Shown here in pieces: positions 1 to 64,000 of a stretch of DNA of 64,000 nucleotides. This DNA is from an uncultured Pseudomonadales bacterium. Its GTDB lineage: Bacteria; Pseudomonadota; Gammaproteobacteria; Pseudomonadales; Pseudohongiellaceae. The notes beneath the pieces were generated by a model. It worked only from the letters and a program-made list of their open reading frames with translations, made no database searches and had not been told where the DNA came from. The stretch lies in contig CAJQHM010000037.1 of NCBI GenBank assembly GCA_905478195.1, positions 1 to 64,000 of the forward strand, in the 5' to 3' direction. The stretch's first letter is position 1. Every line of letters starts with the position of its first letter. Both the position numbers and the translations under genes were made by a program.

Positions 1-2
1 CC

Positions 3-146
3 GGTCTGGGCTTATATATTAGTCATGGACTCGTCCAGAAGCATTGCGGAAAGATCCTAGCTTCGAACGAAGCTGGCCGAGGCGCCCGAATTACAATCTC
101 ACTGCCCATAGATATGCGAGCGAGCCTTAGATCCGGATCGCTCTAG
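3..146 (+). CDS. Sensor histidine kinase, C-terminal end (partial, truncated by window edge)
   Basis: Frame from base 3 reads GLGLYISHGLVQKHCGKILASNEAGRGARITISLPIDMRASLRSGSL*, the G2 box/HATPase_c end of a histidine kinase. Absent from the ORF track because it has no start in the window. Confidence 0.75.
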   Translation, partial: GLGLYISHGLVQKHCGKILASNEAGRGARITISLPIDMRASLRSGSL

Positions 147-411
147 ACTAATCAGTCAGCAGAGCTTGCTGTCACAATTTATTACAACAAAACCCTCTAC
201 TTTCACCCCCTCTCAAGGAAGGTAGTCTCGAGCTAAATTTAGGCGCTAAAGACCGCGGTCACAGTGCTGCAGAGCGAATCTCCATCCTCACCAGAAAATC
301 TACCCTCACCGTAGTACCGCAAGGCACCAACAAAGCTCTACGCCGGCATTGGCGCGCTCTGGTGATAGGTTTATACTGAACTATTACCCTGTAACATCGG
401 AGCCAGAAGCT

Positions 412-1596
412 ATGAAATACCTACCAACGAGCAGATTTCAATCCACTCTTAGCCGACTAGTCATTTCGGCACTGGGGATTTCGATTTGCTTCTTTTCTGT
501 TTCCCTGAGCGCACAATCCGCAGACGATATTAGGGAGCAATATCCAGAAGTTGCCGATCTGTTCAATGCCTTCGATATAACTCAGGCCAAAGCCCTGGAA
601 GAAATTGCCGCTATCAATAGCAATCCCGCAACACAGGAAGCACGTAATCAGTTGCAGATGAATCTCAACATGCTTTCTAACATGACCATGAGTGAAATGA
701 TGGCTGAAGGCATGATGAGTCATGATGGCCCTATGGATATGGGAATGAGCAATGGCCCCTATCATGATCTCGAAGTTGAGGCACGTGTAAGACTGTTGGA
801 AATAATGCGCGGCAAACATAGCGATGAGGCTGCGGAAGAAGCTTTTGGAAACAGCTCGGCAATTAATCGTCACACCTCGGAAGTATTTAAGAGGGGCCGC
901 GGTTTTGAAGAGCGTCTGTTTAGCATCTATATCGACGACTCCATAGGCGATAAGCAAGCGGCTGTTGCTCAGGCTATTGAGGATTACCAAAGTGACGTTC
1001 AGCATTCAGTTGCAGTCACGCCAAAGGAAAGCGATTACCTGCTGGAACACGATCAGGCGAATGGCCTCAAGTCGGCATTCCCTCTGCTACGCGGATTTCT
1101 ATGGACGCACCAGTGGTTGCAACTGGCCGCCCTTGAAGCCGTAATTCTGCAAGGCCTCGATAGCCAGTTCAACGGTGGTGTCGATGTCGCGCTAGAGCGA
1201 TTCTGGAACAAAGTTGGCTCATCAGGCGGCATGACTATGTTCCCTGCTCCCAGCGAGCTGCCCATGGCCCCTGCCATTGCGCCCGACCTCTACAGCCAGT
1301 CTTCTGAGGCGGCGATCATCCTCGACAATCTGAACCTTCTTGAGACAGTCATCGCCGACATTCTCTCATTTCCCAACGTTGATAATCGCGATGAATTAAT
1401 GGATCAGGCAGTAGCGTTTTTTACCGACAAGGAAACTAACAATGCCGCATCGATGGACTATCTGCTTTTCGCTCTTAGAGGCGGAATATACAATCAGGGT
1501 GGCCCGGCGGTAGGCGAGCTAATGCAGTCTGAGCGTAACCGCGCACGCGAAGCGATGAATATGCAGCACAACATGATCATGTCTTCCCCGCAGTAA
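412..1596 (+). CDS. Exported hypothetical protein with Met-rich segment
   Basis: ORF 349..1596; the Met at ~412 (MKYLPTSRFQ...) precedes a signal-peptide-like hydrophobic stretch ending SLSAQSA. No family recognised. Confidence 0.65.
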   Translation: MKYLPTSRFQSTLSRLVISALGISICFFSVSLSAQSADDIREQYPEVADLFNAFDITQAKALEEIAAINSNPATQEARNQLQMNLNMLSNMTMSEMMAEGMMSHDGPMDMGMSNGPYHDLEVEARVRLLEIMRGKHSDEAAEEAFGNSSAINRHTSEVFKRGRGFEERLFSIYIDDSIGDKQAAVAQAIEDYQSDVQHSVAVTPKESDYLLEHDQANGLKSAFPLLRGFLWTHQWLQLAALEAVILQGLDSQFNGGVDVALERFWNKVGSSGGMTMFPAPSELPMAPAIAPDLYSQSSEAAIILDNLNLLETVIADILSFPNVDNRDELMDQAVAFFTDKETNNAASMDYLLFALRGGIYNQGGPAVGELMQSERNRAREAMNMQHNMIMSSPQ

Positions 1597-1611
1597 CAGT
1601 CAGCACTTAGC

Positions 1612-1648
1612 AAAGGGGGTTGGGCCACTGCGGCCCAACCCCCTTTTT
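1612..1648 (+). terminator. Rho-independent terminator after the 412..1596 gene
   Basis: Perfect 12-bp stem GGGGGTTGGGCC/GGCCCAACCCCC, loop ACTGC, followed by TTTTT. Confidence 0.9.
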
Positions 1649-1734
1649 CGTTGTCGATGGCAGTACGTCTTGCCACTTGCGTTGACGGTAACGAAGCGAG
1701 AGACTATAGACTCACGCAGTAGGACGACTCTGCC

Positions 1735-4125
1735 ATGTCCCGTTTGATCAAAGCCGCGTTACTGTTGCTAGTCATCTTCAGCATAGCTTTCGGCATTATT
1801 CTTTTTCGACCCTCCCTAGTGCTTAGCACCCTGGTCAGATCCAACGCAGCAGAGCTAGGCTTCGAGATCTCCTCGATGCTGGCCAATCGGCTTGGCCCGA
1901 ATTCTACAGAACTAGCTGAGCTGGTTCTGCTTAGTGACGAGCAAGAGATTCGAATGCAGGGAATACGTGCAGAATACTCACTCTCGCAGTTGCTGGCCGG
2001 CCGCATGCAAACCATTCACATAGAGCACATAGAACTGCGCTGGACCACAGCCTCAGAAGCGATAACAGAAGAGGAGTCCACTACCCTGGCATCTCTACTC
2101 GAGGCTTTCGATGCAGTTCCAGTAGAAACCTTGATCCTGCCAGAGCTGCGCCTACTTGCCAGTAATGAAGACTATGAAATTGCGCTAGGCCTGCAGAGCC
2201 CTCCCCTGCATATCGAAGGCAGAGCCAAACTGCGCGCAGTGCCCGATACCGTTATCGAGTTCGACATTCGGCGCAGCAGCCCCACAGACCTGGAAGTTGT
2301 ATCCAATGTGCTGCTAGCAGGTGAGTTGGCAGCAGATGCCAACATCGCCCTGAAAGCTCGCGACACGGATACACGCGTCGCCTTCACAAGCACCCTGCCA
2401 GTTCAATCCTTTCGAGATCAACTAGCACAATATCTTCCCGCAGATACCGTCATTCTCAATGGACGCCTATCGCTGCAGGGTAACTTTGAAGTACGACAGA
2501 TCTTCGAAAATCCTAGCTTCGCAAATATCAGCATCAGGCTTGATAGCCCAAACTCGCAGCTCCTTGTGAACCAAGAGTCGCTGTTAGGCTCTGCTGACAT
2601 GCAACTGCAGCTACCGCTAGACATAATGGGCAGCATTGCTGATTTAAGTGGCGAGTTTCAGTTCGAACTAAGTCCGCTAGTTGGCATTGGCAACTGGTCA
2701 CTTGAGGATGCCCATATCAATGCCCAAACCAAGTTCGATAACACCGCACTGCAGTGCACATCTCCAAGTAGCTGTAACATGCAGAGTGACTGGCAGAGCG
2801 ATCTGCTCAGCTGGCGCTATGACGCGTATTCCGGCGAGGAGCTAAGCCTGTCGGCTGCCCTGCGGTTCAACTACTCCAACGAAGAAATGCGCGTCGCTGC
2901 AGACCTGGTTCAGATAGCGATTCCTGCCATTAATTCGTCTACAGATAGCACAGGTCTTAGCATCAGCAGCAATTTGCAGCTGAACGAAGTTGAGCTGCGT
3001 GTCGGCGATTTCATCAGCGGAGGATTCAACTTCAGCAGCAGCGAATTGAAGCTAGGCAATAGTTACGCCGATGTCATTAGCCCAGCGTATGCCGGCAAAG
3101 TGCAGCTAGAACAGGACATTCTTACTGGAATTCTGGAACTTGATGTAAACCAAAGCCTGCGTTTGGGAGTTGGCTTGCAACACTTCTTCCTGAGGGACAC
3201 AGGCGATGCCATGCTGCAGATAGCGGCACATGATTTCTCCGATGCAGCGCCACTGAGCTCACTTTTTTCCTTGCAAGACTTCGATGCCGATATTGTCGCC
3301 GGCGCGGTTGAAGGCCTGGCGAATATCTCCTGGAGCAAACAAGTCGATGAGTCCTGGCGCTTTGGCGGTCCTATAGCCTTAAAGCTAGATGGGCTAAGTG
3401 GCTACTACCAGGATTATTTCTTCGTCGACTTGAGCACAGACCTGTTTGCGGAGGCAACGACGCCTCTGGGAATGAAGATTACAAATCCGGCAAGAGCCTC
3501 GCTAAAACGCCTTGACCTTGGTCTACCGCTCGAAGATATCTCATGGCAATACCGATTCGACAGCCTAACTGGCGAATTGCAGATAGACGACTTCACAACC
3601 GCGGTACTCGGCGGCTCACTGAGCATAGCCGCGATGCAATATGATCCGAACGAAACTCGTCAACAGGTGGACATTGTGCTTGCAGACCTGAATGTCGAGT
3701 CTATTGTGGGTCTGGCAGATTATCCGGGCGTCTATGCCGACGGACTTGTCAGTGGCTATCTGCCTTTTATCGTCGCAGGAGACCACATTACCATCGAGAA
3801 GGGGCTGGTGGGGGCATTAAACCCGGGAGGCAATATTCGCTATACCCCAACAAGTTCCCAACCCAGTAGTAACCAGAGTTTGCAACTGGTCAATCAAGCA
3901 CTCTCGAACTATCAATATCAGACCATGAACACCGAGGTGTTCTACGGTGACGATGGAGAACTCTTGTTAGCCTTACAACTTAGGGGATACAACCCGTATA
4001 TGAATAATGGCCAGGCAATTAATCTCAATGTGAATATTACGGACAATATCCCGTCCCTGCTCAAGAGCCTGCAAGCAAGCCGGGTAATAACAGACGAACT
4101 TGAGCGCTTTATGCAGCGGCCATAA
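1735..4125 (+). CDS. ydbH: YdbH-like AsmA-family/intermembrane lipid transport protein
   Basis: 796 aa, N-terminal TM, long beta-rich AsmA/DctA-YdbH-like body, followed directly by ynbE- and ydbL-like genes (the E. coli order). Confidence 0.75.
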   Translation: MSRLIKAALLLLVIFSIAFGIILFRPSLVLSTLVRSNAAELGFEISSMLANRLGPNSTELAELVLLSDEQEIRMQGIRAEYSLSQLLAGRMQTIHIEHIELRWTTASEAITEEESTTLASLLEAFDAVPVETLILPELRLLASNEDYEIALGLQSPPLHIEGRAKLRAVPDTVIEFDIRRSSPTDLEVVSNVLLAGELAADANIALKARDTDTRVAFTSTLPVQSFRDQLAQYLPADTVILNGRLSLQGNFEVRQIFENPSFANISIRLDSPNSQLLVNQESLLGSADMQLQLPLDIMGSIADLSGEFQFELSPLVGIGNWSLEDAHINAQTKFDNTALQCTSPSSCNMQSDWQSDLLSWRYDAYSGEELSLSAALRFNYSNEEMRVAADLVQIAIPAINSSTDSTGLSISSNLQLNEVELRVGDFISGGFNFSSSELKLGNSYADVISPAYAGKVQLEQDILTGILELDVNQSLRLGVGLQHFFLRDTGDAMLQIAAHDFSDAAPLSSLFSLQDFDADIVAGAVEGLANISWSKQVDESWRFGGPIALKLDGLSGYYQDYFFVDLSTDLFAEATTPLGMKITNPARASLKRLDLGLPLEDISWQYRFDSLTGELQIDDFTTAVLGGSLSIAAMQYDPNETRQQVDIVLADLNVESIVGLADYPGVYADGLVSGYLPFIVAGDHITIEKGLVGALNPGGNIRYTPTSSQPSSNQSLQLVNQALSNYQYQTMNTEVFYGDDGELLLALQLRGYNPYMNNGQAINLNVNITDNIPSLLKSLQASRVITDELERFMQRP

Positions 4126-4212
4126 CTATGCTTCATTTGCGGTCTAGTCAGATGCTCCAACAAATTTTAAGCAGCCATTCATATTTGGCTGATATACTGG
4201 AACCCAGAATGA

Positions 4213-4449
4213 ATGGGACTGAAGCGGATGAAGACCATGCACATAACTAGCAACTTAAAAACAATGCGCAACAGCGGCGGCTTATTGCTAGTACTTCTAT
4301 ACCTCGCCGCATGTACCCCAACTATTCAGGTAGCGGTGCCCAATGAACCCATTACAATCAACTTGAATGTCAGAATCGAGCATGAAATCCGCGTTAAGGT
4401 TGAAGAGGAACTGGATGGCATTTTCACCCTGGATAGCGGATTGTTCTGA
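4213..4449 (+). CDS. ynbE: YnbE-like small lipoprotein
   Basis: Lipobox-like LAAC then TPTIQVAVPNEPITINLNVRIEHEIRVKVEEELD. Real start is probably an internal Met. Confidence 0.75.
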   Translation: MGLKRMKTMHITSNLKTMRNSGGLLLVLLYLAACTPTIQVAVPNEPITINLNVRIEHEIRVKVEEELDGIFTLDSGLF

Positions 4450-4461
4450 GGAGTATCAGCT

Positions 4462-4797
4462 ATGAAGCACACAATATCGAAGGCTCTACTTTTACTCTGC
4501 TGCACACTCATGATCTCCGCCGGGTTTGCGCTGACATTGCAGGAAGCGAAAACCGAGGGCCTCGTCGGGGAGCTCCGCAATGGCTTTGTAGGCTTGGTTG
4601 TAGCGTCTGCTCCCGCCGAGGTAGTCGCCATGGTCACAGATGTGAATCAGCAACGTAGAGAATTGTACCAACAGATCGCCAGGCAGAATGGCATTAGCGT
4701 CGAACAGGTTGCGGCTCTAGCCTTCGAGAAGGCGGTCGAAGCCACGCCTTCTGGGCAGTATCTGCAAGACGCATCTGGTGCCTGGGTGAGAAAATAG
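4462..4797 (+). CDS. ydbL: YdbL-like DUF1318 periplasmic protein
   Basis: 111 aa, signal peptide, ALTLQEAKTEGLVGELRNGFVGLV...GQYLQDASGAWVRK typical of DUF1318. Confidence 0.75.
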   Translation: MKHTISKALLLLCCTLMISAGFALTLQEAKTEGLVGELRNGFVGLVVASAPAEVVAMVTDVNQQRRELYQQIARQNGISVEQVAALAFEKAVEATPSGQYLQDASGAWVRK

Positions 4798-5047
4798 GGA
4801 CTAGTTCAGCCATTCACTCTCGGCACGCGACCTCCAACTCCATCTCGCTGTTATAGGCCTTTGTGTAGACTTTGAGAGCCCTTTTATTTCTAGCATTCTT
4901 GCCGATTCTCAATCACAATCCACACTAATTTCGCAGATTCTAGCGGCTGCTGCTGACATAGTGTCAGCGACTTGCTTTGGCGCGTCACCCGATATATTTC
5001 TGGGCGAGCTGGTCATCAATTGGCCACTAATGTAAGGACTACAGTAA

Positions 5048-6013
5048 ATGCAAAGCATACTTTTCGATCCCGATTCTAAGAGCGCTAGGTTTGGCGGTAT
5101 CGAACTGCTTGCAGCATGGAAAGAACAGCCCGATTCCCTTATTTGGATAGATCTTCTGGATTACGAAGAAAAAGAGGAAAGGTCGATCCTCGAGGGTCTC
5201 GATCTACATCAACTCGCAATTCAGGATGCCTTAAGAAAACGCCACCCACCGAAAATAGAGAGCTATTCAGAACACGAATTTCTGATGCTCCGCGACCTGG
5301 AAAACACCGAGCAGGCACTGGATTTCGAATTCTTTCCACTTTCGCTATTCGTGAAAGATCGCATACTGATAAGTCGCCACCGAAAGATATCAGAAAGTGC
5401 CGAATGGTTAGCCGCAAAGATTGAGAAGAACCCAGAGTTAATGGCCGAGGGGCCAGCCTCACTCGCCTTGCAATTAGCAAATCACCTCTGTCGTCGCTAT
5501 GTACGAATTCTCATCGACTTCGAGCCGCGCATGGATAGTCTGGAAACAGAAATGTACGACAAGCCAAACGATGAACTACTCTCGGAGATTACGAAGTTAA
5601 AGTCGCGTCTGCGCTATTTCAAACGCAATACCAATTATCACAAGCTAATAGCAGTATCTTTAAAAGAGGAGCCACCCGAAAAATTTAGAGAAGGCCTCAC
5701 TCATGAAATCGTCGATTTCTATGAGCAGGCCGAACGCTCACAGAGTTTGGCAAGCCTCTACTACGATGTATTGACCGATCTATCCGATGGTTATCTTGCA
5801 CTTTCATCTCATCGACTAAACAAAGTGATGCAAATATTAACGGTAATCACCGTCATCTTCGTGCCGCTAACCTTCGTTGCTGGCCTGTATGGGATGAACT
5901 TCGAATATATGCCAGAACTAAGCTTTAGACCCAGCTATTTTCTGGTACTGGGGTTTATGGCAGTAGTGGCTATAGTGCAGTTAATCCTGTTTCGACGTAA
6001 GGGATGGTTATAG
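5048..6013 (+). CDS. corA: CorA-family Mg2+/divalent cation transporter
   Basis: 321 aa with C-terminal GMNFEYMPEL (GMN signature) between two TM helices. Confidence 0.88.
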   Translation: MQSILFDPDSKSARFGGIELLAAWKEQPDSLIWIDLLDYEEKEERSILEGLDLHQLAIQDALRKRHPPKIESYSEHEFLMLRDLENTEQALDFEFFPLSLFVKDRILISRHRKISESAEWLAAKIEKNPELMAEGPASLALQLANHLCRRYVRILIDFEPRMDSLETEMYDKPNDELLSEITKLKSRLRYFKRNTNYHKLIAVSLKEEPPEKFREGLTHEIVDFYEQAERSQSLASLYYDVLTDLSDGYLALSSHRLNKVMQILTVITVIFVPLTFVAGLYGMNFEYMPELSFRPSYFLVLGFMAVVAIVQLILFRRKGWL

Positions 6014-7347
6014 TGAATAGCACTACCGAACCTCTTATCGATCAGATTACCAACCCCGACACCTGGGCGACCTGGCTGGATAGTTTTCAGGAATGGCTGC
6101 AGAGCGACGTGTTTATTCTCGACACGCTGATCTGTCTGGGAATAATACTTGTAGCAGCAACCGTCGCCCGGCCCCTTGCCACACGCCCACAGAAACAGTT
6201 TCAAATTCTTATTGAGAGAGAGTCTCGGTTCTCTGTATTAGACCGATTATGGCAATCGGCACGGGACATCTCCTACCCGGGGATTTGGCTTCTCCTGCTA
6301 TGGATATCAGTTCTAGTCACTGAAAGCTGGGGAATCACAAACACATCATTAGTTATCACCACGAGCTTGCTAGCGGCCTGGGTAATCATCGAAAGCGCAA
6401 CAATTCTAGTGAGCAGCCATTTCTGGTCCCGCACCATCGCCATTAGTGCATGGCTACTCGCGGCGCTCAACATCCTTGGCATTCTAGACCCCACCATCGC
6501 TTTTCTGGACGGAGTCTCATTCTCTCTCGGTCAGGCGACTATATCGGTACTCACCATTATGCAGGCGCTGGTAACTCTTGGCATTTTGCTTTGGCTATCG
6601 GCGATTGCCGGACAAATTACGGAGAGCAAGCTTAAATCTGCCCGCAATCTTTCTCCCTCGATTCAGGTCCTGACGATCAAATTTATGCGCATATCCCTAA
6701 GCGCAATTGCCTTTATCATGGCTCTGGCGATAGTAGGCGTAGACCTGACTGCATTCGCCGTGGTCGGCGGCGCCGTAGGTGTTGGCATCGGTTTTGGCCT
6801 GCAGAAAATCTTCGCCAATCTCATCAGCGGATTTATTCTACTGATGGACAAGTCGATAAAGCCGGGTGATGTAATCGTCGTGGCGGACTATTACGGCCGA
6901 GTCGACGCACTAACCGCGCGCTATGTATCGGTAACTACTCGCGACGGGGTCGAACACCTCATTCCAAACGAAGAGCTTATTATCAACAGGGTTGAGAACT
7001 GGTCTCATTCGCACAATTTATTGCGCTTAAGACAGATTGTAGGCGTACACTACAAAGCTGATGTGCATAAAGCTATCGCGCTCTGCAAAGAAGCGGCTGC
7101 CGAGACCCCACGAATATTAGACGATCCTGCGCCAAACTGCCTGATGAAGGAATTCGGGGACAGTTCGGTAAATTTAGAATTGCGCTACTGGATTAACGAC
7201 CCGATGAATGGGCGCGCCAATGTAACAAGTGATTTACTTCTTCGCATCTGGGACAAATTTCACGAACACAATATCGAAATACCTTACCCGCAACGCGATC
7301 TGCATTTACGCTCATCCGATATCGGCGAACTACCCCGGGAGCGGTGA
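6004..7347 (+). CDS. MscS-family mechanosensitive ion channel
   Basis: 447 aa; VGGAVGVGIGFGLQKIFANLISGFILLMDKSIKPGDVI pore/beta-domain signature. Overlaps the 3' end of corA by 10 nt. Confidence 0.88.
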   Translation: MVIVNSTTEPLIDQITNPDTWATWLDSFQEWLQSDVFILDTLICLGIILVAATVARPLATRPQKQFQILIERESRFSVLDRLWQSARDISYPGIWLLLLWISVLVTESWGITNTSLVITTSLLAAWVIIESATILVSSHFWSRTIAISAWLLAALNILGILDPTIAFLDGVSFSLGQATISVLTIMQALVTLGILLWLSAIAGQITESKLKSARNLSPSIQVLTIKFMRISLSAIAFIMALAIVGVDLTAFAVVGGAVGVGIGFGLQKIFANLISGFILLMDKSIKPGDVIVVADYYGRVDALTARYVSVTTRDGVEHLIPNEELIINRVENWSHSHNLLRLRQIVGVHYKADVHKAIALCKEAAAETPRILDDPAPNCLMKEFGDSSVNLELRYWINDPMNGRANVTSDLLLRIWDKFHEHNIEIPYPQRDLHLRSSDIGELPRER

Positions 7348-7504
7348 TCACAAAACTAGTCGAGAATCTTACGCTGGTTTACAACAAAAACACTATCGAG
7401 GCCGCTGAAGAGAACAGCCATACAGTGCCGACACTGGAATAATCACCTTTATGAAAATTAGTATTGCGACAGGTAGAAGCAAGGCTCGAGGAAGAGACTA
7501 AAGA

Positions 7505-8551
7505 ATGCGAGAACCCTTCGTCATAGGTAACGTTTCGATCAAAGCAGGCACACAGGAAGCAATCGAACTTTCCATCCCCGCCCTGTACACACACAATCCC
7601 ATGTCTTGCCCCGTGTATGTTATACACGGCAAGAAACCGGGCCCAATACTGTTTCTTTCTGGCGCTATTCACGGCGACGAAATCAATGGTGTAGAAATCA
7701 TTCGTCGTGTTTTAAACCGCAAATCACTTAAGCAGGTTCGTGGCACTATCGTTGCCGTTCCCGTAGTCAATATTCTAGGCTTCATCTCACAGACACGTTA
7801 TCTGCCTGACCGCCGCGACTTGAATCGATCCTTCCCCGGTTCGGAGAAAGGCTCACTGGCTGCGCGCATGGCGCATCTATTCTTAACCGAGATCGTATCG
7901 AAGTGTAGCCACGGGATAGACCTGCATACGGCAGCGATACACCGAGATAACTTTCCGCAGATACGCGCCGAATTGGATAATCCGGAAATAGACCGTATGG
8001 CCAGGGCATTTAATGCGCCGGTTATCGTCAATACACCCGTGGCAGAAGGCACGCTGCGAGATGCTGCATCGAAGTTAAAAATTCCCGTTATCGTCTATGA
8101 GGCTGGCGAAGCGCTGCGTTTCAGTGAGGTTGCCATTCGCGCCGGTGTCAATGGCGTCGTCTCTGTGATGCGGGAGTTAGAGATGATTCCCAAAATAAAG
8201 GCCCGCAGAAAGGACATCGAACCTTTCGTAGCACGTTCCAGTTACTGGGTCAGAGCAGCGAAGAGTGGTATTCTTCGCGCAGCAAAATCCTTGGGTGAAA
8301 AGGTAGAACACAATGAGGTACTCGGCATCATCTCCGATCCGTTCGGCTCCTCTGAAGAGACCGTAGTTGCCAATGGTGAGGGAATCATTATCGGGCGCAC
8401 GAATATTCCGCTAGTCAATGAAGGCGAAGCCCTATTTCACATCGCAAAATTTAAAGATGCGGAAAGCGTGCAAGAGATCGTTGAGGTGTTTCAGGATGAA
8501 ATGGACCCTGCAACCGATGAGAAACCCTCTACCGAACCGGCGATAGTCTAG
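7505..8551 (+). CDS. Succinylglutamate desuccinylase/aspartoacylase (M14-like) family protein
   Basis: 348 aa; GAIHGDEINGVEI (HxxE), DLNRSFPG, GIDLHTA, YEAGEAL zinc-hydrolase motifs; C-terminal barrel-sandwich-like segment. Confidence 0.82.
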   Translation: MREPFVIGNVSIKAGTQEAIELSIPALYTHNPMSCPVYVIHGKKPGPILFLSGAIHGDEINGVEIIRRVLNRKSLKQVRGTIVAVPVVNILGFISQTRYLPDRRDLNRSFPGSEKGSLAARMAHLFLTEIVSKCSHGIDLHTAAIHRDNFPQIRAELDNPEIDRMARAFNAPVIVNTPVAEGTLRDAASKLKIPVIVYEAGEALRFSEVAIRAGVNGVVSVMRELEMIPKIKARRKDIEPFVARSSYWVRAAKSGILRAAKSLGEKVEHNEVLGIISDPFGSSEETVVANGEGIIIGRTNIPLVNEGEALFHIAKFKDAESVQEIVEVFQDEMDPATDEKPSTEPAIV

Positions 8552-9031
8552 CTAGATTTTTACCTGGGCTTTCTTGGAGTTGCCGCCCATGAGGAACGAT
8601 GAGCCACTATCCACGAGAAAGCTCCCACGAAGCAAGTTTCGGCCTAGCAACATTCTAAAGCTCATCAAGTCTCTATCGGTGAGTGTTAGTTCGGCGATCA
8701 ACACGTCTTTACCTATCACTATCGACGATTCGATTACGTAGCGTTTTTCTTTATGCCCACCAGAATCGGAAACCTCTCGCCTATCAGAAACGGCAGCATG
8801 GCACTCCACTTCTATATCATTGTCATTCTGATTCGGGTGCAACAAAAATTTTACCCAGGGCTTTCCATCTCTGGTATAAGGCTCGATAAAAAAAGCATGT
8901 AAGGAGGAAGTCTTTGCACCTGTATCAACCTTTGCTTTAACCGGAACATCAACCAAATCTGGCAGCTGAACCCATTCGCGCCATCCCAATGCTTTCATCT
9001 GTGTTGTTTCTTCCCGTTCTTCTACTTGCAT
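8552..9031 (-). CDS. RimB-like retropepsin-type protease (annotated in families as ATP-dependent zinc protease, PF05618)
   Basis: 159 aa; KVDTGAKTSSLHA (DTGA) and RMLLGRNLL motifs. Start probably at an internal Met (MKALGWREWVQLPDL). Confidence 0.8.
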   Translation of the reverse strand: MQVEEREETTQMKALGWREWVQLPDLVDVPVKAKVDTGAKTSSLHAFFIEPYTRDGKPWVKFLLHPNQNDNDIEVECHAAVSDRREVSDSGGHKEKRYVIESSIVIGKDVLIAELTLTDRDLMSFRMLLGRNLLRGSFLVDSGSSFLMGGNSKKAQVKI

Positions 9032-9276
9032 ACGCGATTATTGCGAGTCGTCTACTAGCATAATTTGAACTCATGCCGCCCGTTTATGTAGGCGAAGATT
9101 AACTGTAAAACTGCTTTTATTCCAGCATCTTGCTCTACTAGAGGCTCCCTATTTACTCGCGCTGTCTGACGGGCCCCAAGGCAAGAAGACTGGATCAAAC
9201 TAGCGTTAGTCCCGGTTTGTAGCACTTGCTATTTAAACTATAACTACTATGACTTTACTCTGCTGTTTTTGCGCTA

Positions 9277-9606
9277 TTGGAGATCAAGACAGCCTGCCCA
9301 GAACGCACTGGAGAATTAGAAATCAAGAATCATGGCGACGATATCAGCCTTAAGCGTTGCCGCAGTTATTACGGTTTACTGATTCAATCCTTCATGCTGG
9401 AAAAATACGAAGAAGGTGGAAAATATGCAATGTCCGCATTGCAATGTGGATATGGACAAGATCGTTGATCCTAATCAGACCCATATATGGATAGAGGCTG
9501 CCCCAGTCGCGATAGGTTATTTCTCGATGCCGGCAAGTTTACTGACCTGAAGCACGACACTTTCAGCAACAAGATTAAAGCCCTACTGAAAGGCAAACAA
9601 AAATAA
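9277..9606 (+). pseudogene. Decayed zf-TFIIB (transcription-factor zinc-ribbon-like) gene
   Basis: Pieces in different frames (TACPERTGELEIK...LKRCRSYYGLL; MQCPHCNVDMDKIVDPNQTHIWIEA; CPSRDRLFLDAGKFTDLKHDTFSNKIKALLKGKQK*) align by eye with the intact gene at 12049..12429. Confidence 0.75.
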
Positions 9607-9613
9607 GCCGCTT

Positions 9614-10408
9614 TTACTCCTTCGCTTCAAGAAGCTCCACGGTGACTACTTGCGAGATTGGATAAACAGAGGGTCCGAATTGATTGTAGACTGCGACGTC
9701 TGCAGCATCTCTGCCAAACCCGATAGCCACATATCCCGCTGTAATCTTTTCCTGTGTTGCATCAAAGGCATACCAGCGCCCACCCACAAATGCTTCGAAC
9801 CAGGCATGCATGTCCATAGGAACCAGCCCATAGTTATAGCCCACTACCAGCCGGGCAGGAATGCTAATCGCTCGACATAAAGCTATGCCCAAGTGGGCCA
9901 GATCTCGGCAGACACCCGTCTGCTTCTGATTTACTTCTACGGCTGAAATTGGATTGTCGCTACTTCCGGGGACATAGCTAATCCTCTCTCGCAGCCAGTC
10001 CTCTATTGCTTCCACCTGATCATAACCCAACAGTTTCCCTTCGGTAATTTCTACTGCCATCTGATTAAAGCTTTCGGACTCACAATATCTGCTGGGAAGC
10101 AAAAAGATCAACACCTCGTTGGGTAGATAGTCGATATCAACAAACGGAGCACCTGGCGCTCTATCAACGACATCAGTAGTCATCACTTCTGCCGCTGTAC
10201 GAATTGCAAAATGCCCTGGTGGGGCTACCAATCTCTGGCAGAGATTTCCGTAATAATCCGTAAATTCAGTAACCGGAATACTAGGCGTTAACTTGTATTC
10301 CTCGCGGCTAATCCACTGCTGCGCACCGCTGCGCGGGCGCAGCATCAGGATAAAGGGTGTAGGCACCGTAATCTCGAACTCAAAATCACAGCTAGTTGCT
10401 AACCACAT
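9614..10408 (-). CDS. Transglutaminase-like domain protein
   Basis: 264 aa; [29 protein letters not shown]...[20 protein letters not shown] gives the Cys-His-Asp triad pattern. Confidence 0.85.
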
Positions 10409-10492
10409 AGGCTGAACCTCAAATTATTACTCTTCCAAAAACTACTTCCTGCCGCTATAAAATAACTTTTCATACAGCGCCGCAGGCTCTAT

Positions 10493-11704
10493 TTATTGTT
10501 CCTTGTCTTGCTGACCGCCCAGCTCTTCAGACACCAAATCTTGCACATCCGGCCGTCTTCGCTGGCGCGTCTTCTTCGGAATCATTCCTCGCATGGACTC
10601 AAGTTTACCGAAGCAGAGCAGCTTGTCATCTGGCTCCAGAACCCGATCTAAGCGTGGATTTGGGATTACCTTATTGCCGCGATAGAGCGTGAGTACATTG
10701 ATGTCCATCTCGGAGAGCTTCGTATCCCGAATGGTAATGCCGACGAAGTTCGATCCCTCTGGCACATAAATTTCAGTAACACCATAACCTTTGCTTACAG
10801 TTAAGCGTTGGCGAAGATCGATCTCTGGAAAGTCTACCTGAGCGGCAATATAGTCAATAACGGCTCCAGCGATATCCAAGCCCGTACAGGTTTCTATCCC
10901 CTCAATACCGGGAGAAGAATTTACTTCCATGATCTGAGGCCCGTCCTTGCCTTCGAGCATATCTACACCAGCAACCTGCAACCCCAAGATCTGCGCAGCC
11001 CTCACTGCTGTCTCCCGATATTGCTCATCAAGCTCAACGGCTTCGGCGATACCTCCCCGATGCACATTACTTCTGAATTCCTGGCCTTGGGCCACTCGTC
11101 GCATAGCAGCAACTACTCGGTCACCTACAACGAAGGCACGAATATCCTTGCCTTTACTCTCAGCCACAAATTTTTGTATGAGTACGTTCTGCTTCTGGCT
11201 TTGCAGCAGCTCGATAATTGATTCTGCCTGTTTCATAGTGTCAGCGAGCAGCACTCCGATACCCTGTGTACCCTCGATCAGCTTGATCACGACAGGTGCC
11301 CCACCCACGCGCTCTATCGCTGGGATCACGTCTTTCTTCTCACGCACGAACGTAGTTCTTGGGATACCAATATGGTGGCGACTTAATATTTGCAGACTGC
11401 GCAGCTTGTCGCGAGAATTAGTGATGCCGTGTGCGGTGTTAGCACAGAATACATCCATCTCTTGAAACTGCCTCACTACCGCTGTGCCATAGTAAGTAAT
11501 CGAGGCACCTATTCTTGGCAACACCGCATCGTAATGAGCGAGAGGTTGCTGCCGGTAGTAAATATCTGGAACGCCTTTTTGCAGATCAATGGCAAACTTA
11601 AGAGTATTTAAAATCTTTACCTCATGATCGCGGCTCTGAGCCGCTTCTTTCAGTCGGCGAGTGCTGTAGGCATCGGGGCTACAGGAGAGTATTGCTAGTT
11701 TCAT
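10493..11704 (-). CDS. rimK: RimK-family ATP-grasp alpha-L-glutamate ligase with C-terminal RCK_C/TrkA_C-like domain
   Basis: 403 aa; MKLAILSCSPDAYSTRRL... ATP-grasp motifs (VIKLIEGTQGIGVLLADT, EVNSSPGIEGIE), then GYGVTEIYVPEGSNFVGITIRDTKLSEMDINVLTLYRGNKVIPNPRLDRVLEPDDKLLCFG. Confidence 0.85.
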   Translation of the reverse strand: MKLAILSCSPDAYSTRRLKEAAQSRDHEVKILNTLKFAIDLQKGVPDIYYRQQPLAHYDAVLPRIGASITYYGTAVVRQFQEMDVFCANTAHGITNSRDKLRSLQILSRHHIGIPRTTFVREKKDVIPAIERVGGAPVVIKLIEGTQGIGVLLADTMKQAESIIELLQSQKQNVLIQKFVAESKGKDIRAFVVGDRVVAAMRRVAQGQEFRSNVHRGGIAEAVELDEQYRETAVRAAQILGLQVAGVDMLEGKDGPQIMEVNSSPGIEGIETCTGLDIAGAVIDYIAAQVDFPEIDLRQRLTVSKGYGVTEIYVPEGSNFVGITIRDTKLSEMDINVLTLYRGNKVIPNPRLDRVLEPDDKLLCFGKLESMRGMIPKKTRQRRRPDVQDLVSEELGGQQDKEQ

Positions 11705-12048
11705 GGCACGGTCTTCTTTGGAAAAATTGTAGATAGGAATTACAGCGCTATTTTACTCCGGCTGTAGCAGATAGATAGCAGAAAGATAAGGCCAGATAGT
11801 TGGAAAGCACCCTGCTGGCAAGTCTGGAAAATCCCGAAAACGGCAGTCGATAACGTAGCCTCAATGCACCTTACCGAAGCCATCTAATGGATATTCACTC
11901 CCAGCGCAGCGGCCAGAAAGCAGTGCAGATGCTCTCACTTTAGGAGCTGCCTTTCTGGGCTGTCTACCTAAACGTCTATAATCAATGTTATTGCTTTGTG
12001 GCAGTCGTTCAACGTACTCTCTGTAGAGAACCTAGGGAGTCAAAGACC

Positions 12049-12429
12049 ATGAATTGTCCTAAATGTAGCGCCGAGTTTGAAACGATTTCTTTTAACGATA
12101 TTGAAGTCGACAGATGCACAGGGTGCAAAGGGCTCTGGTTCGACGTGCTCAAGAAGGATGACCTACTCAAAATTAAGGGTTCTGAATCTATCGATATTGG
12201 CGTTAAACAAGTTGGTGAGAGTTATCGAGATATGCGAAAGATTCAATGTCCAAAGTGTAGCCGGCCTATGCTACCCATGGTCGACAAAGACCAGTTTCAT
12301 ATAAAATATGAAACCTGTGTAGACTGCTTTGGCACCTTCTTCGACGCTGGTGAATTTCGCGACCTCAAGGAAAGGTCTGTGCTGGAACGGTTTGCACAGA
12401 TGCTGGGAACGCTGCGGACCCATATATGA
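12049..12429 (+). CDS. zf-TFIIB domain protein
   Basis: MNCPKCSAEFETISFNDIEVDRCTGCKGLWFD...IQCPKCSRPMLPM...YETCVDCFGTFFDAGEF; paired CxxC motifs. ORF-track start 11998 moved to ATG 12049. Confidence 0.85.
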   Translation: MNCPKCSAEFETISFNDIEVDRCTGCKGLWFDVLKKDDLLKIKGSESIDIGVKQVGESYRDMRKIQCPKCSRPMLPMVDKDQFHIKYETCVDCFGTFFDAGEFRDLKERSVLERFAQMLGTLRTHI

Positions 12430-12444
12430 GAACGCCTCGTCGCC

Positions 12445-13734
12445 CTAGTCGATCATGCTCTGATACACCATCGCCTTAAATTTTTCAGCTATAGAATAAG
12501 CGCCCGCCGGCTGGACTTGCAGCATTATCACTACACTGGTGCCAGAGATAGGGTCTGCCCAGGAGAAAGTACCCAGCGAACCACTCCAGCCAAACTCACC
12601 GTTCGTTGTGCCATAGGAACTCTTGGATTCATCTACCACCACGGCCATACCATAGCCCCAACCTCGATCGAGCATCGGGTTATTCGGATTTGTACCGAAG
12701 GGCATTAGCGCAGCCGATATATGATTGCGCGTCATCGTTTCTACTGTTGCTTGCTCCAGGATTCGCTGCCCTTCGAGTTCGCCACCGTTGAGCAAGGCCT
12801 GAAGGAAGCGCAGATAATCGGGCACCGTGCTGACGATACCCGCCGCTCCTTCTAGCAGCGGTGGATCTTGGGTGATGGGTATGGGCATCGGCGGCAGTAT
12901 ACTCAGGCTTCTGTCTTCGGGCGACACCCGATAGGCTCGAGCCAATCTCTGCGCTTTTGCCGCACTCACATAGAAGGCCGTGTCATCCATCTGCAGTGGT
13001 CCGTAGACCTGCCCATTCAGGTAGTCATCAAAGTCCTGACCAGACACTATCTCGATTATGCGCCCCAACACCGTTATAGAAATACTGTAGACCCACTGTT
13101 CACCCGGATCGCCAAGTAGCGGAACCGCGGCTACCTTCTCGACCAATAGCTCCAGGGAATCGCCCCGGGAGCGTACCTCGTTCTGCCTATAGAGAGCGCC
13201 AAATCTATGGCTGAGGCCTGCCGTATTGAGCAGCAAATCTTCTATAGTCATCTCCCGGCTACTTGCGCGAGTTTCAGAAAAGTCGGCTGCATCGGGATCT
13301 ATAAAGACCCGGGCGTTTCCGAAACTGGGAATAAATTTCGAGACAGGATCTTGCAGATTCATCTTGCCCTGCTCAATCAACTGCATCGCGGCCACCGCCG
13401 TGATCGGCTTACTCATAGAGCGGATCTGGAAGATCGAGTCCTCCAACATCGGGTTTTCTTGCTCGATGTTATTCCAGCCCATGCTTTCCAGATAGACGAC
13501 CTCACCATGGCGAGCTACCCCCGCGACGAGACCCGCGACGCGCCCATCTTCCACATGCTGCAATAACATCTTATGTGCCAGTGCGAGTCTTTGCGATGAG
13601 AAACCCAGATTCTCCGGCATACCCCGCTCCAGACCACTGGGAGGAGCGGCAAGCACCGGCGGGCTTAAAGACAATAATGTAAGCAGAAGCAGGGAATTAA
13701 CTCTAGCCATATCGATACCTATGAAGTGATGCAA
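12445..13734 (-). CDS. Serine hydrolase, beta-lactamase (class C-like) family
   Basis: 429 aa, signal peptide, IRSMSKPITAVAAMQLIEQGKM (SxxK), VYSISITVLGRIIE. Confidence 0.85.
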   Translation of the reverse strand: MHHFIGIDMARVNSLLLLTLLSLSPPVLAAPPSGLERGMPENLGFSSQRLALAHKMLLQHVEDGRVAGLVAGVARHGEVVYLESMGWNNIEQENPMLEDSIFQIRSMSKPITAVAAMQLIEQGKMNLQDPVSKFIPSFGNARVFIDPDAADFSETRASSREMTIEDLLLNTAGLSHRFGALYRQNEVRSRGDSLELLVEKVAAVPLLGDPGEQWVYSISITVLGRIIEIVSGQDFDDYLNGQVYGPLQMDDTAFYVSAAKAQRLARAYRVSPEDRSLSILPPMPIPITQDPPLLEGAAGIVSTVPDYLRFLQALLNGGELEGQRILEQATVETMTRNHISAALMPFGTNPNNPMLDRGWGYGMAVVVDESKSSYGTTNGEFGWSGSLGTFSWADPISGTSVVIMLQVQPAGAYSIAEKFKAMVYQSMID

Positions 13735-13743
13735 GATAATTGC

Positions 13744-13780
13744 TTCGGCCCCATTAGCGCAGAGAGCTAATGAAGCCGAA
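13744..13780 (-). terminator. Hairpin, possible terminator/processing site downstream of the MFS gene
   Basis: Minus-strand TTCGGCTTCATTAGC...GCTAATGGGGCCGAA, 15-nt arms with two mismatches; weak T-tract. Confidence 0.4.
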
Positions 13781-13820
13781 TACTAGGGCCAATCATTACG
13801 ACCTGCGCAGACAGGGCTAT

Positions 13821-15188
13821 TTAGTCTGTATCATGCAGGCTGGTTTTGTAGGTTTCGGTTAACATCACAACGGAAAGCAGCGACAGTAGTGATGCGATCG
13901 CTATATAGACTGACACCCACACGATGTCGTATTCTGTCCACAGAATGGTTGCTATGGTGGGTGCGAAAGCTCCACCTAAGATCGCTCCAACCTGATACCC
14001 CAGTGAAGCTCCCGAGTATCGAACTTCGGTGCTAAATAGTTCGGTAAAGAACGCCGCCTGAGGTCCGTACATCATACCAAGAAACATTAGGCCGCCGCTT
14101 ACCGCAACTACAATCAGCCAAAAGTTACCTGTATCTATGAGCGGGAACAAGGCAAATGCCCACACGCCAGTTAGGATCGCCCCTAGCATGAATATACCGC
14201 GACGACCGTTTCTATCAGAGTAAGAAGCCGCCAGAAACTGGGCTGGAATTTGAAGTACCGAAGCCAGCATTACCGCGAACAACATTTCATTTCTGGTCAT
14301 CCCCGCACCCTCTGCGTCGGTGCCATATGCCAAGACGAAGCCGATCAAAATATAGAACGCGACTTGAATAGACAGAAACGCACCCGCAGCCAAGGCGATC
14401 CGCTTCGGGTATTTGGCAATTGCCTCTAATACGGGCGAACGTCTTACGACGGCAGGCCCCGCTGCTTCGGCGTGTTTCTTCGCCTGAAGTTCCTGCAGTT
14501 CCTTAAAGGCATCGGTGTCCTCCATATGCAGCTGCACATACATGCTGATCCAAATCAGCACGACACTGGAGATGAAGGGTATACGCCAACCCCACTGCAT
14601 GAACGCGTCTTCCGATACCGAATAACTAATAATCATAAATGCTACATTGGCCAGGATCACTCCTGCTGGAGCGCCCGCCTGGGCATAGGCGCCATAGTAG
14701 CCACGCTTATCTGCCGGAGCACTCTCGGTGACCAGCAACATGGCTCCGCCCCATTGTCCGCCTATGGCAAGGCCCTGGGTGAATCGAAGCAGGCTCAGTA
14801 AAATTGGCGCCGCCACCCCGATAGTTGCGAAGGTAGGCAGAAGACCAATCAATGTCGAGGCGACGCCCATCATCATCAACGCGACAACGAGTGTACGCTT
14901 GCGTCCGATTCGATCACCGAAATGACCAAAGAGAATGCCGCCCAGAGGGCGCGCTATAAAACCGAAGGCGAAGGTACCGAAAGAAAGAATGAGACCTATC
15001 GTCGGAGTACTATCTGGGAAGAAGGCAGAAGGAAATACTAAGGCTGCCGCTGTTGCGTAGAGGAAAAAGTCATACCATTCGATGCTAGTTCCCGCCAATG
15101 CCGTCAATGCGACCTTGCGCATACTGGCTTCGACATGAGCCTGGCTCTGTGGATCGGTCTCGGGTGTGGAGCTTATATCAGCAGCCAT
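13821..15188 (-). CDS. MFS transporter, metabolite:H+ symporter (MHS) type
   Basis: 455 aa; GTSIEWYDFFLYATAAALVF, FGHFGDRIGRKRTLVVAL. Confidence 0.88.
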   Translation of the reverse strand: MAADISSTPETDPQSQAHVEASMRKVALTALAGTSIEWYDFFLYATAAALVFPSAFFPDSTPTIGLILSFGTFAFGFIARPLGGILFGHFGDRIGRKRTLVVALMMMGVASTLIGLLPTFATIGVAAPILLSLLRFTQGLAIGGQWGGAMLLVTESAPADKRGYYGAYAQAGAPAGVILANVAFMIISYSVSEDAFMQWGWRIPFISSVVLIWISMYVQLHMEDTDAFKELQELQAKKHAEAAGPAVVRRSPVLEAIAKYPKRIALAAGAFLSIQVAFYILIGFVLAYGTDAEGAGMTRNEMLFAVMLASVLQIPAQFLAASYSDRNGRRGIFMLGAILTGVWAFALFPLIDTGNFWLIVVAVSGGLMFLGMMYGPQAAFFTELFSTEVRYSGASLGYQVGAILGGAFAPTIATILWTEYDIVWVSVYIAIASLLSLLSVVMLTETYKTSLHDTD

Positions 15189-15304
15189 GGTGCCTCCAGT
15201 TTGTTGGTTTGTTCTTATTATGAGCAGCTCTGAGCATAGCAGGATTTTGCGCTGGGTCGCATTAAAATGAGCCCAAAACCGCTAAATCCAGTATCATCGC
15301 CAGT

Positions 15305-15742
15305 ATGTACTACGAACTATTGAGACTATTGCACTTTGTCGCCATCTTTTGTTTTGCGGGAGCGCTCGTTGTAGAAAACATGGCCATCAAGCCACAGATC
15401 AGTGGCGAAGATGCACGCAATTTGGCGAAGGTGGATGCCGTATGCGGTATCAGCGCGCTACTCGTATTTAGTATAGGGCTGACACTCTGGCTATGGGTTG
15501 GCAAACCTGCGGAATTTTATTCAGGCAACCCTATCTTTCACGCGAAGCTCGGTCTGTTCCTGCTGATGGTACTTTGCGCGATTGTCCCTGCAGCATTCTT
15601 TCTCAAGCATCGAAAGTCTTACGAGGAGATCATCGCAGTGCCTTCCTATCTTAGATTACTGCTAAAATTCGAACTTGTTCTTCTGCTAATAATTCCCGTG
15701 TTGGCGCTTCTGATGGCGCGCGGCATTGGGCTCAGTGCCTAG
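15305..15742 (+). CDS. DUF2214-like integral membrane protein
   Basis: 145 aa, four predicted TMs, RLLHFVAIFCFAGALVVE... Confidence 0.65.
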   Translation: MYYELLRLLHFVAIFCFAGALVVENMAIKPQISGEDARNLAKVDAVCGISALLVFSIGLTLWLWVGKPAEFYSGNPIFHAKLGLFLLMVLCAIVPAAFFLKHRKSYEEIIAVPSYLRLLLKFELVLLLIIPVLALLMARGIGLSA

Positions 15743-15804
15743 ACCCTACACTAGTTAGCACAGCTCTCCCGATTCCGCTAATTGCTTGAGCTATAGGCTA
15801 GCAT

Positions 15805-16995
15805 CTATCTTCCTATCGACTGATCCCAATTCAAAGACTGATATTTTTCCAAAATACGCATTAGATCTGCTATAGAAATTGCGCGAAGCTCTCCACGGGA
15901 ACTACTAACGGTAGTGGCCTTGAATATCGCGTTGTATATGGCTTCTTCCGTTGCCTCGGCGGTAGCTGCAAACAGTGGTGTCATCGATTCGTTTACCAGA
16001 ACTTCAAGCGGTACGGGTGTATCACTAATCCTGGGTTTACGCACATCGGGATGAGTCGAGAAGGCGATCACGTAATCACCAGATCCATTGCTGGCAAAGG
16101 AGCCGGTTCGCGCCAGCCCCATCAGTGCCCTGCGAGCCACGCGATCTAGATTTCGTGCAGTCAGTGGAGCGTCAGTTGCCACGACCATCATGATCGAGCC
16201 ATCCTCCTTGTCAGAATCCGCAACCGGTTCGAGAAAATCGCGAAAGGTATAATTGCCCAGTTCTCGCCCTACAGGAGCGCCATTGATCGAAAGCGCGCCA
16301 CCATAATTAGTCTGCACTAATACACCTATCGTATAGCCACCCAGCTCATCGGGTAAGACTCGGGAACTGCTGCCAATACCCCCTTTCCAGCCGAAGGCCT
16401 GAGTGCCGGTCCCGGCGCCGACACTGCCTTCGGCGACAGGGCCACTGTGCGCATTATCCAAAGCAGAATAGACCTGCTCTTTCTGAATTGGGTCGGCCCA
16501 CATATTGTTAACGCGACTGTCATTCGTCTCTCCGACGATAGGATTCAAAGTGTGCTCTCCCATTCCAGGCTGCTCATACATCCATTCTTTAAGCGCGTTC
16601 GCGGCGCTCCATACGCAAAGTGTACAAGTTAAGAGAATCGGCGTTTCTATTTCACCGAACTCTCGTACCTGCGTCTCTCCAACCATTTTGCCATAGCCGT
16701 TTCCGGTGTGTATCCAGGCAGGAATGGGGTTTGTATAAAGGTTGCCGGGCGCCGGGATTATCGCCGTCACACCTGTGCGAATATCATCACCTTCGATGAG
16801 AGTCGTATGGCCCACTCTCACACCCTCAACATCGGTAATCGCGTTCAACTCGCCAGGCTGAAAGACTCCAACTATGACACCCGCCTCTCGTGCCCGCGGC
16901 CGCGCATCATCCTGCGCCAAGGCAAGCTGAGTCAGGCTAGTTAAAATAAGGAAGATGGGTATAGCCACCGCTGGGATCAATGGATTAGTGCGCAT
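15805..16995 (-). CDS. P1-family (DmpA/BapA-like) peptidase
   Basis: 396 aa; NAITDVEGVRVGHTTLIEGDDIRTGVTAIIP and GAGTGTQAFGWKGGIGSSSR with predicted autocleavage at Gly-Ser. Confidence 0.85.
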   Translation of the reverse strand: MRTNPLIPAVAIPIFLILTSLTQLALAQDDARPRAREAGVIVGVFQPGELNAITDVEGVRVGHTTLIEGDDIRTGVTAIIPAPGNLYTNPIPAWIHTGNGYGKMVGETQVREFGEIETPILLTCTLCVWSAANALKEWMYEQPGMGEHTLNPIVGETNDSRVNNMWADPIQKEQVYSALDNAHSGPVAEGSVGAGTGTQAFGWKGGIGSSSRVLPDELGGYTIGVLVQTNYGGALSINGAPVGRELGNYTFRDFLEPVADSDKEDGSIMMVVATDAPLTARNLDRVARRALMGLARTGSFASNGSGDYVIAFSTHPDVRKPRISDTPVPLEVLVNESMTPLFAATAEATEEAIYNAIFKATTVSSSRGELRAISIADLMRILEKYQSLNWDQSIGR

Positions 16996-17223
16996 CGTAG
17001 TTTCTCTCCTAGCCTTCTACCCTGAACAGAGTCTGGGTGTTTAATCTGGTTAACTTCCGCATTGTAGCACTCCAACAATACACTGCCTGTGCAGCAAAGA
17101 CCGAGGAGCTTAAGCTGAGGCAACCGTTGAGGCGAGAATAGGATCGATAGAAACAGTAGAGAGATACCGTCATTCTGTTATTCTCATTATCCTTACGACA
17201 AGACAAGAGATTAGAGCCCCAGG

Positions 17224-17988
17224 ATGAAGAGATTATTACTAACGCTTTGTCAGCTAATGCTATCACTAGGCCTTGCCTCACCGAGTCTTTCTCAAGGACT
17301 GGATACCAGCGCGCTGGAACTCGCCCTTTACGGACCAGACCGAGAAGTCACCGATTTCGCGAGAGATAGCGCCAGGAAGCCTGTACAGGTATTGGATTTT
17401 CTCGGCGTCGAATCCGGCATGACGGTACTCGACCTCTATGCCGCCGGCGGCTACTACACTTTCATACTCTCCAAGGCAGTTGGCGAAACCGGGACTGTCT
17501 ATGCACAGAATACGGAGCGCGGTTTGCGCTTCGTAGAAGACCGACAGAACATGACGCAAGGGGAGGCACTGAATGCCAAGATCGAACAAGGTAATCTGCA
17601 CAACGTCATACAGATAGTTAGACCGCTGCCAGATATAGGCCTGGCAGAAAACTCCCTGGACTTCGTGATTGTGGCTCAGACCCTACACGACTACTACAAC
17701 CCCAACTCCCAGCGCGCACTGGAGATGCTATTGCAGTTAAAGGCCCTGCTTAAGCCGGGCGGCGTTCTTGGTATCACCGACCATATTGGCGTTGCGGGTC
17801 GAGATAATCGCGACATGCACCGCATGGAAATCCAGCAGGCAATCGAACTGGCACTGCAGGCTGGATTCGGGGTTGAATCCAGCGAGATCCTGCGCGAACC
17901 CAGAGACGATCATAGCCGCAGCATCTTCGATCCGCGGCTCAACCGAAGTACAGATCGGTTCCTGCTAAAACTCACCAAACCACTGTAA
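17224..17988 (+). CDS. Exported class I SAM-dependent methyltransferase-like protein
   Basis: 254 aa; signal peptide, VLDLYAAGGYYTFILSKAVG motif I-like, ALLKPGGVLGITDH. Confidence 0.78.
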   Translation: MKRLLLTLCQLMLSLGLASPSLSQGLDTSALELALYGPDREVTDFARDSARKPVQVLDFLGVESGMTVLDLYAAGGYYTFILSKAVGETGTVYAQNTERGLRFVEDRQNMTQGEALNAKIEQGNLHNVIQIVRPLPDIGLAENSLDFVIVAQTLHDYYNPNSQRALEMLLQLKALLKPGGVLGITDHIGVAGRDNRDMHRMEIQQAIELALQAGFGVESSEILREPRDDHSRSIFDPRLNRSTDRFLLKLTKPL

Positions 17989-18127
17989 GCAGCGGCGAGC
18001 AGATGTCCGGAAATCCATGGAATCGCGTGGAGTTGCCTGACCATTTTTGATAACCTCAATGTCACGTTACCGGCCAAATCAGCTACAGCCTCGAATTCAC
18101 TCATCAAGCCCGAATGAAGAGCAAAAA

Positions 18128-19168
18128 ATGAAAATAACAGCTAATTCGACTCACTCTGCCAGACAGCCCACACTGCGGCTAGCACTGCTACATTCCAGCC
18201 TTGTTGCCGCTTCCCTGATGCTGCTGCCTCTTTCCAGCAATGCCCAAGAGTCTGGCTATACGGCGCCCAGAACGGTGGATGGTGCTCCCGATTTACAGGG
18301 TATGTGGACTAGCAACACAATCACACCCTTCATCAGGCCCGAAGAATTTGGTGACAAACTGGTAATAAGCTCGGAAGAGGCATTGCAACTTGAGCAGGCA
18401 GTGGCCGACTACACCGCCGAGCAAGATCTGCCCAGCGATCCCGATCGAGTGGCTCCTGCCAAGGACAGAATCGAGCTCGCGGACAGCTATAACAACTTCT
18501 GGTTTGATGATGGCACTCGGGTAGCTCGCTATAACGGCGAATTTCGCAGCTCGCTGCTAATCGATCCGCCGAATGGACGCATGCCTGCCTACACGGCTAG
18601 CGCCGAGGAGCGTCTGCGCGCAGAGGCACAATTGCGTGAACAACGCGGCCCTTTTGCCGGGCCGGAGAGCCGCCCTCTGGCAGAGCGCTGCTTAATGTCA
18701 TTTGGCTCTAGCAGCGGCCCACCCATGCTACCTATCCTGTACAACAACCATTATCAGATCGTACAATCACCTGGATATGTGATGATACTCGTAGAGATGG
18801 TGCATGATGCGCGCATAATTCGCATCGAAGCCGATCCGCTGCCCGATGCCCTTCGCCCCTGGATGGGTGACTCAATTGGTCACTGGGAGGGAGATACGCT
18901 AGTAGTCGAAACCGATAAATTTAACCCCAATCAAAAATTCCGCAATTCAACCGAAAATTTCAGAATCACCGAAAGATTCACACGCGTCTCAGACAATGTG
19001 ATGAATTACAGCTTTACCGCACAAGACCCTGCTACCTTCGTCCAGCCCTTCTCGGCAGAGATGCCAATGAACCTAACAGACGATGTTCTGTATGAATATG
19101 CTTGTCACGAAGGCAACTATTCTCTTCCAGGCGTACTTGCCGGTGCACGAGCAGACGAGGAACAATAG
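18128..19168 (+). CDS. Exported hypothetical protein
   Basis: ORF 18047..19168; likely start at MKITANSTHS with signal peptide ending LSSNAQE; PDLQGMWTSN..., HWEGDTLVVETDKFN. Confidence 0.65.
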   Translation: MKITANSTHSARQPTLRLALLHSSLVAASLMLLPLSSNAQESGYTAPRTVDGAPDLQGMWTSNTITPFIRPEEFGDKLVISSEEALQLEQAVADYTAEQDLPSDPDRVAPAKDRIELADSYNNFWFDDGTRVARYNGEFRSSLLIDPPNGRMPAYTASAEERLRAEAQLREQRGPFAGPESRPLAERCLMSFGSSSGPPMLPILYNNHYQIVQSPGYVMILVEMVHDARIIRIEADPLPDALRPWMGDSIGHWEGDTLVVETDKFNPNQKFRNSTENFRITERFTRVSDNVMNYSFTAQDPATFVQPFSAEMPMNLTDDVLYEYACHEGNYSLPGVLAGARADEEQ

Positions 19169-19201
19169 CCAACCATTGTGGGCCAAACCACCCTAGGCTG
19201 A

Positions 19202-20557
19202 ATGACAGAGAGATCTCTTATGAGTAAAAAGCAAGTACAAGGAATGAAAGGAAAAAAAGTACAGGGAATCAATGAGCTCTATAGCAAAGACCCGATAGCG
19301 GCTGATAGAACGCTATGGGGCCGGGAAAGCAATCCTGTCAGTCGACGTGGCTTTCTGAAAAAGAGTGGGCTCATTGCCATGAGCACTGCCTTGGGCATGA
19401 CTATCCCCTTTTCGCGATTTATGCCAGCGGGTCTGATTCCTGCCGCATTCGCCGCTGAGGGCAGCGCCCTGCAGATACCTGGCAAAGACGGACTGATAGT
19501 ACTCAATGATCGCCCGATAAACGCGGAGACTCCCGCACACCTATTGGACGATGAAATCACACCGAATAACCGCATGTTCGTTCGCAACAACGGCGTAGCA
19601 CCCGAGAACATTAATGCGGATACCTGGCAATTAGAGATAGGCGGTGAATCTGTTGATAACCCAACAACGTTTACCATCGCAGAACTTCGTGAGCGCTTCG
19701 AAACGGTTACTCTGCAGCTACAGTTAGAGTGTGGCGGTAACGGTCGTAGTGAATTTGTACCGGGCGCGAGCGGCAATCAATGGACTACCGGCGCGGTTGG
19801 CTGCCCTACCTTCACCGGTGTGCGGCTACGCGACGTGCTTAATTATTGCGGCGTACTCGGTGACGCCGAATACATTGGCTACCATGGCGCCGATACGCAC
19901 CTCAGCGGCGACCCTAGTCTGGACTCCATATCTCGAGGCGTGCCTATTGAAAAGGCGCTGGAGAGAGAATCACTCATCGCCTGGGCTATGAATGGCGAAG
20001 ACATACCTGTGCAAAATGGCTATCCACTGCGGCTAGTCTGCGCAGGCTGGCCTGCCTCAGTCTCAGGCAAATGGCTAAATCGAATCGATATCCGCAATCA
20101 GGTTCACGATGGCGAGAAGATGTCTCCGCCTTCCTATTCGGTACCAAGGTCTCCAGTTGCACCTGGTGCGCGAGTAGCGAACGAGGACATGCGCGTAATC
20201 GAGTCGATGCCGGTGAAGTCTCTGATTACTTTCCCGCAATCGGGTATTACCCAGAATATTAGGGAGAGGATGGTAGTGCGAGGCCACGCCTGGGCAGGCG
20301 ACAACCAGGTAGCTGGCGTATTCATCTCCATCGACTTCGGAGCCACCTGGCTGCCTTCTGCGCTGGCAGGTGCGGCGAACAGATTGGCCTGGCAGAATTG
20401 GGAAACCTGGGTTCAGTTTCCCGAACCTGGCTACTACGAGGTCTGGGCTCGCGCCATGGATCTTCAGGGCCGCTCGCAGCCCATGGTTGTACCTGGCTGG
20501 AACCCGAGGGGCTACTTGAACAACGCCTGTCATAGGGTGGCCGTACAAGTCGTTTAA
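19202..20557 (+). CDS. Sulfite-oxidase-like molybdopterin-dependent oxidoreductase (Tat-exported)
   Basis: SRRGFLKKSG Tat motif; LQLECGGNGRSEF (Mo-ligand Cys region); C-terminal Mo-co dimerisation-like domain. Confidence 0.85.
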   Translation: MTERSLMSKKQVQGMKGKKVQGINELYSKDPIAADRTLWGRESNPVSRRGFLKKSGLIAMSTALGMTIPFSRFMPAGLIPAAFAAEGSALQIPGKDGLIVLNDRPINAETPAHLLDDEITPNNRMFVRNNGVAPENINADTWQLEIGGESVDNPTTFTIAELRERFETVTLQLQLECGGNGRSEFVPGASGNQWTTGAVGCPTFTGVRLRDVLNYCGVLGDAEYIGYHGADTHLSGDPSLDSISRGVPIEKALERESLIAWAMNGEDIPVQNGYPLRLVCAGWPASVSGKWLNRIDIRNQVHDGEKMSPPSYSVPRSPVAPGARVANEDMRVIESMPVKSLITFPQSGITQNIRERMVVRGHAWAGDNQVAGVFISIDFGATWLPSALAGAANRLAWQNWETWVQFPEPGYYEVWARAMDLQGRSQPMVVPGWNPRGYLNNACHRVAVQVV

Positions 20558-20582
20558 CTCATGCACTAAAGTTGTTGTAATA

Positions 20583-20969
20583 TTGGACACAGAAAAAATG
20601 AATAGTAGATCGAAATTACTTTGGCTGACGGCAACCATGCTTTCGATTCCGCTGCTGGGCTCAATAGGCAGCCTAAGTGCTCAGGAAAGTGGTGCACCAG
20701 GCTCATTGGCTCAAGAAGAAGGCTGGCAGTTGGTCCGCGATACCTGTACCGAGTGTCATTCCAGTCAAATTATTGTGCAAAACTCTGGCAACCGAGAGGT
20801 ATGGAAGAGCCGCATTCAATGGATGCAAGATTCCCAGGGCTTGGGTGAATTGGAAGCAGAGATCGAAGACTCTATTCTTGACTACCTGGCGGCGAACTAC
20901 GGACAAAAGACAAGCTCTAGACGCAGCGCCCTACCAGCTCATTTAATGCCGGCGACCGCAAAGCCCTAA
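20583..20969 (+). CDS. Monoheme c-type cytochrome, probable electron acceptor of the upstream oxidoreductase
   Basis: Signal peptide and one CTECH heme motif; immediately downstream of the sulfite-oxidase-like gene. First codon of the tracked ORF is non-ATG or an internal Met may be used. Confidence 0.75.
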   Translation: MDTEKMNSRSKLLWLTATMLSIPLLGSIGSLSAQESGAPGSLAQEEGWQLVRDTCTECHSSQIIVQNSGNREVWKSRIQWMQDSQGLGELEAEIEDSILDYLAANYGQKTSSRRSALPAHLMPATAKP

Positions 20970-20976
20970 AGACGCT

Positions 20977-21483
20977 ATGACTACAGATCAACTCTCCATG
21001 TTCGAAGATGACAGCGCAGAAGCCTCCAAGCCTGCGCCGAAGTTCAAGACGTTCAGTGTTTCACTAAGCAGGACGATCGTCTCTCCCGCCGAGAAGATTT
21101 TTGATCGCTGGCTAATCCCTACCTTCGTCGGCAACTGGATGTTTGGCGAACACCTTGGCAATGAAAAGGTGGTTGACCTGCAGAACGAAGTCCGGCCCGG
21201 TGGCACCTTCAACTACCTTATCAAGCGCAACGGCAAGGAAGTGCTGCATGACGGAGAATACCTGCAGATAGACAGGCCCAAACGTTTGAGTTTTAGCTGG
21301 AGAGAGACCGCAAAAAAAAATGCGCACAAGAGCAAGGTAAGCCTGACTCTCGATCCCCAGGAAGGAAAAACCAAGCTCAGGCTTTCACTGCAGATTGACC
21401 AATCCCTCGAATACTACGGCGAGGAAATAAAGCAGCAGTGGGCTGAGCGGCTTAAGACACTGAGCGCTCTACTCAGTAAATAG
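20977..21483 (+). CDS. SRPBCC/AHSA1-like protein
   Basis: 168 aa; FSVSLSRTIVSPAEKIFDRWLIPTFVGNWMFGE...VRPGGTFNYLI. Confidence 0.78.
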   Translation: MTTDQLSMFEDDSAEASKPAPKFKTFSVSLSRTIVSPAEKIFDRWLIPTFVGNWMFGEHLGNEKVVDLQNEVRPGGTFNYLIKRNGKEVLHDGEYLQIDRPKRLSFSWRETAKKNAHKSKVSLTLDPQEGKTKLRLSLQIDQSLEYYGEEIKQQWAERLKTLSALLSK

Positions 21484-21491
21484 GCACCTAA

Positions 21492-22910
21492 CTAACGCCC
21501 TATCTGCGATGCCTGGGCCTCGCGAATCGTTTCCTGTGCGGCCAGCGGCAAAATATAGCCGTCCGCAAGATTCCCCTCCACCACTTCCCTTACTGCGCGC
21601 ACATAGGCTTCATGAGTCGGGTACAGCGCCTCCAGTGTCGCCTGATCGAAGGGTTGATGCGACCCATAGAGAAAACAGAAGCGATTACTTCCGCTGTTCA
21701 TACCTGTATTTTTGGCCGTGGCGACAACATGCTCGGCCAGACGAATACCACCGAGGACGTTGCCGTATTCATCACGGGCAAACTCCACCTGAGGCATCAT
21801 CCGTTTTAGCCGCAACGGATCTGCTGATGGCGGAGGTACGTCGTCGCGAACCCAGGCCACTAAATGTTCAAACGCCGCATTCATTACATCGCGAAAAGGC
21901 ACGCGAGAATAGGGTGGCAGCTCACAGGCCTGATCTCGCGGCTGGACGTTATCGGTAGAGACGCCTTCGCGTAAGTTTCTAACTCTGGCGTACTCGATCT
22001 CAAAGGGAACATCCACATGAGAGCTGCCAGCTACTTCCCACTGCCGAAACGTGTCGGTGTCTGGCTGCGGGCTAGCCGCACGGCGCATCATATCGGTCTC
22101 TGCCATTATCTTGAAGATCTTGACCGGCTGGTCGTCACGGATACGACCGCCACCGCCGTGAACCATGACACCATCGAAGACAGGTTCCAGCGGATGTATA
22201 TTATTAAGATAGGTCGCGAGACGGCTTGCCGATTGGGAATGGCCGGTAGCTATAATCTGCTCGGCCTTCAGCCCAGCCAGAATATCCACTTCACCGACTG
22301 CGGCGGATTCGCCTACTCGATTTATGGCCTTGCCTACTGCCGAAAAAATATCGTAGGAGAGCTCATCCTGAGTCGCCATGCCGTCGTGAGTCACGTCGAG
22401 AGAACCATAGCGCTCTGCGCTCCAGGCCCTCATGGTATCTATGCCCATTTGCTGCGCGGAAACAACCACGTAGGCATAGCCATTGCGGATGAAATGGCTA
22501 CCCGACTGCCACCAGTCGATGTCTTTGTCCGGGCCGCCAGTCACATTGATCCATTCGACGACCACGATGCCATTGAACGCGGAAGGCTCAGGCCTGCGTA
22601 CGACGAGGCGCGTCTTATAGCGATGATCACTGTCAATGATGGCTGCCGTCTCGAGCTCGGGATTGCTATAGCGATTCGCTCTGCCTTCTATAAAGTACTC
22701 TTCTTCTATATAGGCGGCATCCGCAAGCCCAATCGCACTCGCGCTGTAGATGGTATTAAGCGTTCCACTCCCAGCCTTATCCGCAGGAATAGGACCGCTT
22801 ATTGTGGCCGCGGGTACTTGCGCGACAGCCTGTACCGAGCATAAAAAGAGAGAGACTAGGGCGTATGCTCGCCGCGTTAGCTTGCCTTTACTCGACCCCA
22901 TACGAAGCAC
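21492..22910 (-). CDS. Exported alpha/beta-hydrolase-domain protein
   Basis: 472 aa; signal peptide; GIVVVEWINVTGG, IIATGHSQSASRLATYLN (GxSxS), C-terminal HVDVPFE. Confidence 0.65.
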   Translation of the reverse strand: MLRMGSSKGKLTRRAYALVSLFLCSVQAVAQVPAATISGPIPADKAGSGTLNTIYSASAIGLADAAYIEEEYFIEGRANRYSNPELETAAIIDSDHRYKTRLVVRRPEPSAFNGIVVVEWINVTGGPDKDIDWWQSGSHFIRNGYAYVVVSAQQMGIDTMRAWSAERYGSLDVTHDGMATQDELSYDIFSAVGKAINRVGESAAVGEVDILAGLKAEQIIATGHSQSASRLATYLNNIHPLEPVFDGVMVHGGGGRIRDDQPVKIFKIMAETDMMRRAASPQPDTDTFRQWEVAGSSHVDVPFEIEYARVRNLREGVSTDNVQPRDQACELPPYSRVPFRDVMNAAFEHLVAWVRDDVPPPSADPLRLKRMMPQVEFARDEYGNVLGGIRLAEHVVATAKNTGMNSGSNRFCFLYGSHQPFDQATLEALYPTHEAYVRAVREVVEGNLADGYILPLAAQETIREAQASQIGR

Positions 22911-22951
22911 TCCTTCAAACGATTCTGATTATAGTTTTATTCAGCCGCAGT

Positions 22952-24667
22952 CTATTGCCACGAACTGACTAGTTCATCGTAATCCACGGTAATGCCCTGT
23001 GGCTTTTCATTCGCCAGCTTCGGCTTTGGTGCACCGGGCTGATTTAGCCAGTATTCTCTGCTCTGAGGCTCATTCAGTTTTGGTCCGCACTCACCCAACA
23101 CGCCGGCTCTCTCTAATCTCTGCATCAGGCGCTCTTGCGCTACGGCAAGTGCTGTCATCGCCTCCTGTGGAGTCTTGGCACCGGAGGAGGCATCACCAAT
23201 ATTCTGCCACCACAGTTGAGCGAGTCTCGGATAGTCAGGTACGTTTGTTCCCGTAGGCGTCCACTGCACTCTTGCCGGCGACCTATAGAATTCGACAAGA
23301 CCACCGAGCTCGACTGAGCGCTCGCTAAAACTCTCATGACGAATATCGGAATCACGAATAATAGTCAGGCCTATATGACTCTTCTTCAGCGAGACAGTCT
23401 TCGAGGTAACAAACTGCGCATAGAGCCAGGCTGCCTTGGCCCTATCTACTGGCGTCGACTTCATCAGCGTCCATGAACCCGTGTCCTGATAGCCCAGTTT
23501 CTGGCCCTCTTCCCAGTAGGCCCCATGAGGTGAAGGTGCCATACGCCATTTCGGCGTGCCGTCGTCATTCATCACCGGCAGACCCGGCACTACCATGTCA
23601 GCAGTAAACGTCGTATACCAGAAAATTTGCTGTGCGATATTACCCTGAGCAGGGACTGGCCCTGCCTCACTGAAGACCATGCCTGCAGCCTCAGGTGGCG
23701 CATAGCGCTGCAACCAGTCCACGTATTTAGTCACCGAATAGACGGCGGCAGGGCCATCTGTCGCGCCACCGCGTTCAACTGCAGAGCCTACAGGCCGGCA
23801 TCCATCTACGCGCAGACCCCATTCATCTACAGGAAGACCGTTAGGGCTGCCCTTATCACCCGCTCCGGCCATAGACAACCAGGCATCGGTGAAGCGCCAG
23901 CCCAGAGATGGGTCTTTCTTGCCATAATCCATATGGCCATAAACTTTCTGGCCATCTATCTCGCTCACATCGTTGCTAAAAAACTCTGCGATGTCCTCAT
24001 AGGCAGACCAGTTTACTGGAACACCCAGTTCATAACCGTATTTGTCAGCAAACTGTTGCTTGAGGTCTGGATCAGTGAACCAGTCATAGCGGAACCAGTA
24101 GAGATTTGCAAATTGCTGATCGGGCAGCTGATAAACTTTGCCATCTGGCCCGGTAGTAAAAGAAAGACCGATAAAATCTTCCAGATCCAAAGTTGGAGAT
24201 GTCACGTCGCTCGCCTCAACGGCCATCCAGTCAGTTAAGTTACGGACCTGCTGATAGCGAAAATGCGTACCGATGAGATCTGAGTCGTTCACATAGGCGT
24301 CGTAGATGTTTTCACCGGATTGCATCTGAGTCTGCAGCTTTTCGACAACGTCCCCCTCGCCTATCAGATCGTGAGTCACCTGAATTCCGGTAATCTCAGT
24401 AAACGCCTGTGCCAGCACCTGAGCCTCATACTCATGAGTCGTTATGGTTTCAGAAACCACCTTGATCTCCATGCCGGCGAAGGGCCTGGCTGCATCGATA
24501 AACCACCGCATCTCTGCTAGCTGTTGCTCACTCGTCAGGGTAGAGGGCTGAAACTCGGGAAGCCACCGCTGCGCATCCTCCACATCCGCAGAGCTTGTCA
24601 CTAGGGTACTGAGAAATACCGCAGTACAAAGCAGCGTTTTTGGAAATCGTAGATCACGAGCAATCAT
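22952..24667 (-). CDS. glpV: Glycerol ABC transporter substrate-binding protein (GlpV-like)
   Basis: 571 aa exported solute-binding protein (family 1 style) in the glpD-glpSTPQ-DUF2160-glpV gene order. Confidence 0.75.
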   Translation of the reverse strand: MIARDLRFPKTLLCTAVFLSTLVTSSADVEDAQRWLPEFQPSTLTSEQQLAEMRWFIDAARPFAGMEIKVVSETITTHEYEAQVLAQAFTEITGIQVTHDLIGEGDVVEKLQTQMQSGENIYDAYVNDSDLIGTHFRYQQVRNLTDWMAVEASDVTSPTLDLEDFIGLSFTTGPDGKVYQLPDQQFANLYWFRYDWFTDPDLKQQFADKYGYELGVPVNWSAYEDIAEFFSNDVSEIDGQKVYGHMDYGKKDPSLGWRFTDAWLSMAGAGDKGSPNGLPVDEWGLRVDGCRPVGSAVERGGATDGPAAVYSVTKYVDWLQRYAPPEAAGMVFSEAGPVPAQGNIAQQIFWYTTFTADMVVPGLPVMNDDGTPKWRMAPSPHGAYWEEGQKLGYQDTGSWTLMKSTPVDRAKAAWLYAQFVTSKTVSLKKSHIGLTIIRDSDIRHESFSERSVELGGLVEFYRSPARVQWTPTGTNVPDYPRLAQLWWQNIGDASSGAKTPQEAMTALAVAQERLMQRLERAGVLGECGPKLNEPQSREYWLNQPGAPKPKLANEKPQGITVDYDELVSSWQ

Positions 24668-24732
24668 GCCAAACCCCTTCTAGTAAACGTCAGCCGCGAT
24701 CGAGACGCGACGCAATACAAATTATTAGTAGC

Positions 24733-25017
24733 CTAGACGAACAAAAAAACCAGCACTGCGAAGACCACACAGGCTGCAAGACCCCACCACAGATTCAAGC
24801 CGACTAGTGCCAACCATGCCATGGAGATAAACGCACTGCCTAACAGGGAGACGAATAGCCTGTCTCCCCGCGTAGTTTCAAAACGAAGAATGCCAACACG
24901 GGGAGCGCCACCGGGACTGAAATATTCCCAGACAGACATTACGATAAGCAGGCTAGCGATCACCGCAAAAAATATTGCTGTAGGCTGCGTCCAGGCCATC
25001 CAGGAGAGATCCATCAC
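24733..25017 (-). CDS. DUF2160 small integral membrane protein of glycerol ABC loci
   Basis: 94 aa, three TMs, MDLSWMAWTQPTAIFFAVIASLLIVMSVWEYFSPGGAPRVGILRFETTRGDRLF. Confidence 0.8.
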   Translation of the reverse strand: MMDLSWMAWTQPTAIFFAVIASLLIVMSVWEYFSPGGAPRVGILRFETTRGDRLFVSLLGSAFISMAWLALVGLNLWWGLAACVVFAVLVFLFV

Positions 25018-25452
25018 ATCCTTCTTCTATTCGGTTTTCTTGATATTTTAAGAGGGTGAGCTTAGCAAAATTTTACTCTCACCCCAATTGTTTATATGCC
25101 GCATCAACGGGGCACAGATCCTCCGATACATCCCGGCAAAGCAGCCTCGCCCAAGCGATTATCTGCCTCCTCGACGTCATTGCTCTCATTACCGTAAACT
25201 TTCTTATACTGGGGGTTGGCCTGTACAGCTTGATGGCTCTCTACCTGCTGTGAACTGGGCTGAACGCTCGCTACCTCGGCCATGATTATTTGAATATTCG
25301 GACACTAATGAGCGCCACCATGACTCGCGCACTTCCTGTCATCTATATTTGTATACTCGCAGGCATGGTAACCACTAGTTTTACCCTGCGCTTTCCTTGG
25401 TTACCTCAATGGATTCGTTTCAATAGGCTTCGCCCGTTTCGGATTCGCCTAC

Positions 25453-25483
25453 TAAAAATCTGGCTCCAACGATAAGGAGCCAG
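25453..25483 (-). terminator. Rho-independent terminator of the TolB/CehA-like gene
   Basis: Minus strand CTGGCTCC-TTATCGTT-GGAGCCAG-ATTTTT; perfect 8-bp stem plus T-tract. Confidence 0.8.
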
Positions 25484-25495
25484 ACCTGACAGCCT

Positions 25496-28021
25496 CTAAT
25501 TGAGTTTGCTGCGATAGACCTGACGTGCCTGTTCAAATTGCCCGAACACATGTGCCTTCTCCGACTCAGAGCGCCAACCTGGCCAGGCATCGGCAAGCTC
25601 CTGCAGCTTGTCGATCCAGCGAATTGCATAGTCAACCGATTGTGGATTACGAATCGGCTCGTCGCCTACCTGAAACCAGATCGGATTGGTAAATGCTTGA
25701 GCATAGCCTACATCCAGAGGAAATCGCTTATCCGAGTCACCCTCCGTGCGCAGATGGCACCAACCACTGCGCTCTATAGAATGCTCGAAGTCGATATTCA
25801 GACTATTGTCACTTCTTCGCAGCGGAAATGTTTGCACTAACTCACCATTGCAAACCAGCGCAATCTCTTCCAGTTCTGTAATAGAGCGCAATTGACCGGT
25901 AATGGTCACCTCACCTCCACCCGGAGGCAATTGAACAGTATCTCCGGGTAGAGACGTACCCACCTGCATCTCCAACAGGGGACCGGAGCTGACAAAGGCT
26001 CGACCACGCTTCAAGCCTGTAAACCAGGCATCCATGTTAAGGCCCAGATTTCCCGTGTAGACATAGGTGCGATAGGAGCCAAGCAGTTTGCTGCGATGCA
26101 GCGAGGATATGGAGTCTTCCCCCCCTGTTGCAGTGACCCGCAGCCCATTGTTCCATACGGCATACAGAGGATAGAAACCCGAGGTCGCAGAGTCTGACCA
26201 CTCCAGAGCATCGGTAGTACCCAGCGCCGCATCGACCATGAAGCCCTTGCCCCCGCCCAGATTGCCGTCCAGCGGGTCTGCCTCCCCCAGATAGGGATGG
26301 ACATAGCCGGTAATTGCTCCCTGAGCCTTCGCCTTGAGAAACATATCAGTATTACTGGGATAGAGACTTTCTACCGCCGTCCCCTCGTAGCCGGTCACGA
26401 AGGGCGAAATCAAGTGCTCACGCATTCCAAACATGAAAACGTGACCATAGAACGGAGGCCGATACTCCTGACCTACTACCACGATCTGATCTTTTTCAGA
26501 GATCGGATGTTGCCCGCCACCCGGCACGAAGAACTGATAGTCGAGGATACGATTGTCTTTGTTTGCCACCTGCTCCAGCACCAGATCCTGGTCCTCGGCG
26601 CGCGACATCATCATTAGGTTTTCCAGGGTGTTGTGCAGGTTGCCACCGTAGTTTGCGTGTACGTGAGTCGAGGCGCTGTACCAACCCTTGGCGCCCATAT
26701 CGGTCATCTGTTGCAACTCGACGGTCAGCTGCGCGACCGCGCCCTCTGCGATATCTACCTCAAGGCTCTGGGGTAGATACTCGAAGCCCTTAACCACATT
26801 CAGCGAGGCCTCACCCACGGGAAGCGTAAGCGTAAACTCACCGGCATTGTGAAAGATCTGATCTCCTCTCGTGCCAGCACGAGCATAGGCATCGTTGGGG
26901 GTATAGAACTTACCGTCAGCTGCCTGTAGATGAATACGATTATGAGTAAGATCACCACCCTCATCGACGACACGCACCTTTAAATAACCCATAGGACGTT
27001 TGAAATGCAACTCGCTCATCGGCACACGAACCAGCTTTCCACCGTAGGTCTCGAGTAACTGCAACTGCGCTAGTCCGCCCTCGTTAGAGATAAACGCTAT
27101 CCACTCACCGTCTGGCGACCAACGCGGATGAAAGGCATCGTGCTCGAAGAACGTCATCTTGTAGGGCTCGCCACCCTGAGTTGGCTGCACATAGAGATTA
27201 TTAAATTGATCGGCCGACCCACTAGTCGATGTGTAGACGAAACGACGCCCGTCTATAGAGACATCTGGCCTGGTGCGATATAAAGTCTGTTCGGCAAGGA
27301 CAGTAGTTGCCTGCAGGATTCCATCTTCTACCGCTGGCACGCGCAGCACATTGCCCGAGCCTAGCGGCACATTCCTGTTCGACACGATCAGCAATTCATT
27401 GCCGCCGGGCAACCAGGCCGGGGTGATATGCATATCACCGCTGCCGAAGTAGAGTCGATTGCTACCGTACTCATTATCGCGACTAACGGCGATCGGCTCG
27501 CCTACCCATTGTCCATCCGAGATCGCCCTAACGTACACATTGAAGTAGCCGCTGGGATTTGTAGACACGTAGGCAACCTTAGAGCCATCGGGCGAGAACA
27601 CCGGGTCGGTATAGACAGCCTGATCGTCGGTCAGACTATGAGACTCACCTGTCTGGATATTCAAAATCTCGAGTTGTATGCGCTGATGATCATAGTCAGC
27701 CGTATAGATAATCCATTGCCCATCCGGCGACCAATCGGGTGAGGAGTGATAAGCCTCGTTATAGGTAAGCTCATAGGCGCCACCGCTATCAGGGTCCACC
27801 TTCCAGATACTCCCCTGCATCGCTACCGCAATCCACTGCCCATCCGGAGACCAGTCCGGCGCCCAGGGTGTGGCACTAGGCGAAGGCGGAAAGTAGAAGT
27901 TATGCATATAGTTTCCACCGCTGCGTGCAGCCGGGTAGAAACGCGCCTGCGCCATTAGCTCCACACTAAGGAAACTCGCGGCGATGAATAGGACTAGAGA
28001 ATAAAGGCGAATCAGTTTCAT
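25496..28021 (-). CDS. TolB-like beta-propeller plus CehA/McbA-type (PHP-like) metallohydrolase domain protein
   Basis: 841 aa; repeats PDWSPDGQWI/FSPDGSKVAY/RWSPDGEWIAF, then GWYSASTHVHANYGGNLHNTLENLM and TGGEDSISS. Confidence 0.78.
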   Translation of the reverse strand: MKLIRLYSLVLFIAASFLSVELMAQARFYPAARSGGNYMHNFYFPPSPSATPWAPDWSPDGQWIAVAMQGSIWKVDPDSGGAYELTYNEAYHSSPDWSPDGQWIIYTADYDHQRIQLEILNIQTGESHSLTDDQAVYTDPVFSPDGSKVAYVSTNPSGYFNVYVRAISDGQWVGEPIAVSRDNEYGSNRLYFGSGDMHITPAWLPGGNELLIVSNRNVPLGSGNVLRVPAVEDGILQATTVLAEQTLYRTRPDVSIDGRRFVYTSTSGSADQFNNLYVQPTQGGEPYKMTFFEHDAFHPRWSPDGEWIAFISNEGGLAQLQLLETYGGKLVRVPMSELHFKRPMGYLKVRVVDEGGDLTHNRIHLQAADGKFYTPNDAYARAGTRGDQIFHNAGEFTLTLPVGEASLNVVKGFEYLPQSLEVDIAEGAVAQLTVELQQMTDMGAKGWYSASTHVHANYGGNLHNTLENLMMMSRAEDQDLVLEQVANKDNRILDYQFFVPGGGQHPISEKDQIVVVGQEYRPPFYGHVFMFGMREHLISPFVTGYEGTAVESLYPSNTDMFLKAKAQGAITGYVHPYLGEADPLDGNLGGGKGFMVDAALGTTDALEWSDSATSGFYPLYAVWNNGLRVTATGGEDSISSLHRSKLLGSYRTYVYTGNLGLNMDAWFTGLKRGRAFVSSGPLLEMQVGTSLPGDTVQLPPGGGEVTITGQLRSITELEEIALVCNGELVQTFPLRRSDNSLNIDFEHSIERSGWCHLRTEGDSDKRFPLDVGYAQAFTNPIWFQVGDEPIRNPQSVDYAIRWIDKLQELADAWPGWRSESEKAHVFGQFEQARQVYRSKLN

Positions 28022-28308
28022 AGAAATTCGAGCTCCAGGGTGCAGGCTTTAGATTTATAGTTTTTCTTATAGGACCAAGACTATACCAATATTCGTCGAA
28101 TCGCATCAGCCATCGGGGGACATCAGTAGAGGCATCTTTCTGATGCGGCCGTTGGCCTGCGGGGTACTAATCACTCACGAGCCTTCGGCTCGTATGGGGA
28201 GAACACTGTTCAAGAACTGCAAGCATCCCACGGTAATTCCATAGACTGTGTGACTTTTAGGCAAATAGACTTAGAACCCCGGCGCTGTGGGCGAAAAAGA
28301 AAACAGAT

Positions 28309-29130
28309 CTAGACACGACCCAAAGCGAAACCCTTGGCTATATGATTCCGCACAAAATAGATAACTAAAGCACCAGGAATAATAGTAAGAATACCCGCAG
28401 CAGCGAGCACACCCCAATCCAGACCCGAAGCAGATACGGTACGAGTCATAACAGCACTAATAGGTTTCGCGTCGGTAACGGTCAGAGTGCGCGCAATGAG
28501 AAGCTCGACCCAGGAAAACATGAAACAGAAGAATGCGGCAACGCCGATTCCCGGACCGATAAGTGGCGTAAATATCTTCACGAAGAAACGCGGAAACGAA
28601 TAGCCATCGATATAGGCTGTCTCGTCTATCTCTTTCGGCACACCGGACATGAAGCCCTCGAGTATCCAGACTGCCAGTGGCACATTGAACAGGCAGTGTG
28701 CGAGTGCCACGGCGATGTGGGTGTCGATCAGACCGAAGGCTGAGTACAGCTGAAAGAAGGGCAGCACGAAGACTGCAGGTGGCGCCATGCGGTTGGTGAG
28801 CAGCCAGAAGAACAGGTGATTGTCTCCCAAGAACTTATAGCGTGAGAAGGCGTAGGCCGCCGGTAGCGCGACGCTAACGGCGATGACCATGTTCATCGCT
28901 ACGTAGGTAAGCGAATTGATGTAGCCGTTGTACCAGGAGGGATCGGTGAAGATAGTGACGTAGTTGTCCAGCGTGAAATCCTGCGGCCACAGCGTAAACG
29001 TGGACAGAATCTCCTGATTGGTCTTGAAGCTCATGTTCAGCAGCCAATACAGGGGCAACATCAAGAACACTATATAGGCGGTCAAGCCGGTGCGCTTCAC
29101 CTTGAGCATGCTATTAGCAGAGATCGCCAT
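28309..29130 (-). CDS. glpQ: Glycerol ABC transporter permease (GlpQ-like)
   Basis: 273 aa; EGFMSGVPKEIDETAYIDGYSFPRFFVKIFTPLIGPG (EAA loop). Confidence 0.8.
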   Translation of the reverse strand: MAISANSMLKVKRTGLTAYIVFLMLPLYWLLNMSFKTNQEILSTFTLWPQDFTLDNYVTIFTDPSWYNGYINSLTYVAMNMVIAVSVALPAAYAFSRYKFLGDNHLFFWLLTNRMAPPAVFVLPFFQLYSAFGLIDTHIAVALAHCLFNVPLAVWILEGFMSGVPKEIDETAYIDGYSFPRFFVKIFTPLIGPGIGVAAFFCFMFSWVELLIARTLTVTDAKPISAVMTRTVSASGLDWGVLAAAGILTIIPGALVIYFVRNHIAKGFALGRV

Positions 29131-30026
29131 TATTGCGCACCCCCGCCACTGGACTGCTCGTCATTGTCGTAGCTCGTCATCACCGTGTAGAACACCCAGC
29201 AGATCAACAGGATAATGAGAAAATAAATAAGTGACATGGCCGCAGCAGGACCTAGATCGAACTGGCCCACCGCCATCTGCACGAGGTCGATAGAGAGGAA
29301 GCTCGTGATATTACCCGGCCCTCCCCCTGTCACAACAAATGGCTCGGTATAGATCATGAAGGAATCCATGAAGCGCAGCAGCACCGCGATCAGCAACACA
29401 CGCTTTATCTTTGGCAGCTGAATGAAGCGAAAGACTGCCCAGCGCGAGGCCCCATCGATGCGTGCTGCCTGATAGTAGACTTCGGGTATAGACACCAGCC
29501 CCGAATAACACAGCAGCACAACCAGTGAAGTCCAGTGCCAGACATCCATGAGAATTAGCGTCAGCCAGGCGTCCAGATTATTCTGTGTGTAGTTATAGTC
29601 GATGCCTAGACTGGCGAGACCATGACCCAGCAGGCCTATATCCACTCTTCCAAACACCTGCCATATGGTGCCGACTACGTTCCACGGGATAAGTAGTGGC
29701 AGAGCCATGAGTACGAGGCATACGGACACACCCCAACCGCGTTTTGGCATCGCCAGTGCAATCAATATTCCCAAGGGAATCTCGATGGCGAGAATCAAGC
29801 CTGAAAACACTAATGTTCTTAGTAGAGCATTATGAAATCGCTCCGAGGCGAGCACCTCCTGAAACCATTCTGTGCCAACCCAGAAAAACTCATTGCCGCC
29901 AAAAGTATCCTGCACGGAGTAGTTGACCACGGTCATCAGTGGAATTATCGCACTGATGGCGACCAGGATAAGCACTGGCAATACCATAAACCAGGCCTTG
30001 TTGTTCTGAACTTTTTGGATACTCAC
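29130..30026 (-). CDS. glpP: Glycerol ABC transporter permease (GlpP-like)
   Basis: 298 aa; YQAARIDGASRWAVFRFIQLPKIKRVL (EAA loop); overlaps the next permease by 1 nt. Confidence 0.8.
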   Translation of the reverse strand: MSIQKVQNNKAWFMVLPVLILVAISAIIPLMTVVNYSVQDTFGGNEFFWVGTEWFQEVLASERFHNALLRTLVFSGLILAIEIPLGILIALAMPKRGWGVSVCLVLMALPLLIPWNVVGTIWQVFGRVDIGLLGHGLASLGIDYNYTQNNLDAWLTLILMDVWHWTSLVVLLCYSGLVSIPEVYYQAARIDGASRWAVFRFIQLPKIKRVLLIAVLLRFMDSFMIYTEPFVVTGGGPGNITSFLSIDLVQMAVGQFDLGPAAAMSLIYFLIILLICWVFYTVMTSYDNDEQSSGGGAQ

Positions 30027-30031
30027 CTAGC

Positions 30032-31096
30032 TCAGCCTCCCTTGCCACTGGCGACTCTATAGTCATCTGCATAGAGATTGACGTGCGCCGAATCGAAGGA
30101 TACATGGGGGTTCTGTGGAATAGTGTCACCATCCTTAACCAGGGTGCTAAGCTCGGTACCCTCTATCTCGCCGCGGACGATAACGTGTCGACCCACGTCT
30201 TCCAGCGCGGTTACGGTGAGTGGCATGCCATCGCCTGCAGACAGTTTAATATGCTCGGGTCGAATGCCCAGCTCGAAGCGTGAAGCGGAGGCATCGACTG
30301 TCTTGCTCAGAGGGAATCTCTTTCCCGCGAATATAGCGTCGCTAGCATCGACCTCGCAGGAGAGGACGTTCATTCCTGGCGAACCAATAAACCTGCCAAC
30401 AAAGGTATGCTCCGGCGTCTCGAAGAGTTGCTGGGGCGTCCCTATCTGCACGACTGCTCCTTCGTACATTACAATCACCTGGTCGGCGAAGGTAAGCGCC
30501 TCTGTCTGATCATGAGTCACATAGATCATGGTGTGTTGAAAACGCTGGTGGATCTTCTTTAACTCTGTGCGCAATTGCCATTTCAGATGCGGATCGATAA
30601 CGGTCAGCGGCTCGTCGAATAGAATCGCCTGTACGTCGGTTCTGACCAGCCCCCGACCTAAGGATATTTTCTGTTTATCGTCCGCGGTCAGCGAGCGCGC
30701 TCTATCATTCGCCCGATCCTGCAGGTCCAGCATCTGCAGTACGTCTGCTACGCGTTTTTCTATCTCATTCTTGGCGATGCCCCTGTTGTGCAGAGGAAAT
30801 GCCAGATTTTCGGCGACTGTCATCGTGTCGTAGACAACCGGAAACTGAAAAACTTGCGCGATATTGCGCTGCTCCGTCGTCAGGTCAGTCACATCGATGT
30901 CGTCGAACAGAACTCTGCCTTCCGATGGTTTGAGCAAGCCGGAAATAATATTTAACAACGTCGTCTTGCCACAGCCGGATGGACCGAGCAAGGCGTAGGC
31001 GCCGCCGTCACTCCAGGTCTGCTGCATGCTACGCAGCGCGTAGTCCGGGGCAGATGGATAACGGTGTGCCAATGATTGCAGTTGGATAGATGCCAT
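30032..31096 (-). CDS. glpT: ABC transporter ATP-binding protein (GlpT-like)
   Basis: 354 aa; GPSGCGKTTLLNIISGL Walker A, ILFDEPLTVIDPHLK Walker B, degenerate signature LTADDKQKISLGRGLV. Confidence 0.82.
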   Translation of the reverse strand: MASIQLQSLAHRYPSAPDYALRSMQQTWSDGGAYALLGPSGCGKTTLLNIISGLLKPSEGRVLFDDIDVTDLTTEQRNIAQVFQFPVVYDTMTVAENLAFPLHNRGIAKNEIEKRVADVLQMLDLQDRANDRARSLTADDKQKISLGRGLVRTDVQAILFDEPLTVIDPHLKWQLRTELKKIHQRFQHTMIYVTHDQTEALTFADQVIVMYEGAVVQIGTPQQLFETPEHTFVGRFIGSPGMNVLSCEVDASDAIFAGKRFPLSKTVDASASRFELGIRPEHIKLSAGDGMPLTVTALEDVGRHVIVRGEIEGTELSTLVKDGDTIPQNPHVSFDSAHVNLYADDYRVASGKGG

Positions 31097-31103
31097 TGTG
31101 TGT

Positions 31104-32183
31104 CTAGTTATTTATTTCCGATTGCCATTCGACAAGCACGCCATGGCTGTCGAACAGAAATAGATGCTGTGGTTTTAGATAGAACTTTATCGTGCTCGCT
31201 ACTGCGAAATCCTGTACGTCATGAAGAAGCGCGACCCAGGGACTGTCCTCCATAGAAAAATGCACGAAGGTCTCGGAGCCAGTCAGCTCTGTAACCGATA
31301 CATTTCCTTCGACTTCTATTTCATTACCAGCCTCTTTCTTACGACTAAGATGATGGGGGCGCACTGCCAAGGTGTAGCTTCCGTCGGGTATCTGCTCGAT
31401 CTTAATTCCGAGTGGTTGCCGACTTTTAGCATATATAAATTGGCCCGCCACACACTCCACCTCTACGCTATTCAGCGGCGGATCTGAAAAGATTTTCGCC
31501 GAACGCAGGCCGGTAGGCGTTCGGTACAGATCCAAAGTCGGACCGAACTGTTCGACTCTTCCCTCATGCAGGCAGACTGTATTCCCGCCTAGCACAAGGG
31601 CCTCGGTAGGCTCTGTGGTCGCATAGACAAGCACTGCGCCCATGGCCGCGAATAAAGCCGGAAGCTCGGCACGCAGCTCCTCACGCAGTTTGTAGTCAAG
31701 ATTTGCCAATGGCTCATCGAGCAGCACCAGGTCAGCCTTCTTAACAAGCGCTCGCGCTAATGCGACTCTCTGCTGCTGCCCGCCAGACAGTGTATCCGGC
31801 ATGCGATCCAGCATCTGGGTTAACTGCAGCAGCTCAGCCACCTCCGCCACCTGTATGCCGATCTGATTCTGCTCAACTCTAGCTACTCGCAGTGGCGAGG
31901 CGATATTCTCAAACACCGTTAGCGATGGGTAGTTAATAAACTGCTGATACACCATCGCCACGTTGCGCTTCTGTACCGGCATACCCAACACAGAGACACC
32001 ATCGAATAGCAGCTCTCCGCTATTGGGTTTGTCGAGACCCGCCATGATACGCATCAGCGTGGTCTTCCCCGATAGCGTGGGACCGAGCAAAATATTTAGC
32101 TCGCCGCGCTCCATTAAGAGAGAAACATCATCCAGGAATATCTCGTCTCCCTGATGGAAGCTTATATTACGCAGCTCAAGCAT
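31104..32183 (-). CDS. glpS: ABC transporter ATP-binding protein (GlpS-like)
   Basis: 359 aa; GPTLSGKTTLMRIMAGL Walker A, LSGGQQQRVALARALV signature. Confidence 0.82.
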   Translation of the reverse strand: MLELRNISFHQGDEIFLDDVSLLMERGELNILLGPTLSGKTTLMRIMAGLDKPNSGELLFDGVSVLGMPVQKRNVAMVYQQFINYPSLTVFENIASPLRVARVEQNQIGIQVAEVAELLQLTQMLDRMPDTLSGGQQQRVALARALVKKADLVLLDEPLANLDYKLREELRAELPALFAAMGAVLVYATTEPTEALVLGGNTVCLHEGRVEQFGPTLDLYRTPTGLRSAKIFSDPPLNSVEVECVAGQFIYAKSRQPLGIKIEQIPDGSYTLAVRPHHLSRKKEAGNEIEVEGNVSVTELTGSETFVHFSMEDSPWVALLHDVQDFAVASTIKFYLKPQHLFLFDSHGVLVEWQSEINN

Positions 32184-32192
32184 TCGGTTTTA

Positions 32193-33674
32193 TCATCGCG
32201 AGTAGGCAGACAACGACTGGTTGATATAGTTGGCAAGAGAGTCTCGTTCCGCTTTAGAGAGCTTAAGACCTAACTTGGTTCGCCGCCAAAGAACATCATC
32301 CGCTGTTCTTGCCCATTCCTCTTTGCAAAGATAGTCCACCTCTGCCTGATAGAGATTGTGACCGAACTTAACACCCAGGTCTCCTATGCTTCGCGCGTCA
32401 CCAAGAATATCGAAACTTAGCGTGCCGTAGCTGTTCAACCAGCGCGAAATGAGGTCGGGGCCCAACCAGGAATATTGCAAGACAAGCTTTTGAAACAGAT
32501 GCTCCGGCAAATCGAAGTCACCGCCAGGTAATTTTGCATTTGCAGTCCACGCCGGGCCCATCGTGGGTAAGGCGGTTTTTAATTTGGATAGAACCTCTTC
32601 TGCAAGCACGCGATAGGTAGTTACCTTGCCGCCATAGACCGAGAGCAAAGGATGAGGCTGCGTCTTAAGATCCAGGTTGTAATCGCGAGACACTTTGCTT
32701 GCGTTCTGCTCTTCCTCATCTATAAGTGGTCGGACCCCTGAATAACTGTAGACAACATCGGAGTGTAAGATTGACTTCTTAAAGTAGAGGTTCACGATCG
32801 ACAGCAAGTAGTTTATTTCTTCCTTCGATATCTCGACGTGATCCAAACTTCCTTCATGCTCTTGTTCAGTCGTCCCTATTAATGTGTAATCTTGCAACCA
32901 GGGTATAACAAAAATTACCCTGCCATCGTGATGCTGCAACATGAATGCCTGGGAACCCGTATGCATGCGCGGGACAACAATATGACTACCTTTGACCAGG
33001 CGTATATCATGTTCGGCCTTCTGTTTGCTTAACTGCGCTGACAACGACGCAACCCAGGGACCCGCAGCATTTACTATAGCTCGGCACTCGATCTCGCGGT
33101 CTGTGTTGCGCCTGTGATCATGTAGAGTAACGCACCAACCCGCATCGGTGGCTCGCATGTCCATGCACTCTGTCCGCGTTAGTATCTGCGCTCCTTTGCG
33201 CTGCGCCTGCAGGGCATTGATGACTACCAGGCGGGAATCGTCAACTTGCGCATCCCAATACTCGAAGCCATGGGTAATTGCTGAGTTAAGCGGCCCATCG
33301 GGATCGATCTTAATAGCTTTAGAGCTGAGGAAACGCCTGCGTCTGGCCAGATTGTCATACAGGAACAAGCCAGCCCTAATCATCCACGAGCTACGCGAGT
33401 GAGGTAACTGAGGAATATGGAAAGCGAGGGGCTTAATTATATGTGCTGCAGCGGCAGTAAGCAGTTCTCGTTCCTGCAAAGACTTTCGCACCAAACCAAA
33501 CTCGTAATGCTCGAGATAACGCAAACCGCCGTGAATCAGCTTAGTACTCCAGGAGGATGTTGCCGAGGCAAGGTCGCCCTTCTCACAGAGAACCACATCC
33601 AAACCGCGGCCAGCAGCGTCGGCTGCTATGCCAGCCCCATTAATACCGCCACCGACTATTACCAGATCATGCAT
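32193..33674 (-). CDS. glpD: Glycerol-3-phosphate dehydrogenase
   Basis: 493 aa; DLVIVGGGINGAGIAADAAGRGLDVVLCEKGDLASATSSWSTKLIHGGLRYLE. Confidence 0.95.
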   Translation of the reverse strand: MHDLVIVGGGINGAGIAADAAGRGLDVVLCEKGDLASATSSWSTKLIHGGLRYLEHYEFGLVRKSLQERELLTAAAAHIIKPLAFHIPQLPHSRSSWMIRAGLFLYDNLARRRRFLSSKAIKIDPDGPLNSAITHGFEYWDAQVDDSRLVVINALQAQRKGAQILTRTECMDMRATDAGWCVTLHDHRRNTDREIECRAIVNAAGPWVASLSAQLSKQKAEHDIRLVKGSHIVVPRMHTGSQAFMLQHHDGRVIFVIPWLQDYTLIGTTEQEHEGSLDHVEISKEEINYLLSIVNLYFKKSILHSDVVYSYSGVRPLIDEEEQNASKVSRDYNLDLKTQPHPLLSVYGGKVTTYRVLAEEVLSKLKTALPTMGPAWTANAKLPGGDFDLPEHLFQKLVLQYSWLGPDLISRWLNSYGTLSFDILGDARSIGDLGVKFGHNLYQAEVDYLCKEEWARTADDVLWRRTKLGLKLSKAERDSLANYINQSLSAYSR

Positions 33675-33866
33675 AGATTTAATTGACTCAGCTGCCCTTG
33701 CAAAAAGGCGTTAATCTTGCCCAAGAATTGGGGAGTTAGTGTAACATGGGGAACCCCTATTACTATGCTTCAATCCTCGCGCAGGCCCCAGAAAACGCCT
33801 GTCGCACTTAATTAGAGCAGTAAGGGGAATCAATTTTAGCTTGGTTCATTTTTAGAGATTTCGGCT

Positions 33867-35384
33867 ATGGAAAATTGCATTCTCGCTATAGATCAGGGCA
33901 CCACGAGTAGTCGCGCCCTGATCTTCGATTCTGAGGGAAACAAACTCTCCGTAGGACAGCAGGAATTTGCTCAGCAATTTCCTAACAATGGCTGGGTAGA
34001 ACACGATGCCATGGAAATTTGGCAATCCACCATCGCCAGTTGTCACAGCGCCATTAAGTCGGCTTCTATTTCCGCTAATCAAATTCGCTGCATCGGAATA
34101 ACCAATCAACGGGAAACCACTATCGTCTGGGACAGGCAGACAGGCCTGCCTATCTACAACGCAATCGTTTGGCAGGATAGAAGAACCAGCGACTTCTGCG
34201 AGGAGTTAAAAGCTCGGCAGCTGGAAGAAACAATACAGCACAAGACCGGCCTTCTCATCGACGCCTACTTCTCTGCCAGCAAGATAAACTGGATTCTTGA
34301 GAATGTGAAGGGCGCAAGACAGCGCGCTGAGAACAGCGAACTCGCCTTCGGCACGGTCGACTGCTTCCTGCTCTGGCATCTGAGCAAGGGGCGCAGCCAT
34401 CGTACAGATGCCACCAATGCGTCCAGAACCCAACTATTCAATATTAAGACGCAGCAGTGGGATGAGGAACTATTGGCGATATTCGATATACCTGCCTCGA
34501 TGCTTCCAAGCGTGGAAGACTGTGCAGCCGATTTTGGCGAATGTGATGCCGAGTTCTTCGGCAAGGCGATTCCGGTAACTGGAATTATCGGAGACCAGCA
34601 GGCAGCCGCCTTTGGCCAGTGCTGCTTCACTAGCGGTATGGCTAAGAGCACCTACGGCACTGGCTGCTTTCTCTTGCTGAATACAGGCGATCACATCGTA
34701 AAATCCGAGAACCGATTGCTTAGCACCGTAGCCTTTCGTTTAGGTGGTAAAGTCAGTTATGCGGTCGAAGGCAGCATCTTCATGGCTGGTGCCACCATGC
34801 AATGGGTGCGCGATGGCCTGCAGCTCATCCAACATGCCAGCGACTCTGAATCATTGGCGGAAAAAGCCAGTGATGATCTGAGCGTCTATCTCGTGCCCGC
34901 ATTTACCGGCCTGGGCGCGCCCTACTGGGATCCGGATGCCAGAGGCGCAATATTTGGGCTAACCAGAGACAGCGGAATTATAGAGGTAGTAACAGCCGCC
35001 CTACTCTCCGTCTGCTACCAGAGCAAAGATTTACTCGTAGCTATCGAGGCGGATGGAGGCCGCGTCGAAAGTCTGCGCGTCGATGGCGGCATGGCTAATA
35101 ATGACTATGTTATGCAGAAATTATCTGACCTGCTCGACGTAGAAGTACTTCGCCCCAAGCTGACAGAGACGACCGCTCTTGGCGCCGCTTACGTCGCAGG
35201 CCTGCAGGCAGGAATCTTTAAATCTCTGGAGGAAATTACTGAGAAGTGGCAATTGCAGCAGTGCTTCGAGCCGCTTAAGGATGCTAGCTGGCGAGAGACA
35301 CAATATAGCGGCTGGCTGGATTCAGTCGCAAGAACGCGAACCAACGCCGCTACAAACGACAACAGAAAGGAAGAAGAAAATTGA
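33867..35384 (+). CDS. glpK: Glycerol kinase
   Basis: 505 aa; [47 protein letters not shown]. Confidence 0.96.
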
Positions 35385-36022
35385 CCTTGGAACTTCATCT
35401 AATTCGTCACGGAGAGACCGACTGGAATAGAGAACGGCGCGTTCAGGGGCAGAGCGAATCGCAGCTGACGGCACTGGGCATTCAGCAGGCGCAGGAACTA
35501 GGCCAGCGCATTCGACATATAGAATTCGACAAAATCTACTGCAGTAGCAGTCTGCGTACACGTCAGACTGCAGAGCATGCCTTTGGCAATGGAGAAACAG
35601 AGATTAGCTACCTGGATGAACTGCGGGAAATCTTCCTCGGCCCCTGGGAGGGACATCTGTACGCGGACCTCGCACAGCGAGAGCCCGAGTCTCATCAACA
35701 CTTCTGGCAGCAGCCCCATCTCTTTCAGGTAGCTGGTGCAGAGAGTTTCTTCGACTTGCAGCAACGCGCCGTTGATGCCGTTGCCGACATAGAAACTACA
35801 CACAAGAAAAATGCCAGCACTGCGCCTAAAATCGCGATTGTTAGCCACGGCGCATTGATAAAGTCTTATCTTTGTCATGTCGAAGGTCGTAGTATGGATC
35901 AATTATGGGAGCCCCCGCGAATGCACAATTGCGCCCACAGTATCGTTGCCATTAGCGCCAATGATGGCAATAGCGTAGCCAGTATCTTGCAATATGCTGA
36001 CCAGCCAGTGAATGGGGAATAA
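35381..36022 (+). CDS. Histidine phosphatase family protein
   Basis: [32 protein letters not shown] start overlapping the glpK stop (TTGA). Confidence 0.88.
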
Positions 36023-36024
36023 CT

Positions 36025-36834
36025 ATGACTACCGAACTAAGCGAACCATCCTTCATGAAATCGCGACGTGGACTAAAGGCTGCCGGGCTGGCTAGTCTCA
36101 TAGCTGGACTCGGCCTGGGCCTGCTAACGCTGGCCTCAGCCGCGGGCATCTGGCTAGGCCTCTGGGATTTCCGGCGCGGTTTCTCCCTCCTGGGGGCGGC
36201 CAACCAATACGGACAGTGGGTCGCCTGGGCTTGCACCGCATTGGCCATCGCCACTGTCCTAAGCGGGCAGCTATTTAGCATTAAGAATGCCGGCAAGTTC
36301 ATCGGGTTCGCCGCGATCGGCGCACTGCTGGCATGGGTAGCGTATCTGATTCCTGAAAGCTTCCGGCCCGGCGAAGGTGTGAACTATCCCCCTATACACG
36401 ATATATCCACGAACCGAGTTAACCCTCCCGAGTTTGTCGCGGTAGTGCCGCTTCGTGCCGATGCGCCTAACACCCTGGTCTATGGTGGTTCGAACAATAT
36501 GACCCCAAAACGATTAATCGAACTGACCGATAAAGCCTTTCCCGATCTAGTCACACAGCGCTACAGCGAATCGGAAGATGCAATATTTACAAAGGCCGTT
36601 GATGCCGTTTCTGAACTAGGCTGGGAATTGGTTGCAGCCGATGCATCCGCAGGGCGAATCGAGGCAACAGACACTACCTTCTGGTTCCGCTTCAAGGACG
36701 ACATAGTGATCAAGATTACCCGTCAGGGGCCCGATACCGTAGTCGATGCCAGATCAGTATCCCGAGTAGGCACCGGGGACGTTGGCGCAAATGCGATACG
36801 GCTGCGTAAGCTGTTTGCCTTGCTGGAAGATTAA
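36025..36834 (+). CDS. DUF1499-domain membrane protein
   Basis: 269 aa; HDISTNRVNPPEFVAVVPLRADAPNTLVYGG..., TDTTFWFRFKDDIVIKI. Confidence 0.78.
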   Translation: MTTELSEPSFMKSRRGLKAAGLASLIAGLGLGLLTLASAAGIWLGLWDFRRGFSLLGAANQYGQWVAWACTALAIATVLSGQLFSIKNAGKFIGFAAIGALLAWVAYLIPESFRPGEGVNYPPIHDISTNRVNPPEFVAVVPLRADAPNTLVYGGSNNMTPKRLIELTDKAFPDLVTQRYSESEDAIFTKAVDAVSELGWELVAADASAGRIEATDTTFWFRFKDDIVIKITRQGPDTVVDARSVSRVGTGDVGANAIRLRKLFALLED

Positions 36835-36881
36835 CCGAGCCCTGCGCCAAAAATTAGATAGAGCGTATTTAGAACGAGACC

Positions 36882-37376
36882 ATGCAGTTACAGAAGAAAA
36901 CCATCAACATGCTTTGCTTCGCCGGCATAGTGCTAGGCGTATTAGCCGTATCTCAGCTTATTGGCTACTGGGTGAACAGCACTATCCCGGAGAATACCTC
37001 CGTAGAATTGAACAGCCTGATTCACTTCACCCATATTCGCAACCACGGCGGCGTGTTCGGCATGCTGCAAGGCATGGGTGGAATTTTCGCGGTGATCAGT
37101 ATCGCGCTTCTGCTGGGCGTTAGCGCCTATCTCTGGTTTAGCCCATCGATAATGCGCTACGAATACATCTGCTTCGGTTTCATAGTCGGTGGCGGCGCCA
37201 GCAACATACTCGATAGATTTGTTTACGGCAGTGTGATCGACTTTATCGATATCCAACATATTCCCTACTGGAACTATGTATTCAATACCGCCGATGTCAT
37301 GGTTCATGTAGGCATATGGCCACTGCTGGTTTTAAGCTTTCTCGCAGGTTCTGACGACATTGCTACAAGCAGTTAA
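36882..37376 (+). CDS. Signal peptidase II (LspA)-like protein
   Basis: 164 aa, four TMs; NILDRFVYGSVIDFIDI and FNTADVMVHVG catalytic-Asp motifs. Confidence 0.78.
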   Translation: MQLQKKTINMLCFAGIVLGVLAVSQLIGYWVNSTIPENTSVELNSLIHFTHIRNHGGVFGMLQGMGGIFAVISIALLLGVSAYLWFSPSIMRYEYICFGFIVGGGASNILDRFVYGSVIDFIDIQHIPYWNYVFNTADVMVHVGIWPLLVLSFLAGSDDIATSS

Positions 37377-37407
37377 TCGAGCTCTCTCACCCATATCAGC
37401 AAAGCAC

Positions 37408-37442
37408 AAAAAAACCCGACCGGCTTAGCCGATCGGGTTTTG
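37408..37442. terminator. Bidirectional rho-independent terminator
   Basis: AAAAAAACCCGACCGGCTTAGCCGATCGGGTTTT between the lspA-like gene (+) and the pilin remnant (-). Confidence 0.88.
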
Positions 37443-37473
37443 TCTTCGCTCTTGAACTATCTAACTGCTAGTT

Positions 37474-37737
37474 TTAGATTCTGTAACAGATCGTATAAAC
37501 GTTGTCTCCAGAATAAAGCGCCGCGAGCACTGCGTTGCTTGGGCTAGTGTTAACACCACTAGTACCGATAGTAGCCCGCAGACGACCCGTTGCTCCTAAG
37601 CCATCGTCAGGTTCATTGTCGATAGAGATCGCAGCCGAGCCCGGAACCTGGCTCAAACACACTTCCGTGCCGGTCAAGTTACCGCCCATTGCAGCGGTAG
37701 TTACGCCCATGAATCCACCCCATGCGTTAGTAGGTTA
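37474..37737 (-). pseudogene. Type IV pilin C-terminal remnant
   Basis: PTNAWGGFMGVTTAAMGGNLTGTEVCLSQVPGSAAISIDNEPDD...NAVLAALYSGDNVYTICYRI*; pilin-like C-terminal fold with a Cys pair; in-frame TAA (37735..37737) just upstream and no prepilin N-terminus found. Confidence 0.6.
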
Positions 37738-38052
37738 CGTTGCAAAAGTAATGTAATTATTAAATGACTGGTTGATAGAGTATATTTTCTTATGTCAGAA
37801 AGAAAACTCTCAGCCACCGAAGCGGGCACAAAAAAAACAGTTCAAAGACACATCTCAGAATCAAGAGACAGTGACTTGACAACAACGCTTACCTTGTCTA
37901 GCCAAAAATGCTTGCCGTATCTGCACTCCGACTCACAGCCATTTTGGCATCAGCAAATGGAGGTAATTAAGGTATTTATCTTACAGACATGCTTCGAGTT
38001 GAAGACAATCGCCCTGCCCGTTTAGTCTGCACAACAACGTTTGACTAACCAC

Positions 38053-38089
38053 TAAAAAAAGCCTGGCCATCGACAGATGAGCAGGCTTT
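38053..38089 (-). terminator. Rho-independent terminator after the pilus/secretion ATPase
   Basis: Minus strand AAAGCCTG-N16-CAGGCTTTTTTT. Confidence 0.75.
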
Positions 38090-38121
38090 CTATATCTTTC
38101 CAAGACCGACCCTACTTCAAT

Positions 38122-40613
38122 TTACAGAGTTCGAATCTGTGTATAGTCGGTATAGCCCAGTAGAATTTTCTCGATACCATCTTGCTTTCTGGTGTGCATG
38201 CCATCCTTAATTGCAGCGAGGTGAATTTCAGCTGCTGGCGCCCTACGCAAGATCATCTTCTTGATTTCCGAATTATTAATGAGCAGTTCGTGTATACCCA
38301 TACGACCACGGTAACCTGTATCCAAACAATCCATACAACCCGGCGCCTTATACAGCGTAAACTCACCCTTCTGCGTAAAATCTTTACGCCAATCTTCAAT
38401 TTGAGCAGCAACTTCCTCATCCGTTGCCGCTGATCTCGAACCGTCGGGAATTGCCTCACTACAATATTCAGCAGCAAGAAATTCAAGTTCGCGCGCCTCT
38501 GGCACATAAGGCTTCTTGCATGAAGTACACAGTGTTTTTGTTAGACGTTGCGACAATACACCAATCATAGCGTCGGCGAAGTTGAATGGATCCATATCCA
38601 TATCCAACAAGCGGATTATACTCTCCGCTGCGCTATTGGTGTGTAGTGTAGACAATACCAGGTGACCTGTTAGTGAGGCCTCGACCGCCGTAGAGGCTAT
38701 TTCATGGTCACGCATCTCGCCCACCATGATGATGTCTGGATCGGCACGCAAAAATGCTCGCATCGCAGCGGCGAAGGTCATCCCCACTTTATCGTTCACC
38801 TCGACTTGGCGCAGTCCCGGCTGCGTTATTTCCACGGGATCTTCCGCCGTCCATATTTTACGCTCTGTTCCATTCAAGTAATTTAGAACTGAATGCAGGG
38901 TTGTACTCTTACCCGAGCCGGTAGGACCACAGACTAGAAACAAGCCATAGGGCCTGGAGACACCATCTAGCAATCGATCGAGATTATTGCTGCTCAAGCC
39001 GATCGCGTTGACAGGCATGCACTTGCCACCGCTAAGCAGTCGAATTACCACGTCTTCGATGCCACCGGCAGTGGGAATAGTAGCGACACGTAACTCAACA
39101 TCAATCGGCGCAAAATGCCGAAAGTTAATCTTTCCGTCTTGGGGTTTATTCTTGTTGGAAATATCCAAATGAGCCATGACCTTTATTCTCGAAACAAATA
39201 CGGCTCGATATTTCGTTGGAAATTTATAATAAGTAGCCAAGACGCCATCTTTACGAAAGCGCACGACTACTTTCTGTTTACCCATTCCAGGTTCGATATG
39301 GATGTCTGACACTTTCTGGCGATGCGCATCTTCAATTATCTTGTTTACGATACGCACCACAACGTTATCTGTAACCTGAGCAGTCTCTGCCGCCGAGAAT
39401 AGAGTTTCGTCATAAGAGTCGTCATCATCCTCCCCCTCTACTTCACCGTCGAAATCGGCAATGGTCGACTCGATATCTTCCGAGGAATAGTAGAACTGCA
39501 GTGCCCAATTGATGTCTTCCGGAGACGCCATCACTGGCTCAACATATTTGTTGATATTTAAGCTGAGCGCGTCTGTAACCTGACAATCCATTGGGTTCTC
39601 TATGGCGACAACAATCTTTCCTTCATAGACGTAGAGGGGAACGACTTTATGCTTAAAGGCAATTGCCGCGGTCAGGACTCGAATAACCTCCGGCTCGACG
39701 ATGAATTCGCGCAGATTAACGAACGGAATTCCTAATTTCTTCGCTAAGCTCTGCTGAATTTCGTCCTTTGCGATTACGCCGCTATTAACTAAGATTTCAC
39801 CGAGAGCACTCTTACGTTTCTTCTTCTGTTCTTTCAACGCCTCATCAAGCTGCGCTTCCGTAACCAAATCTTCTGAGAGGAGAATCTCGCCGAGTTTCAG
39901 GTTCGGCATATTCTTCTGCCTGGACAGAGCGCCTTCTAGCTCGTCCGCATCAACAATCTTCTGACTAACTAAGTACTCACCAATCGTACGCGATCGTTCT
40001 GTCTGTTGTTCCTCGAGCGCTGTACTTAACGCCTCCTGAGACATCTGCTTCTCTTGAACGAGTAAATCACCGATCTGTCCACCAATAGCATTGCTTTCTA
40101 CCGCAGTCTTAGACACAAAAAGGTGTGTACAGTAGCGCCACTTGCGGCCAATTTTTGTTTGCTCGTAAAAATGTATTCCATTCTTGTCATTACGCGAGCC
40201 ATAAGTCTTGCCGGTGATCTCAGTTCTATCCTTAAAGAAGACCTCGAACGATCTTGCGGCCGTATCAACATCCAGACCCTCTATTTTCTCCTCCGTGTTA
40301 TTGCTAGCTAACATCGACTGATAGGGTTTCTCCAGGCGAAGAAACTTGATGGAGCTCATATCAATATCAGTCTGCGTGGTCGCCCGCGGCTCAAGAATAC
40401 TAATTATTTCTGTTGCCACATTGAACTGCACGAGCTTACCCTTGATGCGGGTATTATTGTTCAGCTCGATAGTTACCGAGGTATTTGAGTATTCAGGGCC
40501 TTCATGGACATCCGAGAACGGAGGTGTGGCTGCAGGTCTATCTTCATTGCGCCTGGGGATTGAGTAGCCATACCAACTGGCGGCTCAATCATAATCAATG
40601 CTTCGCTCTGCAT
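38122..40613 (-). CDS. PilB/GspE/MshE-like type IV pilus or type II secretion ATPase, N-terminus apparently frameshifted
   Basis: Tracked ORF ends at 40431 (GTG); Walker A GPTGSGKSTTLHSVLNYL, TAEDPVEI, RAFLRADPDIIMVGEMRD, CxxC zinc site. Open frame extends upstream, and the only good start (ATG 40613 with GAGGAG SD) lies in another frame. Confidence 0.85.
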
Positions 40614-40851
40614 TATTGCTCCTCAGCTCCTGCCGGCCAATAACGACTGCGGCAGAAGATGCTGTGATGCGTGCTAATTGGGATGACGAAAATGTTTTGG
40701 TCGATCAATGAAGTACTCTAGCAGGATTTGGAAAACTGCACAATTTGTGTATCTATCTGTTTTTATTGCTTATTTAAACAGATATAAAACTCAATTCCGC
40801 CGTTTTTGGCGTAGTCGATGTTCTCACTGAGTCTACGCCCTGCATCAGGAT

Positions 40852-41766
40852 TTATCTTATTAATTTAGCTCGGCAGAAAATAAGCAATCTGGCCAAGGTT
40901 CCAGTGGTCATGCCCACTCCGGCGAGCACCAGCATACAGGCGAATAACATGAATGTTGTGACTTCTTCCGCAAGAAAGAGGTTCCCCCAAAACAGGCTAA
41001 ACAGAGGTATGAGGAAGGTATTGGTAACGGCGAGATTCGAGCCTATGCGCGAGATGAGACGATAGAAGAGTACGAAGGCGAAGCCGGTGCAGACAATCCC
41101 AAGAGAGAATACACTAAACCAGATTGAACCCGTAGGTAACACATCAGGCATCTGCCAATAGGCAAACGGCAGCAGCATGATCGAGGAGAATAGTAAACTG
41201 CCGGTGGTAATCGCCAAACCACTTACCTTGTACAAGTGTGCGGCAGTTAGATTGATTGCAAGGCCGTAGAGCACAGCCCCCAGCAAACCCGCTGCAATCG
41301 CCTTCAGGGGTGCGTTAGCCGTTATAGGCCCTGAGTAGCTCAGCATCAAAAGCACCACTCCAAAGAACCCTAGCAGCATACCCATGACGGCGGTCAGGGA
41401 TAACTTTTGCTGCCAGAAAGTAAATGCAAGGATAGCTGTAAAGAACGGAACAGTTGCATTGAGTATCGAAGCGAACCCCGCCCCGATACTTAAAGTTGCA
41501 TAGGCCAAAAGACAGAATGGCAGCGTCATATTGCAGAGGCTAAGCACGAAGAGTGAGCGCCAGTTTGCAATTATCTCATGATGCTTCTTCATCGCTATAC
41601 AGAGCGGCAACAACACCAATAGACCAGATGCCACGCGCATTTCTATAAGAAAGAAGGGTCCAAATACCGGAGAACTCACCCGTAAGAAGAGAAAGGATGC
41701 TCCCCAAATTGCGGAGAGCAATATAAGCACCAGATAGTCTTCTAGCGCGGGTTTGCTAGCCTGCAT
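40852..41766 (-). CDS. DMT/EamA-family transporter
   Basis: 304 aa, ~10 TMs, LVLILLSAIWGASFLFLRV. Confidence 0.87.
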   Translation of the reverse strand: MQASKPALEDYLVLILLSAIWGASFLFLRVSSPVFGPFFLIEMRVASGLLVLLPLCIAMKKHHEIIANWRSLFVLSLCNMTLPFCLLAYATLSIGAGFASILNATVPFFTAILAFTFWQQKLSLTAVMGMLLGFFGVVLLMLSYSGPITANAPLKAIAAGLLGAVLYGLAINLTAAHLYKVSGLAITTGSLLFSSIMLLPFAYWQMPDVLPTGSIWFSVFSLGIVCTGFAFVLFYRLISRIGSNLAVTNTFLIPLFSLFWGNLFLAEEVTTFMLFACMLVLAGVGMTTGTLARLLIFCRAKLIR

Positions 41767-41829
41767 AGAGGGAACACCTACTCAGAGGAAAGCCTGAGCT
41801 GTTGTTAATTGACCGACAATCAAGTTGGG

Positions 41830-43005
41830 TTATGCTGTGTAGACGGCTCCGGCCGCAGCCATCGCTTTACTGACATCCACCGGCATGCCTTGGGCAGCTA
41901 ATACACTACCAAGCGCCGAAACACACAGAAGCACGTTGCTCTTATTGCTGGCAAAACCCATCAACCCGATACGCCATACGGAACCTGCCAAGGCTCCAAG
42001 ACCGGCTCCAATTTCTAAGTTGTAATCATTCAACAGAACCGATCGCACGCTTGCATCGTCGATAGATTCCGGGAAAGCGACGGCGTTCAGTTGTGGTAGT
42101 CGAAATTCCCTGTCGACGATAAATTTCAAGCCCAGAGTCTCCAAGCCTGCAAGAAGCGCCTCATGGTTCAATGCATGACGACTCCAGGCATTCTGCAATC
42201 CCTCTTCCTGAAGAATGAGCAAGGATTCGTGCAACGCATAGAGAGAATTTACTGGCGCCGTATGATGATAAGAGCGTTTTGCATCGCTGCCCCAGTAGCC
42301 CATAACCAAATTCAGATCGAGGAACCAACTCTGAACCTTGGTCTTGCGCTCTCGGATTACCCGCGCTGCACGCCCGGAAAAAGACACAGGAGACAAACCG
42401 GGGACACAAGACAAACACTTCTGCGTGCCAGAATAGATAGCATCGATCCCCCACTCGTCTACTTCTAACTCGATCCCACCTAATGACGTCACTGCATCAA
42501 CGATAGAGAGGCAATCATACTTCGCGGCTAAGCCACACAGAGCCTGAACATCGGAGCGCACTCCCGTAGAAGTCTCAGCGTGAACGAAGGCAATGGCCAT
42601 TGCATCAGGGTTATCAGTTAACGCCTGCTCCGCCTTATCGATATCGATAGTGCTGCCCCAGGCATCTTCCACCATAATCGCCTCGGCGCCACAGCGCTCG
42701 ACGTTCTCTTTCATGCGCCCACCGAACACCCCGTTCTGACAGATTACCACCTTGTCTCCACGCTCGAGCAGGTTCGTGAACACAGTTTCCATTCCCGCCG
42801 ACCCCGGTGCAGATACTGGCATCGTAAGTGCGTTGCCAGTCTTAAAAGCATGCTGCAACAACAACTTCGTCTCATCCATCATTTGGATGAAGGCGGGATC
42901 GAGATGACCAATAGTAGGGCGTGAAAGCGCCTCTAGGATGCGTGGGTTTACATCGGAAGGACCGGGTCCCATTAGAGTACGTACTGGGGGATGGAAAGAT
43001 TTCAT
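41830..43005 (-). CDS. PLP-dependent alanine/serine--glyoxylate aminotransferase family protein
   Basis: MGPGPSDVNPRILEALSRPTIGHLDPAF...; YSGTQKCLSCVPGLSPVSFS with PLP-Lys. Start set at MKSFHPP. Confidence 0.87.
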   Translation of the reverse strand: MKSFHPPVRTLMGPGPSDVNPRILEALSRPTIGHLDPAFIQMMDETKLLLQHAFKTGNALTMPVSAPGSAGMETVFTNLLERGDKVVICQNGVFGGRMKENVERCGAEAIMVEDAWGSTIDIDKAEQALTDNPDAMAIAFVHAETSTGVRSDVQALCGLAAKYDCLSIVDAVTSLGGIELEVDEWGIDAIYSGTQKCLSCVPGLSPVSFSGRAARVIRERKTKVQSWFLDLNLVMGYWGSDAKRSYHHTAPVNSLYALHESLLILQEEGLQNAWSRHALNHEALLAGLETLGLKFIVDREFRLPQLNAVAFPESIDDASVRSVLLNDYNLEIGAGLGALAGSVWRIGLMGFASNKSNVLLCVSALGSVLAAQGMPVDVSKAMAAAGAVYTA

Positions 43006-43048
43006 TGATTGCTGACCCCTATAAAGCCTTTTAAAGATTGGAACCAAT

Positions 43049-43078
43049 AAAAAAGCCGAGAAAAACTCGGCTTTTCTT
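43049..43078 (-). terminator. Terminator at the end of the ribosomal block
   Basis: Minus strand AAGAAAAGCCGAGTTTTTCTCGGCTTTTTT downstream of rplQ. Confidence 0.88.
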
Positions 43079-43100
43079 AATACGATGAATACCTAACAGG

Positions 43101-43508
43101 CTAATCCTCTGCAGCTACCGCCGCTGATTCGGTGTCGTCAGCTTCCGCATTTGGGCGACCTACTAGCTCAACATAAGCCATAGTTGCTTTATCGCCTGCA
43201 CGCTCACCGCACTTGAGAATGCGTATGTAGCCACCAGGTCGGTCCGTGTAACGTGGACCGAGCTCAGTAAACAACTTACCCACCGTAGCCTTGCTACGAG
43301 TGCGACTAAATGCCAAGCGGCGATTAGCCACACTGTCATTTTTTGCCAGTGTAATTAAAGGCTCCGCAACAGATCTCAGCTCTTTAGCCTTGATCAGTGT
43401 GGTCTTAATGATTTCATGTTCAACCAATGAAATAGTCATATTTCTGAACATGGCTTGTCGGTGCGAACTATTTCTATTTAGCTGGCGACCGCTTTGTCGA
43501 TGACGCAT
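43101..43508 (-). CDS. rplQ: 50S ribosomal protein L17
   Basis: [24 protein letters not shown]. Confidence 0.97.
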
Positions 43509-43543
43509 AACTCGTTACCTTATTCTTAAGGGCTAGATTAATT

Positions 43544-44542
43544 CTAAGCCGCCCGATCGTCAGATTTAAGACTAGACGGAGGCCAGTTTTCCAGACGCAG
43601 ACCAAGTGATAGTCCACGCGTAGCCAATACGTCTTTAATCTCTGTTAGAGACTTCTTACCTAGATTTGGTGTCTTCAACAACTCAACTTCCGTGCGCTGA
43701 ATAAGATCACCAATATAATAGATGTCTTCCGCTTTTAAGCAGTTCGCAGAACGAACTGTAAGCTCAAGATCATCAACCGGGCGAAGAAGGATAGGGTCGA
43801 TCTCATCTTCGTGCTCCTCTGGCTCAGCAACAATCTCACTCTGTAGATCAACAAATACAGCTAGTTGATGCTGCAGAATTGTAGCTGCACGACGAATCGC
43901 TTCTTCCGGATCGATAGTACCGTTAGTTTCTAAATCTATAACTAGCTTATCGAGGTCTGTTCGTTGTTCTACACGTGCGTTCTCTACTGAGTACGATACG
44001 CGAATAACAGGTGTGTACGAGGCATCTAGTACTAATTTGCCTACACTGCGTGTCTCGTCGTCGTCAGATGTACGACTATCTGCTGGAGAATAACCTCTAC
44101 CCTTGCGAACAGTAAGGCGCATATTCAACTCGCCATTCCCATTCAGATTGGCGATAACATGATCAGGGTTAATAATCTCAACATCGTGATCTACGGCAAT
44201 GTCTCCAGCGGTAATTGTACCTGACCCTTTCTTGTTCAGGGTGAGAACTGCCTCATCGTTGTTATTTAAGACTATGGCTACACCTTTCAAATTGAGAAGA
44301 ATCTCAATCACATCTTCGCGTACACCTTCTATAGTGCTGTACTCATGTACGACACCATCAATCTCGACTTCTTCAACCGCGCAGCCAGGCATAGAAGAAA
44401 GCAAGATTCTTCTTAGCGCATTGCCTAGAGTATGACCGAAGCCACGCTCTAGAGGCTCAAGCACAACCTTCGAGTGACAGGAATCGAATTCGTCGACTTG
44501 TATCACTTGCGGTGTTAGAAAATCTGATAATGAAATTTGCAT
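43544..44542 (-). CDS. rpoA: RNA polymerase alpha subunit
   Basis: [18 protein letters not shown]...; start moved to ATG 44542. Confidence 0.97.
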
Positions 44543-44568
44543 GAAATCCACCCTTTGTGTGATTGTCA

Positions 44569-45189
44569 CTACTTGGAATATAGCTCGACGATAAGGTTCT
44601 CATTGATCTCAGCAGGCAGATCTTCGCGTTCAGGCTTACGCGTGAACTGACCTTCAAGTTTGCTCTGATCTACTGAAATCCAATCGATTGGGTTACGCTG
44701 AGAAGCTAGTTCCAATGCTGATTTAATACGTAGTTGTTCCTTGGCTTTCTGGCGAATCGCTACAGAGTCACCTTCGGCTACACGATAAGAAGCAATATTA
44801 ACCACTTCACCGTTTACTGTAATAGATTTATGCGCAACGAGCTGACGCGCTTCGGCACGAGTCGAACCGAAACCCATACGATATACGACGTTATCCAGTC
44901 GGCATTCCAAGAGCTGCAAAAGGTTCTCGCCAGTAGCTCCCTTTAATCGCGCCGCTTCTTTATAGTAGCCACGGAACTGCTTCTCCAGGACACCATAAGT
45001 TCTGCGAACTTTCTGTTTTTCGCGCAGCTGAACACCGTAATCCGATAAGCGACCACGACGAGCGCCGTGCTGGCCTGGAATCGTATCAGCCTTACACTTG
45101 CTATCGAGAGGGCGAACACCGCTCTTAAGAAACAAATCAGTTCCTTCGCGGCGGGACAACTTACATTTTGGGCCTAAATAACGGGCCAT
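44569..45189 (-). CDS. rpsD: 30S ribosomal protein S4
   Basis: [24 protein letters not shown]. Confidence 0.98.
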
Positions 45190-45243
45190 AGTCTATCTCC
45201 TGTGCTCTTGCACGTATCAGAAGAGCTTCTGCTTACTTATCGT

Positions 45244-45639
45244 TTAAACGCGTCGCTTCTTAGGCGGTCGACAACCATTGTGTGGAATTGGCGTGACGTC
45301 TGTAATATTTCCGACTCGAAGACCGCAATTATTTAACGCTCTAACAGCTGATTCACGACCAGGACCAGGTCCATTAACCTTTACGTCCAAAGTCTGCAAT
45401 CCATAAAGTTCGATTGCCGCTTTTCCTGCTTTCTCAGCTGCAACCTGTGCCGCGAAGGGCGTGCTCTTTCTAGAGCCACGAAAACCGGAACCACCGGCAG
45501 TCGCCCAGCTCAATGCATTTCCCTGACGATCGGTAATAGTGATGATCGTGTTATTAAAAGATGCATGAATAAAAGCAAGACCATCGATAACGGCATTGCG
45601 GGTTTTCTTTTTAGTCGACTTCTCTGCTGGCTTAGCCAT
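45244..45639 (-). CDS. rpsK: 30S ribosomal protein S11
   Basis: [29 protein letters not shown]. Confidence 0.98.
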
Positions 45640-45675
45640 AAATTATTCCATCTAACTCTAAATTTCGCTCGATTC

Positions 45676-45748
45676 GGGGTCAGAGTAAAAACTCATCGCC
45701 TGACTTATAATATCCACTGAACTTTAAAGGAGTTTTTACTCTGACCCC
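45676..45748. repeat. Perfect 19-bp inverted repeat with 35-nt spacer (REP/RAYT-type or MITE-like candidate)
   Basis: GGGGTCAGAGTAAAAACTC (45676..45694) and GAGTTTTTACTCTGACCCC (45730..45748), exact reverse complements, in the rpsM-rpsK spacer. Confidence 0.9.
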
Positions 45749-45757
45749 ATTTGGCAA

Positions 45758-46114
45758 TTACTTGCGAATAGGCTTACGTGGGCCTTTTCTGGTTCTTGCA
45801 TTTGTTTTGGTGCGCTGCCCACGAACAGGTAGGGAACGACGATGACGAATACCGCGGTTACAACCTAAATCCATCAGACGCTTAATATTCATCGAAACTT
45901 CGCGTCGCAGATCACCCTCAGTTATGAGGTTCGCTACTTCCGCGCGAATAGTGTCTAGTTGCTCAGGGCTAAGATCACTAGTCTTCGTAGAAGGCGTGAT
46001 TCCAGTCTTGTCACAAATCGCGCTTGCGGTAGTTGGACCGACTCCAAAAACATAACGCAAAGAAATAACGATATGCTTGTTGTCGGGTATGTTGACTCCG
46101 GCAATACGTGCCAT
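45758..46114 (-). CDS. rpsM: 30S ribosomal protein S13
   Basis: [26 protein letters not shown]. Confidence 0.98.
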
Positions 46115-46167
46115 AAAGGTGCTCCGTTCTCTACTATTCTTAACTACGAATTCAGTCTAAATCAGGA

Positions 46168-46284
46168 CTATCCCTGACGTTGTTTGTGTCTTGGTTCGGC
46201 CTTGCAAATTACTCGCACAGAGCCATTACGCTTAATTACTTTGCAGTTTCGGCAAATTTTCTTAACAGATGCTCTAACTTTCAT
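46168..46284 (-). CDS. rpmJ: 50S ribosomal protein L36
   Basis: Read from sequence (not in ORF track): [38 protein letters not shown]. Confidence 0.96.
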
Positions 46285-46336
46285 GTTCGTTCTCCGTTGT
46301 TCTTCTAACAGTATCTAGATAGATCAAACCGAAATA

Positions 46337-47662
46337 TCAAATACCGCTACGTCCGTAATTACCTAGCTTCGACTTCTTCATCAGTGAATCATACTGATGA
46401 GACATTAGGTGCGACTGTACCTGGGACCAGAAGTCCATGGTTACAACGACCGAAATCAACAGCGCCGTGCCACCTAAGTTAAACGGCACATTGGCAAACA
46501 TTTGCATAAAATTCGGTAACAAACACACAAGAGTGATGTATACAGCACCGAACATAGTGAGCCTGGTGATTACGCCGTCGATATACTTCGCGGTTTGCTC
46601 ACCCGGTCGAATGCCTGGAATAAAAGCACTCGAGCGCTTCAAATTTTCGGCAACATCACGAGGATTGAAAACCAATGCCGTATAGAAGAAGCAGAAGAAT
46701 ATAATCATCGCACTGAATATTATGATGTAAAGCGGCTGCCCAGGGCCAATCAGGAACGCTAGCTCCTGTAACCACTCCGAACCTTCAGCCTGTCCAAACC
46801 AGTTAGCGATACTGGCAGGGAATAATAAAATACTGCTGGCGAAAATCGCCGGTATAACACCCGCCATATTAATCTTGAGGGGAAGATGACTGGCTTGAGC
46901 CTGATACATCTTCCTGCCTTGCTGGCGCTTCGCATAATTAACTGTTATGCGTCGCTGCGCTCGCTCGATATAGACAATGCAGGCGATAACGCCGATAGCT
47001 ATCAATCCAACGACTAGTAGAAGAACGCCATTAATCTGGCCTTCATAGGCCTGAGTCAACGAGGTGCCTATCGCCGCAGGAAAACCCGCAACAATTCCGG
47101 CGAAGATCAGCATGGATATACCGTTACCGATTCCTTTCTCTGTAATCTGCTCACCCAGCCACATTAGGAACATCGCACCAGTAACAAGGGATACGATCGC
47201 TGTAAAGTTGAATGCCAGACCGGGGGCATAAGCCATTGGAGCCAGCAACCCGACTGTCATACCAGTGCCCTGAACTGTTGCCAGAACCAAAGCACCATAA
47301 CGTGTGTATTGTGAAATCTTGCGGCGACCTGACTCACCCTCTTTCTTAAGCTGATCCAGCTGTGGGCTCACAGCAGAAAGCAGCTGCATAATAATCGAGG
47401 CTGAAATATAAGGCATGATACCCAGAGCCAAAATGCTCATTCGCTCTAACGCCCCGCCACCGAACATATTGATCATGTCAGTGAAGGTGCCTTCCTGTGC
47501 TGAAAAGAAGGAAGCCAACTGTAATGGATCTATTCCAGGAACAGGTATATGTGTGCCTACTCGATAGACGAATATGGCAAACAATAGGAACAACAGGCGT
47601 GACTTGAGCTCGCCGAGCCCCGCGCCTATGTTTTCTGGATTTATGTTTGGTTTAGTTGCCAT
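46337..47662 (-). CDS. secY: Protein translocase subunit SecY
   Basis: 441 aa; [31 protein letters not shown]. Confidence 0.97.
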
Positions 47663-47692
47663 TACTTTTCTTAATTAGTCCGCTTATCGGCT

Positions 47693-48262
47693 CTATTCTT
47701 CTGCTGCCGGCGCATCATCCGCAGGCGCTGCAGCTTTCTTTGCTGCTTTAGCAGGCTTCTTATTATCCGCCGCAACAGGCTTGTCAGCTTTCTTCGCTAA
47801 CTTCTTAACTTTAACAGGGGCCTCGATATCGATGACCTTGCCACCGGCAGCTTCGATAGCTGCACGCGCTCCCTTAGTTGCGCCAATGCCTTCAAGAGTA
47901 ACTGCCTTAGTTACCTCACCGGAGAGCATCACCTTCGCGCGCTTAATGCCTGCCGTGATTAGATTAGCCTTACGCAAAACCTCTACAGTGATAACGTCTG
48001 CATCAAGCTTGTTTAATTCTGATGTGCGAATCTCAGCCGAAACACGGGCGATGCGAGAGCTAAAGCCATACTTGGGCAGTCGCATTTGCAAAGGCATTTG
48101 ACCGCCTTCAAAACCTGGTCGTACTGTACCGCCGGTGCGAGACTTCTGACCTTTGTGACCGCTGCCACTAGTCTTACCAGAGCCACTGCCGACACCACGA
48201 CCTACGCGTTTCTTCGCTTTATGGCTGCCAGGAGCTGGGCTTAATGTATTTAGTTCCATCAC
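47693..48262 (-). CDS. rplO: 50S ribosomal protein L15 with low-complexity C-terminal extension
   Basis: [41 protein letters not shown]; 189 aa including a Lys/Ala-rich tail. Confidence 0.96.
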
Positions 48263-48269
48263 AATATCC

Positions 48270-48458
48270 TTAGTCTACGGCGACCATGTAGCTAACTTTG
48301 TTAATCATCCCGCGAACCGATGGGGTATCTTCCACCTCCACGCATTGGTTCATACGACGCAGACCAAGACCCTTCAAGCACAGCTTGTGCTTCGGAAGTG
48401 TACCGATTGGGCTACGTACTAAAGTCACTTTGACTGTATTTTTCTTCGCCATTTTCAA
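48270..48458 (-). CDS. rpmD: 50S ribosomal protein L30
   Basis: [26 protein letters not shown]. Confidence 0.96.
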
Positions 48459-48486
48459 ACCTACTATTACTAAACCCAGTTAGTTC

Positions 48487-48996
48487 TTAACCCACTATCT
48501 CTTCGACTGACTTGCCACGCTTATTGGCAATATCTTCAGGCGAACGCATGTCTCGTAGACCGTTAAACGTAGCTCGCACTACGTTAACTGGATTAGTTGA
48601 CCCATAACATTTAGCCAATACATTCTGCACACCCGCTAATTCCAGGATAGCGCGCATTGCGCCACCAGCAATTACGCCTGTACCTTCAGAGGCTGGCTGC
48701 ATATAAACCTTGGAGGCACCGTGCTTTGCTTTAATTGGATATTGCAAAGTGTGGCCGTCAAGATTAACGGTAATCATGTTGCGGCGTGCTGCTTCCATCG
48801 CCTTCTGAATCGCCAGAGGGACTTCTCTAGCCTTGCCGCGACCAAAGCCGATACGGCCATTGCCGTCACCAACTGCAGTGAGCGCTGTAAAACCAAAGAT
48901 CCGACCACCCTTAACCACTTTTGCTACGCGGTTAACCTGGATCAGTTTTTCCTGCATGCCCTCTTCGTTCTTATCAGGCTGGTCTCTATATGCCAT
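48487..48996 (-). CDS. rpsE: 30S ribosomal protein S5
   Basis: [35 protein letters not shown]. Confidence 0.97.
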
Positions 48997-49008
48997 AGTT
49001 CAAAACCC

Positions 49009-49359
49009 TTAAAATTCTAATCCGCCTTCACGAGCTGCTTCGGCTAATGCCTTTATGCGGCCGTGATAGGCATAACCTGAACGATCAAAAGCGACTTTTT
49101 CAATGCCAGCTGCTTTAGCTCGTTCAGCGATTAATTTTCCGACTTTGCCAGCTGCATCGACATTGCCAGTCTTTCCTCCACGCGCATCTTTTTCAACAGT
49201 AGATGCCGAGGCCAAAATTACGTCACCAGTAGGCGCGATTACTTGCGCATAGATGTGTCTAGGCGAACGATATACACACAATCTGTTCATGCGTAGTTCG
49301 CTAATCTTTGCTCTGGCTCTCTTTGCTCGTCTAATACGAGCGACTTTTTTAACGTTCAT
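49009..49359 (-). CDS. rplR: 50S ribosomal protein L18
   Basis: [28 protein letters not shown]. Confidence 0.96.
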
Positions 49360-49370
49360 AGTTTTGTGCC

Positions 49371-49904
49371 CTATTTCTTCTTCGCTTCTTTTCTAAATAC
49401 ACGTTCATCAACGTAGCGAATTCCCTTGCCCTTATAAGGCTCAGGTGGACGAAAATCTCTGATTTCCGCAGCGACTTGACCCACGAGCTGCTTGTCAGCC
49501 CCGGTGATCACGATTTCTGTTTGCGAAGGAGTCTCAGCTTTCACCCCTTCTGGAAGTTCATAGTTAATCGGGTGAGAATATCCAACAGTGATATTTATTT
49601 TCTTACCCTCGGCCTTGGCTCTATAACCAACGCCCTGAAGCTCTAATTTCTTTTCAAAGCCTTGGCTAACACCAACGCACATGTTGTTGATTAGCGAGCG
49701 AAAAGTACCGGCCATGGCATTTGCCTGCCGTGAACCATCTTTAGCGGAGACGTTAAGAATCTCTCCATCCTGCGCAACAGCTACTGAGCTGTGCAAGACT
49801 AGGCTCAGGTTTCCCTTGCTACCTTTTACCGATATCTCGGTGTCGCTAAGGTTTGTTTCTACGCCCTTAGGTATCTCTACCGGGCTATTCGCTACTCTGG
49901 ACAT
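49371..49904 (-). CDS. rplF: 50S ribosomal protein L6
   Basis: [16 protein letters not shown]...[14 protein letters not shown]. Confidence 0.97.
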
Positions 49905-49969
49905 AATATTGCTCTATTGACGACCTTAGCTTTCTCTTAACGAGACTTCAGATCGAGTATCAACACCAA

Positions 49970-50365
49970 TTAGAAAACTGTGCAAAGAACCTCACCACCA
50001 ATTCCGGCAGCTCGTGCTTGCGTCTCAGTCATAAGGCCTTTGTTTGTGGACAAGATTGAGATGCCCAAACCGGCTCTAACTTTCGGTAAATCTTCTTTAC
50101 CCTTATAGCTTCGCAGGCCTGGACGGCTTGCTCGCTTAATTTCTTCGATTACAGCTTTACCCTGAAAATATTTCAGCTCGATATCGAGTGTTGGCTTTCC
50201 ATCGTTCTCATTAACGCTATAACCGGTTATATAACCTTCGTCCTGTAATACTTTTGCGATCGCAACCTTAATCTTCGAAGAAGGCATCACAACCGTTGGC
50301 AATTTCGCCATCTGCGCATTACGAATACGAGTTAATAGATCTGCTATTGGATCTGACATGCTCAT
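49970..50365 (-). CDS. rpsH: 30S ribosomal protein S8
   Basis: [31 protein letters not shown]. Confidence 0.97.
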
Positions 50366-50378
50366 GTTTCTTCTCCGA

Positions 50379-50684
50379 CTACCAGCTGGCCTTGGTTAAA
50401 CCAGGCACATCGCCGCGCATTGCTGCTTCGCGCAACTTATTACGGCACAAACCAAATTTACGATACACACCGTGAGGCCGGCCTGTAATTCGACATCTAC
50501 GACGCTGACGAGAAGGGCTCGCATCACGAGGCATCTTCTGCAACTTGACCTGGGCTTCCCATTTTTCATCATCACTAGCGTTGTCATCTTTGAGAACAGC
50601 TTTAATAGCAGCACGCTTGGCAGCAAATCGCTCTACCATCTTAGTGCGCTTGTTCTCTCTAGCTATCATTGAAGTCTTAGCCAT
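50379..50684 (-). CDS. rpsN: 30S ribosomal protein S14
   Basis: [41 protein letters not shown]. Confidence 0.97.
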
Positions 50685-50686
50685 TA

Positions 50687-51343
50687 TTAAGAGTCCTTTT
50701 CCTCATTAGTCGCAGGCGCTTCTTCCGCTGCAGGTGTTTCTTCAACTACTTCTTCAGCAGGGGCCGATGCCTTAGCACTTTCCGCAGCAGGCACAGAGCC
50801 TCTGAACGGAAAGCGCATCGCTGCCAACAGCGCACGACCTTCGTCATCGCTCGCTGCAGTAGTAGTAATAGCAATATCCAGTCCACGCAAAGTATCGATC
50901 TTGTCGTAGTCGATCTCTGGAAAAATAATTTGTTCGGTAACGCCCATGGCATAGTTGCCACGACCATCGAAAGACTTAGGATTCAAGCCGCGAAAGTCTC
51001 TAATACGCGGGATAGCGATATCAACCAGTCTTTCGAGGAAGTCATACATACGCTCGCCACGAAGAGTAACCTTACAACCTACTGGCCAGCCCTCACGAAC
51101 CTTAAAACCAGCGATTGATTTTCTTGCCTTGGTGATTACTACTTTCTGGCCACTGATCTGAGTCAAATCGCCGGCAGCATTGTCAAGAATCTTCTTGTCT
51201 GTCAATGCCTCACCAACACCCATATTCAGCACAACCTTAGTAATCTTAGGCACGCGCATTGGATTGTCATAACCAAATTTCTCGGTTAGAACTGGTACCA
51301 CTTCTTTTCTGTAAAACTCTCTTAACTGAGCCATGCTTGGCAA
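50687..51343 (-). CDS. rplE: 50S ribosomal protein L5 with acidic C-terminal extension
   Basis: [24 protein letters not shown]...[10 protein letters not shown] then an Ala/Glu-rich tail. Confidence 0.96.
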
Positions 51344-51353
51344 CCTACCGTTA

Positions 51354-51668
51354 TTAATCTATATCCTGACCGTTTGACTTAAAGACACGCTTCTTAGCAC
51401 CGTCTTCAAGCACCTGAATTCCAACGCGGTCTGCCTTGTTGGTCTCAGGATTAAAAATAGCAACGTTCGAAATACTAAGCGCTGCCTCTTTCTCAACAAT
51501 TCCACCTGCCTGACCCGCGTTAGGATTCGGCTTAGTGTGACGTTTAACCATATTCACACCATGAACCATAACTCGATCAGCGCCAACGAGACGGGAAATA
51601 GTTCCGCGTTTACCCTTGTCTTTGCCAGTGATTACTATCACTTCATCATCACGTTTAAGTTTGCGCAT
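51354..51668 (-). CDS. rplX: 50S ribosomal protein L24
   Basis: [41 protein letters not shown]. Confidence 0.97.
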
Positions 51669-51747
51669 TTCCTGCCCTTGCCTCTATAACTCTATCTTGT
51701 TTACGTTAACTCTATTCCGTTGCCGCAAAAATCGAACCTATCAGCGC

Positions 51748-52116
51748 CTAAAGTACTTCTGGCGCCAATGAAATAATTCGCATAAATTTTTCGTTTCGTA
51801 GCTCTCTAGTTACGGGACCGAAAACACGGGTGCCGATAGGCGCTTGCTGCGCATTCAACAGAATGGCGGCATTGTCGTCGAAACGAATTTGTGAACCATC
51901 ACCGCGTCGAACACCTTTCTTGGTGCGTACTACCAACGCCGTCAATACCTGGCCCTTCTTCACTTTACCCCGCGGAATCGCTTCCTTAACGGTAACTTTG
52001 ATAATGTCGCCAATGCGAGCGTAACGGCGATGGGAACCGCCCAACACCTTGATACACATTACGCGTCTAGCGCCGCTGTTATCCGCGACATCTAAGTAAG
52101 ACTGCACTTGAATCAT
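51748..52116 (-). CDS. rplN: 50S ribosomal protein L14
   Basis: [33 protein letters not shown]. Confidence 0.98.
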
Positions 52117-52173
52117 CGATTCGCTCCACCGTGCATCCGCTTATCGAATGCAAACTCTTAATCTAAATCTAAT

Positions 52174-52449
52174 TTAAACTTGCGCTGCCCGCTCGTCTAT
52201 TGACACCAAAGACCAAGACTTAGTCTTGGACAGAGGACGCACTTCCTGAATCGTTACTTCATCGCCCGGCAAACACTCATTGTTTGCGTCATGCGCATGA
52301 ATCTTGGTAGATCGCTTAATGATCTTTCCGTATACCGGGTGTGTTACCCGACGCTCTACAAGCACAACGATGGACTTGTCCATCTTGTTGCTGATTACCT
52401 TACCGGAGGTCGTCCTAGCAGTTTTCTCAATGTTTTCAGTAGCCGACAT
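52174..52449 (-). CDS. rpsQ: 30S ribosomal protein S17
   Basis: [34 protein letters not shown]. Confidence 0.97.
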
Positions 52450-52451
52450 AT

Positions 52452-52649
52452 CTATGATCCACTTCTCTGTTTTTCGGTAATAATGGTTTTCACACGGGAA
52501 ATGTCCCTGCGAACAGCACCAATCAAGTGAACCTGGGCTAACTGCCCAGTACCATTTTGCATACGGTAGTTAAATTGATCTTTATAAAGATCCTGCAGTT
52601 GTGATTGCAGCTCTTCTACCGACTTGTCTCTCAATTCACTGGCCTTCAT
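52452..52649 (-). CDS. rpmC: 50S ribosomal protein L29
   Basis: [31 protein letters not shown]. Confidence 0.96.
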
Positions 52650-53062
52650 TACATTACCGTCCGCTTTACGAAGACTGTTTCGAAAGGCAATTTGGCAGCT
52701 GCCAAATCGAAGGCTTCTCTAGCCATGCTTTCCTCTACACCTTCCATTTCAAACATAATTCGTCCTGGCTGAATCTGGGCTACCCAGTACTCAACGTTAC
52801 CCTTACCTTTACCTTGTCTAACTTCTAGAGGCTTCTGCGTAATAGGCTTGTCAGGAAACACTCGAATCCAAATCTTTCCGCCACGTTTTACGTGTCTTGT
52901 CATTGCTCGACGAGCAGCTTCGATTTGGCGAGCAGTCAATCTTCCACGTGATACAGCTTTCAAACCGTATTCACCAAAATCTACGTTGCTACCTCTATGC
53001 GAGAGACCACGATTGCGGCCCTTCATCATTTTGCGAAATTTTGTACGCTTTGGTTGTAACAC
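52649..53062 (-). CDS. rplP: 50S ribosomal protein L16
   Basis: [36 protein letters not shown]. Confidence 0.98.
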
Positions 53063-53068
53063 GTCTCT

Positions 53069-53746
53069 TTACCCCTGGTTGGATTTAGCAGGAGCAGCAG
53101 GCACAATCGCCTCGTCCAGATCCAAAACCTCACCTTTAAATATCCAAACTTTAACGCCGATCAAGCCATATGTTGTACTTGCTTCACACGTTGCGTAATC
53201 GATGTCTGCTCTCAATGTATGCAGAGGCACCCGGCCCTCTCTGTACCACTCAGATCGCGCAATCTCTGCACCACCTAAACGGCCACCGACTTGAATCTTA
53301 ATGCCTTCAGCACCCTGACGCATTGCGTTCTGCACAGCACGCTTCATCGCACGACGAAACATGACGCGACGCTCTAACTGAGAAGCAACACCATCTGCTA
53401 CTAATTGAGCATCTAAGTCAGGCTTGCGAATTTCTTCAATATTGATCTGCACTGGTATACCCATTTTTGCAGACAATACATTGCGAAGAGATTCTACATC
53501 CTCACCTTTCTTGCCAATCACGATACCTGGTCGCGCAGTGTAGATCGTGATCTTTGCTGTTTGTGCAGGACGCTCTATTTCAACTCTGGAAACAGACGCA
53601 CTCGCCAACTTCTTCTTGATGAAATCTCTAACCTGAAGATCCACGAATAAGTTGTCTGCGTATTCTCTACCCTCGGCATACCACACAGAAGTGTGCTTCT
53701 TGACTATGCCAAGTCGAATTCCAGTTGGATGTACTTTTTGACCCAT
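53069..53746 (-). CDS. rpsC: 30S ribosomal protein S3
   Basis: [26 protein letters not shown]. Confidence 0.98.
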
Positions 53747-53755
53747 CCGATACTC

Positions 53756-54088
53756 CTAGCTATCTGCGACTGTGATTGTTATGTGACATGAACGCTTAAG
53801 AATTCGATCAGCGCGACCCTTTGCTCTTGGCATAATGCGTTTCATTGTCATGCCTTCATCAACCATAATCGTTGATACTTTCAATTCATCTACGTCAGCA
53901 CCTTCGTTGTGCTCCGCATTGGCAATTGCCGAATTCAACACTTTCTTAATAATTGCGGCGCCTTTCTTTGGGCTGTAGGACAGCACCAACAGGGCTTCTT
54001 CAACTGCCTTGCCGCGAATTTGATCAGCTACAAGTCTCGCTTTTTGAGCGGAGAGACGTGCACCTTTTAATCTTGCTAAAACTTCCAT
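53756..54088 (-). CDS. rplV: 50S ribosomal protein L22
   Basis: [34 protein letters not shown]. Confidence 0.97.
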
Positions 54089-54101
54089 TGCAGCCCCCTA
54101 G

Positions 54102-54374
54102 TTACTTAGCCTTCTTATCAGCAGTATGACCGCGATAAGTGCGAGTTACTGAGAACTCACCCAGCTTATGACCAACCATATCCTCATTCACGAAGACTGG
54201 TATGTGCTGACGCCCATTATGGACAGCGATAGTCAGACCAATCATGTCCGGTGAAACCATTGAACGTCGTGACCAAGTTTTAATTGGACGCTTGTCATTG
54301 CTATCTGATGCGGCCTGCACTTTCTTCATAAGATGAAGATCGATGAATGGACCTTTTTTTAACGAACGTGGCAC
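54102..54374 (-). CDS. rpsS: 30S ribosomal protein S19
   Basis: [19 protein letters not shown]. Confidence 0.98.
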
Positions 54375-54397
54375 TAGTGAATACCTCTACTGAAGCC

Positions 54398-55228
54398 TTA
54401 GCGGCTTGAATTTCTGCGACGAACAATCATGTTATTCGTACGCTTATTAGTTCTGGTTTTAAAACCTTTAGTCTTCGTACCCCAAGGTGATACAGGGTGA
54501 CGACCACCTGATGTTCTTCCTTCACCACCACCATGCGGGTGATCTACCGGGTTCATGGCAACACCACGAACTGTAGGCCTTACTCCTCTCCATCGCTTGG
54601 CACCCGCTTTACCGAGTGAGCGTAGTGAATGCTCTGAGTTAGACACTTCACCTAGAGTTGCACGACAATCACTCAACACCTTACGCATTTCGCCAGAGCG
54701 AAGCCTCAGAGTTGCGTAGTTACCTTCACGCGCAACCAACTGCAAGGAAGTACCGGCGCTGCGAGCAATCTGCGCACCCTTGCCAGGCTTCAATTCGCAG
54801 CAATGTACTGTACTACCTAGTGGTATATTTCTTAGCGGCAAACAGTTACCAACTTTGATCGCTGCTTCTTCGCCAGACATTACCGCGTCGCCGGCTTTTA
54901 CCTTGCCAGGAGCGATGATGTAACGGCGCTCGCCGTCTGCGTAAAGTAACAGGGCAATATTCGCTGATCTGTTTGGGTCATATTCCAAACGCTCAACTTT
55001 CGCTTCGATTGCATCTTTGTTGCGCTTGAAATCAATGATGCGATACTTCTGTTTGTGCCCACCACCAATGTGACGCGTGGTAATTCGACCTCTGTTATTC
55101 CTGCCGCCTGACTTAGATTTTGCGGCAGTCAGAGGCGCATAAGGCTCGCCTTTATGCAGATCGGGATGAACAACCTTGACGACGAAACGACGCCCTGGTG
55201 AAGTAGGTTTACACTTAACTACTGGCAT
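54398..55228 (-). CDS. rplB: 50S ribosomal protein L2
   Basis: [29 protein letters not shown]. Confidence 0.98.
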
Positions 55229-55247
55229 GACTTACCCCTTTATCCCT

Positions 55248-55547
55248 TTAGCCTATATCCGCGAAGTCAATTTCATGACCCGCTTCAAGTCTGACATACG
55301 CCTTCTTCCAATCTGAACGACGTCTAATTTTGCCCTTTGGAGTGCGCTTGGTCTTTCCTTTAACCACCAGCACTTGCAAGTCAGCAACGACAACATTGAA
55401 TATTGTCTCTACGGCTGTCTTGATCTCTGATTTTGTTGCATCAGTAGAAACTTTGAACGCGTACTGATTGTTAAGCTCACCCATAATGGTGGTCTTTTCA
55501 GATACGTGTGGTCCAAGGATTACTGAGTAGATTCTTTCAACGTTCAT
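55248..55547 (-). CDS. rplW: 50S ribosomal protein L23
   Basis: [20 protein letters not shown]. Confidence 0.97.
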
Positions 55548-56164
55548 GACAACATCTCCTCTACTTTCTTCAACGCGGAGACAGTAATAATCACATTATC
55601 GAATCCGATCAGGCTAACAGGATCGATACCTGTAACATCCAGCACATCAACCTTGTGTAGATTGCGAGCCGCAAGATACAAATTCTTTTCTACTTGATCG
55701 GAAATAATTAGGACGTTATCTAATTCAAATTCTTTTAGCTTGCTAACGAGTGCCGCCGTCTTATGAGAATCCAGTGCAAATTCGTTAACAGCAAACAATC
55801 TGTCTTGACGAATGAGCTCAGACAGAATGCATTGCATCGCGCCGCGATACATTTTCTTATTTAGTTTTTTCGTGTGATCTGCAGGACGCGCAGCAAATGT
55901 AACACCGCCGCCGCGCCAGATTGGAGATCGAATGGTTCCAGCTCGAGCTCGGCCAGTACCCTTTTGACGCCAAGGCTTACGACCGCCTCCACGAACCTCA
56001 GATCGAGTTTTCTGCTTTACAGAACCCTGTCTGGCGCCAGCCATATAAGTCACTACAGTCTGATGGACTAGAGGCTCGTTATATTCCTTACCGAAGGACT
56101 CATCTGAGAGTGAAACTGTTTCTTTGCCCGTCTTCTTGCCGGGCAATGCAAGATTTAATTCCAT
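55544..56164 (-). CDS. rplD: 50S ribosomal protein L4
   Basis: [34 protein letters not shown]. Confidence 0.98.
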
Positions 56165-56167
56165 TGC

Positions 56168-56833
56168 TTACCCCTTAGCCTTAGTTTTAGTCTTGACGGC
56201 TGGACGAACGATTACATCTGAACCCGTAGCACCTGGCAGTGCACCTTTAATAAGAAGAAGATTGTTTTCCATATCGACTCTTATGATTTCTAGAGACTGA
56301 GTAGTATGTTTAACATTACCCATCTGACCTGCCATTTTCTTACCCTTCCATACTCGACCTGGTGTCTGACACTGGCCAATAGAGCCAGGAGCACGGTGAG
56401 ATAGAGAGTTACCGTGGGTGGCGTCCTGCATTTGGAAATTATGTCGCTTAACGCCGCCCTGAAAACCTTTACCTTTCGAAGTACCAGTTACGTCTACCAT
56501 CTGGCCAACTTCGAACTGATCAACCTTGATCTCGCTACCCATTTCGATCTCGGCAGTTTCGTCTGTGCGTAACTCCCAAAGACCAGAACCGGCTTCAGTG
56601 CTTGCCTTGGCGAAATGACCAGCCATACCCTTTGTCACACGCGAAGCACGACGCGATCCAGTAGTAACCTGAATAGCGCTATAGCCGTCAACATCGGGAG
56701 TTTTAACTTGCGTGACCCGGTTAGGCTGGACTTCCACAACCGTAACGGGGACAGATGTACCCTCTTCAGTGAAAACGCGGGTCATACCGCTTTTTCGACC
56801 GACTAAACCAATCGACATTATATTAGACCTCAT
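56168..56833 (-). CDS. rplC: 50S ribosomal protein L3
   Basis: [28 protein letters not shown]; start probably at the internal MSIGLVG. Confidence 0.97.
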
Positions 56834-57011
56834 CGTGCAAGGGGCTAAACCCGCTATGGCCGCTGACGCGTTACACTATGTTCGCTACCGCAGGGGTAGC
56901 AGATATATCAGTGCGCCAAATCTTTAAAAAAAGGGCAAAGAGGACTGAATTGCTCTTTGCCTGGTTATGTTTAACTTAATCTGATTAAACCGGATCCTTT
57001 CTAGGAAGCGA

Positions 57012-57323
57012 TTAACCTAAACTAATTTGTACTTCCACACCTGCCGCAAGATCTAGCTTCATCAAGGCATCAACCGTCTTCTCGGTTGGCTCAACGATGT
57101 CTAGCAATCGCTTGTGGGTGCGAATTTCATATTGGTCTCGCGCATCTTTGTTCACATGCGGTGAAACCAATATAGTAAATCGTTCCTTATTTGTTGGCAG
57201 TGGGATAGGTCCGCGAACCTGAGCGCCAGTGCGACGTGCAGTATCAACAATTTCTTGGGTAGATTGATCAATCAGACGGTGATCGAAGGCCTTAAGGCGG
57301 ATTCTGATTCGCTGATTTTGCAT
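57012..57323 (-). CDS. rpsJ: 30S ribosomal protein S10
   Basis: [44 protein letters not shown]. Confidence 0.98.
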
Positions 57324-57378
57324 CTACTTCGAGCTCCAAAAAATACTTAAATATTAATAAGTTATTGAACGTTTCTCT

Positions 57379-57402
57379 TTTAGCTATTAATTAATAGCTA
57401 AA
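57379..57402. promoter_or_regulatory. 24-bp perfect palindrome in the rpsJ leader
   Basis: TTTAGCTATTAATTAATAGCTAAA is its own reverse complement, ~56 nt upstream of the rpsJ start. Confidence 0.85.
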
Positions 57403-57414
57403 TAAGGGATGCGA

Positions 57415-57443
57415 ATCTTAAGGTTTTGACCCAATCCTGTCAA
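57415..57443 (-). promoter_or_regulatory. Sigma70-type promoter for the S10 operon
   Basis: Minus strand TTGACA-N17-TAAGAT. Confidence 0.75.
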
Positions 57444-57670
57444 GGAATAACCGCCTGAACGCCGCTTTTTCTCTGACTTTAGGGCAGAATGAGCCTTCAG
57501 CCAAAACCCAAGCTCCAGAATTCTGATGTACTGCCGGCCTCACATCACCATTTAGGAACAATGGCCAGGCAGAACTATAAAGAAACCCTGAAAAGCAACT
57601 CAGCTCAAACTGAGAACAACCCCGTTTTCTTGGGCCTGCAGCGAACAATAATAGTGTAGCGTCTTTTCCA

Positions 57671-57712
57671 TACGATGAAGCCAGCGTCCCTTTCGGGAAG
57701 CTGGGCTTCGTA
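57671..57712 (-). terminator. Hairpin immediately downstream of tuf (terminator/attenuator candidate)
   Basis: Minus strand TACGAAGCCCAGCTTCCCGAAAGGGACGCTGGCTTCATCGTA: long imperfect stem, no strong T-tract. Confidence 0.5.
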
Positions 57713-57727
57713 TAATCGATTTTAGAT

Positions 57728-58921
57728 TTACTCGAAGATCTTGGCTACAACGCCCGCGCCTACTGTACGTCCACCCTCTCGGATAGCAAAGCGCAGACCT
57801 TCATCCATCGCGATTGGCGCTATCAGGGTCACAACCATATTCACGTTGTCACCTGGCATGACCATCTCAACGCCTTCTGGCAGCTCACATGCACCTGTCA
57901 CATCCGTAGTACGGAAGTAAAACTGCGGTCTGTAGCCCTTGAAGAATGGTGTGTGGCGTCCGCCTTCATCCTTGTTCAGGATATACACTTCAGCTTCAAA
58001 CTTCGTATGAGGTGTTACTGAGCCCGGCTTACCCAATACCTGGCCACGCTCAACGTCTTCACGCTTAGTACCACGCAGCAGAACACCAACGTTCTCGCCT
58101 GCACGGCCTTCGTCCAGCAACTTACGGAACATCTCAACACCAGTACAGACTGTCTTCTGTGTGTCTTTGATACCAACGATGTCCAATTCATCACCTACGT
58201 TTACAATTCCACGCTCAATACGGCCTGTTACAACAGTACCGCGACCGGAGATTGAGAATACGTCTTCGATTGGCATCAAGAATGGCTTCTCAACGTCACG
58301 AACCGGATCCGGGATGTAGCTGTCCAGTGTCTCAACAAGCTTCTGTACAGATGGCACACCGATATCAGAAGTATCGCCTTCCAACGCCTTAAGCGCAGAA
58401 CCGATGATGATGGGTGTGTCGTCACCCGGGAACTCGTATTGATCCAATAACTCACGGATCTCCATCTCTACCAATTCAAGCAATTCTTCGTCATCAACCA
58501 TGTCCGCTTTGTTCATGAACACAACGATGTAAGGTACGCCGACCTGCAATGACAACAGGATGTGCTCACGCGTCTGTGGCATAGGGCCGTCTGCGGCCGA
58601 ACAAACCAGGATAGCGCCGTCCATCTGCGCAGCACCTGTAATCATGTTCTTTACGTAGTCAGCGTGACCTGGACAGTCAACGTGTGCGTAGTGACGGTTA
58701 GGGGAATCGTATTCAACGTGAGACGTCGCGATTGTGATACCACGCTCTCTCTCTTCCGGCGCATTATCGATCTGGGCGAAATCACGTACTTCACCTGTGC
58801 CGAATACTTCCGCGCAAACCTTGGTCAAGGCCGCTGTTAACGTAGTCTTACCATGGTCAACGTGACCAATCGTACCTACGTTTACGTGTAATTTATTTCT
58901 TTCGAATTTTTCCTTCGCCAC
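57728..58921 (-). CDS. tuf: Elongation factor Tu
   Basis: [35 protein letters not shown]. Confidence 0.99.
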
Positions 58922-58976
58922 AATAGCACCTCACTCAATACTTAATTTCTAAATTCAATGATAAGTCGTCTCGGTA

Positions 58977-61070
58977 TTAAGACGTCTGGTTAATAATTCC
59001 GTCAGCGATATTATTCGGCACAACCGCATACTTATCGAATTCCATCGTATAAGTAGCACGCCCCTGTGTCGCAGAACGGAGGTCAGTTGAATAGCCAAAC
59101 ATTTCAGCCAGTGGAACCTCAGCATTGATTACCTTGCCTGCCGCACTGTCTTCCATGCCTTGTACCATGCCACGACGACGGCTCAAGTCACCCATCACAT
59201 CACCCATATACTCTTCGGGGGATACAACTTCTACCTTCATCATCGGCTCGAGCAGGGCTGCATCGGCTTCGAGCGCGCCCTTCTTCAATGCCATAGAGCC
59301 GGCAATCTTAAAAGCCATCTCACTGGAATCCACATCATGGAAGGAACCATCGAAAAGAGTTACCTTCATTGCAAGCAGAGGGTAACCGGCAAGACAGCCG
59401 TTCTTCATTTGCTCCTGCACACCCTTGTCTACGGCTGGAATATATTCTCTTGGAATTGTTCCACCCACGATCTCGTTAACAAATTCGTATTCTGAATCTG
59501 GGTCAAGAGGCTCAAGCCTAAGCACTACGTGCCCGTACTGACCTCGACCACCTGATTGCTTAACGTGTTTACCTTCGACCTCAACAGATTTTCTAATCGT
59601 TTCACGATAGGCAACCTGCGGCTTACCAATATTTGCCTCGACTGAGAATTCACGACGCATTCTGTCTACGAGCACGTCTAGATGTAACTCACCCATGCCG
59701 GAGATGATTGTCTGGCCAGATTCTTCATCGGTCTCAACACGAAACGAGGGATCCTCCTGAGCGAGCTTGCCCAGAGCGATACCCATTTTTTCCTGATCCG
59801 CCTTGCTTCTTGGCTCAACTGCCACAGAGATTACCGGCTCAGGGAATTCCATCTTCTCTAACGTGATCACACGATCTATCGCACAAAGCGTCTCACCCGT
59901 TGTTACGTCTTTCAGGCCAATGGCCGCTGCGATATCGCCCGCAAGCACTTCTTTAATTTCTTCACGGGAGTTCGCATGCATCTGCACCATACGACCCACT
60001 CGCTCTTTCTTGGTCTTTATCGGGTTATATACCGAATCCCCTGAATTCAGGGCACCGGAATAGACGCGGAAGAAGGTAAGTGTTCCCACAAACGGATCCG
60101 TAGCAATCTTGAATGCCAATGCAGCGAAAGGCGCTTTATCATCGGCCTCACACAGTGTGGTAGTGCCGTCTTCCAGCATACCCTCGATAGCCTTCACTTC
60201 AGTAGGCGCGGGCATGTAGTCAATTACGGCATCAAGCACCGCTTGAACACCCTTGTTCTTGAACGCTGAGCCACACAGTGTAGGAACGATCTCGCTGGCC
60301 AGCGTACGCTCTCGAATAGCGGACATGATTTCTTCTTCAGGCAGGTCGCCGGTATTCAGGTACTTGTCCATTACTTCTTCGTTGGCCTCCGCTGCAGCTT
60401 CTAGCAAGGTTTCACGCCACTCGTCAGCTAGATCCTGCATGTCGGCCGGAATGTCTTCGTAGGCAAAAGTCGCTCCCTGGTCGTCTTCATTCCAGCGAAT
60501 CGCTTTCATCTTCACAAGGTCGATAACACCCTTGAATTCGTCCTCGGCACCGATAGCTAGTTGAAGAGGGATAGGGTTAGCACCTAAACGCTCTTTCATC
60601 TGCTTCACGACCATCAAGAAGTCAGCACCTGCGCGGTCCATCTTGTTTACGAATACCATGCGGGGAACTTCGTAGCGGTTGGCCTGACGCCATACTGTTT
60701 CAGTCTGAGGCTGAACGCCGGAAGAACCACATAGAACCACTACCGCACCATCCAGTACACGCAGTGAACGCTCTACTTCGATAGTGAAGTCAACGTGTCC
60801 CGGCGTGTCGATGATGTTGATACGGTGCTCATCGTATTGAGAGCCCATGCCGCTCCAGAAACAGGTAGTCGCAGCAGAGGTAATAGTAATACCTCGCTCC
60901 TGTTCCTGTTCCATCCAATCCATAGTGGCAGCGCCATCGTGTACCTCACCAATCTTATGTGAAATACCCGTATAGAATAGAACGCGCTCGGTAGTCGTCG
61001 TCTTGCCCGCATCTACGTGGGCAACAATTCCGATATTGCGATAGCGATCTAATGGATGTTTTCTGGCCAC
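58977..61070 (-). CDS. fusA: Elongation factor G
   Basis: [26 protein letters not shown]; 697 aa. Confidence 0.99.
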
Positions 61071-61131
61071 AGCTTATGCCTTAACTACAAATTAATTCGA
61101 TCTGGAACAGACTTCTCTACAAACCCATCGA

Positions 61132-61602
61132 TTAGAAGCGATAGTGTGAGAATGCTCGGTTGGCTTCTGCCATACGGTGGACGTCTTCACGCTTCTTAAC
61201 GGCGCTACCTTTGCCTTCAGCGGCATCGGAAATCTCACCAGCAAGACGCAAGGCCATAGATTTTTCACCACGCTTACGGGAATGCTCAACCAACCAACGC
61301 ATGGCTAGGGCATGGCGTCGCTCTGCACGGACTTCGACTGGCACCTGATAGGTTGCACCACCGACACGGCGAGATTTAACCTCCACCATAGGAGCAATAG
61401 CATCGAGTGCCTTCTCGAATGTTTCCAGGGGGTCGCCAGGAGTTCTCTCTGACACTGTATCTAGCGCACCATAGACGATGCGCTCGGCAACTGACTTCTT
61501 GCCGTCGACCATTACATGGTTCATGAATTTTGCGAGGGTTAAACTTCCGAATTTTGGATCCGGCAGGATTTCACGTTTTGCAACTACTCTTCTTCTTGGC
61601 AT
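61132..61602 (-). CDS. rpsG: 30S ribosomal protein S7
   Basis: [20 protein letters not shown]. Confidence 0.98.
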
Positions 61603-61818
61603 TTGAGACCTCTATGTTTATTCAGGTTGATCCAGGACTCTAAGCCGCCTTAAAAACGACTATTACCTGGCCTTACTCTCACCCATCGCTTTATTAAAGA
61701 GTCTCGATGAGGCGCGTATCCTTACGCTTGTAGAAGCCTTGCCAAGGAGATTAACCAGACAAAGCTATGACTCTATATTCTTGTACTTATGCTTACTGAA
61801 ACTTCTAAAACCGACTTC

Positions 61819-62190
61819 TTACTTAGGACGCTTGGTGCCGTACTTGGAACGGCTCTGCTTACGATCGGCAACGCCTGAAGTATCTAGGCTGCCACGAACC
61901 GTATGGTAGCGAACACCTGGAAGATCCTTAACACGACCGCCCCTGATCAGAACAACGGAGTGTTCCTGCAGGTTATGGCCTTCACCACCAATATAGGAAG
62001 ACACTTCAAAACCATTAACCAGACGCACACGACAAACCTTTCTCAAAGCCGAATTTGGCTTCTTTGGCGTAGTTGTGTAGACCCTTGTGCACACTCCACG
62101 CTTCTGAGGTGAACCTTGTAGCGCTGGTACGCCGCTTTTGACGATTTTGCTGCGTCGGGGCTTGCGTACTAATTGGTTAATTGTTGCCAT
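61819..62190 (-). CDS. rpsL: 30S ribosomal protein S12
   Basis: [51 protein letters not shown]. Confidence 0.99.
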
Positions 62191-62368
62191 GTTTTCCTTG
62201 AAACCTCTCGTTTTCGGGTTAACCCACGTTCTGATATCTCTGGCTCACTAATCTAAACCATCTTCATGGAGAGCTGGTAGAACTCTGCACATAAAAAATG
62301 GTTTCCCCTATCTTTGCTTATACCTAACCAAGATAATCACCTATTGTGACCAGAATAGCCGGAATAAA

Positions 62369-62398
62369 GGATGCGAGAGTTTAATGATCCCGCATCCT
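62369..62398 (-). terminator. Hairpin between rpoC and rpsL
   Basis: GGATGCG...CGCATCC arms in the 253-nt rpoC-rpsL spacer; no clear T-tract. Confidence 0.35.
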
Positions 62399-62443
62399 CT
62401 AGTCAACTATTTCCAGGCATTGCTGCCTGTCTGAGCTGGCTCT

Positions 62444-64000
62444 CTAGCCTTCAGCCTCGAGATTCAAGGCCTCACTCAATGCTGCTTCTACATCACTCGC
62501 ACTCACGGAATCTGAATTAAGCTTGTCCGCGTAGGCCTTCTTTCGAGCTGCGTGATACGCCAAACCCGTTCCTGCCGGGATAAGTCGTCCAACAACCACA
62601 TTTTCCTTCAAACCTCTGAGGAAATCGCGCTTACCAGTAACCGCCGCTTCTGTAAGAACACGCGTAGTCTCCTGGAATGAAGCCGCCGAGATAAAGGACT
62701 CAGTCGCCAGCGATGCCTTGGTAATGCCGAGAAGCATGCGCTCGAAACGTACTTCCTGCTTATCTTCTTCCCGCAGCTTGTCGTTCGCTTCAAGAATCTG
62801 CGTATACATTAGCTGCTCGCCCTTGATTAGCGCCGAATCGCCAGTATGCGTGACTTCGATCTTTCTGAGCATCTGTCTAACGATAACCTCAATGTGTTTG
62901 TCGTTAATTCTCACACCCTGCAATCGGTACACTTCCTGTACTTCGTTGACGATGTACTGAGCCAAGGCTTCAACACCCTTCAGGCGCAAGATATCGTGCG
63001 GTGCCGGTGGACCCTCTGAAACTACTTCACCCTTCTCGATGTATTCACCTTCGAACACAGTCATGGTGCGCCACTTTGGAATCAGCACTTCGTAGTGATC
63101 GGAGCCATCGATTGGATTTACACCATCTTTCGGTGTAATGACCAATCTGCGCTTTCCTTTCGTTTCCTTACCGAAGCTCACGGTGCCCGAAATTTCAGCC
63201 AAGATAGCTGGCTCCTTCGGTCTACGCGCTTCGAACAGATCCGCAACACGCGGCAGACCACCGGTGATGTCACGAGTCTTCGAACCTTCCTGAGGAATAC
63301 GCGCTACAACGTCACCGATATTTAGATCGACACCATCGTTGAGGCTCACGATCGCATTGGCTGGCAAGAAGTAGTGCGCAGGGTGGTTAGTGCCAGGCAG
63401 GCAAATTTCCTTGCCCTTCTTGTCCACTACCGTAATTCCCGGTCGCAATTCTTTCGCAGAGGCGGAGCGCTCGTTCGGGTCGATTACGGAAATACTGCTC
63501 AGACCGGTGATCTCATCCGTTTGTTCACGAACCGTGATTCCCTCTTCCATCGCAGCAAACGCTACCCTACCCGCCACTTCCGATACGATCGGATGCGTGT
63601 GCGGATCCCAGGTTGCGACGATCTGCCCTGCTTCAACGTCTGTCTTCTTGCCGACGGTGATTAATGCACCGTAAGGAAGCTTATAACGCTCGCGCTCGCG
63701 ACCGTTAACGTCGTCTACGATGAGCTCACCTGAGCGAGATACAACTACCAACTCGCCCTTGATGTTCTCAACCGTCTTCATATTATGTAAATGGATAGTA
63801 CCGGTATTCTTAACCTGTACGCTGTCAGATGCAGTGGCTCTAGATGCCGCACCACCGATGTGGAAGGTACGCATCGTAAGCTGTGTACCCGGCTCACCGA
63901 TTGACTGGGCAGCGATTACACCTACTGCCTCACCAACATTGGCAATGTGACCACGGGCCAGATCGCGACCGTAGCAGCTGCTGCAGATGCCGAAACGAGT
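62444..64000 (-). CDS. rpoC: RNA polymerase beta' subunit, C-terminal part (truncated by window edge)
   Basis: Frame open to the edge: [53 protein letters not shown].... Confidence 0.98.

Follow-up and report, generated by a model that had tools for sequence, protein, structure and literature searches.

A 73-bp hairpin in the spacer between rpsM and rpsK

The ribosomal protein genes rpsM and rpsK lie next to each other in the window (by which we mean the whole stretch of DNA analysed, 64,000 nt), and the spacer between them holds two exact 19-nt inverted arms separated by a 35-nt loop. The window belongs to a genome of 2.97 Mb that is 95.7% complete and is labelled G000; related genomes carry other G-numbers. 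The features of the locus are as follows:

45244..45639, minus strand: rpsK (S11), the downstream gene, whose start lies 36 nt past the element
45676..45748, no strand: the element, a REPIN-like TIR dimer of 73 bp, non-autonomous
45676..45694, plus strand: left TIR arm GGGGTCAGAGTAAAAACTC, within which GGGGTCAG fits the TIRYT consensus GGGGWSAS
45695..45729, no strand: loop of 35 nt, site-specific, whose homologues occupy this site in sister species
45730..45748, minus strand: right TIR arm GAGTTTTTACTCTGACCCC, the exact reverse complement of the left arm
45758..46114, minus strand: rpsM (S13), the upstream gene, whose stop codon lies 9 nt before the element on the mRNA
46082..46164, minus strand: Alpha_RBS-like S4 control site at the rpsM start (28.6 bits, under the 38-bit gathering cut-off)

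Because both genes are on the minus strand, the mRNA runs from the rpsM stop codon through 9 nt, the element and a further 36 nt to the rpsK start codon. A preliminary description of this DNA had reported a perfect 19-bp inverted repeat with a 35-nt gap at 45676-45748, and the arms are indeed 100% complementary. It had also called the spacer normally short, which is right in part: spacers without the element are 5-69 nt long within the genus and 58-60 nt long in the closest empty relatives. Of all perfect inverted repeats in the window whose arms lie within 100 nt, this one is the longest. GGGGTCAG, and with it a match to GGGGWSAS, is present at both outer ends, and the 15-mer GGGGTCAGAGTAAAA, with up to two mismatches, occurs three times in the window against 0.07 expected (three reached in 0 of 100 shuffles). 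At 25071-25085 the window also has a lone arm (GGGGTGAGAGTAAAA, minus strand; one mismatch) beside a degenerate inverted partner, probably a decayed element. A search of Rfam matched the element to no family, its only matches being Alpha_RBS upstream and an sRNA at chance level, and a literature search by the motif GGGGTCAGAGT and its complement gave no description of a bacterial repeat among the matches listed.

On the mRNA strand the element has a predicted fold of -35.8 kcal/mol (z = -4.2), a stability equalled in 0 of 200 shuffles, with a continuous stem of 19-20 bp. A stem this strong might act as an attenuator or intrinsic terminator that separates rpsM from the distal operon, and a partial attenuator had been proposed. 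An intrinsic terminator would show a GC-rich stem followed by a U-tract; here GAATCGAG comes after the 3' arm on the mRNA strand, ATTTGGC on the other, and the loop is about 35 nt long. Since neither strand has a U-tract after the stem and a terminator scan found none at the element, the attenuator is unsupported, and we regard it as highly improbable. The suggestion that the hairpin could alter S4 control fared no better, the S4 site being upstream of rpsM and clear of the element.

Copies of the element and their link to Y1 transposases

A second full copy in G000 (C37:73580-73653) lies between nusG and rplK, 6 nt past the nusG stop codon, and has a different loop with its own inner stem (TTTCC/GGAAA); in relatives this site has the element present, damaged or absent. 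The genome-wide count called for in the preliminary description thus gives two full copies in G000 plus several single arms. Recurrence in other Gammaproteobacteria, also anticipated there, was borne out as well: the GGGGTCAGAGT...ACTCTGACCCC pair is found in 23 of 84 genomes of the genus and in 13 of 369 genomes of the class (12 of 272 genera), and among the matches listed from public genomes, Seongchinamella, Halioglobus, Thiohalobacter and Alteromonadaceae records carry the element.

Across genomes we gathered 114 distinct sites at which the TIRs are dispersed as dimers, with total lengths that peak at 70 and 73 nt. These sites were collected with a search pattern made of the outer 12 nt, so the invariance of those 12 nt is by construction. 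Arm positions 13-15 are nearly invariant, positions 16-21 are variable yet paired (position 16 is paired in 91% of sites vs 59% after shuffling), and pairing reaches background by position 22. Moreover, in 27 sequences (24 of them intact 73-mers) the stem shows 46 double-sided changes vs 14 after shuffling, a number matched in 0 of 500 shuffles. One loop type is shared by G013:C2:87931 (upstream of 23S), G013:C4:82007 (another intergenic site) and G047:C27:543 (after tyrS), which is a sign of past copying of 73-nt elements. (Flanks are often symmetric among the 114 sites, as TTT/AAA or AAT/ATT, which in some genera lengthens the inverted repeat outward, to AGATTTGGGG.)

TIRs with the consensus GGGGWSAS, dispersed singly and as dimers, are known from TIRtrons, whose transposases (TIRYT) are Y1 tyrosine transposases related to RAYTs (Di Nocera et al. 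2013, PMC3733652) and have been placed in TnpAY1 subclass 2.1 (PMC6006769). In seven relatives (G008, G047, G013, G076, G081, G087 and G012), though not in G000, the arms studied here flank Y1_Tnp transposons that are complete or almost so, which upholds the proposed link to transposases of the Y1_Tnp/RAYT type. The transposons are about 809-835 bp long, with ends such as GGGGTCAGAGTAAATATCCAGTAGTTT or GGGGTCAGAGTACTTTGATTT, and their Y1_Tnp genes mostly encode about 243 aa. The transposase proteins that we tested scored 48-61 bits for PF01797, Y1_Tnp being the one Pfam family above cut-off, and 64-73 bits for the NCBIfam REP_Tyr_transpos model (cut-off 80 bits); their HUH and QRYIEMNP motifs fit the class-2 Y---NP signature. 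The HUH and Y---NP motifs, the GGGGWSAS tag, the occurrence of TIRs as singles and dimers, and the location near gene 3' ends (reported for REPs in PMC3733652) are all shared with TIRtrons, whereas the longer common arm GGGGTCAGAGTA(AAA), the subfamily-specific inner arm and the absence of a cognate gene from G000 are points of difference. The C-terminal HTH/DnaA-like domain of subclass 2.1 (PMC6006769) was undetected by Pfam in the tested proteins.

G087 has a miniature of 71 nt at a distance of 1.6 kb from an 834-bp transposon, from whose left end it takes about 26 nt and from whose right end about 44 nt; the first 25 nt of the transposon are matched exactly and its last 40 nt at 39 positions, and by this sequence comparison the miniature is an internal deletion of its neighbour. 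In G047, 44-bp palindromes equal two joined 23-nt transposon ends. Sister Y1 genes bear related ends (GGGGACGGAGGGATT..., GGGGACAGATTTATTTT...), and Y1 genes scoring at least 40 bits are found in 16 of the 23 genomes of the genus that carry elements and in 8 of the 61 that do not (Fisher p = 1.2e-6). Arms that bound Y1_Tnp transposons, together with the deletion derivative in G087, argue that the element is a non-autonomous, REPIN-like TIR dimer.

The G000 assembly itself, where a RAYT gene was to be looked for, yielded no cognate transposase; its two Y1 matches are a gene on C113 that has different ends and contains a stop codon, and, on C25, a weak match of 327 aa, so the element is an orphan in G000 as far as the assembly shows and its present mobility is doubtful. 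Within the genus no complete transposon has exactly the AAAAACTC-type inner arm, the closest ends, AAATATCCAGTA, having 14 nt in common; we therefore infer the enzyme that mobilises this subfamily. A plasmid search with the whole G047 transposon returned one distant partial transposase match and nothing else.

The layout is that of REPINs (Bertels and Rainey 2011, PMC3116915): an inverted doublet with conserved ends of about 16 nt, a variable spacer of near-constant length (GI doublets measure 71 bp), a hairpin with compensatory stem changes, and a tie to a Y1 transposase. This layout and the Y1 link would also suit a classical REP/BIME mobilised by a GTAG-recognising RAYT. The arms nevertheless follow GGGGWSAS and have no GTAG/GTGG foot, the partner is of the TIRYT type instead of a clade-I RAYT, and copies are far fewer than for REPINs, with just two full ones in G000. 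The tag already contradicts this explanation, to which we give very little credence; of the original label, REP/BIME or MITE, the kinship with mobile elements stands and the classical REP/BIME gives way to the TIR/TIRYT branch.

Age of the insertion and conservation of its arms

We read the rpsM-rpsK spacer in G000 and 29 relatives and built a tree from rpsM, rpsK and rpsD. Eight of 14 related species have the element at this site (G000, G092, G100, G008, G013, G047, G090 and G079), and six are empty (G041, G059, G101, G097, G017 and G076), with spacers that resemble those of outgroups. This pattern of filled and empty sites, the comparison of which had been suggested at the outset, argues that the insertion is old and not recent. 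A single gain with several later losses or allele exchanges is the best fit, recombination being possible and the tree resting on short genes. The exact insertion junction is unreadable because the spacers have diverged, none of the empty sites being similar enough to show it. The loops of the eight filled alleles are homologous. (An invertible switch was considered and rejected, the loop having one orientation in all eight orthologues.)

Orthologues at the rpsM-rpsK and nusG-rplK sites, both first known from G000, were found by way of their flanking genes, independently of the arms; the pattern search supplied a third site, MoxR-DUF58. By parsimony, the outer 15+15 nt underwent 4, 11 and 12 changes and the loops 30, 61 and 39 (rpsM-rpsK, nusG-rplK and MoxR-DUF58, respectively). 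When pooled, this amounts to 27 changes over 90 arm sites vs 130 over 100 loop sites (p = 4e-15), arms being about four times slower; note that alignment artefacts account for some of the MoxR arm changes and so raise the count for the arms, and that the G090 copy at nusG, which has shrunk to a palindrome of 37 nt, was excluded. Between G000 and G013 or G079, third codon positions differ by 36-37% and arm positions at 0 of 30, and against the distant G079 the interior of the element differs at 19 of 43 positions. Arm damage is mostly found in a few copies: G090 (left arm) and G092 (inner arm altered) at rpsM-rpsK, G079 and G097 at nusG, and G041 and G100 at MoxR. Slow arms beside fast loops, together with the covariation of stem positions 16-20, suggest from sequence comparison that arms at fixed sites are under constraint.

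Arm identity might instead be kept by hairpin-templated (quasi-palindrome) repair with no selection at all, as would befit the compensatory inner-stem changes seen within sites (AACTATT/AATAGTT to AACCAGT/AATGGTT at MoxR; GGGG/CCCC to GAGG/CCTT in G090 at nusG). Such repair maintains complementarity and not one particular sequence, whereas the outer 15 nt are identical in sequence across species; we think it decidedly improbable. Another reading is that TIR dimers and TIRYT form a maintained host system, in which the transposase or another reader of the GGGGTCAGAGTAAAA arm would act at long-lived post-stop hairpins, few in number and several of them ribosomal, with selection preserving the arms at the same sites in different species. 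Among site-copies, arms are intact in all 11 from genomes that have a cognate TIRYT, against 7 of the 13 from genomes that lack one (one-sided p = 0.013), a count in which species are not independent, kinship is ignored and copies were scored by eye. A covariance model run across 14 genomes found intact copies also in G059, where no cognate was detected, so we treat the trend as weak, and we hold this reading as a whole to be quite unlikely.

Position of the element and its possible effect on the host

Of the 114 sites, 50 separate co-directional genes, 32 convergent and 19 divergent ones; the other 13 fall within mechanical ORFs. Co-directional sites lie a median of 19 nt past the upstream stop codon and 47.5 nt ahead of the next start codon, and 22 of the 50 are within 15 nt of the stop; the same near-stop bias is reported for REPs (Di Nocera et al., PMC3733652). 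At sites with a distance of -13, in G070 and elsewhere, the element arm supplies the stop codon of the ORF (G GGG TCA GAG TAA). Elements also lie just past secY and upstream of rpsM in G100 (L075:765-836) and probably at G092:C40:28678 and G090:C59:369, past rpoA and before rplQ (G081), past an rpsU-like ORF and before yqeY (G088), 8-14 nt after tyrS and, in both G100 and G013, at 35-80 nt ahead of 23S. Two identical 72-mers in G100 were rejected as a sign of recent mobility, as they sit in the 23S-5S spacers of two rRNA operons, where a GGGGACAG...CTGTCCCC palindrome is found too. Ribosomal loci look over-represented among the elements in the genus, the count being post hoc.

According to work cited in PMC12306157, E. 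coli REPs less than 16 nt from a stop codon down-regulate translation. Like the E. coli REPs within 15 nt of stop codons that are summarised there, the element is a stem-loop close behind a stop and inside an operon; it differs in having an unrelated sequence. Given that it is not a terminator, leaves the S4 site untouched and has the post-stop position of E. coli REPs, an effect on the host is plausible and probably small.

The element might also be a domesticated cis-acting RNA, a hairpin kept by host selection because it sets the ratio or stability of rpsM versus rpsK-rpsD-rpoA-rplQ mRNA. Conservation of the arms against a diverging loop at orthologous sites (including the comparison with G079), the near-stop position with its E. 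coli precedent, and the several sites within ribosomal loci speak for this. The element is nevertheless dispensable, since six of the 14 species do without it at rpsM-rpsK; arms are damaged or altered in G090 and G092; and the sequence of the outer 15 nt is conserved more than a hairpin alone requires. We judge domestication possible and rather unlikely.

In our assessment the element is very probably a non-autonomous TIRYT-type miniature with a site-specific loop that entered just past the rpsM stop codon in the ancestor of one subclade of the genus. Mobilisation would presumably have proceeded through single-stranded DNA, with TIRYT acting in trans. Since then the element has been inherited, or exchanged through recombination at the rpsM-rpsK site, and both of its arms have hardly changed as the loop diverged. 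Within the transcript the element would form a hairpin of 19-20 bp, 9 nt beyond rpsM, whose likeliest effect would be mild and post-transcriptional, of the E. coli REP kind (3' exonucleases blocked, or ribosomes slowed near the stop codon), and would uncouple rpsM from rpsK-rpsD-rpoA-rplQ.

The origin of the element, as a REPIN-like TIR dimer of a TIRYT transposon, is ordinary; its place is unusual and informative. It bears on whether palindromes of the REP, REPIN and TIR types are parasites that the host does no more than tolerate or are retained by it, and specialist interest centres on the conservation of arms at fixed sites. Here single copies can be traced at one site through several species, with the loop as an internal yardstick, and with filled and empty alleles and the presence or absence of TIRYT besides, so that the question can be put to the test one site at a time, and in an essential operon. 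The element is thus a clear test case for the maintenance of TIR/REPIN-type elements.
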